From: Nanobdellota archaeon
GTDB taxonomy: Archaea; Nanobdellota; Nanobdellia; SCGC-AAA011-G17; GW2011-AR17
Assembly (NCBI GenBank): GCA_030018575.1
Contig: JASEIA010000003.1
Coordinates: 1 to 32,788 of the forward strand
Length of the DNA: 32,788 nucleotides
Direction of reading: 5' to 3'
A program made the position numbers and the translations under genes. The notes beneath the pieces were generated by a model, which ran no database searches, was not told the DNA's origin, and saw only the letters and a program-made list of their open reading frames with translations. Below, piece by piece: positions 1 to 32,788 of this stretch. How positions within the stretch are numbered: position 1 is the stretch's first letter; each line of letters begins with the position of its first letter.

Positions 1-131
1 AAATCCCGACAAGGAAGCATGTTTTTCACTACCAGCCTAATGGGATAGGCTCTTATTCTTTTTTCTTTTCTTAATGCTTCTCCATAAGAATATAATGCCC
101 TTTGTACATGATTATGATAATGACTTACCAT
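1..131 (-). CDS. Possible partial ORF running off the left edge
   Basis: An open frame of 43 codons starts at an ATG at 131 and runs leftward off the window with no stop. The translation is basic and helix-like (a stretch reading YSYGEALRKEKR), but I do not recognise a family. A second short ATG frame (218 downward, 23 codons, starting MAKRRR) lies just upstream and sits at the right distance from a TATA-like box. These could be one frameshifted gene, two tiny genes, or chance. Only sequence to the left of the window would settle it. Confidence 0.2.
   Translation of the reverse strand, partial: MVSHYHNHVQRALYSYGEALRKEKRIRAYPIRLVVKNMLPCRD
34..72 (+). terminator. Small hairpin followed by T-rich tract
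   Basis: AGCCTA and TAGGCT pair across a six-base loop (34-51) and are followed by a T-rich run to about 72. This would suit termination of a rightward gene ending left of the window. It lies inside the weak minus-strand ORF listed above, so at most one of the two readings is likely to be right. Confidence 0.22.
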
Positions 132-240
132 TTTAACGTCTAGCTAAGAATGAAATCCTTCGTTTCCTGCTTCTCCCCTGCATTTTAACAAAAAAGTTAC
201 CCTTCTGCGTTTAGCCATAATTTCTCATAATTGAGAACAG

Positions 241-252
241 TTATATAAATAT
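241..252 (-). promoter_or_regulatory. TATA-like box reading leftward
   Basis: On the minus strand this reads ATATTTATATAA, about 28 bases before a minus-strand ATG at 218. It is the main feature of the 132-255 gap, which otherwise shows no convincing gene. Confidence 0.3.
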
Positions 253-255
253 TTC

Positions 256-1392
256 CTATAATTGTATTTGCTGCTCCAAATATTCAAATTCTTGACCATT
301 CTCAAGAAAGTTCATTTGATGTGAGCTTAGTTTTTGTAAAGCGGCTTTTATAGCTTCTTCCGACCGATCTATTCCTATCCAATTCCTTCCCAACTCTTGA
401 GCTGCTTTTAATGTTGTTCCAGAACCGCAGAAACAATCTAAAATAATACTATCTTTATTAGAAGATGTACTTACAATAAGTTTCAATAGATTTAGATTTT
501 TTTCCGTAGGATAAGTGGGGTTCTGTAAATCTTTAAATTCTATGATGTCTTGTATCTTTTTTCCCTCTTTTTCGTCAGCATATATCTTTTTTCTAGGAAC
601 TCCTTTTTTTGACCATTCTATTAAACCTTTCTTATCTAAATCTTCTAAAACATCTGGAGAACTTCTCCAATGTCTCCCTTTAGGGGGCAATATGCCCCTC
701 CAAGGCTGTCCAGTCGCTCCCGCTTTTGTTTCCCCGGGAGCATGAAGAGGTATTGTTGTATATCTGCGCCCGTCTTTGTCTATTTTTTTAAATAATCTCT
801 CAATATCTTCGTCAGACATTGGTATCTTCGGTTCATTCCATATGTGTTTCCCTGTTTTTGAATAGAACAAAACCATATCCTTAATGTTCCCATAAGCTTT
901 TCTTTCAAAATTTTTAGGGTTACATTTTATTCTAGTTATATCATTAATAAAATTATTTTTTCCAAATACTTCATCCATTATAATTTTAATATAATGCCCG
1001 ATTTTATAATCGATATGGAAATAGATTGAACCCTTTTCAGAAAGTAATTCCTTTAGTAATATCAATCTTTGCCTAATAAATTCCAAATATCCTGGGCCAA
1101 TTAAAGAATCGTCATAAGCAATATTATCCGCATTGCTTCGGCTTATAGAATTTGCTTTTTCTTGGCTCATTCTGAATATGTTATTTGTGGAAAATGGGGG
1201 GTCTATATAGATTAAATCAATTTTACCACGCAATCCCCCGTGGTTAATCAAATAATTCAGAACTTCTATATTTTCCCCATAAATCAATTTTGAATTAGTT
1301 TTAGGATTCCCCTTTATTGAATTTAGTTTACACTCTCTTATACTCTTGAAAATTTCCTCTTCGCCTTTTTTTCCACCATAAGCTAAAATCAT
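256..1392 (-). CDS. Beta-class DNA N4/N6 methyltransferase of a restriction-modification pair
   Basis: The product should transfer a methyl group from S-adenosylmethionine to an exocyclic amino group of adenine or cytosine in DNA, protecting the site cut by the neighbouring enzyme. The catalytic motif DPPF lies at about residues 64-67 and the SAM-binding motif CFCGSGTT at about 320-327. Catalytic motif before SAM motif is the beta-class order (N6_N4_Mtase family). The track start at 1410 is a TTG. The ATG at 1392 is preferred because it follows a strong Shine-Dalgarno (GGGGAGG) at good spacing, giving 378 residues. Only 18 bases separate it from the upstream endonuclease gene, so the two form an operon. 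The recognition sequence cannot be read from the protein. The gene is visibly AT-richer than those to its right, which suits a mobile R-M cassette. Confidence 0.88.
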   Translation of the reverse strand: MILAYGGKKGEEEIFKSIRECKLNSIKGNPKTNSKLIYGENIEVLNYLINHGGLRGKIDLIYIDPPFSTNNIFRMSQEKANSISRSNADNIAYDDSLIGPGYLEFIRQRLILLKELLSEKGSIYFHIDYKIGHYIKIIMDEVFGKNNFINDITRIKCNPKNFERKAYGNIKDMVLFYSKTGKHIWNEPKIPMSDEDIERLFKKIDKDGRRYTTIPLHAPGETKAGATGQPWRGILPPKGRHWRSSPDVLEDLDKKGLIEWSKKGVPRKKIYADEKEGKKIQDIIEFKDLQNPTYPTEKNLNLLKLIVSTSSNKDSIILDCFCGSGTTLKAAQELGRNWIGIDRSEEAIKAALQKLSSHQMNFLENGQEFEYLEQQIQL

Positions 1393-1410
1393 TGATACCT
1401 CCCCTTTCAA

Positions 1411-2193
1411 TTATAAGGAATATAAAAATTCCCTAAGGGCCAGAGCACTCATAATATTATTGTCTTTATAGGTTGTAGTTATACTTTTATACATCTTATT
1501 ATTCCCTTTAATGTATAAAACGCCATCAAGGATAGCTATTATTACAGCTTTAACTCCAGTTGTTTTTAGTGTACTTATCGCATCTTCAAATTGAGCGTTT
1601 TGATGCCCGCCGAAATCCGTTAAAAACTTTGCTTCACTAAGAACATATTTACCATTAAATCTTGCAACAAAATCCAGTCCCTTATTCCGTGTATAGCCCA
1701 GATATTCTTTGGCAAAATTCATCATTTCCTTATCACTAGCCGATAGGATAGCATTTCCTTTAATTGAAGTAAAATCTTCCATGCCTAATACTGGTGCACC
1801 CAATGTCCCTTTCAGTATCCATCTTTTGAATAAAGGTCCAATTTGCCTGTTTGTTTCTTTAGGCTCTGTGCATTTTTCATATATTTCCTTTAAACCTAAT
1901 TCTTGTAATCTCCCATAGATTCTATCTACTGTATTGGGATTACGACCGATAGCAGATGTATCCCTTTTCAAATATGCAATATAAGAATCTTTTATTGGGA
2001 ATAAATCCATAGATAAAAGTAAGTTTAATAATTCAACTTTATTCTTATTATTAAATGCTTTTTCTATAGCTTTCCACTTTTGGCTATCAACTTCCCTTAT
2101 ATCTTCAGGTATTGTAGGGTATATTTTAAATAATTCATCTAAATAGTTTTTTTGATTCGCAAATTGAATACTTAAGTCCATCCAATGATTCAT
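1411..2193 (-). CDS. Probable type II restriction endonuclease
   Basis: This gene directly precedes the methyltransferase. The C-terminal half holds a PD-(D/E)xK-like core: KGLDFVARFNGKYVLSEAKF gives the D...ExK spacing, and a polar FGGHQNAQFEDAI segment follows. The N-terminal half is helical and lysine-rich. The overall look recalls Tsp45I-like type II enzymes, but I am not certain of the subfamily. Three in-frame ATGs compete: 2226, 2211 (behind GAGGT) and 2193 (behind GGGGTGAT). I chose 2193 because the only TATA-like box (TTTATAAAT, 2226-2236) would start transcription near 2205. It gives 260 residues; the 2211 start gives 266. Cutting activity is inferred from context and the core motif only. 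Confidence 0.72.
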   Translation of the reverse strand: MNHWMDLSIQFANQKNYLDELFKIYPTIPEDIREVDSQKWKAIEKAFNNKNKVELLNLLLSMDLFPIKDSYIAYLKRDTSAIGRNPNTVDRIYGRLQELGLKEIYEKCTEPKETNRQIGPLFKRWILKGTLGAPVLGMEDFTSIKGNAILSASDKEMMNFAKEYLGYTRNKGLDFVARFNGKYVLSEAKFLTDFGGHQNAQFEDAISTLKTTGVKAVIIAILDGVLYIKGNNKMYKSITTTYKDNNIMSALALREFLYSL

Positions 2194-2267
2194 TCTATCA
2201 CCCCATTTCATATAATAACCTCTCATTTATAAATCTATTCCAAACCAACGACGGAAAACCCACCCCC

Positions 2268-2282
2268 TTGTCCTTCGGACAA
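2268..2282. repeat. Short perfect hairpin
   Basis: TTGTCC and GGACAA pair perfectly around a TTC loop. It lies in the 2227-2488 gap between the R-M cassette and the secretion ATPase, which also holds the three-hairpin repeat and the ATPase promoter. Direction and role are unknown. Confidence 0.4.
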
Positions 2283-2326
2283 ATAGAGCCCCTGACACTC
2301 CGCTGCGCTACGTTCCGAGCTGCTTT

Positions 2327-2374
2327 AAAACGCAAAGCGTTTTCGGCATGCCGAAACTTTGCGAGTTTCCAGCA
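2327..2374. repeat. Three-hairpin dispersed element, copy 1
   Basis: Three hairpins stand in a row: AAAACGC-aaa-GCGTTTT sharing bases with TTCGGC-at-GCCGAA, then GAAACT-ttgcg-AGTTTC, ending TTTCCAGCA. The first two and the ending recur at 8142-8196. The third stem is a different sequence in the other copy yet remains palindromic, so the structure itself appears conserved. It lies upstream of the TATA box of the ATPase gene, outside the predicted transcript. Confidence 0.6.
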
Positions 2375-2431
2375 CTTCCTTTGTTTCACTCGGAAGACTG
2401 CGGCGGATAGATATATCGCCCACACGCTAAT

Positions 2432-2441
2432 CTTTATATAT
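2432..2441 (+). promoter_or_regulatory. TATA box for the secretion ATPase gene
   Basis: CTTTATATAT is centred about 52 bases before the ATG at 2489. Transcription would start near 2462 and give a leader of about 26 bases containing a GAGGT Shine-Dalgarno five to six bases before the ATG. This is one of the few genes here with a real leader. Confidence 0.55.
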
Positions 2442-2488
2442 CTTTGTGCCCTAATGAATAACGAGGATAAGTTAAAAAAAGAGGTTAT

Positions 2489-5400
2489 ATGGCAGACGAA
2501 AACACCAAAATCCCGCCGGGCGGCTACCAGGTTATAAAGGAAGGCAGCGAAGAGGTAATAAGGGTTAATTATGAGCAGGCTCCTTACTCTCCATCCATAG
2601 AGGACAACCCGACTGTCATGATGGATGCCATTGACAAGCTTGCAGAAAATCCTTCTGTTGCAAGGCTCATATTCCTGCAGAGGCGCTTTTATGAATATCC
2701 TTACGAACAGACGCAGATGCTTGTCGAGGTTGCAAACCTCTACAGCTATCTGATAAAATCAAAGAAAGTTCTGAGCCCTGAGTCTTTGGGAACGTCATTT
2801 GAAGCGCAGGGAACGCTTGCAGAAAGGTATGCTGTCATACACTCAATTGTTTTTGAGCTTCTGCGCTCTGACCCATTGGGAGCTTATGTTGAATTAAAGC
2901 GCGTTTTAAGGGCTGAAGTGGCAAAGCAGGAAGCAACAAAAGACCCCAGGCAAAAGGATTCAAGAGAAATATTCTTGGGGCTTTTGAAGGCAATCCTGAA
3001 CATGTTTGAAGAGATGAAGCTTGTCAAGGCAGCTTCTCATTACCTTGCAGGATATAATTTAGGCGACAGGGGAGTGTACCGGCTTTTTTTCAGGGCTGTG
3101 ATTACGCCTGACTTCATGTTCACAAGAGTGATGGCAAATCCCCCTCTTGGCGGGGAAGAGATGGAAGTGTACAGCATTGACAAGGACACAAGCGTCACTT
3201 TATTCAGGGTTAATGACGACATAAAATTCCTTTACCACATGACCCCTCCCGAGTTCACAATCAGCGAGGACAAGTACACGCTTGTTGACATGGCAAAAAC
3301 AGTGCTTTCAGAGCACCAGCCGAAAGAGGGCCAGTTCCTTGACCCGCACAAATTAAGAAACACATTCGCAAATATCGGAAAGGATTTATTGAGAGAGCTT
3401 GCAGAGGCGCAGAATGTAGAGCTTTCAATGAAGGACATAAAGCTTCTTACTGAAATACTCATAAGGCATACAATCGGATTTGGCTTCATGGAGCTTATCT
3501 TAAAGGACCAGAAAGTGCAGGATGCGCAGGTTAATTCGCCAAACGGCGAAGTTCCAATATTTGTGCTGCATGCTGATTATGGGAACTGCACTTCAAACCT
3601 TATACCTGCAAGGACTGACACTGAAAGCTGGGCTTCAAAGTTCAGGCTCCTGAGCGGCAGGCCTTTAGACGAGGCAAACCCTATACTTGACACTGAACTG
3701 CATCTTCCTAATTCCACTTCAAGAGTCTCGATAATTACAAGGCCGCTTAATCCTTACGGGCTTGCATTTTCTTTCAGAAGGCACAGGGATGAGCCGTGGA
3801 CCCTTCCGTTATTTGTCAAGAACAGGATGCTTAACCCTCTTGCAGCAGGGCTTATCAGCTTTCTTGTTGACGGAACAAGGACAATGCTTGTTGCAGGGAC
3901 AAGGTCAAGCGGAAAAACCTCTTTGCTTGGCGGATGCATGATTGAGATAATGAGAAAAAATCGCATTATTACGGTGGAGGACAGCGTTACAGGCGATACT
4001 GAGCTTGTATCTTTCAGAAAAGATGCAGGATATGATATTTCAACATTTGAAGGGCTGTTTGACTCGCTTAAGGAAAAATCCAGCACTATAAACAGCAGGG
4101 AATTCATCAATAACCCCGGATTTAAAGTATTTGCATTTGACAATAAAGGAAAGATAAGGCTTGCAAAAGCAACAAAACTGATAAGGCACAAGGTAACCAA
4201 GCCTATTTATGAAATAACAACTGCCACGGGCAGGATAATCAAGGTAACAGGGGACCATTCGCTATTCAGGATTGGCGAGAGGGATGTTAAGCAGGAAATT
4301 AAGGCGTCAGAAATTAAGGAAGGCGATTTCATCCTTACGCCGAGGAGGCTCTTGTTCAAATGCAAAGAAAAGCCCTACTGGAATATAATGCAGAGCCTGC
4401 TGAAATTTCACATGGACAAGGACATTTTTGTTTCCGGAGACGATTTTGCCCGCACTCTTGCAAAAAGCAGGGGAAAAATAAAAAAAGCATGCAGGAAGCT
4501 AGGGTATAAGCCGGTTACTGCAAATAGCTGGATAAGGAAAGGCATTCTGCCCTTAAAGGCAGCAAATGAAATTGGCATAACAGGCAGAGTGAACAGGCTT
4601 AAGCTCGGCAGGAATTCCGGGTTTGTCCCTGCTACAATAAGGCTGGACAGCCTCTTCCTTTCATTTTTAGGGCTTTGGCTTGCTGACGGCTGTTACGATG
4701 CGCGCTCGGTAATATTATCAGTCAGCAGCGCAGAGGAAAGGAACATAGTGAAAGCAATAGCCCTGAGATACGGCTTTCCGGTTAAAATGCATAGCGACGG
4801 ATTTTCTTTAATGATAAATTCAAAGTCATTTAAGTTCCTTATGAAGGAGCTTTGCTGTTTCAGCGGCAATGCTTATACAAAGCATATACCTCCATGGGTT
4901 TTCAACCTTTCCAGAAAACAAAAATCGTCTTTTTTAAGGGGGCTGTTCAGCGGAGACGGATGCGTTTCTGACAAGGAGATTGTAATCTCGCTTGCGTCAA
5001 GAAAGCTGCTATCTGGCATACAGACTATTCTTCTTGATTACGGCATAATATTCAGGATTAATGCCCTGAGAAAGGCAAAATTTCATCCCAATGACAGGAC
5101 ACGTGACGGAAGAATCAGCGCATTAAATTCCATTAATAGCTTTAAGGAGATTGGATTCTTGCAGAAATATAAGAATATGCGCCTCTCAGCATTGCTGAAG
5201 AAGGTTTCCACGCACGATTCCAGCGATGTTGTCCCCCTGCCGTTAAGCGTCAGGAATGAAATTGCAAGCGCCCTTTCGCAAAAGCAATTTAGTACAAATG
5301 ATTATTTAATAAGAAAAAATGAAATTGGCAGGGGCAAGCTAAAGAAAATAGCAATGGCTTTTAAATCTGCAAAAAGAGGCAAACTCATTTCTTTACTTCT

Positions 5401-6337
5401 GGAAAACCTTGCAGAAAGCGACATATTTTGGGATAAAGCAGCAAGGGTTAGAAAAACAGAGCCTGAACAGTATGTGTATGATATCTCAGTGCCTGGCTAT
5501 GAAAATTTTGTGTGCAACAATATCCTTGCCCATAACACCCTTGAGCTTCCGACAGAAGCAATGAGAAAACTAAATTATGACATACAGCCATTGAAAGTAA
5601 GGGCTGCATTGATGGAAGGCGGCAATGAAATGGCTGCTGCAGAGGGAATAAGAACCTCGTTAAGAATGGGCGACAGCGCGCTGATTATCGGCGAGGTAAG
5701 GAGCAAGGAAGCGATTGCATTGTATGAGGCAATGAGAATCGGCGCAATGGCAAACACTGTCGCAGGCACCATACACGGCGACTCGCCTTACGGAGTTTTT
5801 GACAGGGTTGTCAATGATTTGGGGGTTCCAAGGACTTCATTCAAGGCAACTGACATAATAATTGTTGCAAATCCTTTAAAGAGCCCTGACGGGCTTCACA
5901 GATGGAGAAGGGTTACGCAAATCACAGAAGTAAGGAAAGAATGGGAGCAAGACCCGATGACTGAAGGGGCTTTTGTTGATTTGATGAGGTATAATTCACA
6001 GACAGACCAGCTTGAGCCGACTCCTGAATTGATTAACGGCGAATCAGAGATTTTAAAGACGATTGGGGCAAATGTAAAGGAGTGGACAGGCAACTGGGAC
6101 GCGATATGGGACAACATAATGCTCCGCGCTGAAATAAAAAAGCTGATTGTTGAGTATTCGCAGCGAACAAAGAATCCGCTGATGCTTGAAGCGAAGTTTG
6201 TAATACAGGGAAATGACGTATTCCACAGGATTTCAGAGCAGGTTCTTGAAGAGGCAGGGCACATAGATACAAAGAGAATTCTTTTTGAGTGGGAAGAGTG
6301 GCTCAAGAAGGAAGTAAGAAGAAAGCAGATGGCGTGA
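2489..6337 (+). CDS. FlaI/KlbA-type (type II/IV) secretion ATPase interrupted by an intein
   Basis: The mature protein (764 residues after splicing) is a cytosolic hexameric ATPase of the archaeal GspE/PilT/VirB11 superfamily, which drives pilus assembly or secretion. Walker A is GTRSSGKTS at about residues 472-480 of the precursor. The acidic box ITVED is followed, after the intein, by TLELP; Walker B is DSALIIGEVR and the histidine box TIHGDS. The N-terminal ~430 residues are the extended region usual in archaeal members, ending in the SRVSIITRPL strand before the ATPase core. The ATG has GAGGT at good spacing. The next genes converge from the other strand, and no platform (TadC-like) gene is adjacent, so the partners must be elsewhere or the three small membrane proteins may be involved; that last point is only a guess. 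Confidence 0.9.
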   Translation: MADENTKIPPGGYQVIKEGSEEVIRVNYEQAPYSPSIEDNPTVMMDAIDKLAENPSVARLIFLQRRFYEYPYEQTQMLVEVANLYSYLIKSKKVLSPESLGTSFEAQGTLAERYAVIHSIVFELLRSDPLGAYVELKRVLRAEVAKQEATKDPRQKDSREIFLGLLKAILNMFEEMKLVKAASHYLAGYNLGDRGVYRLFFRAVITPDFMFTRVMANPPLGGEEMEVYSIDKDTSVTLFRVNDDIKFLYHMTPPEFTISEDKYTLVDMAKTVLSEHQPKEGQFLDPHKLRNTFANIGKDLLRELAEAQNVELSMKDIKLLTEILIRHTIGFGFMELILKDQKVQDAQVNSPNGEVPIFVLHADYGNCTSNLIPARTDTESWASKFRLLSGRPLDEANPILDTELHLPNSTSRVSIITRPLNPYGLAFSFRRHRDEPWTLPLFVKNRMLNPLAAGLISFLVDGTRTMLVAGTRSSGKTSLLGGCMIEIMRKNRIITVEDSVTGDTELVSFRKDAGYDISTFEGLFDSLKEKSSTINSREFINNPGFKVFAFDNKGKIRLAKATKLIRHKVTKPIYEITTATGRIIKVTGDHSLFRIGERDVKQEIKASEIKEGDFILTPRRLLFKCKEKPYWNIMQSLLKFHMDKDIFVSGDDFARTLAKSRGKIKKACRKLGYKPVTANSWIRKGILPLKAANEIGITGRVNRLKLGRNSGFVPATIRLDSLFLSFLGLWLADGCYDARSVILSVSSAEERNIVKAIALRYGFPVKMHSDGFSLMINSKSFKFLMKELCCFSGNAYTKHIPPWVFNLSRKQKSSFLRGLFSGDGCVSDKEIVISLASRKLLSGIQTILLDYGIIFRINALRKAKFHPNDRTRDGRISALNSINSFKEIGFLQKYKNMRLSALLKKVSTHDSSDVVPLPLSVRNEIASALSQKQFSTNDYLIRKNEIGRGKLKKIAMAFKSAKRGKLISLLLENLAESDIFWDKAARVRKTEPEQYVYDISVPGYENFVCNNILAHNTLELPTEAMRKLNYDIQPLKVRAALMEGGNEMAAAEGIRTSLRMGDSALIIGEVRSKEAIALYEAMRIGAMANTVAGTIHGDSPYGVFDRVVNDLGVPRTSFKATDIIIVANPLKSPDGLHRWRRVTQITEVRKEWEQDPMTEGAFVDLMRYNSQTDQLEPTPELINGESEILKTIGANVKEWTGNWDAIWDNIMLRAEIKKLIVEYSQRTKNPLMLEAKFVIQGNDVFHRISEQVLEEAGHIDTKRILFEWEEWLKKEVRRKQMA
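3983..5536 (+). other. LAGLIDADG intein inside the secretion ATPase
   Basis: This in-frame 518-residue insertion (precursor residues 499-1016) splits the conserved VED-TLELP segment. It starts with SVTGDTEL (block A, Ser1) and has TGDHSLF (block B, with the TxxH-type histidine). Two dodecapeptide motifs of a homing endonuclease follow, LGLWLADG near 726-733 and LRGLFSGDG near 817-825. It ends YVYDISVPGYENFVCNNILA, then His-Asn, with Thr as the +1 extein residue. All splicing residues (Ser1, block B His, penultimate His, terminal Asn, Thr+1) and both aspartates of the nuclease motifs are present, so it should splice and may still be an active homing nuclease. Between blocks B and C is a basic segment that may help bind DNA. 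Inteins are known in KlbA-family ATPases of Methanocaldococcus and Pyrococcus; whether the site is the same needs an alignment. Confidence 0.92.
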
Positions 6338-6442
6338 GTAGACTTGTAGGCAAGTAGTTAGTAGGTATGTAGGACTGTAGCAAGCAGCGGGCGGAAAGAA
6401 AAGGCAGAGCTCCGCTGTGAATTAAATCAATTAAAAGAATTT

Positions 6443-6976
6443 CTATTCCCTGCTCGCAATGAACCTTATCGCCTGCGCCGCAATAACCAGAAGCAGGAAC
6501 ATTCCAAGCACTCTCGGGTGGAACACAATCTTCCCAACCTGCCCTGTGACAGAAGAGCCGTCTGTTGCATTTGTCCCGCCATAGATTGTCTGTATCTGCG
6601 CGCCGTAAACCTGCGTAAGCGCATAAACCAGGATTACAATGCAGAGTATGACTATGACCCAGGCATTGCCTTTCTCGCTCAGCGCGGCGCCGATTCTTTC
6701 CTCTTTTACGCCTGCAAACATAAACAGGAGCATAACCAATACAAGGAACACAAACAACACAGTGAACCACGGCGTGATTATCTTTACAATGCCCAGCAAG
6801 TCAGGCGTTAATATGAAAAGGAATCCAATCGCAAATGCAATAAGCGCATTCAGCCCCCTGTTCTTTCCAAAGAAGCCGAACTTCTCAAGCAATGCAAACA
6901 GTATTGCAAACACAAACAGGAATACAAATACAGGGACAAAATAATCCAGAATCCCTATATCCAAAATGCTTGCCAT
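6443..6976 (-). CDS. Small polytopic membrane protein, paralog 3 of a three-gene run
   Basis: Four to five hydrophobic segments in 177 residues. The N-terminus matches the two upstream genes: an ILDYFVPVFVFLFVFAILFA segment, a LEKFGFFG turn, then a second helix beginning NALIAFAIGFLF. It ends in a charged SRE tail. The family is common as hypothetical membrane proteins in DPANN genomes as far as I recall, with no function I can name. The ATG immediately follows the stop of the preceding gene, with GGAGG about 13 bases upstream, so translation is likely coupled. It is the last gene of the operon and converges on the secretion ATPase across about 105 bases that contain only GTAG-rich low-complexity sequence. 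Confidence 0.75.
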   Translation of the reverse strand: MASILDIGILDYFVPVFVFLFVFAILFALLEKFGFFGKNRGLNALIAFAIGFLFILTPDLLGIVKIITPWFTVLFVFLVLVMLLFMFAGVKEERIGAALSEKGNAWVIVILCIVILVYALTQVYGAQIQTIYGGTNATDGSSVTGQVGKIVFHPRVLGMFLLLVIAAQAIRFIASRE

Positions 6977-7546
6977 TTATTTATGCCTGCCTCCGCCAAA
7001 TCCAAACTGGCCAGGCGCCTGCTCAACAACCTTGTTCAAGTCTGACCTCTTGTCGCTGAATATCCATAGCAATAATACGAATATACCCACTGCCAATAAT
7101 ATTGCCTTATCTTGAGATGAAAGCACAAGCCATCTTGGCCATGCCGTATTAATTCCCGGTATTGAGCTGAATACAGACCAGATGATTCCGACAACAGCGC
7201 CAATCATTCCAATGAAGAAAGGCCAGCCTGTCCATCCTGTTGACTCTCCTGAGCCTAATATTCCCAATATCAAAAGCAGCATAAGCAATACCAATACTAT
7301 CATTGATATCTTTGGCAGGAACTGCTGGACTGTCGTGATAACTGCAGGCACCCTGACAAAGAAGAATGCAATGACTGCGGCAACAACTATGTTGATGTTC
7401 TTTGTGTCTGCCCCAAACAATTTTATCTTTTGAAGCAATGCAAACATTATTGTGAATACAAGCATGAAAGGCAAAATAACATCATAAAAGCCCATCTGCT
7501 CCAGCTGTTTGATCATGTCACTGAAATTTACGTCTTCAAATACCAT
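6977..7546 (-). CDS. Small polytopic membrane protein, paralog 2 of a three-gene run
   Basis: 189 residues from the ATG at 7546 (MVFEDVNF). The longer track start at 7615 is unlikely because it would overlap the upstream gene by 68 bases and adds a basic, non-homologous head. A strong GGAGGAG sits just before the chosen ATG, inside the end of the upstream gene. The hallmark is FYDVILPFMLVFTIMFALLQ followed by KIKLFG and a NIVVAAVIAFFFV helix, closely parallel to its neighbours. About five membrane helices are predicted, with a Gly/Phe-rich basic tail (FGFGGGRHK). One base separates it from paralog 1. Function unknown. Confidence 0.78.
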   Translation of the reverse strand: MVFEDVNFSDMIKQLEQMGFYDVILPFMLVFTIMFALLQKIKLFGADTKNINIVVAAVIAFFFVRVPAVITTVQQFLPKISMIVLVLLMLLLILGILGSGESTGWTGWPFFIGMIGAVVGIIWSVFSSIPGINTAWPRWLVLSSQDKAILLAVGIFVLLLWIFSDKRSDLNKVVEQAPGQFGFGGGRHK

Positions 7547-7547
7547 A

Positions 7548-8108
7548 TTACTTCTCCTCCTTCTTGTCGCTGTCTTTGTCTTTCTTTCCGCCGACAACAA
7601 AATATATTGCCCCAACTATCACTATTACAAATATGATTGGCATGAGCGCGGTGTTAAGGTTCATTGCAAAAAAGCCAATTAGCGGGTCAAGCCATCCGAA
7701 TGAATTCAGGAATATCAGGATAACGGCAATAAACATAACCAGCGTCAGGAACCCAACCCAGTATTTTCTTCCCTCAAGGCTGAACGGCTTGTCTCCCATG
7801 AATGAGCCCGCAAGCATAAGGAAGCAGACAACTATTATGAGTATTAATGCGACATTGGGCAGCGAAACCTGCAGCGATGCCACGACCTGCTTTGCAGCGA
7901 CTGTGAAGAATGCAATTGAGAATGCAACCATTGAATTGATGCTTTTTCGCGGGTATTCCTTGTCCCCCACTTTCTCAACGCCGAAAATCCTTGTCTTTTC
8001 AAGAATCCCGAAGACAATAACGAAAACAAGCAGGAAAGGGAGTATTACGTCAAAGAATCCAAGCTTCTCAAGGAAGGTTATTACAGCTCCGAATGCGGTT
8101 TCTGCCAT
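7548..8108 (-). CDS. Small polytopic membrane protein, paralog 1 of a three-gene run
   Basis: 186 residues. After a short amphipathic start (MAETAFGAVITFLEKLG) come FFDVILPFLLVFVIVFGILE, KTRIFG, and a helix VAFSIAFFTV. More helices follow and the tail is lysine/aspartate-rich (GKKDKDSDKKEEK), presumably cytoplasmic. It is the longest-spaced member, with an insertion VEKVGDKEYPR after the FG turn. It leads the operon; a TATA box at 8226-8234 would give a leader of roughly 95 bases that contains the three-hairpin element copy 2. The three genes surely arose by tandem duplication. Their role is not known to me. Confidence 0.8.
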   Translation of the reverse strand: MAETAFGAVITFLEKLGFFDVILPFLLVFVIVFGILEKTRIFGVEKVGDKEYPRKSINSMVAFSIAFFTVAAKQVVASLQVSLPNVALILIIVVCFLMLAGSFMGDKPFSLEGRKYWVGFLTLVMFIAVILIFLNSFGWLDPLIGFFAMNLNTALMPIIFVIVIVGAIYFVVGGKKDKDSDKKEEK

Positions 8109-8141
8109 TTTTTCATTCCTGCGTCATTCAAAACCCGCTTG

Positions 8142-8196
8142 AAAACGCTTTGCGTTTTCGGCGTGCCGAAAATCCTTTTGGATTTTCCAGCATCAC
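8142..8196. repeat. Three-hairpin dispersed element, copy 2
   Basis: AAAACGC-ttt-GCGTTTT, TTCGGC-gt-GCCGAA, then GAAAATCC-tttt-GGATTTTC and the ending TTTTCCAGCATCAC. Hairpins one and two are nearly identical to copy 1 at 2327. The loop of the first and one loop base of the second have changed, while stems are kept. Another small palindrome (AAAGC-ctA-GCTTT like) follows at about 8197-8211. The element lies in the predicted leader of the membrane-protein operon. Confidence 0.62.
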
Positions 8197-8224
8197 AAAG
8201 CCTAGCTTTGCAAGGTTTTTCAGC

Positions 8225-8234
8225 CCTTATATAC
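8225..8234 (-). promoter_or_regulatory. TATA box for the three-membrane-protein operon
   Basis: Read on the minus strand as GTATATAAGG. The start of transcription would be near 8203, leaving a ~95-base leader before the ATG at 8108. A second TATA-like stretch (GTTTATATATTG, about 8255-8266) lies further upstream and could serve instead. Confidence 0.4.
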
Positions 8235-8280
8235 ACTAAGAATTAGAGCAATACAATATATAAACTTTCCGCTGGGCGGG

Positions 8281-8306
8281 AAGCTTCGAACGAAGTGAGA
8301 AAGCTT
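8281..8306. repeat. AAGCTT-armed dispersed element, copy 1
   Basis: AAGCTT at each end encloses CGAACGAAGTGAGA. The same core and arms recur in a double form at 14478-14526. It lies in the gap between the membrane-protein operon and the PRC-barrel gene. The remainder of 8307-8385 is A-rich and shows no gene. Confidence 0.55.
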
Positions 8307-8385
8307 TTCGAGCAGGCAATACAAAAAAACCGCGCTAAAATATAATTAAAAATAATGAAAGAAAAGAATAAACAAAAAAAGGCAG

Positions 8386-8676
8386 TTACATCTCGGTTGT
8401 TGTTTGTCCTGTCTCTTCGCCTTCCTCGTATGCGGGAACTGCGGATTTTGAAACAACCATCACATCGCCGATTGCCTTCACGAGGTTGTGCGGGACAACA
8501 ACGCCCTTGGCGCCGCCAAGAAGCTTTGTAAGGAACGAGTTTCTCGTTGCCCTTATTCGCCAGCCGTACACCTTGTTTCCCTGGAGTATGGCTTCCTCCA
8601 CATCGCCGAAATAGTCTCCAGTGTCAGTGAAGACCTGCATGTCGTATACATCTGTTACCTGCTTTATCTTTAACAT
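8386..8676 (-). CDS. PRC-barrel domain protein
   Basis: 96 residues. One PRC-barrel occupies nearly all of it: MLKIKQVTDVYDMQVFTDTG, then GDVEEAILQGNKVYGWRI, and the closing strand GVVVPHNLVKAIGDVMVV, with a short acidic tail. PRC-barrels occur in RNA-processing and photosynthetic proteins; in archaea, small ones (CdpB type) bind SepF and help cell division. The sequence alone does not choose between these. The ATG has a strong GGAGGA six bases upstream and a TATA box (8725-8736) placing transcription near 8704. It is thus a single gene with a leader, which suggests steady high translation. Confidence 0.82.
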   Translation of the reverse strand: MLKIKQVTDVYDMQVFTDTGDYFGDVEEAILQGNKVYGWRIRATRNSFLTKLLGGAKGVVVPHNLVKAIGDVMVVSKSAVPAYEEGEETGQTTTEM

Positions 8677-8724
8677 ATATATTCCTCCTTTTATTGAATA
8701 TGCATATTGATGGAGAGCAAATAC

Positions 8725-8736
8725 ATATTTATATAG
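8725..8736 (-). promoter_or_regulatory. TATA box for the PRC-barrel gene
   Basis: CTATATAAATA on the minus strand, about 54 bases before the ATG at 8676. The predicted leader is about 28 bases and holds AAAGGAGGA. Confidence 0.55.
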
Positions 8737-9900
8737 TTATCTTTTTGCCTTTGCCCCTAAAACCTCTTTATAGATTTCCATTATGCGCTTTGCAATTAGG
8801 TTCCAGTCATATTGCTTTGCGCGCTTAAGGTTGTTTTTCCTCATTCCTGCCGCAAGCTTTTTGTCGTCAATAATCCGTGTTATGGCTTTTGCAAGCCCGT
8901 CAACGTCCCCGTATTTCACGAAAAGGCCGTTCTCCGGCTCTTTCATTTCATAAGGCACGCCATTGACAGGCGTCATTACAAGCGGATTGCCGGAAGCCAT
9001 AGCCTCAAACATCGTGAGAGGAAGGCCTTCCCTGTAGCTTGGCAAGCAGTATAAGTCAGCAGCCTGGTACATCTCGGCAATCTTTTTCCTGTTGCGAATC
9101 GGCTCAAGAATGTGGAAGTTTTTGTCATTGCCTGCAATTTCCTTTAGGGGCTGGAGCATTCCCTCGTCAGGGCCCACAAAGACAAAATGAATATCCTTTC
9201 TTGTTTTCAGTATTTCTTTTTCAGCCAATGCAAGCTTGTCAACCCCTTTTGTGGGGTTCAGCCTTCCGAAAAACAATGCAATCTTTGCCTTTGGAGGAAT
9301 GTCGTGTTCCTTCCTGAAATTATTTTTCTTAATTTTTTTGAAAAATATCTCATTCATCCCGTTGGGTATAACCCTTATCTTTTCTTTTTTTCCGCCGCGC
9401 TTCTGAATTTCATTTATCTCCCATGGCGTGATTGCAATTATCCTGTCTGTCCACTTGAACATCCACGGCAGGAATGTGCGGTATACAATCCATACAGCCA
9501 CTTTTCCGCCAAAAGAGCGGTAGCCTGAAGTCCAGCAGCAGTGGGTTGTGTGAATGTGCGGCACTTTTTTAATCCTTGATGCAATTGCAGAGAACAGGAC
9601 ATACGAATGCCCTGAAACATGGGAATGGATTATGTCAAAATTTCCTTTCAAGAGCTTTGGCAGGACAGAAGGCCAGAATGTCGCGAAGTTTGCAATCGTG
9701 AACCAGTTTTTGCAGCGGTGCACCTTGACGCCGTCAATAACCTCCTCTTTCTTTTCAATTGTGCCATACTTGTCGCTGTCTGAGCAGAAAACATGCGCGT
9801 CATGCCCTTCCTTAACATACCGCATTGCCAACTCATGTACCACCTGCCCCGGGCCGTCTATGACAGGAAGGTAGTATGCCTGCGTGAAAGCTATCTTCAT
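8737..9900 (-). CDS. GT4-family glycosyltransferase (GT-B fold)
   Basis: 387 residues, the usual length for this family. It starts with the nucleotide-fold strand MKIAFTQAYYLPVIDGPGQV, the glycine-containing loop that contacts the donor. The C-terminal Glycos_transf_1 domain has ALFFGRLNPTKGVDKLALAE, the strand HFVFVGPDEG, and the donor-binding segment LPSYREGLPLTMFEAMASGN. In this segment the paired glutamates (EGLPLTMFE) bind the sugar nucleotide. It resembles PimA/PimB-like enzymes that add a hexose to a lipid or glycan at the cytoplasmic face. The substrate cannot be read. It has its own promoter (TTAAAAAC about 26 bases before the ATG) and no Shine-Dalgarno, so it is probably leaderless. 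Confidence 0.88.
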   Translation of the reverse strand: MKIAFTQAYYLPVIDGPGQVVHELAMRYVKEGHDAHVFCSDSDKYGTIEKKEEVIDGVKVHRCKNWFTIANFATFWPSVLPKLLKGNFDIIHSHVSGHSYVLFSAIASRIKKVPHIHTTHCCWTSGYRSFGGKVAVWIVYRTFLPWMFKWTDRIIAITPWEINEIQKRGGKKEKIRVIPNGMNEIFFKKIKKNNFRKEHDIPPKAKIALFFGRLNPTKGVDKLALAEKEILKTRKDIHFVFVGPDEGMLQPLKEIAGNDKNFHILEPIRNRKKIAEMYQAADLYCLPSYREGLPLTMFEAMASGNPLVMTPVNGVPYEMKEPENGLFVKYGDVDGLAKAITRIIDDKKLAAGMRKNNLKRAKQYDWNLIAKRIMEIYKEVLGAKAKR

Positions 9901-9923
9901 ATATTGTATTACGCAAGAAAGGG

Positions 9924-9931
9924 TTTTTAAT
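9924..9931 (-). promoter_or_regulatory. TATA-like box for the glycosyltransferase gene
   Basis: TTAAAAAC on the minus strand, centred about 27 bases before the ATG at 9900, consistent with a leaderless message. Confidence 0.35.
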
Positions 9932-9963
9932 GGTTATGAAAAGAAACTGACTTTCTTTGTCTT

Positions 9964-10161
9964 TTACCATCCAACATGTCCTTCGCCATTATCATATTCT
10001 TTACGAAGTCGTTCTGTTTCTTCTTCTAGCCTTTCTTCATAAATGCTATATCTTCGCCCTGGTAATAAACCGCTCAGTGGTCCTATACCATACTCTTCTT
10101 TAAGCCGTTCTTCAAGCTCATTTAGTCTTTCCTTATATTCTCTTTCTGAACGCTCATTCAT
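9964..10161 (-). CDS. Small charged coiled-coil-like protein, unknown
   Basis: 65 residues, rich in Glu, Arg and Lys. Two helical runs of the form ERLNELEERLKEEYG and YEERLEEETERLRKEY flank a Gly/Pro linker (PLSGLLPGRR), which suggests a helical hairpin or dimer. The ATG follows a strong GGAGGAA, and a TATA box lies at 10211-10220, so this is likely a real gene although it is short. I know no family. Codon use is more AT-rich than in its neighbours, similar to the R-M cassette, hinting at a separate origin. Confidence 0.6.
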   Translation of the reverse strand: MNERSEREYKERLNELEERLKEEYGIGPLSGLLPGRRYSIYEERLEEETERLRKEYDNGEGHVGW

Positions 10162-10210
10162 TCTTTCCTCCTACTAGTATTTCTTGCCTCGATAAGTGTA
10201 ATTTCATAGC

Positions 10211-10220
10211 TATTTATAAA
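10211..10220 (-). promoter_or_regulatory. TATA box for the small coiled-coil gene
   Basis: TTTATAAATA on the minus strand, about 54 bases before the ATG at 10161, giving a leader of roughly 28 bases with a Shine-Dalgarno. Confidence 0.5.
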
Positions 10221-10288
10221 GATTTGCTTTATTATAACAGAATGAGAACAAATCAAGAATTAAATGGGCCATAATAAATCAAAAAGGG

Positions 10289-11077
10289 TTATTCTCTCTT
10301 AATTATGTACCATAAATAAGCTAAAAATAATACTCCTGCAAGAGCCAAAGAAAGGAACAGCGCAGGCAGTGCTGAGCCAAGCGTGTAAAGAAGAACTGCA
10401 AGCGCGATTATGAATATAAAGCTGAATATGTACATTGGCCTTGAGCCTGCAAGCACTTTCATGCCGTCAAGCCCGAACATCGGGAGCATGTCGTATACAG
10501 GCATTATTGAGTTTATCAGCACAAGGTCAGCAAGCGCATCAGCATTTATTATCTTGCATGCCAAAGCAAGCAGTATGTTTGCCATCGGGCCTGCAAGCGC
10601 TATCTTTGCCTCTTCCAAATCAGTAACTTCCACCATCTTATGCCCGAATCTGTGCGTTTTCTTGATTACAAGCCCGTAAGAGCTTACTGCTGTAAAAAAT
10701 AATTTTCCGTTTGAAAAAACTGCAACAAGCAGGCACAGCACTATCCCCAGAGGGAATGACTCTATCACAATGTCTTTTCCAAAAAGCCTTATTGTCTTCG
10801 GGAAAACCTGCTTTTTCAGCCCAAATCTTTTTACGCCCCATATCCTGTATTCGCTGATGAATCCGTATTTCTTTGCAGCCAGGTCATGCGCAAAGTCATG
10901 CACAAAAACGCTTACTGCAACAAACACAAGCATCTTGAAGAAATTGACAAGCCAGTGCGCCCAGGAAAATTCAGGCGCCTTGTCATTGAATGCAAAGGCA
11001 AGCGCGAGGGTAATTATTATAACTGCAAAGTATTTGAGCTCTCGTTTTGTATATTCCATTTCACTTCTCTCTATCAC
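10289..11077 (-). CDS. Site-2-protease-like (M50) membrane protein with HDxxH in place of HExxH
   Basis: 262 residues with about six membrane helices. S2P landmarks are all present in order: a metal-site motif in VFVHDFAHDLAAKKYG, the GPMAN turn in LAGPMANILLALA, and the second metal motif YDMLPMFGLDGMKVL supplying the Asp of LDG. In canonical M50 proteases the first motif is HExxH with Glu as the general base; here it is HDFAH. Asp may be too short for normal catalysis, so the protein could be a slow or altered protease or a non-catalytic relative. The GTG at 11077 overlaps the stop of the TraB gene by four bases; the ATG at 11059 (MEYTKREL) is an equally good start. The two genes form an operon. 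Confidence 0.8.
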   Translation of the reverse strand: MIERSEMEYTKRELKYFAVIIITLALAFAFNDKAPEFSWAHWLVNFFKMLVFVAVSVFVHDFAHDLAAKKYGFISEYRIWGVKRFGLKKQVFPKTIRLFGKDIVIESFPLGIVLCLLVAVFSNGKLFFTAVSSYGLVIKKTHRFGHKMVEVTDLEEAKIALAGPMANILLALACKIINADALADLVLINSIMPVYDMLPMFGLDGMKVLAGSRPMYIFSFIFIIALAVLLYTLGSALPALFLSLALAGVLFLAYLWYIIKRE

Positions 11078-11742
11078 TTCTGCATCGCCTTCAGCAGGGC
11101 TACGATTCCTCCCTCATGCCCTGCGCCGACAACTGCGACAACAGAACCTTTATTCTGCATCAGATTATATAAATGTTTTGCCATAATAGCATTTCTCTCC
11201 TGAATCAGGGCTTTATATACAGAAGGGTATCTTTTCTTCACCATTCCTATAATGCTCTCAATAAATCTCTGGTCAGGCACTTTTGAAAGGTCAAACGCCA
11301 TCCTCTTTTTCTTTGAAAAGAATCCTGAAAATATATCCCCTATAAACCTGAGCTTTTCCCTCCATGTAATCTGCCTGAACAGGCTTTTGATTGTTTCGCT
11401 GATATGCCTGTCAATCAATGCAACCTCCGCCTTTATCTCAGCGGCTGCTTTCACAGCTGTCTTCATCTCATCGCCAGGCGAAGTGCCTACCATCTTTCCC
11501 AGCTTTTTCTCAGCCCAAGCGGCAATCAGGTTGAAGAAAAAGCCCCTTATGCCCGCAGAGGCAATGTCTTTCAGTGACATCCTCCTTTTTTTCTTGTGCA
11601 TCAGGCCAAAGAGCCTGTCAGCGTCAAGCTCCAGTGCGACAACATCCGGCTTTTGGAGCATTATGACATTTCCGACTTCCCTTATGCTTTGTATTGCAAT
11701 GTGGGAAGTGCCTATTATTGTGAGATTTTTGTAAGCAATCAT
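11074..11742 (-). CDS. TraB-family protein
   Basis: 222 residues from the ATG at 11742 (MIAYKNLTIIGTSH). The track start 66 bases upstream is rejected because a TATA box (11764-11772) lies about 26 bases before this ATG. Family landmarks: GTSH near the N-terminus, KPDVVALELDADR, a GTSPGDEM segment, ALIDRHISETIKS, ERNAIMAKHL, and VGAGHEGGIVALL at the end. The founding member TraB limits pheromone activity in Enterococcus. Archaeal and eukaryotic relatives (also related to TIKI/GumN) are thought to be membrane-associated proteases with conserved GTSH, Glu and His residues. The archaeal role is unknown. The gene is the first of an operon with the S2P-like protein, an interesting pairing of two putative membrane proteases. 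Confidence 0.85.
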   Translation of the reverse strand: MIAYKNLTIIGTSHIAIQSIREVGNVIMLQKPDVVALELDADRLFGLMHKKKRRMSLKDIASAGIRGFFFNLIAAWAEKKLGKMVGTSPGDEMKTAVKAAAEIKAEVALIDRHISETIKSLFRQITWREKLRFIGDIFSGFFSKKKRMAFDLSKVPDQRFIESIIGMVKKRYPSVYKALIQERNAIMAKHLYNLMQNKGSVVAVVGAGHEGGIVALLKAMQK

Positions 11743-11763
11743 AAGGATAAATTGCCTGCAGCA

Positions 11764-11772
11764 GTATAAAAG
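11764..11772 (-). promoter_or_regulatory. TATA box fixing the TraB start
   Basis: CTTTTATAC on the minus strand, centred 26 bases before the ATG at 11742. It predicts a leaderless message and decides against the longer ORF. Confidence 0.55.
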
Positions 11773-11839
11773 CATTCCGCCTGCAGAATATTTCACGCCA
11801 TTTACCACAAGCTAACAGCCGCCTGTCAAATGCTGCCAG

Positions 11840-13510
11840 CTAATTCAGGCTTCTTTCCCTCATTGTCTGCGCAAGAATGGCCGCAATGGCAAACAAGCCT
11901 ATCAACCCGAACAGGAAATAAAGGTGGTTTATTCCTGCAAGAGTCGACTCAAACAGGATAAGCCCTTTTAATATGCCTTCCATCAAAACAAACGGATTGT
12001 ACTCAACTATGATTCTCAGGAATCCCGACAGTGTTTCAAGAGGCATTATGGCGTTTGAGAATACCAGCGTGATTATTGCAATTGACACAGAGGCAACAGT
12101 AGCTGTCTCGCCTGTATTGAATATGTTGCCTATGAACATGCCTATAAAGATGAATAAGGTTGCAAACACAAGCAAGAAGGCGGTTGCAAGCAGGTAGGTT
12201 GTAAGCGCTATTCCTTTGACAAATATGCTTGTTACCCCCATGATAAGCGCTGTCTGCACGAATATTATGCTGATATATGTAAGGTAATGCGCAAGCAGGA
12301 ATGTCATTGTCCCTGTTGGCGTTATGAAGTTCCTCAGCGACGCTGACGATTCTTTTTCCCTTATAACCCCTGTTGCGCTTATGAGCAGGCTTACAAGCAT
12401 TATAAGCAGGATAAGCAGCGAAGGCAGTATATATAGGAAGTAATTCTTTGTTTTTGTAAGCGGCTGCACGCTTATCTTCAGCGGGCTTACGATTGCCTCG
12501 ACATTTGTTATTTTCACACCCTCAATGCTTGATTTTATATTGCCAAACCTGTTGTTTGTGTCCTTGATTATTGATGTGTCTGCATTAACCTTATTCTTTG
12601 CTTCCTGCGCGCTTGTCTGCGCTTCTCCTGCTTTTGTCCTTGCTGTCTCAAGCTTGGATTTCAGCGAATTGTAACTTGAAACCAGGTCATTTATGTGGCT
12701 TGTAAGCGTTGAAAACACGCTTGAGCTCAGGTTAAGGTCGTTTCTTATGCTCTCAATTTCTGTAGTGGATGCGCTTGTGTCAAGGCTGCCTGCATCAAAA
12801 TCAATTGAAGCTATCTTGTCCACTGATTCAGAAAGCTTTGTTGCTTCCTCTGCATTGTTTGTTGTAAGCCTTAATGAAGCGCTTTTTCCAGCTTCTGTTT
12901 CCTTATTTATATTGTCAAGAGCGCCAAGAATTTGGCTTACCGCGCCTGCGCTAAGCTCACTGGACTGCATTGCAACCTTTGCGCTGAGCTTTTCGCTTAT
13001 TGTGTTTGCAATATTAACCCTTGATTCGTCAATGTAAAGCGTGATTAGGTTCCTTGCGCTGTTGTCCATTGCCATGTCTTTTGGAAACACAATGCAGACA
13101 GGATACCTTGACAGCCTTACAAGGTTCATGCATTCTTCTTCGCTCCGGGTTTTTGTTATGCCATACTCGCTGCTGCTCAGGTTTAAGATTAGCATATCTG
13201 CAAGAGGGGAATAACTTTCCGAGAATGCGGCAATATTTACCCCGTAAAGCGTTGAAGTGTTGAATCCTATGCTTACAAGCGTCATTATAAGCAAAGGGCC
13301 AAGCAGGAAGATAAGGGCTGATATCCTTGAGCGGATAATAAGCTTGTAATTCTTGATTATGATGCGGAGCAGCTTTATGAAAAAGAACCCCTTGCCCCTT
13401 TTTTGCACTTCATCCATTATGCCTGAATAATCCCTTTTGGCAGCCAGCCTTTTTGCGTCAAACATGGAGCGCACGTTGTCTGTTTCCGGTTTTTTTGCAA
13501 TCATTGCCAT
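11840..13510 (-). CDS. ABC-2 type transporter permease with a large extracytoplasmic coiled-coil domain
   Basis: 556 residues. A cytoplasmic head of about 65 residues precedes the first membrane helix (ALIFLLGPLLIMTLVSIGF). About 300 outward-facing residues follow. They hold an ABC-2 receptor-like alpha/beta part (LVRLSRYPVCIVFPKDMA) and a long heptad-rich region ending in the AQTSAQEAKNKVNADTS area. Five membrane helices close the protein, including the ABC-2 core around LRNFITPTGTMTFLLAHYLT. This is the ABC2_membrane_3 (YhgE/Pip-like) layout. It should pair with the ATPase encoded just upstream; one base separates the genes and the end of the ATPase frame carries AAAGAGG. The transported substrate (drug, lipid or peptide) is not evident. 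Confidence 0.87.
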   Translation of the reverse strand: MAMIAKKPETDNVRSMFDAKRLAAKRDYSGIMDEVQKRGKGFFFIKLLRIIIKNYKLIIRSRISALIFLLGPLLIMTLVSIGFNTSTLYGVNIAAFSESYSPLADMLILNLSSSEYGITKTRSEEECMNLVRLSRYPVCIVFPKDMAMDNSARNLITLYIDESRVNIANTISEKLSAKVAMQSSELSAGAVSQILGALDNINKETEAGKSASLRLTTNNAEEATKLSESVDKIASIDFDAGSLDTSASTTEIESIRNDLNLSSSVFSTLTSHINDLVSSYNSLKSKLETARTKAGEAQTSAQEAKNKVNADTSIIKDTNNRFGNIKSSIEGVKITNVEAIVSPLKISVQPLTKTKNYFLYILPSLLILLIMLVSLLISATGVIREKESSASLRNFITPTGTMTFLLAHYLTYISIIFVQTALIMGVTSIFVKGIALTTYLLATAFLLVFATLFIFIGMFIGNIFNTGETATVASVSIAIITLVFSNAIMPLETLSGFLRIIVEYNPFVLMEGILKGLILFESTLAGINHLYFLFGLIGLFAIAAILAQTMRERSLN

Positions 13511-13511
13511 T

Positions 13512-14447
13512 TTAATGCCTCTTTGTTATGTATTCAAACACTTCTTCCATTGTGGGCTTGTGCACCTTGAGGCTTACTATCCTTTCCTTGTTGCCTTCTA
13601 TTATGCCCAGCAGGCGCTTTAGCACTTTTTCAGCCTTCGGCGTGTAAAGCACAACCTTATTTCTCTTCAGCACGATGTTGGAGATGTCCATTTTTCCCAT
13701 CTTCTTTAGTATTGAAACATAATTTCCCGGGGATGATATAAGGTGTATCTCCTCATTCTTTGAATATTTGCCTTTTAATTCATCAGGGGAGCCGCATTCT
13801 ATAATCTCGCCGTTATGGATTATCGCTATCCTGCTGCATACAACCTCAACCTCGTCAAGCATGTGGGACGCCATTATGATTGTCTTGCCCTGGTCGTTTA
13901 TTTTCTTGATTAATGCAAGCATTTCCTTTCTCAGCACGGGATCAAGGTCTTCTGTCGGCTCGTCAAGGAAAAGCACCTTTGGATTATGGATAAGGGAGCA
14001 AGCAATGTCAAGCCTCCTTATCATGCCTGTGGAAAGCTCCTTTGCAAGAAGGTTTTCCGCGTCAGTCAGGTCCATGAGGTCAAGTATTGCTGTTGTCCTT
14101 TTCCTTATGCTTTCATCCTTCATCCCGTAAAGCCTGCCGAAATATGCAAGATTTTCCTTTGCTGTCAGCAGCGGATAAACAGATATCGACTGTGTCGCGA
14201 AGCCTATGTTCTCGTGAAGCCTTGTTTTGCTGAACTTAAGCTGCTTTCCGTCAAAGAAAACCTTGCCGCTTGACTGCTTCCAGTATCCAATCAGAATGTT
14301 CATCAGCGTTGTCTTGCCTGAGCCGCTCAGCCCTATTATGCCGAAGTAGCTTCCTTTCGGAATGTTCAGGCTAATGTTGTTAAGAACTTTTTTCTTGCCA
14401 AAAGACTTGCTCAGGCTTTCAGTCTTGAATATCGCCTCTTCTTCCAT
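13512..14447 (-). CDS. ABC transporter ATP-binding protein
   Basis: 311 residues, with a standard nucleotide-binding domain plus a ~70-residue C-terminal extension typical of drug/polysaccharide exporters (DrrA/CcmA type). Walker A GLSGSGKTT is at 39-47, the Q-loop at ATQSISVYPLL, and Walker B VLFLDEPTEDLDP at about 158-170. The switch histidine is in MASHMLDE. The signature reads LSTGM (138-142) instead of LSGGQ, a variant often seen in archaeal ABC-2 ATPases. The C-terminal part (GNYVSILKKMG, EEVFEYITKR) is the usual accessory domain. It leads the operon with the permease. No Shine-Dalgarno precedes the ATG; TATA-like stretches at 14462-14480 suggest a leaderless message. Confidence 0.92.
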   Translation of the reverse strand: MEEEAIFKTESLSKSFGKKKVLNNISLNIPKGSYFGIIGLSGSGKTTLMNILIGYWKQSSGKVFFDGKQLKFSKTRLHENIGFATQSISVYPLLTAKENLAYFGRLYGMKDESIRKRTTAILDLMDLTDAENLLAKELSTGMIRRLDIACSLIHNPKVLFLDEPTEDLDPVLRKEMLALIKKINDQGKTIIMASHMLDEVEVVCSRIAIIHNGEIIECGSPDELKGKYSKNEEIHLISSPGNYVSILKKMGKMDISNIVLKRNKVVLYTPKAEKVLKRLLGIIEGNKERIVSLKVHKPTMEEVFEYITKRH

Positions 14448-14477
14448 TTATAAGATTAGTGTTATATAGGATTAATA

Positions 14478-14526
14478 AAGCTTTCCGAACGAAGTGAGGG
14501 AAGTTTCGAACAAAGTGAGAAAGCTT
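14478..14526. repeat. AAGCTT-armed dispersed element, double copy
   Basis: Starts AAGCTTTC and ends GAAAGCTT, its reverse complement. Inside are two cores in direct order, CGAACGAAGTGAG and CGAACAAAGTGAG, separated by GGAAGTTT. The same core and arms are found singly at 8281-8306. It lies between the ABC ATPase promoter and the end of the exchanger gene. Confidence 0.55.
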
Positions 14527-14536
14527 GTTGTTTAGC

Positions 14537-15592
14537 TCAGGCAACGGGCGCGCCGGACAGGAATCCGGTTTTGAGGAGATAAATCATTACTGCAAGAAAT
14601 ACAGCATAAAGCACGATAAGCGCCATTCCCTCAAACATCCTTACAAACCATCCTGTCCTTATGAAAGCAAGCAGCAGCAATGTGAATAATATCATTGCAG
14701 GAATATAATACCCAATCGTAAGCAGGCTTAGAGTGATGGGACTAATTAGGCTGCTTATTCCTATAACCAGAAGCGTGTCAGCTATGTTGCTGCCTATTAT
14801 TGTGCCCATTATCATGTTGCCCATTCTTTTTCTTGCGGCTGATATGCAGACAACCGTCTCGGGAAGAGATGTTCCCAGCCCAATAACCAAAAGCCCCACT
14901 ACGGTATCAGGAATTCCAATGCCCCATGCAATGTTTTCAAGCGCGGGTATGAGATATTTTGCAGAAAAAAACAAGGCTGCTGCGCTCAATATGATTATTA
15001 GGGCTTGCCTTGCAATAAACCCGGCATTTATATCCTGGTTTTTTGCTCCTGCATTATTTGAAAAATCTTTTTTAAGCATGCTAATTCCGTAAAAAAGCCC
15101 CCCGCGCCCCGTGTTTGCAAAAAATCTTCTTAACCCTCCCTTTAATATGTCTGTCTCAAAAAGCCAGATAAGGTAAATCATAAACAGCAAAAGAAGGGCA
15201 ATGCCCTCTATTCTTCCTATGCTCCTGTCAAATGCAAACGCGGCAAATATCAGCGAAACAACAAAAAGATATACGCCTTCCTTTGCAAATATCCTTTTCT
15301 CAATGATTATAGGGGCTATAATCGCGCTAACACCTAACACAATCCCTATTCTTGCAATATTGGCGCCAATTATAGGCCCTGTTACAAGCTGGCTGTTCTT
15401 GTAAAAAGATGCCGCTATTGAGCTTGCAAACTCCGGCAGGGAGGTGCCTACTGCAACAATAGTTACACCTATCACAAATTCTGAAACCCCAAGTGCCCTT
15501 GCAACTTTTGAGGAAGCGTTAACAAAATAATCGCTTGACTTTATGAGCACTGCAAGCGCGGCTATGGCAATGATAATATCATAAAATATCAT
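14537..15592 (-). CDS. Calcium/sodium antiporter (CaCA superfamily, YrbG-like)
   Basis: 351 residues with about ten to eleven membrane helices. Both alpha repeats are clear. The first has VGTSLPEFASSIAASF and GPIIGANIARIGIVLG; the second has GLGTSLPETVVCISAA and GTIIGSNIADTLLVIG. The acidic residues of the GTSLPE motifs bind the cation. In most members the protein exchanges Na+ or H+ for Ca2+ across the membrane. The second GSNIAD is canonical, whereas the first repeat has GANIAR (Arg instead of Asp/Phe), a small departure. The ATG overlaps the stop of the upstream membrane-protein gene (ATGA) with GGAAGGA before it, so the two are translationally coupled. Confidence 0.9.
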   Translation of the reverse strand: MIFYDIIIAIAALAVLIKSSDYFVNASSKVARALGVSEFVIGVTIVAVGTSLPEFASSIAASFYKNSQLVTGPIIGANIARIGIVLGVSAIIAPIIIEKRIFAKEGVYLFVVSLIFAAFAFDRSIGRIEGIALLLLFMIYLIWLFETDILKGGLRRFFANTGRGGLFYGISMLKKDFSNNAGAKNQDINAGFIARQALIIILSAAALFFSAKYLIPALENIAWGIGIPDTVVGLLVIGLGTSLPETVVCISAARKRMGNMIMGTIIGSNIADTLLVIGISSLISPITLSLLTIGYYIPAMILFTLLLLAFIRTGWFVRMFEGMALIVLYAVFLAVMIYLLKTGFLSGAPVA

Positions 15593-16155
15593 TCTTCCTT
15601 CCCGTCATTCTCGCTTGAAAGCTCGAAAAACTGCATTATCCTCAGCAGGAGTACAATGATGAAGGCCATGAATGCAACTGCTATTGCCGTTATGTAATCC
15701 AGAGGGATTTTCCCGTATACGATTATTGCCAGGAATATAAGTATTGTATTCACAGTCATTCCCGAGGAAAGGGCAAATGCAAATGACTTTGGCATGGCAT
15801 GGAGGAAATCAAGCAATGTAAGCGTAAACCCTTCCAATAATACCACTGAAACAAGCATTGTGTAATTATTCCACCCGAGAAGGCCCTGGTTGTGCAGATA
15901 CCTGAAAAGGTCAAAGCACGCGAATAGCATTACAACGCTGTTTCCGAAGGCAGTGTTCCAGCCAAGCTCCTCTTTCTTGTATTTCCCAAAGTAATAGGAT
16001 ATTAACAGCATTGACATTGCAACGGGAATTATTACCCAAAGCATTTCCGGGTGGATAAACACTGACTTGGCAATAAGCCATATCCTTGAAAGCGCTTCAT
16101 GGTAAAGCGCTGATGCGCTGTTTGCTGCCCCGTCTGTGATTAATGCCAAAGACAT
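15589..16155 (-). CDS. Membrane protein of unknown function, coupled to the Ca2+/Na+ exchanger
   Basis: 188 residues with five likely membrane helices (for example LWVIIPVAMSMLLISYYFG and YITAIAVAFMAFIIVLLLRI) and a short acidic tail (ELSSENDGKEE). I recognise no family. It leads the operon, overlapping the exchanger by four bases, so a role in the same transport process is reasonable but unproven. Its ATG lies 27 bases from a TATA box (16177-16187) with no Shine-Dalgarno, which implies a leaderless message. The promoter region is shared back to back with secF. Confidence 0.75.
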   Translation of the reverse strand: MSLALITDGAANSASALYHEALSRIWLIAKSVFIHPEMLWVIIPVAMSMLLISYYFGKYKKEELGWNTAFGNSVVMLFACFDLFRYLHNQGLLGWNNYTMLVSVVLLEGFTLTLLDFLHAMPKSFAFALSSGMTVNTILIFLAIIVYGKIPLDYITAIAVAFMAFIIVLLLRIMQFFELSSENDGKEE

Positions 16156-16176
16156 AATCCTATTTAGGGATTAATC

Positions 16177-16187
16177 CCTATTTAACT
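16177..16187 (-). promoter_or_regulatory. TATA box for the exchanger operon
   Basis: AGTTAAATAGG on the minus strand, centred 27 bases before the ATG at 16155. An imperfect palindrome (AGGGATTAATCCCT, about 16166-16179) touches the box and could be a regulator site. Confidence 0.45.
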
Positions 16188-16232
16188 TTTGCCAAAGCGG
16201 ATTTATTGATTGTTCCCTGCCCAAAAACCTAA

Positions 16233-16243
16233 AGATATATAAA
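16233..16243 (+). promoter_or_regulatory. TATA box for secF-secD
   Basis: AGATATATAAA is centred about 31 bases before the ATG at 16269, so the message has a leader of only a few bases. Confidence 0.55.
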
Positions 16244-16268
16244 CCTAAATCTGTTTCCTTTTCCAGAT

Positions 16269-17168
16269 ATGGATATAAAAGGGTGGTATGCGAAGCACTA
16301 CAAAAAGCTTTTTGTCATTCCAATAATCATTTTAATTGCATGTTTGGGAATCATAGCTAACCATTATGCAAAAACAGGCGACTTTGTTGGCAGGGACGTA
16401 ACTCTCAAAGGCGGAGTCACTGTGACAATATCAACTGATATTCCTGTGCCTGACATGAAAGAATACCTTGCAGGCAACTTTCCCGCTTCTGATGTTGTCG
16501 TTAGAACCCTTACAGAGTTTGGGACTGATGTGCAGACAGGATTCATAATAGAAGCTTCTGACCTGGAAGAGGCAGTGCTGAAGAAAGCGGTTGAGGAAAG
16601 GATACAGAAAGAGCAAAAGGATTTTGCCCTGACAAAAGACAATTACTCTGCAGAGCAGGTTGGAAGCAGCCTTGGCGAGTCTTTCTACAAGCAGATGCTT
16701 ACTGCAATACTCTTGGCATTTGCATTCATGGCAATTGTCGTCCTTATCACGTTCCGCTCAATAGTGCCTTCATTTACAATAGTTTTTTGCGCTTTTTGCG
16801 ATATGGTATTCCCGATTGCAATGATGAATATATTGGGCATAAGGCTTTCAACAGCAGGCATTGCCGCGCTGCTCATGCTTATCGGATATTCAGTTGACAC
16901 CGATATCCTGATTACAACAAAAGCTTTGAAAAGGCAGGAAGAAGGCAATGTGATTGACAGGATGTTTGACGGCGTAAAGACAGGGCTTACAATGACATGC
17001 ACATCCCTGGTTGCAATCATCGCCGGATATTTTATTTCAAGCAGCTATGTGATAAAGGAAATATTCCTGATTTTGATATTCGGGCTTTTGTATGATATTG
17101 TTGTGACATACTTTTTGAATGCCGGGATATTAGTCTGGTGGACCAGAAGAAAGGCAGGTGAGCAATAA
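16269..17168 (+). CDS. secF: Protein-export membrane protein SecF
   Basis: 299 residues, normal for archaeal SecF. One N-terminal helix (LFVIPIIILIACLGIIA) is followed by an extracytoplasmic domain that begins VGRDVTLKGGVTVTIST, the GG signature of the SecD/F base. Five C-terminal helices then carry RSIVPSFTIVFCAFCDMVFP and the conserved LIGYSVDTDILI segment, where the Asp residues are implicated in proton-coupled function. SecDF helps the SecYEG channel release exported proteins on the outer face. Archaeal gene order is secF then secD, as here; SecD starts immediately after the SecF stop. Confidence 0.95.
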   Translation: MDIKGWYAKHYKKLFVIPIIILIACLGIIANHYAKTGDFVGRDVTLKGGVTVTISTDIPVPDMKEYLAGNFPASDVVVRTLTEFGTDVQTGFIIEASDLEEAVLKKAVEERIQKEQKDFALTKDNYSAEQVGSSLGESFYKQMLTAILLAFAFMAIVVLITFRSIVPSFTIVFCAFCDMVFPIAMMNILGIRLSTAGIAALLMLIGYSVDTDILITTKALKRQEEGNVIDRMFDGVKTGLTMTCTSLVAIIAGYFISSSYVIKEIFLILIFGLLYDIVVTYFLNAGILVWWTRRKAGEQ

Positions 17169-18929
17169 ATGGGGAAGCTCAAGCTGCCCATCAGGGTATG
17201 GATACTGATTGCATTCCTTCTGTTGTCATTGCTTGCAATAAAGCCCTCGCCTTATGCTTCCGGAGTTCAGATAAAAAGCGTGGAGCCGGGAAGCGAGGCA
17301 GCCATGGAGGGAATTGCGACAGGGCAGATTGTGAAGACAGTGAATGAGCGGCAAATAGCCACAATCACTGATTTCAAGAACGCAATGGCCTTGCTTGAGA
17401 ACCAGCCCCTTCTTTTTTCATCTGAAGTAAAAAGAAAAGACAAAATCACTGTTGTTGAATATAATGTAACAAACAGCTTCGGATTCAGCGCTGACGAGAA
17501 TAATACAATAATCTCTTCAGAGACATTTTCCAAATTGCAGCAGGGAGACATAATCCTCTCTGTTAATGATATTGAAGTTGAAAACAAGACATCGCTTGAT
17601 GAAGCGCTTAATAAGATACTGCCTCAGAAAGTGATAAAGATAACAACTGACAAGGCAAACGCGGCTTTCCTTGCAAGAGGCGCGCCAAAAATAACAGTGG
17701 GAGTTGCTGCAAAAAGCAACCTTAAGAAAGGGCTTGACCTGGAAGGCGGGACAAGGGTTTTGCTAAAGCCGATATCTGCAAACGGGACTGTTTCTGACAA
17801 GGATATTTCAGACCTGATAAGCGTCCTTGGGAACAGGCTTAATGTTTACGGATTAACTGACATGAGAATAAGGAGCGCCGCTGACTGGGCGGGAGAGACA
17901 TTCATACTTATTGAGATTGCAGGCGTTTCAAAAGAGGAAGTAAGCGAGCTTATTGCAAAGCAGGGAAGGTTTGAGGCAAGGATTGGAAACGAAACTGTCT
18001 TTGAGGGTGGAAAGAAGGATATTACTTATGTGTGCAGGAATGATGGGAGTTGCTCTGGAGTAATTCAATGCCAAACTTTTAGCGGAGGAGAATCTTGCAC
18101 ATTCCAGTTTAGCATTCATTTAAGCCCTGAAGCTGCAAAAAAACACGCCGACATAACAAATAAGCTTGACATTGTGCAGTTTGAAGATAACATAAAAGAA
18201 TACTTAAATGAATCACTTGATCTTTATCTTGATAATAAATTGGTAGATAGCCTGCAGATTAGCGCTGACTTGAAGGGAAGCGAGACAACAGCAATTGCGA
18301 TTTCAGGTCCTGGAACCGGCTCTGACAGGAATGCAGCCATTGACAATGCAGCTGCAAACATGAACAAGCTGCAGACAATACTTATCACAGGCTCTTTGCC
18401 TTTTGATTTGGAGATAGTCAAGCTTGACACAATATCCCCTGTGTTGGGAAAGGACTTTACAAGAAATGCAGTGCAGGTCATATTAATAGCATTATTGGGC
18501 ATTGCGCTTGTCATATTCATAAGATACCGCTCTTTCAGGATATTAATACCCCTGATTGTGACTGTTGCAAGCGAAATAATCATCATTTTGGGTTTTGCGG
18601 CGTTAATCCAATGGAATCTTGACATGGCTGCAATTGCGGGAATTATAGCCACTGTCGGAACAGGTGTTGACGCACAGATTGTCATTATAGATGAGGTTAT
18701 GAAAGGAAAGAAAGACTTGTATACAAATTGGAAGGCGAGAATGAAACGGGCTTTCTTCATAATATTCGTGTCTTATGCAGTTGGAGTTGTTGCAATGATT
18801 CCCCTGTGGAATGCAGGCGCCGGATTGGTAAGGGGCTTTGCATTGACAACAATAATCGGAATGACAATCGGCGTGTTCATAACAAGGCCCGCGTTTGCGG
18901 CAATTGCTGAGAAATTAATTAAGGATTAA
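17169..18929 (+). CDS. secD: Protein-export membrane protein SecD with an added PDZ-like region
   Basis: 586 residues, longer than the roughly 400-500 I expect for archaeal SecD. After the first helix (IRVWILIAFLLLSLLAI), residues about 30-165 look like PDZ-type modules: VEPGSEAAMEGIATGQIVKT then LQQGDIILSVNDIEVENKTS. The core begins at GLDLEGGTRVLL (about 190). The P1-type domain includes four cysteines (VCRNDGSCSG and CQTFSGGESC), possibly disulfide-bonded outside the cell. Five C-terminal helices include FIRYRSFRILIPLIVTVASE and the ATVGTGVDAQIVIIDEV motif. GGTGAG lies before the ATG. The PDZ-like part may bind ends of emerging proteins; that is inference. Confidence 0.93.
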   Translation: MGKLKLPIRVWILIAFLLLSLLAIKPSPYASGVQIKSVEPGSEAAMEGIATGQIVKTVNERQIATITDFKNAMALLENQPLLFSSEVKRKDKITVVEYNVTNSFGFSADENNTIISSETFSKLQQGDIILSVNDIEVENKTSLDEALNKILPQKVIKITTDKANAAFLARGAPKITVGVAAKSNLKKGLDLEGGTRVLLKPISANGTVSDKDISDLISVLGNRLNVYGLTDMRIRSAADWAGETFILIEIAGVSKEEVSELIAKQGRFEARIGNETVFEGGKKDITYVCRNDGSCSGVIQCQTFSGGESCTFQFSIHLSPEAAKKHADITNKLDIVQFEDNIKEYLNESLDLYLDNKLVDSLQISADLKGSETTAIAISGPGTGSDRNAAIDNAAANMNKLQTILITGSLPFDLEIVKLDTISPVLGKDFTRNAVQVILIALLGIALVIFIRYRSFRILIPLIVTVASEIIIILGFAALIQWNLDMAAIAGIIATVGTGVDAQIVIIDEVMKGKKDLYTNWKARMKRAFFIIFVSYAVGVVAMIPLWNAGAGLVRGFALTTIIGMTIGVFITRPAFAAIAEKLIKD

Positions 18930-19009
18930 GGCACGTATTTTAGTGTGTGTTCTTTTACATATTCTATAAATCCAAAGTCCTTGACATAATTGGCAAACTC
19001 CTGCCTGAA
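18926..19009 (-). pseudogene. Tail fragment of an Lrp/AsnC-like regulator, copy 1
   Basis: Not in the ORF track. Reading leftward from a stop at 19010-19012, 27 codons give FRQEFANYVKDFGFIEYVKE and end HTLKYVP. They match the last 27 residues of the longer fragment at 20508-20837 at 18 positions. It begins only a few bases after the stop of the DUF4143 ATPase gene and overlaps the secD stop on the other strand. No start codon and no DNA-binding domain remain, so it is a remnant. Confidence 0.6.
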
Positions 19010-19014
19010 CTATC

Positions 19015-20391
19015 CTAAATAAGCGCAAGGAACACAGCAGCGGGCATTATCACTGCCTTGCCGTTATGCATTGTTGTTTTGGAAAGTATAAGCGGCGCCT
19101 TGAATATATTATAATGCGAGAAATCACTCTCACTGACTTTTTCCTGCCATTTTACTTCTACTGCCTGAAACCGCTTTCCCTTCCTGACAACAAAATCCAC
19201 TTCCCCTTTCCTGTCGCGGTAGTACCATACGCTTTCAAGGAGGCGGTTTGCCTTGCGCTTGAGGTGCTCAAGAACTATGCCTTCTATTGCAAATGGCTTG
19301 TTCAGCTCATTAATGCAGCATTCGTGCTTGCCATTCACATATCCGGAAAATGCGCTGAACAGGAATGTGTCCAAAAAATAAAATTTTTTCTGTTTCCTGA
19401 ACACAGGGGCCTTCTTGTTTAGGTCTATCTTATGGACAAAATTAAGCAGCATAAGAGACTCCAGCAGCTCAAGGTATTCCGCCACTGTCTTATGCGAGCC
19501 TATGCTTGTTGCTTTTGCAATGGAATGGAAGGCCAGCTCCGCGCCATACTTGCTCGCCAAAACAGAAATTATTTCCCTGAAAATATGCTCTGATTTTTCC
19601 AGCTTGCTTAAATCCCCAAGTATCCAGTTTACATAATCCTCATATAATTCCTCCGTTATCGCTCCTGTTTCATTAAACTGGTAACCGGACGATAAAAATC
19701 CGCCGGATATAAGGTAATTGTCCATATGGCGGTTTAGCTCGCCCAAAAATGGGATAATATACGCCGCCTTTTGCAGCAGGGCATCAGAAAATGCCTCTTC
19801 CATGGAAAGCGGATTTAAAGCTGCAAGCTCTTTTTTCAAATCTCCGCTCCCAAACAGCCTTACATAATCAGAAAATGAAAGCGGCAAATAGAACATGGTC
19901 TTAACGCCCCTCCCTGGAAATCGTTCTGTTCCATGCTTGAGGTCGCTTGCCACAGAGCCGGTGAAAACAAGCAGGGTGCAGAGCGAACTGTCGGCGAGGT
20001 ACTTTATTGCCCTGAACCATTCCTTTACAAAAGTTATTTCATCAAAAATCACATAGTTCTCCTTTATGTTAAATCGCAGGAGCCACTCCTTATGAAGTTC
20101 TGCCGCCTTTACTATCTCGTTGAAATCTGCCAGCACATCGCATGGGAGATACAGGAACTGCCTTGCATCAGCGCCGTGTTTAAAAACTGATTCCCATATT
20201 AACAGCTTTAAGGCTGTTGTCTTTCCAACCTGCCTTGGGCCCCTTATGGAGCATATGCCCTTTTTCTCGCCGACAAGGGAAGGGATATAAGCTGCTTTTT
20301 TCCCAAGGGCAATGCTGACTTTTCTGTCATGCAGCAGCTCTTCTCTGCTTTTCCACCAAGGGTTATGCTTTGCGAGAAACTCAAATTCCAT
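19015..20391 (-). CDS. DUF4143-type AAA ATPase, copy 1
   Basis: 458 residues from the ATG at 20391; the track start is a TTG four codons earlier. Domains in order: an N-terminal helix ending NPWW, an AAA domain with Walker A GPRQVGKTT and Walker B YVIFDEITFV, and a sensor-like FTGSVASDL. A winged-helix segment (FHSIAKATSIGSHKTVAEYL) follows, then the DUF4143 C-terminus with a PD-(D/E)xK-like fold (GEVDFVVRKG and AVEVKWQ). Such ATPases are abundant and multiplied in archaea; a defence, mobile or DNA-related role is suspected but unknown. A TATA box 25 bases before the ATG predicts a leaderless message, and two copies of an 18-base repeat flank it. Related to the gene at 20943-22250. Confidence 0.85.
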   Translation of the reverse strand: MEFEFLAKHNPWWKSREELLHDRKVSIALGKKAAYIPSLVGEKKGICSIRGPRQVGKTTALKLLIWESVFKHGADARQFLYLPCDVLADFNEIVKAAELHKEWLLRFNIKENYVIFDEITFVKEWFRAIKYLADSSLCTLLVFTGSVASDLKHGTERFPGRGVKTMFYLPLSFSDYVRLFGSGDLKKELAALNPLSMEEAFSDALLQKAAYIIPFLGELNRHMDNYLISGGFLSSGYQFNETGAITEELYEDYVNWILGDLSKLEKSEHIFREIISVLASKYGAELAFHSIAKATSIGSHKTVAEYLELLESLMLLNFVHKIDLNKKAPVFRKQKKFYFLDTFLFSAFSGYVNGKHECCINELNKPFAIEGIVLEHLKRKANRLLESVWYYRDRKGEVDFVVRKGKRFQAVEVKWQEKVSESDFSHYNIFKAPLILSKTTMHNGKAVIMPAAVFLALI

Positions 20392-20392
20392 A

Positions 20393-20443
20393 TTGGTAGT
20401 CAAGTATCAAGACTATATAAATGTTTTGGTAGTCAAGTATCAA
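20393..20443 (-). promoter_or_regulatory. Promoter of ATPase 1 with a paired candidate operator
   Basis: The TATA box (TTTATATAG, 20412-20421) is centred 25 bases before the ATG at 20391. TTGGTAGTCAAGTATCAA occurs exactly twice, at 20393-20410 (over the start site) and 20426-20443 (over the BRE side), 33 bases apart, about three helical turns. A protein bound at both copies would block TBP/TFB and polymerase. The binder is unknown; the ATPase has its own winged-helix segment, so self-control is possible. Confidence 0.6.
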
Positions 20444-20452
20444 AATAATAAG

Positions 20453-20480
20453 CAGTTTTGGCAGTTAATTGCCCAAACTG
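20453..20480. terminator. Imperfect 11-bp inverted repeat
   Basis: CAGTTTTGGCA and TGCCCAAACTG pair at 10 of 11 positions around a six-base loop. It lies downstream (minus strand) of Lrp-like fragment 2 and upstream of the ATPase 1 promoter, so it could end transcripts from the right. There is only a weak T-run after it on the minus strand. Confidence 0.35.
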
Positions 20481-20507
20481 GAAGAGGCGCTTCGCTGCTA
20501 TTGCTTC

Positions 20508-20837
20508 TTAAGGCAAATACTTCATCGTGTGCTCTTTCACATACTCTAAGAACTCAAAGCCCTTCACGTAATCTGAGAATTTATTTCTGAATTCCTCGAT
20601 TAATGCATAAAGCTCTTCTGTATCTTTTATATATAACTCAATTTCAAGGTCAGCTCCGCCTATTGTCTCGTCAAGATAGGCAATAGCGGGCTTTGCCTGC
20701 ATAAAAGCCTTTATCTGCTGCAGGATATCTTTTGAAATGTTTCTCAGGAAGAAGTAAATCTTGTAGTATTTGCAGCCGAGAACATTTATATCCAAAGCAG
20801 GCCTGAAGCCGAGGATGTATGTATTAAAATGGAAGAG
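20508..20837 (-). pseudogene. Truncated Lrp/AsnC-like regulator, C-terminal (RAM-like) part
   Basis: The track lists 95 residues from a TTG, but the frame stays open to a TAG at 20838-20840 and the extra residues (YILGFRPALDINVLGCKYYK) read like normal protein. The fold pattern KIYFFLRNISKDILQQIKAF, then IGGADLEIELYIKDTEELYA and a YVKEHTMKYLP ending resembles the ligand-binding RAM domain of Lrp/AsnC-family regulators, especially the longer archaeal ones. The N-terminal helix-turn-helix is absent and there is no good start, so it is probably a remnant. It lies between the two DUF4143 ATPase genes; a shorter piece of the same tail follows ATPase 1. Confidence 0.6.
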
Positions 20838-20942
20838 CTAACAAACTATCTGGAACAATCAAACGAAACTGAAACGCTTGCTGAAGAGCAAAGAAAGCAG
20901 AAGCTTAGGGCGCACATTGCTTGCCGGGGAATGCAGCGGCCT

Positions 20943-22250
20943 TCACAGCAGCAAAAACACGCTTGCAGGAACAATAGCCATGTTTTCCTTCTCAATGAAC
21001 TCAAAGCTGTCTTTTGAAAGGAGGATTTTATTTTTAAGCTCAACAGCGGAAAAATCGCTTTTTTTAACCTTGTTCTGCCACTTCAGCTCAATGCCTGTAT
21101 CTTCCACATAGAAATCAACTTCTTTTTTCTGGTAATAATAGCAAACCCTGCCGAATTTTCTGGCAAGATGCTCTGCCACAATGCCTTCTATCAGCCGCGG
21201 GACTTCCTCTTCCCTTATCCTTGTTTTTGTAAGCTCCCTCTTGAAAACATGGAAGAGAAAAGGGTCTATAAAGTAAGCTTTTCTCATCCTTGCAAATGCC
21301 TCCACCCCCTTCTTTAAATCAATCGGGAACATGTTTCGCAAAACAAAAAGGTTTTCGAGGATTTCCAGATACTCCCTTATTGTTACATGGGAGCCTATCT
21401 CCATTTCCTTGGCAATTGAGTTAAGGGAGAACCTTGTGCCATAATTTTTCAGCACTCCCAGCAATGTTGATGAAGCTATTCTCTCGCTTCTCTCTGCTTT
21501 GGCTATGTCTGCAACAAGCCACTTCCAGTATATATCATAGGTTTCGTCCCTTATCTTTCCGTCTTCCATAAGCTCATACATGCTTCTTGGAAACCCGCCG
21601 CATATTGTGTAAGAGCTGAACAGCCTGTCTATTTCGCTGAAATAAAAAAGGAGCTTTTTTGCCGCTCTGTTCACTTCTGCGGCATTCAGGGAGGAAATTT
21701 CTGCGGCAAGCTCGCGTTTAAGGCTCTCGCTTCCGAACACCATGCAGAAATCCTTGAACGACAACGGCATGAAATGCACTGTTTTAATCCTTCTGCCCGG
21801 AAATGTTTCTTTTTTAAGCTCAATTGAAGAAGAGCCGGTGATGTGTATTATCTTGTTTCTTGACATGGGGGAATCCAGAATAAACTTTATAGCCCTCTGC
21901 CAATCGTCAACAAAGGTTATTTCATCAAAAAAAAGGTATTTTTTCCCTGCCGCCAGCGCATCTGAAATTCTTACAATCTCAACAATGTCATTGAAATCCT
22001 TCAGCACGTCACAAGAGAAATAAAGCGCCTGTTTCGGATTAACGCCTTTTTCAATGAGGTTTTTTATGTAAAGCTTTATGAAGGTGGTTTTCCCAACCTG
22101 CCTTGGGCCAGTAATAAGCTGATTCTCTTCAGTGAATGAATATCCTATCTTATGCTTTCTTGCAATGCTCTCCTTTACTTTTTCATCTTCGCTTATTGCC
22201 GCCTTGTCTTCCCACCATGGGTTCTGCTCTGTGATTTGCCTTATTTCCAT
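20943..22250 (-). CDS. DUF4143-type AAA ATPase, copy 2
   Basis: 435 residues from the ATG at 22250 (MEIRQITEQNPWW). The 24 extra residues of the track ORF come from the promoter and are rejected because a TATA box is centred 26 bases before this ATG. Same architecture as copy 1: Walker A GPRQVGKTT, Walker B YLFFDEITFVDDW, ITGSSSIEL, a winged-helix segment (LNSIAKEMEIGSHVTIREYL), and a nuclease-like C-terminus (KEVDFYVEDTGIELKWQ). The shared NPWW start, spacing and C-terminal ending (IVPASVFLLL here, MPAAVFLALI there) show they are paralogs, clearly diverged. Function unknown; see copy 1. The message is probably leaderless. Confidence 0.85.
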   Translation of the reverse strand: MEIRQITEQNPWWEDKAAISEDEKVKESIARKHKIGYSFTEENQLITGPRQVGKTTFIKLYIKNLIEKGVNPKQALYFSCDVLKDFNDIVEIVRISDALAAGKKYLFFDEITFVDDWQRAIKFILDSPMSRNKIIHITGSSSIELKKETFPGRRIKTVHFMPLSFKDFCMVFGSESLKRELAAEISSLNAAEVNRAAKKLLFYFSEIDRLFSSYTICGGFPRSMYELMEDGKIRDETYDIYWKWLVADIAKAERSERIASSTLLGVLKNYGTRFSLNSIAKEMEIGSHVTIREYLEILENLFVLRNMFPIDLKKGVEAFARMRKAYFIDPFLFHVFKRELTKTRIREEEVPRLIEGIVAEHLARKFGRVCYYYQKKEVDFYVEDTGIELKWQNKVKKSDFSAVELKNKILLSKDSFEFIEKENMAIVPASVFLLL

Positions 22251-22270
22251 TATTGTTAATAGAATGTCAA

Positions 22271-22338
22271 AGTTTATAAGCTTTTTGATAGTTAATATCA
22301 GAAAAGTATCATTTTTTGACATTTAAATATCAAAAAGC
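22271..22338 (-). promoter_or_regulatory. Promoter of ATPase 2 with inverted-repeat candidate operators
   Basis: The TATA box (GCTTATAAAC) is at 22272-22281. GCTTTTTGATA (22280-22290) and its exact reverse complement TATCAAAAAGC (22328-22338) bracket a 37-base stretch that also contains TGATA-gttaa-TATCA and AAGTATCA. The last word also occurs in the operator repeats of ATPase 1 (AAGTATCAA). The layout suggests a regulator that recognises GATA/TATC-type half-sites at both genes. Confidence 0.5.
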
Positions 22339-22359
22339 ACGAACGGCAGGCTTTTCCGC

Positions 22360-22467
22360 CTATTTCCTTGCCCTTTTCCACAGAATCTCAAACTGCTTTC
22401 TGTAGCCGTCGGCAGCAGCCTTGTCTTTGATTAGCACGCCGTAGGGGCTTTTTTGTTTCTTTTCCAT
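22360..22467 (-). pseudogene. C-terminal remnant resembling a TrmB-type regulator
   Basis: Not in the ORF track. 35 codons from an ATG read ...SPYGVLIKDKAAADGYRKQF then EILWKRARK and stop. The frame stays open about 11 codons further upstream. This resembles the end of archaeal TrmB-like transcription regulators (a GV-I-D segment followed by Y..FE.LW). It is too short to function and has no promoter of its own, so I read it as a remnant. The assignment rests on a short match from memory. Confidence 0.35.
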
Positions 22468-22494
22468 TAATTGCCTTATTTTGAATAGGGAAAA

Positions 22495-22520
22495 GCTTAA
22501 ATACTATTTGTCATATAATC
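22495..22520 (+). promoter_or_regulatory. Promoter region of the HTH-nucleotidyltransferase gene
   Basis: Two TATA-like boxes are possible: GCTTAAATACT (22495-22505), giving a leader of about 13 bases, and CATATAATC (22512-22520), giving a leaderless start at 22539. No Shine-Dalgarno precedes the ATG. Confidence 0.4.
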
Positions 22521-22538
22521 TATAACAATTGATATAAA

Positions 22539-23129
22539 ATGTATGACAATACTGAAATAAGGATTTTAGGACAAATTTATACAAAGCCATGCATCCACAA
22601 GAGAGAGCTCTCAAAGCAGCTTAAGCTAAGCATGCCTTCTGTGGATTATGCGCTAAAGAAGATAAGCAAGCTGCTTAAAACGCAGAAAGCAGGCAACCAG
22701 ATAAGGTATTTTATAGATTATTCAAAAGAGGAGCTTACGCCAATGCTTTATGCAGTGGAATATTCAAGGCTTGGGCAGCTTCCTGCAAAGGCAAGGATTG
22801 CAATAGCTGATTTTTTAAGGGAATTGGAGGATAAGCCCATTATTGCGCTCATATTCGGCTCGTATGCGAGAGGAGATTATACAAAAGAGTCGGATATAGA
22901 CCTACTTCTGGTATTCCAAAAGATTGGAAATGCAAAGGGCATAGAAAACACAGCCAACAAGATTAGCATGAGGACGAGCACAAAAATAAGCCCTGTTTAT
23001 CTTGATTATGCCTCATTTAAAGAATCTGTTCATAACTCCACTAAAGAGTTTTACAAAAACCTTAAGAAGGGGAAGATAATTCTAACGGGAATAGAATGGT
23101 GGAGGCAGATGGAGCATGAGGAAGCCTGA
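22539..23129 (+). CDS. HTH plus MNT-type nucleotidyltransferase (MntA-like antitoxin)
   Basis: 196 residues. The first ~75 form a winged helix-turn-helix (CIHKRELSKQLKLSMPSVDY). The second part is a minimal nucleotidyltransferase with GSYARGDYTKESDIDLLLVF, keeping the GS motif and the DxD metal pair. In the MNT/HEPN toxin-antitoxin pair the MNT partner attaches AMP to the HEPN RNase toxin and silences it. An overlapping downstream frame that begins like such a partner is present but cut short (next entry), so this looks like an antitoxin that has lost its toxin. The fused DNA-binding domain suggests it could control its own promoter. Confidence 0.82.
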   Translation: MYDNTEIRILGQIYTKPCIHKRELSKQLKLSMPSVDYALKKISKLLKTQKAGNQIRYFIDYSKEELTPMLYAVEYSRLGQLPAKARIAIADFLRELEDKPIIALIFGSYARGDYTKESDIDLLLVFQKIGNAKGIENTANKISMRTSTKISPVYLDYASFKESVHNSTKEFYKNLKKGKIILTGIEWWRQMEHEEA

Positions 23130-23283
23130 CTGGCGGCTTTGGCTTAAGGACAAAAAGGAATGCAAGATTTGGATAGGCATTTATGAAAGAAAGAGCCTGC
23201 TCAGGAAGAGTGCAGATGAATCAAATCTGCATCTGAGTATGGCTTTCCTTTTAATGCTTTTATTTCCTCAGGCTTTATTATAG
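23116..23283 (+). pseudogene. Truncated HEPN-like toxin partner
   Basis: Not in the ORF track. An ATG at 23116 overlaps the end of the nucleotidyltransferase gene by 14 bases and has GGAGG before it. The frame encodes 55 residues beginning MRKPDWRLWLKDKKECKIWI and continuing through RKSADESNLHLS. These look like the start of the proteins encoded after MNT antitoxins in archaea. From about 23240 on, the frame is simply antisense to the threonine synthase remnant, so the rest of the gene is missing. The HEPN assignment rests on position and a short N-terminal resemblance. Confidence 0.4.
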
Positions 23284-23413
23284 GCATATTATCAGGCATA
23301 AAAAGGCCGTTGTCAGGCGCAATGCCCATGAAAAGCGCCTCTCTGAATGAAACCTTGTCCTTAAACCCTTCAAAATCCCTGTTTGTGCTGTAATAAAGCG
23401 TTTTATCAGGCAT
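23201..23413 (-). pseudogene. thrC: Threonine synthase, first ~60 codons only
   Basis: From the ATG at 23413 the product reads MPDKTLYYSTNRDFEGFKDK, then VSFREALFMGIAPDNGLFMP, the characteristic start of threonine synthase (phosphohomoserine to threonine, PLP enzyme of about 400-500 residues). Homology stops near GKPYSD and the frame ends a few codons later, so the PLP lysine and almost all of the enzyme are missing. The promoter is intact: the TATA box at 23434-23443 lies 25 bases before the ATG and is shared with the gene on the other strand. The gene is dead through a 3' deletion, and a leaderless transcript may still be made. Confidence 0.7.
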
Positions 23414-23433
23414 AAGCTGGATACAGCGGCAAG

Positions 23434-23443
23434 GCTTAAATAG
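23434..23443. promoter_or_regulatory. Single TATA box serving two diverging starts
   Basis: GCTTAAATAG is TATA-like in both directions (CTATTTAAGC on the other strand). Its centre is 25 bases from the thrC-remnant ATG (23413) and 27 bases from the RMD1-family ATG (23465). Both would be leaderless. Confidence 0.5.
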
Positions 23444-23464
23444 TTTTCCGCCTTCTTTAATGCC

Positions 23465-24247
23465 ATGGCAGACCATTTGTTAAAGGCGGTATTTTTAGCG
23501 AAAGAGCTTCCAATTGTTAAAGTAAAAGATGTTTTAAAGTACAAGCTTGTTTCAGAGAAAAGGGACAGGGCTGTTTTTGAAATATCCCCCAAGAAATATG
23601 TTTTTGCATACTCGTTTGGCGCTTTGGCGTTCTTTGATGTTGATGATGTGATGATAAGCGCCACAATCAAGAATCTAAGAGGATTAAAGGTTGAGATATT
23701 AAAGGACAAGATATGGGATGAGTACAAAGTAATTGACCATGTCAAGAATTCCGTAGAGTTTAATCTTATAAGAATGAAGACAGCTGACCTTGAGCACATG
23801 AGCCTTGTTGCATTGGTTTTAGCACAGTCTGTTGCGCTTGAGTTCTATGAAAACCAGGTTGATGCAATGGTAACGCAGTTTTCGCCGCTGAACAAGCAGC
23901 TGAGCGAGAAAGGCAAGCTTGCTGCAAGGGACAAGCAGATATTGAAAGTGGTTGGAGGCAACAATACGGTCATTGAGGTAATAGTATCAAAGCTTTCCCT
24001 GCTTGAGGAGCCTGCTTCTGCCTGGGAAAACGAGGAAATGGAATGGCTCTTCAACAGGCTGCATTACATGTTTGAGATTGAGGAAAGGTTCAAGCATGTC
24101 CAGTATAAGCTTGGCTTTATCCAGAACAACTCAGAGCTAATGCTTGAGGTTCTGCGTGGAAGAAGGGATGCGATGCTTGAATGGATAATAATCGCGCTTA
24201 TTGCTTTTGAGATATTGATATTTGTTTATGAGATTTGGTTCAAGTGA
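23465..24247 (+). CDS. RMD1/DUF155 family protein
   Basis: 260 residues. The N-terminal alpha/beta part has KKYVFAYSFGALAFFDVDD, the VFxFG-type strand of the family. A helical middle (ALVLAQSVALEFYENQVDAM) follows, then a C-terminal coiled region with an LEVLRGRRDAMLEWIIIALI membrane anchor. Fungal and animal members (Rmd1, RMND1) are mitochondrial inner-membrane proteins supporting translation or meiotic division; the archaeal role is unknown. The ATG is 27 bases from a bidirectional TATA box. The gene ends exactly where the convergent DUF362 gene ends, without a spacer. Confidence 0.85.
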   Translation: MADHLLKAVFLAKELPIVKVKDVLKYKLVSEKRDRAVFEISPKKYVFAYSFGALAFFDVDDVMISATIKNLRGLKVEILKDKIWDEYKVIDHVKNSVEFNLIRMKTADLEHMSLVALVLAQSVALEFYENQVDAMVTQFSPLNKQLSEKGKLAARDKQILKVVGGNNTVIEVIVSKLSLLEEPASAWENEEMEWLFNRLHYMFEIEERFKHVQYKLGFIQNNSELMLEVLRGRRDAMLEWIIIALIAFEILIFVYEIWFK

Positions 24248-25393
24248 TTATTTCTTTCCGATTAAGCTGAGAATCCTGCTATATGCCTTTATTGGCAATG
24301 CAAACAAAAAGCTTCTCTTCAGGTCAATCGCGTCATACGGGCACATCTCGTGGCAGCAGTAGCATACAATGCACAGCTTTTTGTCGCAATAAGGCGCGTC
24401 TTTTTCATTTGTTTTTTTCATTGCCGTTACAGGGCACACTCGCACGCAGTTCCAGCATCTCTTGCATTTTTCAGGATTAGGATAAGGATAAGCCATTGCC
24501 TTCTTAAGGAAAAATCCTGATAGCCACGGAGGGATGCCTGAAGCTGCAGACGACGGCTTCCTGAATTTAAAGCGCGGCTCCTTGCCAATCACTTCTATTT
24601 CACTAGCAGATATAAGCTTTCTTTTCAAAGCAATTGCATTTGTCAGCACTTCTCCCTCAAACCCTATAATCCGTTCAGCAACAATGTCCATTGCAACTGC
24701 ATTGTCAGAAGCCATTATTATGCCTGGCTTTACAATATTGCCGTTTGTTGGGCCGTTGCCATCCATGCCTTGTATTCCATCCAGTATCGTTAGCGCGGGC
24801 TTTACATTCATCCAGATGTCAAGCAAAAGGCTTGCAAACTCCTCTTTCTTTTTTGCAATCGCATGATACTCCTGCTTTTTTCCGCCGAGTATGCAGCCAA
24901 ACAGGTTTTTTACACCGCCTGTGTAGAGCATTAAGGTATGGGTTTTCATTTTTGGGAGGCTTATTATTAAATCAGCATTAAACAAAATCTCAGGCAAATA
25001 CATCTCCTTTGCAAAGGCCGCTTTTGCATTGCTTACTTTCCTGAGCTTTTCATGGCTAAAGCTTATAAGTTTTGCATTGCGCTTTTTTGCTATTTGAGTA
25101 ATGCCTGCTTCTTCAAATGCCTGCAGAACACCGCCCTCCTTTACAATGCCGCAGCTTTCCCCGATGATTATCCTGCATTTCTTTTTTACAAGGATTGCGC
25201 ATACTGCATCAATCACTGCCGGATTCGTGGTAATTGCCTTTTCAGGCGAAGCGCCCATCAAAACATTCGGCTTGAGAAGGACTTTTGAGCAGGGCTTTAT
25301 TTCAAAGCCGATATCCTCAATTGCTTTTTCTACTGCTTTCAGAACCTCTTTTTCATCATAGGTTCTGCATTCAACAACTGACACCTTGCGCAT
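24248..25393 (-). CDS. DUF362 protein with two 4Fe-4S clusters
   Basis: 381 residues. The first ~290 form the DUF362 domain, recognisable by VLLKPNVLMGASPEKAITTN, IIGESCGIVKEGG, LPKMKTHTLMLYTGGVKNLF and LDGIQGMDGNGPTNG. The C-terminus is a bacterial-type ferredoxin module with CKRCWNCVRVCP and CIVCYCCHEMCP. Each supplies the CxxCxxCxxxCP pattern for one 4Fe-4S cluster. The family is widespread in archaea and anaerobes; an electron-transfer role is likely but the reaction is unknown. It has a TATA box (25415-25424) 26 bases before the ATG. The presence of two oxygen-sensitive clusters suits an anaerobic host. Confidence 0.88.
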   Translation of the reverse strand: MRKVSVVECRTYDEKEVLKAVEKAIEDIGFEIKPCSKVLLKPNVLMGASPEKAITTNPAVIDAVCAILVKKKCRIIIGESCGIVKEGGVLQAFEEAGITQIAKKRNAKLISFSHEKLRKVSNAKAAFAKEMYLPEILFNADLIISLPKMKTHTLMLYTGGVKNLFGCILGGKKQEYHAIAKKKEEFASLLLDIWMNVKPALTILDGIQGMDGNGPTNGNIVKPGIIMASDNAVAMDIVAERIIGFEGEVLTNAIALKRKLISASEIEVIGKEPRFKFRKPSSAASGIPPWLSGFFLKKAMAYPYPNPEKCKRCWNCVRVCPVTAMKKTNEKDAPYCDKKLCIVCYCCHEMCPYDAIDLKRSFLFALPIKAYSRILSLIGKK

Positions 25394-25414
25394 GGGTTAA
25401 AATTATCCCTTTTT

Positions 25415-25424
25415 GCTTAAATAG
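25415..25424 (-). promoter_or_regulatory. TATA box for the DUF362 gene
   Basis: CTATTTAAGC on the minus strand, centred 26 bases before the ATG at 25393. The sequence is identical to the bidirectional box at 23434-23443. Confidence 0.5.
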
Positions 25425-25431
25425 ATTATGC

Positions 25432-26622
25432 TCATAGCAAGAAGTAAAGCATTACAGGCACCAAAAGGCATCCCATCATGTTGCTTTTCCTTATGCCTGC
25501 ATAGTTTGCCATAATCCCCATTGATGTTGATGCAAAGAGGACAAGCAGGCCGAGAGAGCCGCTTAATGCAAAAGTCACTATAAGCATTATTCCAATCACT
25601 GAAAGGCAGAGCCATTTGTAATTCACTTTAGGGACAATTAAAGAGAACACAGCTGATATTTTTCCAGCGAGCATAACCGATATTCCGCCAACAAAAAGGC
25701 AGACTCCAAGCAAAAGGATTAATTCATTTGCAGTTATTGCTTCCATTATTTTTGACATTGCTACAACCGCGCCGTTCCTTGCCTTGCCGATTGCATAAAG
25801 CGTAATCAGGCTTACTACAAAGTTTGCAGAGCTTATTCCGCCCATCACGTAAAGGAAGCTTTTGCCGCTTTTTTCCGAGAATTGCGTTGTGAGCATCGCG
25901 CCCTGCGATGGCCCAAGCCCCGGAAGGAATGCGCATAGCCAGCCTGTGATTGCAGAGAGAAATGTCGCAGGGATTGAGCTTTTGTCCAAATCAAGCTTTG
26001 GCGGCAATTGTTTCGGCACTTTTGTGCTTGTTTCCATGCTAATTAGCAATGTGCTTACTCCAAAAAGCCCTGAAAGAAGGGGCAGTAATGGCTCTTTCAA
26101 TGCGTGCATGCCAAGCGTGAAATAGCCGAGAATGCCAGACGCAAGGAAAATTATTAATGCCCATAGCTTTCTTTCCTTTGCAAGCAGGTAAATGACAGCT
26201 GCAAGTATTATCCATCCGACATAATTTTGTATCAGCGGATAGACAATTGTGAAAAGCCAGATTGTAGGCAATGCAAATGCGATTGAAAGAATTAATGCGA
26301 AAAAGCAGCCCGCTGCTGACAGCATCACAGCCTCATTGCCTTTGCCTTCCAATAAGAGCTTATGCCCGGGCAGGACTGACAATGCAGTGTCCGCCTCAGG
26401 CGCGCCTAAGAATATTGAGGGTATGCATTCAAGAAAGCTTTGGCATACGCCCATTGAAATTATTATTGCCGCAATTGCCAATGGTGAGAAATAAATTAGC
26501 AGGAAAGGCGACACTGCAAGCATCATCGCGGATATTGTGTTTGAGTGTATTCCCGGCATTAAAGCGGCTATCAATCCCAGTATAATGCCTGCAAATGCCG
26601 CTATTAGTATTTCCCCGAGCAT
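25432..26622 (-). CDS. TctA-family (DUF112) membrane transporter
   Basis: 396 residues with about ten to twelve membrane helices. The two internal repeats show the family glycine/proline loops: IAALMPGIHSNTISAMMLAV in the first half and CAFLPGLGPSQGAMLTTQFS in the second. Each resembles the GxxPGxxx(S/T) substrate loops of the tripartite tricarboxylate carrier large subunit. Archaeal members of this clade usually stand alone, without the small membrane and binding subunits, as here. The substrate is unknown; a carboxylate is only a guess. The ATG is about 25 bases from a TATA-like GTTAAAAGG (26643-26651). Divergent from the phospholipase D-like gene. Confidence 0.8.
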   Translation of the reverse strand: MLGEILIAAFAGIILGLIAALMPGIHSNTISAMMLAVSPFLLIYFSPLAIAAIIISMGVCQSFLECIPSIFLGAPEADTALSVLPGHKLLLEGKGNEAVMLSAAGCFFALILSIAFALPTIWLFTIVYPLIQNYVGWIILAAVIYLLAKERKLWALIIFLASGILGYFTLGMHALKEPLLPLLSGLFGVSTLLISMETSTKVPKQLPPKLDLDKSSIPATFLSAITGWLCAFLPGLGPSQGAMLTTQFSEKSGKSFLYVMGGISSANFVVSLITLYAIGKARNGAVVAMSKIMEAITANELILLLGVCLFVGGISVMLAGKISAVFSLIVPKVNYKWLCLSVIGIMLIVTFALSGSLGLLVLFASTSMGIMANYAGIRKSNMMGCLLVPVMLYFLL

Positions 26623-26642
26623 AAGGCGCTTATGTATTTTTT

Positions 26643-26651
26643 CCTTTTAAC
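26643..26651 (-). promoter_or_regulatory. TATA-like box for the TctA-family gene
   Basis: GTTAAAAGG on the minus strand, centred about 25 bases before the ATG at 26622. Confidence 0.35.
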
Positions 26652-26662
26652 AATTGCCTTCA

Positions 26663-26710
26663 AAAAACACGCGTTTTTCCGCAGATGTTGGAAATCCAGC
26701 GGGATTTTTC
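26663..26710. repeat. Degenerate three-hairpin element, copy 3
   Basis: AAAAAC-acgc-GTTTTT, then TTTCC-gcagatgtt-GGAAA, then AAATCC-agcg-GGATTT. The order and type of hairpins match copies 1 and 2 (2327, 8142), and the first keeps the GCGTTTTT side. The middle hairpin has a longer loop, and much of the primary sequence has changed. It lies between the diverging TctA-family and phospholipase D-like genes. Confidence 0.4.
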
Positions 26711-26768
26711 ATTTGCTTTTTATACTCTTCCAACTTCATTGAAAATTTTGCGGAATTTTGCGGGAAAG

Positions 26769-26778
26769 GATTAAAAAG
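26769..26778 (+). promoter_or_regulatory. TATA-like box for the phospholipase D-like gene
   Basis: GATTAAAAAG centred 26 bases before the ATG at 26800, predicting a leaderless message and overriding the TTG start at 26758 given by the track. Confidence 0.45.
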
Positions 26779-26799
26779 GAGCAGCGCATATTCTGCGGC

Positions 26800-27714
26800 A
26801 TGGGGAAATATTACCTATTAACTGCTGTTATTGCAGCAATTGCATCGGCTTTTATTGCGTATTTTGCATTAACGGGATTTGCCGGAGAAGAAGCATTCCA
26901 AACTGACGCTTATTTCTGCCCCGCGGATGACTGCTTTGGGATAATTGCAGGATTAATCTCAAACGCAACAAAAGCAGACTGCGCTTTTTACACGTTGAAT
27001 TCTGCGGAAATTGAAAACGCCTTGAAAAGCACGGATTCAAGGCTTGTCTCTGACAAGAAATGCCTTTCCGGAATTGAGTGCAGGGCAAAGCCTTCATACA
27101 GGAGAGGGCTGATGCACGACAAGTTTTGCATCCTTGATGATTCAATTGTAATCACAGGCAGCTTTAACCCGAATGAAAAAAGCAAATCCTATCGCAACAA
27201 TGTTGTTGTACTGCATTCTGCTGGATTGGCAAAAGAATATTCAAAAGAGTTTGAAGAGCTTTGGAATGGGAAGTTTGGAGGCGGAAAAAAAGGAGGCTCT
27301 GAATCAGTGTTTTTCTGCCCTGAGGATGACTGCCAAAGGCATCTGATTGATGAATTAAGCAATGCCCGGGAAAGCATTTACTTCATGACATACAGCTTTA
27401 CAGACAATGAGATAGCTGGCGCATTGCTGGGGAAAAAAGAAGAAGGCGTTATCATAAGGGGCTTTTTTGACAAGTCGCAGAACAGCAAGTGGAGCGTATA
27501 TCCGAGGCTTCAAGGCAAGGCGGATGTTGGAGTGTATTCCAAAACAGCCCTCCACCACAAGGTTTTCATCATAGACAATGAAACAGTAATAACCGGAAGC
27601 TACAACCCCACGCAGAACGGCAATGAGAACAATGACGAGAATATGCTGATACTGCACAACAAGCAGATTGCCGCCTCTTTTTTAGCTGAATTCAGTTCAA
27701 TTTCTCAACCATAA
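26800..27714 (+). CDS. Phospholipase D-like protein with two HKD motifs, membrane-anchored
   Basis: 304 residues. It starts with a membrane helix or signal (YLLTAVIAAIASAFIAYFAL), so the catalytic part should lie outside the cell or on the outer membrane face. Two half-domains follow. Each opens with a cysteine pair (FCPADDC near 40, FCPEDDC further on) and carries one HKD motif: MHDKFCILDDSIVITGSFNP (His106, Lys108) and HHKVFIIDNETVITGSYNP (His252, Lys254). PLD enzymes use the two histidines in a phosphodiester exchange; Nuc-type relatives cut DNA and others act on phospholipids or cardiolipin. All catalytic residues are kept. The substrate is not predictable from sequence alone. The cysteine pairs may form disulfides. 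Confidence 0.85.
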   Translation: MGKYYLLTAVIAAIASAFIAYFALTGFAGEEAFQTDAYFCPADDCFGIIAGLISNATKADCAFYTLNSAEIENALKSTDSRLVSDKKCLSGIECRAKPSYRRGLMHDKFCILDDSIVITGSFNPNEKSKSYRNNVVVLHSAGLAKEYSKEFEELWNGKFGGGKKGGSESVFFCPEDDCQRHLIDELSNARESIYFMTYSFTDNEIAGALLGKKEEGVIIRGFFDKSQNSKWSVYPRLQGKADVGVYSKTALHHKVFIIDNETVITGSYNPTQNGNENNDENMLILHNKQIAASFLAEFSSISQP

Positions 27715-27715
27715 C

Positions 27716-27726
27716 CTATATAAATA
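27716..27726 (+). promoter_or_regulatory. TATA box for the SWIM-like protein gene
   Basis: CTATATAAATA begins two bases after the upstream stop codon and is centred 27 bases before the ATG at 27748. The gene therefore has its own leaderless promoter despite the short gap. Confidence 0.55.
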
Positions 27727-27747
27727 GCTGCCTTGTTTCAACCTCTT

Positions 27748-28647
27748 ATGAAGAAGTCATTTTTCAGGCAGCCGAATGTCTCAGAGATATTCGAGAGAAA
27801 GAAAAGGATTGACATAAGCAGAGAAAGCGATTTGGTTGCAATGATAAATTCGTGCATGCCAAGCTTTGCGCTTTACGTGGATTTTCCAATACTGCCCAAG
27901 CATTACAACCACGCAAAACACTTCTTAAAATATGGCAATGAGGCAATGGTTGGAAATGAAATCTGGATACCACCCAAGCAGGCGATTGCAGAGGCATTGC
28001 ATTATGCAAATCCGCCTTTTGCGAGCTTTGCAGTCAGGTCAAGAATTGACAATACTACTGTAACAAGGACTTTATTGGACACGTGCCTGCAGGGAATGAA
28101 GATCTATGCGTATTCAGTGAACAATGCGCCCATAAAGATTGAAGGGCCTTACAGGGCTCCAAGGGCAATAGCATACATAGGCGCTGACTTTGTTGTGTCA
28201 GTGCCTTCAGAGGAAATAAAGGAAGACAGGCATACTGTGAGGTTTTCCAATGTTCCTTTGTATGACAATTACCAGCAAAAAAGATTATGGACAGACATTG
28301 GCGCTGTATGCGACTGCGATTTTTCAAAATGGTGGATAACAAGCAGGTATCACAAGGAAAGATTGTTCTGCCAGCACGCTGTAGCTGCTTATTTCGCGGT
28401 TGCTTCTGAAAGCCATAAGAAGGGGTACATAACGCCTTCCCAGTCTGTTCCATTCCCGATATTCTCAGAAGAGGCTGTTGAGTTCTGGAACAAGATGCGA
28501 AATAATGTTGTTGCAAACAAGGGGAAGCATAAAACGCCATTAAACTCCGCAGAGCGCTCATTATTGCTCGGCGAATACATAAAAAGCCACGGCGTGAAAG
28601 GGGCCATGTACCACGGCGGGAAGAAAGCAGCGGACTTTGGCTGGTAG
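27748..28647 (+). CDS. Unknown protein with a SWIM-like zinc-binding motif
   Basis: 299 residues from the ATG at 27748; the track start (TTG at 27733) is excluded by the TATA position. No full-length family comes to mind. The clearest feature is CDCDFSKWWITSRYHKERLF followed by CQH, giving CxC-x(n)-CxH, the SWIM zinc-finger pattern, at about residues 190-212. SWIM domains bind DNA or protein in recombination and transposition factors. The first 180 residues are mixed alpha/beta with no membrane helix or signal, so the protein should be cytosolic. The end (VKGAMYHGGKKAADFGW) is basic and glycine-rich. A nucleic-acid-binding role is a fair inference, no more. Confidence 0.6.
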   Translation: MKKSFFRQPNVSEIFERKKRIDISRESDLVAMINSCMPSFALYVDFPILPKHYNHAKHFLKYGNEAMVGNEIWIPPKQAIAEALHYANPPFASFAVRSRIDNTTVTRTLLDTCLQGMKIYAYSVNNAPIKIEGPYRAPRAIAYIGADFVVSVPSEEIKEDRHTVRFSNVPLYDNYQQKRLWTDIGAVCDCDFSKWWITSRYHKERLFCQHAVAAYFAVASESHKKGYITPSQSVPFPIFSEEAVEFWNKMRNNVVANKGKHKTPLNSAERSLLLGEYIKSHGVKGAMYHGGKKAADFGW

Positions 28648-28696
28648 GCGGTAAGTTATAGGCGGGTAGCGCAGCAGCCTTGTGGCTGTGGCAACC

Positions 28697-28705
28697 ATTA
28701 TAAAC
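28697..28705 (+). promoter_or_regulatory. TATA box for the membrane protein gene at 28727
   Basis: ATTATAAAC centred about 26 bases before the ATG. A small hairpin CAGCC-ttgt-GGCTG lies just upstream (about 28675-28688). Confidence 0.45.
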
Positions 28706-28726
28706 CATTAAGCTCATTATATTTGC

Positions 28727-29143
28727 ATGGAAACATTAAAGATTATACTGATTGCATCCGCTGCCCTGCTGATTTATCTGCTCTTGAAGACAGGAACCTG
28801 GAAAAGGATGCCGATTATATCAACAATATTCTCAATTGCGCTATTCTTGGGAGCTGTGGCTATTGCCATAGTCCTTGGCTCTGTCCTGATATTTGTCATT
28901 CTGGCAGTAATAGCAATCTTCCTGGTAATCTTCATCATATTAAGGATTTTCGGCAGGGCAAAACTCTTCAGGCTTTCAAAAGGAAGCTTTAGAATAAGCA
29001 GTGAAGAAATAAGGAAAGCAAATAAGTCTTCCGAGCAAAGCGAAGCCGCGCGAGCAGAACGAAGTGCGGCTTCGAATGAAAGCGAGAAAGGATGGCTGCG
29101 AACGCCGGTGAGCAAGAAGCCGAAAGTTAAAGTGATAAAATAA
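28727..29143 (+). CDS. Small membrane protein with a repeat-derived C-terminal segment
   Basis: 138 residues. Three hydrophobic segments (IILIASAALLIYLLL, IISTIFSIALFLGAVAIAIV and a long Ile/Val-rich one) fill the first 85 residues. Then comes a cytoplasmic tail. Within it, SSEQSEAARAERSAASNESE is encoded by a palindromic, AGCGAAG-rich DNA stretch (29028-29091) that resembles the dispersed AAGCTT-type elements. The tail may therefore have been lengthened by an inserted repeat. The frame ends at TAA inside AAAATAA, and an out-of-phase ORF continues directly (next entries). Function unknown. Confidence 0.62.
   Translation: METLKIILIASAALLIYLLLKTGTWKRMPIISTIFSIALFLGAVAIAIVLGSVLIFVILAVIAIFLVIFIILRIFGRAKLFRLSKGSFRISSEEIRKANKSSEQSEAARAERSAASNESEKGWLRTPVSKKPKVKVIK
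29042..29073. repeat. Palindromic repeat element inside a reading frame
   Basis: GAAGCCGC and GCGGCTTC pair perfectly across a 16-base loop that contains GAACGAAGT, the core word of the intergenic elements at 8281 and 14478. Flanking words CGAGCAAAGCG and CGAATGAAAGCGAG are similar. Here it is read through in frame as an Ala/Ser/Glu-rich linker. Confidence 0.45.
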
Positions 29144-29184
29144 CCCTTCTTGACGAGAAAGGCGCGAGAATAAGGAAGCCTTTA

Positions 29185-29301
29185 ATGCTGGATTCCAAAA
29201 CAGCCGGATGGGCTGATTATTTTGTAATGTGCATTAAGCTCGGCATGGACCCGAAGGATGACTGCAAATACCTCGCCGGGCTGACAAAAAAGAAACACTA
29301 A
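29185..29301 (+). CDS. Small ORF, possibly the second half of a frameshifted gene
   Basis: Not in the ORF track. 38 residues from the ATG: MLDSKTAGWADYFVMCIKLG then MDPKDDCKYLAGLTKKKH. The frame is open further upstream, with protein-like residues ITLLDEKGARIRKPLM and no standard start codon, right up to the AAAATAA stop of the previous gene. Slipping back one base on AAAA would join the two as VIK-ITLLDEKG. So this may be a separate small gene with an unusual start, a decayed gene, a true -1 frameshift product, or a sequencing indel. The product has two cysteines and a basic end. I recognise no family. Confidence 0.45.
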   Translation: MLDSKTAGWADYFVMCIKLGMDPKDDCKYLAGLTKKKH

Positions 29302-29307
29302 AAATCT

Positions 29308-29904
29308 TCAGCCCCTTCTTAAGCCGTATCTTCTAATCATCTTCTTCTTGTTAGCGGACACTGAAGGCCTCATTTTCTCAGCGCCCTTTCCTTTGTGCCT
29401 AAGCCCTCTTGACTTTCTTGAAGCAGAAGTAAGCCCCCTGTACACTCTTCCCCTCTTGCGGCAAATCCAGCTTATCCTCTTGTCAGCCTTTATCTCAGGC
29501 GCATTAGGGTCAACCATTATAATCTCATACCAGAAATTCTTTCCGTCATCGCCGGCATAATAGGAGTCAAGCACTTCAAGGTTTGAAAACTCGTCCTGGC
29601 ACCTCTCCTCTGCAACGCCCCTGTAATTCTTTTCAACAATCTTGAGCATTCTTGAATTATGGCTCTTCCTGCCGCTGGAAATCCACTCTCTCCTTCTTCC
29701 GCCCCTTGCCAATCTGACTCTTGCAACAACAAAGCCTTTCTTTGCCCTGTACCCCAATCTGTGGGCCTTGTCAGGCCTTAAAGGCGAATCAACTTTCAGG
29801 ATTGCAGGCTGCTTTCTCCACTCAACAAGCCTTGTCTTCCATGCGACGCCTAAGTTTTCCTTGGGCTTCTCCCAAATTTGTGCGAGGTATTTTGCTAATC
29901 CCAT
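29308..29904 (-). CDS. rpl15e: 50S ribosomal protein L15e
   Basis: 198 residues, the usual archaeal length. The N-terminus MGLAKYLAQIWEKPKE, the RLGYRAKKGFVVARVRLARG segment, GRKSHNSRMLKIVEKNYRGV and the basic GLTSASRKSRGLRHKGKGAE tail are typical. L15e is an archaeal/eukaryotic large-subunit protein lying deep in 23S rRNA and is absent from bacteria, so it fixes the domain of the host. A TATA box (29928-29937) lies about 28 bases before the ATG, with no Shine-Dalgarno. Its 3' end faces the small ORF across six bases. Confidence 0.96.
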   Translation of the reverse strand: MGLAKYLAQIWEKPKENLGVAWKTRLVEWRKQPAILKVDSPLRPDKAHRLGYRAKKGFVVARVRLARGGRRREWISSGRKSHNSRMLKIVEKNYRGVAEERCQDEFSNLEVLDSYYAGDDGKNFWYEIIMVDPNAPEIKADKRISWICRKRGRVYRGLTSASRKSRGLRHKGKGAEKMRPSVSANKKKMIRRYGLRRG

Positions 29905-29927
29905 ATCTCATCTGTGAAATTGGGGTG

Positions 29928-29937
29928 GTTTATAAGT
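29928..29937 (-). promoter_or_regulatory. TATA box for rpl15e
   Basis: ACTTATAAAC on the minus strand, about 28 bases before the ATG at 29904. Confidence 0.5.
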
Positions 29938-29938
29938 C

Positions 29939-30589
29939 TTGCGGTTTGCTCCGCGGTGTTGCATAATTAATTTATTCACGGCCAAAACCAGATTTGCTTT
30001 ATCTCAGGCATATTTTTATGCTTTAGCTTTTATTATGCTTATTTTGCTTCTTTCAAATCTTTTATTTTTTATAGGAAAGCCCGAGGTTGCGGTGGCTGGA
30101 GATGTGGTTGGCAATTCCCTGCTTAAGCAGATGTATCCTCTGACTGTCAACCACAATCATTTTGGTAATGCTGCAAAATATGTTGATTTTGTAATGAGTT
30201 ATAGTCAAAAGGATGCAATCATACTGACTCAATTTGATGAAGGGGCTTTCCCTCTTTTGTATGCTCAGCAGGTTGAAGGAAAGCGAAAAGATATTATAAT
30301 CTTATCTGGGGGTATTCTTACAAACCAGCCGTGGTACAGGCAGCAGATTAAAGAGGAATACCCTCAGCTCAATTTGACAATTTATAATAAAGCGGGCGTT
30401 AATCATATAGACTTGTCACCTCCCTCAGTGCTATACACTTTGACAGATAACCCTCTCTTTCTTAGTAAGTTTGACAAGTCTTTGCTTAAGGAATATTCAG
30501 GTCCAAGGCTCTTTATGACTGAACATAATGCTCTACCTTCAGTTTTACAGGAATTTCATGGATTTAAGGCTGTGCCTATTCCAGTTTGA
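29939..30589 (+). pseudogene. C-terminal piece of a DUF2723-like membrane glycosyltransferase
   Basis: 216 codons from a TTG. The first ~20 look like read-through of the rpl15e promoter region. A single membrane helix (FYALAFIMLILLLSNLLFFI) is followed by a soluble domain. The part AAKYVDFVMSYSQKDAIILT, FDEGAFPLLYAQQVEGKRKD and NQPWYRQQIKEEYP matches the pattern of the domain that ends DUF2723 (GT117, TMEM260-like) proteins: a 'no time to lose, D..FPL.Y.Q.VEG.R.D' strand-loop. Full proteins have some ten membrane helices before this, all missing. So this is probably a 5'-deleted gene; a stand-alone soluble domain cannot be excluded. AT-richer than its left neighbours. Confidence 0.5.
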
Positions 30590-30625
30590 AGGAAGTGCTA
30601 TTTATTCTGTCTTCCCGGTTACAGG

Positions 30626-31072
30626 CTATTTCTCCGCCAGCTCAAACCTTGTTTCAGCGACTATCCCATTGCTGAACATCACATAAATGCCATATATGCC
30701 GAAGCCCATATTCATCTGACTTGTATGAATATTAAGCATATATTGTTCATTAACAGAATCGATAGAGATGTAATCATTGCCTGTACCTGAAGTGTTAAAG
30801 GTTTGGTCAATATTTAGACTTAGGTTTACTACTCTTATCTGAATCCCAGCATCCTCATAAAAAGCCCCCGAGCAATCTTCAGCTGTAAACTTAAAAGGCA
30901 GGAATGCCCCTTCCTGCAAATAAAATTCTTCCAATTGCGTTATGGGCGGAAGCAAATTTCCTAATCCTGAATCACAGCCGCTGAATACTGAGCAGCCGTA
31001 TGTTTGCGGGCATAAATCTTCTGAATCTTCAATGCCGTCGTTGTCTGAGTCAGGGTTAATTGAAAAAGACAC
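30626..31072 (-). pseudogene. C-terminal fragment of a secreted protein: thrombospondin type 3 repeat plus PxKF-like domain
   Basis: The track start is a GTG; the frame is open six more codons (VTLFFW), then TAG. The first 25 residues are a calcium-binding thrombospondin-3 repeat (NPDSDNDGIEDSEDLCP) with further cysteines. The rest resembles the PxKF domain: GAFLPFKFTAEDCSGAFYED, then the EQYMLNIHTSQMNMGFGIYG strand pair and a final VAETRFELAEK. Such domains end long surface proteins, usually preceded by many repeats and a signal peptide. Neither is here, so it is most likely the broken end of a surface protein, though a very short secreted protein starting at VTLFFWVSFS is possible. Confidence 0.5.
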
Positions 31073-31445
31073 CCAAAAGAAAAGGGTAACCTAATTATGG
31101 GATACTACACTAAAATTTAGCCTTTTCCGACGAGATTTGAATATCCTCTTCGGAAGATTTTCCTTTTTTGTTTCGACGAAGCACTTTTATATTTTAGCAC
31201 ATTTATCTCAAAAGTAGCGATATGATAAAAATATTTTAATGATAAATATGCTGTTCTGATAAAAATACTAGTTTTTACCGCCTTATAGTGCCAAAATAAA
31301 TGTGCATTTTCACATATTTGCACGAGGGTAATCTTTATGCAAAAATACAAAGATATTTAAATCATAAAAGTCATCTTTCTGATGGGAAATCAGGTGTTGG
31401 ATTAGTAATTTGTCAGCATCATAAAATCATAAAAGGGAGGACTTT
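31073..31445. other. Intergenic stretch without a convincing gene
   Basis: AT-rich. The track ORF at 31117-31350 has a random-looking composition and no ribosome site, so it is not accepted. A TATA-like GATATTTAAATC lies near 31350-31362 and a GGGAGG Shine-Dalgarno at 31434-31440, both suited to the antitoxin fragment that starts at 31446. Confidence 0.4.
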
Positions 31446-31498
31446 ATGAAACGTGTAAACATAGCCATAAAAGAGGAGACGCATGTAAGGGCGAAGAT
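31436..31498 (+). repeat. Direct repeat A: antitoxin ribosome site and 5' end
   Basis: 63 bases from GGAGGAC onward that recur at 31946-32008 with about seven differences. All but one of the coding differences are silent, and the other is Arg/Lys. This shows that both copies were under selection as genes after duplication. Confidence 0.7.
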
Positions 31499-31526
31499 AA
31501 AAGAAGCAATAAGGGGCAGGGCATGA
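31446..31526 (+). pseudogene. Truncated ribbon-helix-helix antitoxin
   Basis: 26 codons: MKRVNIAIKEETHVRAKIKE then AIRGRA and a stop. The first 17 or so match the intact 58-residue gene at 31956 almost perfectly, then the sequence departs and ends. The strand and half of the first helix of the RHH fold are present; the second helix is missing, so it cannot fold as a dimeric repressor. The stop overlaps the ATG of the next fragment (ATGA). Confidence 0.6.
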
Positions 31527-31911
31527 ACGAAAGAGAATTGTTAAAATTAATGAAAAGATGGGGCTTGGGATTCACAGGATGATTCAAGCATGCATAAAAC
31601 AAGGGCTGCCAGAGCCTAAGTTTGAAGAGCGCCAGGGATTTCGGGTGGTTTTCAGGAAGGATGCCTTCAGCGAAGAATACCTGAAAAGCATCAATCTAAA
31701 TGAGAGGCAGATAAAGGCCGTGGTGCTGGCAAAAAGAAAAGGGGAAATAACCAACAAACAGTATAGGGAATTATTTGGGATAACTGACAGAACAGCACTC
31801 AGGGATTTGAATGCAGCCTGTGAAAAAGGGGTTTTTCAAAGAATCGGCGTAACAGGAAGAGAAACAAAATATGCCTTACCCCGACATAAACCCGACATAA
31901 ACCCGACATAA
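31523..31911 (+). pseudogene. C-terminal end of an AlbA_2/RecG-like ATP-binding regulator, frameshifted
   Basis: The track gives 117 residues from 31558. They match the end of the AlbA_2 (divergent AAA-4, Schlafen-like) putative transcription regulators. The match covers a helix MIQACIKQGLPEPKFEERQG, then the winged-helix LNERQIKAVVLAKRKGEITN and YRELFGITDRTALRDLNAAC, ending GRETKYALPRHK. The usual 'RWG.GI.RM' lead-in is split between two frames: RWGLG lies in the frame opening at 31523 and IHRM in the other, so a base has been lost near 31568. The N-terminal AlbA_2 and ATPase parts (several hundred residues) are missing. It is a remnant caught between two copies of an antitoxin start. Confidence 0.6.
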
Positions 31912-31921
31912 ACCCGACATA
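31880..31921 (+). repeat. Four tandem 11-bp units
   Basis: CCCGACATAAA occurs three times perfectly, with a fourth partial copy. It overlaps the stop codon of the AlbA_2-like fragment. Since 11 is not a multiple of three, each unit is read in a different frame (PRHK, PDI, NPT). The units abut with no spacers, so this is not a CRISPR. Confidence 0.75.
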
Positions 31922-31945
31922 CAATACAATTAAAGAACAAAAAGC

Positions 31946-32008
31946 GGAGGACGTTATGAAACGTGTAAATATAGCTATAAAAGAAGAAACGCATGTAAAG
32001 GCGAAAAT
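31946..32008 (+). repeat. Direct repeat B: antitoxin ribosome site and 5' end
   Basis: Second copy of the 63-base repeat at 31436-31498, here leading into the intact antitoxin gene. Separation between copies is 510 bases. Confidence 0.7.
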
Positions 32009-32132
32009 CATTTCAGCCCTTACAAACAAGACGCTTAGCGACTATCTGCAGCAAGCTGTGGAGGACGCTATTGAGAAAGACAAGGAAGTAATAAAAGGAA
32101 TAAACAACGATATAACAACTTTGAAGGCATAA
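31956..32132 (+). CDS. Ribbon-helix-helix antitoxin-like protein
   Basis: Not in the ORF track. 58 residues: MKRVNIAIKEETHVKAKIIS, ALTNKTLSDYLQQAVEDAIE, ending KDKEVIKGINNDITTLKA. The pattern of a basic strand, a helix, a turn (NKTLSDY) and a second helix is the RHH fold of VapB/CopG-type antitoxins, which bind DNA as dimers. GGAGG lies nine bases before the ATG. No toxin gene follows; the next gene is a large membrane protein 43 bases later. So it is either a lone regulator or an orphan antitoxin. Its 5' end is duplicated 510 bases upstream. Confidence 0.68.
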   Translation: MKRVNIAIKEETHVKAKIISALTNKTLSDYLQQAVEDAIEKDKEVIKGINNDITTLKA

Positions 32133-32175
32133 AATTGGTGATGAAAATCTGGCTTTAACATAGAAACTATATCAT

Positions 32176-32788
32176 ATGACAAATAAAAATATATTAAAAG
32201 AGGACAGGGAAAAATCATTCAGGAAAATATTGCTTATAGCATTTGCCTTGTCAGGCTTCACTGCCCTGGTATATGAAGTGGTATGGGCAAGGCAATTGCA
32301 GATAGTGTTTGGCTCAACTGTTTATACATCATCCACAATACTCGCATCATTCCTCGCGGGGTTTGCTTTGGGAGCTTTTGTCTCAGGAAATAAAGCTGAC
32401 ACTGCAAAAAATCCAGCAAAAATATTCGCATATCTCCAGCTTGGAACAGGCGCTTTTGGATTCCTAAGCCCGCTTCTTTTTTCTGCTTTGCTTGCACTGC
32501 AGGCATTCATTCCGCTTTCAGGAATCGCGTCAATGCTGAATTTCATAATATGTTTTGCAGTAATACTCATACCTGCAACAATGCTCGGCGCAGTATGGCC
32601 TTTTGCAATGAAGGCTTATGCATTGTCAGCAGACAAGGGGAAAGACATTGGAAAGGCGTATGCATTTAACTCATTTGGAAGCATGTTCGGCGCCCTGATA
32701 GCGGGCTTTGCATTGATGCCATTGTTTGGGCTGAAGAACAGCGCAATGATTGCAGCATCATTGAATGTTTTAGCTGCACTTGTGCTTT
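32176..32788 (+). CDS. Membrane protein of the spermidine-synthase-like (fused MFS/aminopropyltransferase) family, 5' part
   Basis: Absent from the track because it runs off the window; 204 codons are visible. After a 12-residue charged start the protein reads IAFALSGFTALVYEVVWARQ, LQIVFGSTVYTSSTILASFL, AGFALGAFVSG, the unmistakable opening of membrane-bound polyamine-synthase-like proteins. Later comes ATMLGAVWPFAMKAY and GKAYAFNSFGSMFGALIAGF, also typical. About six membrane helices are seen. Full members carry a soluble aminopropyltransferase-like domain at the C-terminus, beyond this window. The substrate is uncertain, and many archaeal members are uncharacterised. The ATG at 32176 has no clear Shine-Dalgarno; TATA-like boxes upstream are weak. 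Confidence 0.8.
   Translation, partial: MTNKNILKEDREKSFRKILLIAFALSGFTALVYEVVWARQLQIVFGSTVYTSSTILASFLAGFALGAFVSGNKADTAKNPAKIFAYLQLGTGAFGFLSPLLFSALLALQAFIPLSGIASMLNFIICFAVILIPATMLGAVWPFAMKAYALSADKGKDIGKAYAFNSFGSMFGALIAGFALMPLFGLKNSAMIAASLNVLAALVL

Follow-up and report, generated by a model that had tools for sequence, protein, structure and literature searches.

The best-described relatives of the repeat family studied here are short palindromes that invade genes as well as the spaces between them. As described in the portions of the literature cited here, the Rickettsia palindromic elements (RPEs) and the palindromes of Wolbachia are lineage-restricted and occupy intergenic sites as well as in-frame positions within conserved genes that are unrelated to one another (PMC10969869, PMC2229807), the RPEs of R. 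conorii end in CGTC (PMC3733652), and Methanocaldococcus jannaschii carries palindromic repetitive DNA with coding potential (Suyama et al. 2005, cited in PMC2229807 and PMC2996958). The element resembles the Rickettsia and Wolbachia palindromes in its lineage restriction and in occupying intergenic and in-frame genic sites; it differs in its host, which is an archaeon, in size (its commonest form is a 54-bp double-hairpin core, against 105-150 bp for RPEs) and in the start-stop mini-ORFs that it forms at operon junctions, of which we find no mention in those portions of the RPE and Wolbachia literature. The CGTC tag of the RPE sequence family sensu stricto is present in none of the listed element copies. 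The M. jannaschii repeats are likewise archaeal palindromes fused into protein genes, but in a different phylum, and the likeness is one of published description. Among known kinds, the element comes closest to the palindromic protein-coding repeats of Rickettsia, Wolbachia and M. jannaschii, and we regard it as a new archaeal variant of that kind.

We use the term window for the whole 32,788-nt stretch of contig JASEIA010000003.1 (Nanobdellota archaeon) that was analysed. Two copies lie where the preliminary description of this DNA had placed them, with cores at 2321-2374 and 8136-8192, and are recovered by a 30-nt pattern as well as by a covariance model. The pattern, AAAACGCNNNGCGTTTTCGGCNTGCCGAAA, matches copies 1 and 2 alone and has 0 matches in 100 shuffles. 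The covariance model, R1, was built from seven gapless copies of this genome, including copy 1 and leaving out copy 2; in the window it matches only 2321-2379 and 8136-8197, in each case on both strands because the element unit is nearly its own reverse complement. A supposed third copy at 26663-26710 does not belong to the family, having no R1 match up to E = 10 and an ordinary fold (z = -1.8). The features of the two copies are as follows.

2321..2374, + strand: copy 1, 54-bp core (R1 75.2 bits, E 1.5e-18; in the seed alignment)
2321-2348: copy 1, hairpin A, with outer arm TGC/GCA, stem 2327-2333 paired with 2337-2343 and loop AAA
2349-2374: copy 1, hairpin B, with outer arm TGC/GCA and stem 2353-2359 paired with 2363-2369
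2308..2397, + strand: larger composite around copy 1, seen in the fold, with flanking complementary arms TTCCGAG / CTCGGAA
8136..8192, + strand: copy 2, 57-bp core (R1 67.1 bits, E 2.4e-16; outside the seed alignment)
8136-8163: copy 2, hairpin A, with stem 8141-8148 paired with 8152-8159
8164-8192: copy 2, hairpin B, with stem 8168-8175 paired with 8180-8187
8130..8219, + strand: extended copy 2 (fold z = -3.5)
8196-8210: third hairpin of extended copy 2, CAAAGC-CTA-GCTTTG
8130-8135 paired with 8214-8219: closing stem of extended copy 2, AAAACC with GGTTTT
8109..8222, no strand assigned: approximate extent of the copy 2 insertion, within the 5' leader of the gene at 7548-8108 (- strand)
8128..8193, - strand: small open frame of 21 codons through copy 2, ATGCTGGAAAATCC...TTTTGA, in the direction of the downstream gene

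The copy 2 insertion separates the TATA-like box of the gene at 7548-8108 from its ATG, and copy 1 has a TATA box downstream of it; in this leader and this promoter region the copies are most likely passive passengers. The 21-codon frame through copy 2, read from the letters of the DNA, is suggestive only. The whole window holds just three perfect hairpins of at least 8 pairs, two of them supplied by copy 2, and the composite around copy 1 recurs in this genome (G000:C99, L070) and in a congener (G003:C56, L126) with 86-91% identity over 74-91 nt by blastn. When the loci are compared with those of three congeneric genomes (G001, the closest relative, G002 and G003), copy 2 is absent from the orthologous leaders in G001 and G003 and from the region before the G002 ortholog, the model matching none of the relatives' loci, and all three lack copy 1 ahead of the VirB11-like gene. 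The stretches just upstream of that gene in the congeners look different. A second hairpin-rich stretch (GCTTCGAACGAAGTGAGAAAGC) in copy 2's intergenic region, at about 8236-8330, is also absent in G001.

Several other features of the window deserve record. The VirB11-like ATPase gene (2489-6337) carries an intein with a LAGLIDADG endonuclease; since the orthologous frames are only 771-787 codons long in the three congeners, the intein is probably missing there. At 256-2226 a restriction enzyme of the Tsp45I type stands next to an N6/N4 DNA methylase. Two similar-looking ATPase genes stand near each other at 19015-22322 with short repeats common to both, the second being AAA_14/DUF4143 by Pfam, and an 11-bp tandem repeat, CCCGACATAAA, lies at the end of a small ORF (31880-31921).

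The element had first been described as a series of three hairpins. The element itself stands, but its anatomy is that of two adjoining hairpins, each with its own outer arm, and the supposed stem TTCGGC-rt-GCCGAA is the junction between them, formed by the 3' arm of the first hairpin and the 5' arm of the second, and competes with them as an alternative fold. The unit thus reads as hairpin, junction and inverted hairpin, with the canonical form TATTCGAAAA-N-loop-N-TTTTCGGATATCCGAAAA-N-loop-N-TTTTCGAATA. The window copies, laid out as X-[TT]-GAAAA..TTTTC-[G]-X' followed by Y-[C]-GAAA..TTTC-[CA]-Y', depart from it as a variant whose outer arms are TGC/GCA. Most loops are 3 nt long, and core lengths range from 45 to 71 bp (54 bp being commonest), plus one shorter outlier. 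Composites of 100-210 nt hold additional hairpins, and one four-hairpin composite is near-identical at four sites. Motifs of the form GAACGAAGTGAG are repeated at the ends of many composites.

As had been proposed from the window copies, the stems vary in sequence and yet remain paired. Across 89 copies, each counted on one strand, 97% of inner-stem pairs are Watson-Crick despite their differing sequences (1248 cells, with 18 G-U and 16 mismatched), where shuffling of partners leads us to expect 76% Watson-Crick, 8% G-U and 16% mismatched; the counts come from copies that are related to one another, and a covariance model favours paired stems, so that broken copies may be under-counted. Where two copies differ at a single stem pair, both sides have changed in 219 of 260 cases, and a separate count, made on rows from both strands, gives the same picture (324 two-sided cells where 84 are expected).

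Such pairing could mean that the hairpins are functional RNA, for example leader, processing or attenuation signals whose structure is under selection in mRNA. The strength of the folds (z -2.8 and -3.5), the retained pairing and the many copies in 5' leaders or between operon genes all agree with this reading. We nevertheless hold it to be quite unlikely: element sites are not conserved among the congeners, copies occur within PolB, PolX and topoisomerase I, copy 1 is upstream of its TATA box, and G-U pairs, which RNA selection tolerates, hardly outnumber mismatches (18 vs 16), which points to pairing at the level of DNA and not to an RNA function. An Rfam search at the gathering threshold found no match to a known structured RNA.

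The idea of a dispersed repeat family, first raised for this genome, holds and extends beyond it. R1 locates about 50 distinct places in the organism's own 1.57-Mb draft genome (G000) and roughly 15-30 elements in each of the three congeneric genomes (Nanobdellota, DPANN); all four members of the genus carry the family, and neither a lack of further copies nor unpaired stems was found. Like RPE-type coding palindromes, the family is palindromic, multi-copy and lineage-restricted. No elements were found by R1 in 14 genomes from other genera of the taxonomic family, and among the 85 remaining genomes of the order 2 have one or two strong matches, with the proviso that the genomes compared are draft metagenome bins. 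A Woesearchaeota bin (L206) has a good match. The exact palindrome TTTTCGGATATCCGAAAA occurs in 26 stretches of GTDB genomes, but only the genus members and the Woesearchaeota bin give clear model matches and the remaining stretches are apparently chance; scans of viral contigs with exact patterns gave no match.

How such a family spreads is a question on which the distribution of candidate enzymes bears. An element of REP/IS200 type had been suggested at the outset. There is some reason to think of genuine REP elements that a REP-associated Y1 transposase (RAYT/IS200-IS605) would move: the element, like the REP dimers (BIME-like), consists of short hairpins in inverted pairs, this genome has two Y1_Tnp genes, and GTAG- or CGTC-tagged dimers are described in the cited portion of PMC3733652 as occurring in genes too, some in replication and repair genes, with inserts that encode 20-30 amino acids. 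However, the distribution of Y1_Tnp does not track the elements. G001, which is 99% complete, carries elements and has no Y1_Tnp match, G005, G012 and G013 from other genera have Y1_Tnp and no elements, and neither of the two Y1 genes in G000 has elements beside it (no match in L087/L088). The element has no consistent RAYT partner, and among the listed copies no GTAG tag stands at the hairpin feet and no CGTC tag is found. We consider a REP origin improbable, and the assignment to the REP/IS200 type is not supported. A reverse transcriptase (RVT_1) was also considered as a marker; it is present in all four congeners but also in the element-free G008, and is not diagnostic. Within the families searched (Y1_Tnp and RVT_1), no candidate for a mobilising enzyme was found, a result that we count against the mobile reading preferred below.

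That the element moves, as the preliminary description had supposed, is shown by empty sites in the relatives. At about 20 of its own sites that are comparable with G001, the element is present in none of the G001 counterparts, and R1 has no match in 29 G001 loci fetched with flanking-gene probes. Among the clean cases are a 54-bp insertion into GGTATA^TAAAAC with no duplication (L092/L212) and two insertions, of 97 and 151 bp, that are bounded on either side by ATGA and ATGG, respectively (L085/L232, L085/L162). At one site (L092 2061-2119 and L129 2447-2505) G000 and G003 carry copies that differ at one position, although the flanks differ far more than the copies and the closer relative G001 is cleanly empty; a site filled in a distant relative and empty in the closest one means that loss or repeated insertion also occurs. 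At fourfold sites G000 and G001 are 63% identical, so their split is not recent and the insertions need not be recent either. Two further sites show other arrangements: at L142 2380-2660 (G003:C85) an element lies between two diverged copies, about 95 bp, of the neighbouring gene's end, and at L077 2060-2207 and L149 555-711 the orthologous site holds different elements in two species, an insertion hotspot.

Small, non-autonomous and polymorphic insertions of this kind are what one would see from MITEs, here as derivatives of an insertion sequence that has inverted repeats at its termini and duplicates a fixed target, for example TA (IS630-like). The canonical ends TATTCG...CGAATA are indeed inverted repeats and some sites adjoin TA (L092, L067), but other copies end in TGC/GCA, CAC/GTG or CCC/GGG and a constant target duplication is absent, which leaves a classical MITE unlikely; the families searched, Y1_Tnp and RVT_1, yielded no parent transposon. 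The duplications are in fact inconsistent in length: three operon junctions (two in L085, one in L086) repeat 4 bp, ATGG or ATGA, a G003 site (L143) repeats about 28 bp, and in-gene and promoter sites apparently have none. We count this inconsistency against our own preferred explanation as well. Variable flanking duplications, together with two-sided stem changes and few one-sided intermediates that resemble templated copying of one arm, would suit palindromes that do not move at all but arise and are repaired locally when replication forks switch templates. We regard this as very unlikely, since a core sequence and length common to unrelated sites, near-identical four-hairpin copies at four sites and restriction to one genus all need copying between sites.

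Elements are found in promoters, leaders, tRNA spacers, operon junctions and gene interiors. Open frames cross the element in 8 genes, two of which encode unknown proteins; the others are listed here.

DNA polymerase B (PolB): directly after the SLYPS motif
PolX: between the thumb and PHP domains
Topoisomerase I: in the C-terminal tail
FtsY: in the linker
PMT-type glycosyltransferase: within the gene
TnpB relative, L133 2140-2697: in frame

In all five proteins tested (PolB, PolX-PHP, PMT, topoisomerase I and one unknown protein) the gene is exactly 18 codons longer than in element-free congeners. The element has inserted in frame into unrelated conserved genes whose orthologs lack it, as RPEs do. 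In-frame cases at N-termini are a PorD-like gene (L164), L153 and, as read from sequence, a HAD-like gene in L126. Another tnpB (L062 3348-3477) has two element copies just upstream. Core length follows the setting, being a multiple of three in 8/8 in-gene copies and 15/17 operon-junction copies against 37/70 at other sites (combined, 23/25 vs 37/70, p = 0.0005); this p-value is indicative, for the sorting of sites into classes was done by eye and changed once, the two L062 copies having been moved out of the in-gene class (the long frame there is a probable mis-start), and relatedness among copies makes the p-values overstate independence.

At operon junctions the element is crossed by a mini-ORF that starts at an ATG near the upstream stop, runs through every hairpin and stops beside the ATG of the next gene, stop and ATG together usually reading TGAGAATG or TAAGAATG. 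These units measure 80 to 209 nt, and the coupled frame contains 1 stop in 571 codons, compared with 21 in 1140 for the other two frames (p = 0.002). At three junctions the start codon is duplicated. The exceptions are L095, which is not bridged and is a first gene with a probable promoter, and L075 and L143, which stop elsewhere. At rpoH-rpoB, G001 has a mini-ORF without hairpins, so the element entered a pre-existing frame there. One tentative reading, which we think rather doubtful as a whole, is that the element is adapted to insert at operon start codons, duplicating ATGN; the original start would then become that of the mini-ORF, whose TGA/TAA would precede the restored start by two bases (TGAGAATG), and termination-reinitiation would keep the operon coupled. 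The same joint reading would have stems rewritten as whole base pairs on copying, with synthesis templated on the opposite arm.

Taken as a whole, the patches are very probably copies of a genus-specific, non-autonomous mobile element, an inverted pair of hairpins, of which those that translation can pass have survived in transcribed or coding positions. The element would spread as a structured palindromic unit whose folded single-stranded DNA may be recognised and moved by an enzyme acting in trans. Insertions that break a frame or the coupling of an operon would be purged, and those surviving in coding sequence and operons would be the ones whose length and frame let translation cross; in this proposal the element is tolerated because ribosomes can read through it.

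Protein-coding palindromes are a long-standing puzzle, known mainly from intracellular bacteria, and their means of movement is unsettled. A small archaeal genus with high turnover, empty sites and insertions in replication genes is a natural experiment, in which copies can be compared site by site, the ends of the element defined and the frame rule measured. Any mechanism must explain the near-absence of one-sided stem changes as well as the mini-ORFs that bridge operons.

Follow-up and report, generated by a model that had tools for sequence, protein, structure and literature searches.

Several kinds of mobile DNA restore the 3′ end of the gene into which they insert, among them e14 at icd, the elements that integrate into tRNA genes and the mobile ORFs of fungal mitochondria. 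Two further processes can leave a duplicated stretch of host DNA around a newly acquired gene. Insertion with long target duplication was described in Helicobacter pylori, where the inserts are restriction-modification genes (Nobusato et al. 2000, as cited in PMC1643837 and PMC3031569), and homology-facilitated illegitimate recombination is known from Acinetobacter, Pseudomonas and Streptococcus (PMC2884548, PMC3240628). Here we describe archaeal ATPases, candidate single-gene defence genes, that appear to jump behind other genes and to leave a second copy of the last 60–125 bases of the neighbour. In the open-access literature no earlier report of such an insertion was found for DUF4143/AAA_14, for ATPase_2 or for these archaea, and insertion with long target duplication is apparently new for these archaeal ATPases.

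The window (the whole stretch of DNA analysed, 32,788 nucleotides from a Nanobdellota archaeon) contains two of these genes. On the minus strand a TrmB-type tail comes first, followed by ATPase 2, an Lrp-type tail, ATPase 1 and a 27-codon Lrp-type tail; beyond these lies SecD in convergent orientation. The features, from the far boundary of the array towards SecD, are:

22539–23129, plus strand: HTH-nucleotidyltransferase (MNT type), the other boundary of the array, with an ortholog in congener G003 (L093, 4050–4640)
22357–22446, minus strand: orphan tail of a TrmB-type regulator, its last 28–29 codons, with the stop codon at 22360–22362; DNA similarity to the TrmB end in G003
22265–22336, minus strand: predicted operator/promoter of ATPase 2 and left edge of cassette 2; the upstream similarity to Methanoperedens locus L059 begins here
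20943–22250, minus strand: ATPase 2, AAA_14 plus DUF4143 (Pfam), PDC-S01 (PADLOC)
20508–20795, minus strand: orphan C-terminal part of a double-Lrp/AsnC regulator, the upstream repeat copy for ATPase 1
20393–20443, minus strand: predicted operator/promoter of ATPase 1, with a TATA box between two direct repeats of 18 bp
19015–20391, minus strand: ATPase 1, AAA_14 plus DUF4143 (Pfam), PDC-S01 (PADLOC)
18926–19009, minus strand: 27-codon orphan Lrp-type tail, the downstream repeat copy (own-genome search, tail HMM and DNA match to the upstream copy)
17169–18929, plus strand: SecD, convergent, used as synteny anchor (orthologs in 20 of 20 relatives)

The alternation of ATPase 2, Lrp fragment, ATPase 1 and Lrp fragment, which had been read from the initial annotation, was confirmed on the minus strand by Pfam, genome searches and HMM, and the two fragments do align end to end (18/27 identical). 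The longer fragment lies in a 110-codon frame (20837–20508), of which about 87 codons (20771–20511) are homologous to the C-terminus of double-Lrp/AsnC regulators of about 325 aa, with E values of 1e-19 to relatives and 5e-28 with a tail HMM. The shorter frame (19009–18926) matches the final 27 codons of these regulators (E 1e-7 when the whole genome was searched, 4e-4 against the tail HMM and 1e-5 with a shorter model); it begins 6 bp past the stop codon of ATPase 1, and its own stop codon overlaps that of SecD. Full-length relatives of the fragments were found in other genera at 41–42% identity, and the whole-genome search returned no third orphan tail of exactly this Lrp type. At the DNA level, 65 bp of the two copies align with 75% identity (20572–20508 and 18990–18926; E 2e-10 to 3e-9), so that a chance reading is needless. 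They differ at 25 of 81 positions, and because most of these differences (16/25) fall at third codon positions, the tails appear to have diverged as working genes.

The TrmB-like tail noted at 22360 is real as well: positions 22446–22357 share 86% identity across 90 bp with the 3′ end of a TrmB gene (PF01978) that is intact and adjoins SecD in congener G003. It is located upstream of ATPase 2, however, and no significant TrmB copy was detected downstream of that gene (an equally high score arose in 29 of 500 shuffles). Judged by homology, all three regulator tails in the window are orphan C-termini.

Both ATPases match AAA_14 and DUF4143 (Pfam, E 1e-13 to 1e-27), with both domains above the curated cut-offs and Walker A and B present, and PADLOC places both in PDC-S01, a candidate single-gene defence family. 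ATPase 2 carries a nuclease-type motif (D379..E388-x-K390), and the E-x-D..E-x-K pattern is invariant across the subfamily of the window ATPases. No solved structure related to ATPase 2 was found by sequence match, and its predicted model (medium quality, pLDDT 63) had no matches beyond generic AAA+ proteins, RuvB and clamp loaders among them. Viral carriage of the ATPases was considered and rejected, as viral contigs hold only distant relatives (24–31%).

The initial annotation had offered the alternative that an ATPase-plus-tail unit was duplicated in tandem, and the two units do share order and orientation. The two ATPases are, however, only 42% identical to each other, whereas ATPase 2 shares 81% identity with a Ca. 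Methanoperedens protein and 71% with one from Methanophagales. The predicted operators are likewise dissimilar: that of ATPase 2 is built from TGACA/TGTCA palindromes, with TTTTTGATATTTAAATGTCAAAAA (22336–22313) followed by TGATATTAACTATCA..TATA..TTTGACA (22300–22265), and sites related to it flank the TATA box in L060, L062 and L064, whereas ATPase 1 has two 18-bp direct repeats (TTGATACTTGACTACCAA, twice) on both sides of the TATA box CATTTATATAG. With tails of 95 and 27 codons that are saturated at synonymous sites, a tandem duplication is highly improbable. A search with ATPase 1 (E ≤ 1e-20) found no member of the ATPase 2 subfamily in three congeners, and this absence, together with the close relative in Methanoperedens, may be counted as cross-phylum spread in favour of insertion.

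The extent of the moving unit can be read from homologs at different places. Two 90%-identical ATPases at unrelated loci of G001 and G003 have about 90 bp of upstream sequence in common and nothing past the stop codon, and the same edges were found among L244, L248 and L257 (65–73% identical) and between the window and Methanoperedens L059 (81%). In general, similarity begins approximately 60–90 bp 5′ of the ATG, at the operator/TATA box, and ends at or a few bases from the stop codon; no conserved 3′ sequence past the ATPase stop was present among the compared homologs. As these edges coincide with operator and stop codon, the mobile unit would comprise the promoter/operator and the ORF. mRNA-mediated retrocopying was rejected, because the cassette includes the promoter/operator upstream of the transcription start and is not a copied mRNA.

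In about 600 kb of loci from the genome of the window and its relatives, the arrangement of an ATPase beside a repeated gene tail recurs at unrelated genes. A systematic survey of flanking direct repeats (E ≤ 1e-4) compared the ATPases with 568 control genes from the nearly complete congener G001. Such repeats were found at 16 of 55 ATPases (AAA_14/DUF4143 and ATPase_2, ATPase 1 of the window included) versus 12 of the 568 controls (odds ratio 19, p = 2e-11), while repeats of at least 45 bp flank 12/55 and 6/568, respectively (p = 8e-10). For the AAA_14 ATPases alone the figure is 11/46 (p = 9e-8), which is the cleaner value because the ATPase_2 profile was seeded in part with genes first spotted by their repeats. 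About 70% of the ATPases are without a detectable flanking repeat. The repeats copy the 3′ end of the resident gene and vary in length among events (mostly 59–124 bp, with one of 301 bp), and the freshest examples have their second copy beginning 0–2 bp past the ATPase stop codon. They are no monopoly of the ATPases, because single genes encoding Fic, YhcG nuclease, ORF6N and nucleotidyltransferases also lie between similar long direct repeats in G001, and for this reason the ATPases were rejected as their only source.

Chance could in principle produce part of this picture, with decaying regulators lying beside ATPases and repeats that reflect gene-family paralogy or assembly overlaps. Some repeats do stem from multi-copy families (pilin-like genes, Lrp-like tails), and the genomes compared are draft MAGs, that of the window being estimated as 6.6% contaminated. 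Against this stand the strong enrichment over other genes, the single-copy status of the hosts glyS and thiF, and the occurrence of repeat-flanked ATPases in at least four separate genomes, which together make a chance origin improbable. The copies are, moreover, non-identical, which speaks against assembler overlaps.

The window represents the decayed end of a series, and the argument depends on fresher loci within the genus. Four of them are the following: (i) at L248 (G003, contig 51) a 235-aa DUF7343 gene is followed by an ATPase and then by its own tail repeated (39/39 codons, 119 bp, 98% identity), 1 bp past the ATPase stop; (ii) at L250 (G003, contig 108) an ATPase_2/DUF234 gene lies antisense at the end of a host gene that we take, from a reading of its sequence, to be a gas-vesicle gene, with a repeat of 124 bp (94%) that starts 1 bp past the stop, extends beyond the host stop codon and has its differences spread evenly among codon positions; (iii) at L218 (G000, contig 148) the host is thiF, the repeat measures 92 bp (88%), the second copy begins 0 bp past the ATPase stop and the locus is serial, tail-ATPase-tail-ATPase-tail; and (iv) at L244 (G002, contig 26) an ATPase with a flanking repeat lies at glyS.

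Empty counterparts exist for several occupied sites. The glyS gene, occupied in G002, is uninterrupted and has a single tail in G000, G001 and G003 (L278–L280), and thiF is uninterrupted in G003 (L275); the repeats around the L244 and L218 inserts match one copy in the empty sites of the congeners. In Methanophagales, glnA and GDH are directly adjacent in G188 (L133), versus glnA, an ATPase 2 homolog and GDH in G146 (L128). The search for empty sites suggested by the initial annotation thus succeeded at glyS, thiF and glnA, but not for an intact Lrp gene beside SecD, as none was present among the SecD 3′ neighbours in 18 relatives; the only comparison site available for the window is the TrmB–SecD junction of G003. 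The repeat counts and empty sites bear out the proposal that ATPases insert repeatedly at gene 3′ ends and leave a tail behind. Flanking repeats, cassette edges and empty sites in relatives are demonstrated at the level of sequence comparison, and the insertion pattern itself is well supported.

The idea of regulators as landing sites has support as well, although it proves too narrow. The flanks of other ATPases in the genome of the window do carry Lrp-type tails (contigs C28, C126, C143 and C145), as had been anticipated. An antisense tail family, with five copies genome-wide, every one beside an ATPase, matches the Lrp model with the two C-termini aligned (E 0.008–0.01) and is 33% identical to a 344-aa regulator, and on contig 129 a TrmB-like tail flanks an ATPase_2 gene. 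Lrp-type and TrmB-like tails therefore recur, but thiF, glyS, the gas-vesicle gene and pilin-like genes have served as landing sites too, and genes other than ATPases occur between repeats. A rule of gene 3′ ends, where a long duplication would keep the host gene intact, is likelier than one of regulators specifically.

The differences between copies bear on how the second copy may arise. While identity is high at L248 and L250, the copies in the window and at thiF resemble diverged coding alleles: at thiF 9/11 differences fall at codon position 3, as do 27/38 over the sense insertions as a whole. In G075 a DRG-type tail is 41% different with its motifs kept, and the similarity of repeats often stops at the host stop codon. 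The third-position excess and the G075 tail fit one copy arriving with the incoming DNA; the excess is not expected if the target was simply duplicated and then decayed neutrally, and it points to another lineage as the occasional source of one copy. This is what homology-facilitated illegitimate recombination would give, if a foreign donor tail with its ATPase paired with the resident tail and the other end was joined illegitimately, so that donor and displaced native tails flank the ATPase. The process is documented, and a pair of junctions, the one homologous and the other illegitimate, can surround foreign DNA with duplications. In contrast to the process as described (PMC2884548, PMC3240628), the junction here recurs at the cargo stop codon, the far junction lying repeatedly 0–8 bp past it, which illegitimate joining alone does not predict. 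The near-identical copies of L248 also speak against it, as does L250, where even codon-position differences and a repeat that passes the host stop fit a true target duplication. We regard this explanation as a serious contender with somewhat less than an even chance.

A second mechanism would make the ATPase self-mobilising, a one-gene element that binds its operator as left end and cuts the target with its nuclease-type DUF4143 domain. The cassette edges at operator and stop codon, the enrichment of repeats at ATPases, the invariant motif of the window subfamily and the like behaviour of two ATPase families are all consistent with it. The ATPases of L244 and L248, however, have a degraded E-x-K (QV-C instead) yet clean flanking repeats, which speaks against the nuclease of the ATPase being strictly required. 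Similar repeats occur at Fic, ORF6N and nucleotidyltransferase genes, and neither terminal repeats nor a recombinase motif were found. Self-mobilisation is thus unlikely. Similarly speculative is the broader proposal that archaeal ATPases of both families are autonomous one-gene elements with the operator as left end and the stop codon as right end, which make duplications of about 100 bp at gene 3′ ends and whose shared tails are portable homology arms that build ATPase arrays.

We conclude that the window ATPases are probably single-gene cassettes inserted serially at regulator 3′ ends, each with a second tail copy. Each cassette would consist of its own operator/promoter and ORF, ending at the stop codon. 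For the order of events within the window we infer that two ATPase genes inserted successively at the 3′ ends of resident regulators, and that each insertion left a second copy of the last 60–125 bp or so of the host gene beyond the cassette; because the tail is copied by the insertion, the host gene would remain unbroken. The window would then be an old, decayed double array, tail-ATPase-tail-ATPase-tail, whose regulator bodies later disappeared. The tails may subsequently have acted as homology arms for later insertions, with host repair or recombination presumably performing the joining. Weighing against this reading are the search beside SecD, which turned up no intact Lrp gene, the missing TrmB copy behind ATPase 2, the majority of ATPases with no repeat, the third-position excess and the repeats at genes other than ATPases.

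The insertion of these cassettes resembles that of e14/icd-type elements in that the host keeps a working 3′ end and the displaced tail lies beyond the element, but differs from them in that no integrase or homing-endonuclease family is involved here, the hosts vary and both insertion orientations occur. The closer likeness is with the H. pylori insertions, as far as these are portrayed in the citing articles: an insert in an otherwise intact site, long and variable direct target repeats, no transposase, no terminal repeats and a selfish or defence cargo. Occupied and empty site pairs, repeats matching a single copy and variable repeat length were all found here. The cargo is not restriction-modification but AAA_14/DUF4143 or ATPase_2 (PADLOC PDC-S01/S27), and, relative to the same account, the present system differs in being archaeal with a single-gene ATPase cargo, in targeting mostly gene 3′ ends, in a far copy that starts at the cargo stop codon and in a partly synonymous divergence of the copies.

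Genes of the AAA_14/DUF4143 and ATPase_2 families occur widely, often in several copies, and are unexplained; a mobility signature that comes with empty sites and with insertions open to dating would account for their patchy spread across phyla. It would tie the candidate single-gene defence families PDC-S01, S27 and S02 to the insertion mode of restriction systems, and would open the mechanism of insertion with long target duplication, a question that has stood for 25 years, to tests in a second domain of life. The same insertion pattern would account for orphan regulator tails that are overlooked by annotation pipelines.

Genes other than the ATPases are also enclosed by direct repeats. In the nearly complete congener, 100-bp copies that are 92% identical surround a Fic gene (locus L304, contig G001:C9, 13529-14910), while long direct repeats enclose ORF6N and DUF1861 genes at L308 (G001:C14, 14159-16782) and a nucleotidyltransferase gene at L313 (G001:C21, 5975-7688); at both of the latter loci, the second repeat copy begins at the stop codon of the last gene. 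Another nucleotidyltransferase gene is enclosed by 346-bp direct repeats, 95% identical, at L221 (G000:C136, 3755-5550).

Two gene fragments were found beside the nucleotidyltransferase gene of the window:
23095-23283 (+), shortened start of its apparent HEPN-type partner
23201-23476 (-), N-terminal fragment of threonine synthase, adjoining the nucleotidyltransferase gene
The former had no match in Pfam and is 45% identical to positions 6501-7061 of L062, and the place of the latter is occupied by adenosylhomocysteinase in the three congeners.

A homolog of ATPase 2 in Methanosarcinales (L064, 3974-5245) is broken into three frames and appears to be a decaying copy.

Elsewhere in the window, two further elements were identified:
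256-2226 (-), complete-looking restriction-modification pair at the contig edge, in which an N4/N6 DNA methylase accompanies a restriction enzyme of the Tsp45I type (E 8e-118)
2489-6337 (+), Type II/IV secretion ATPase whose reading frame includes an intein (Pfam Intein_splicing, E 2e-29) bearing a LAGLIDADG domain
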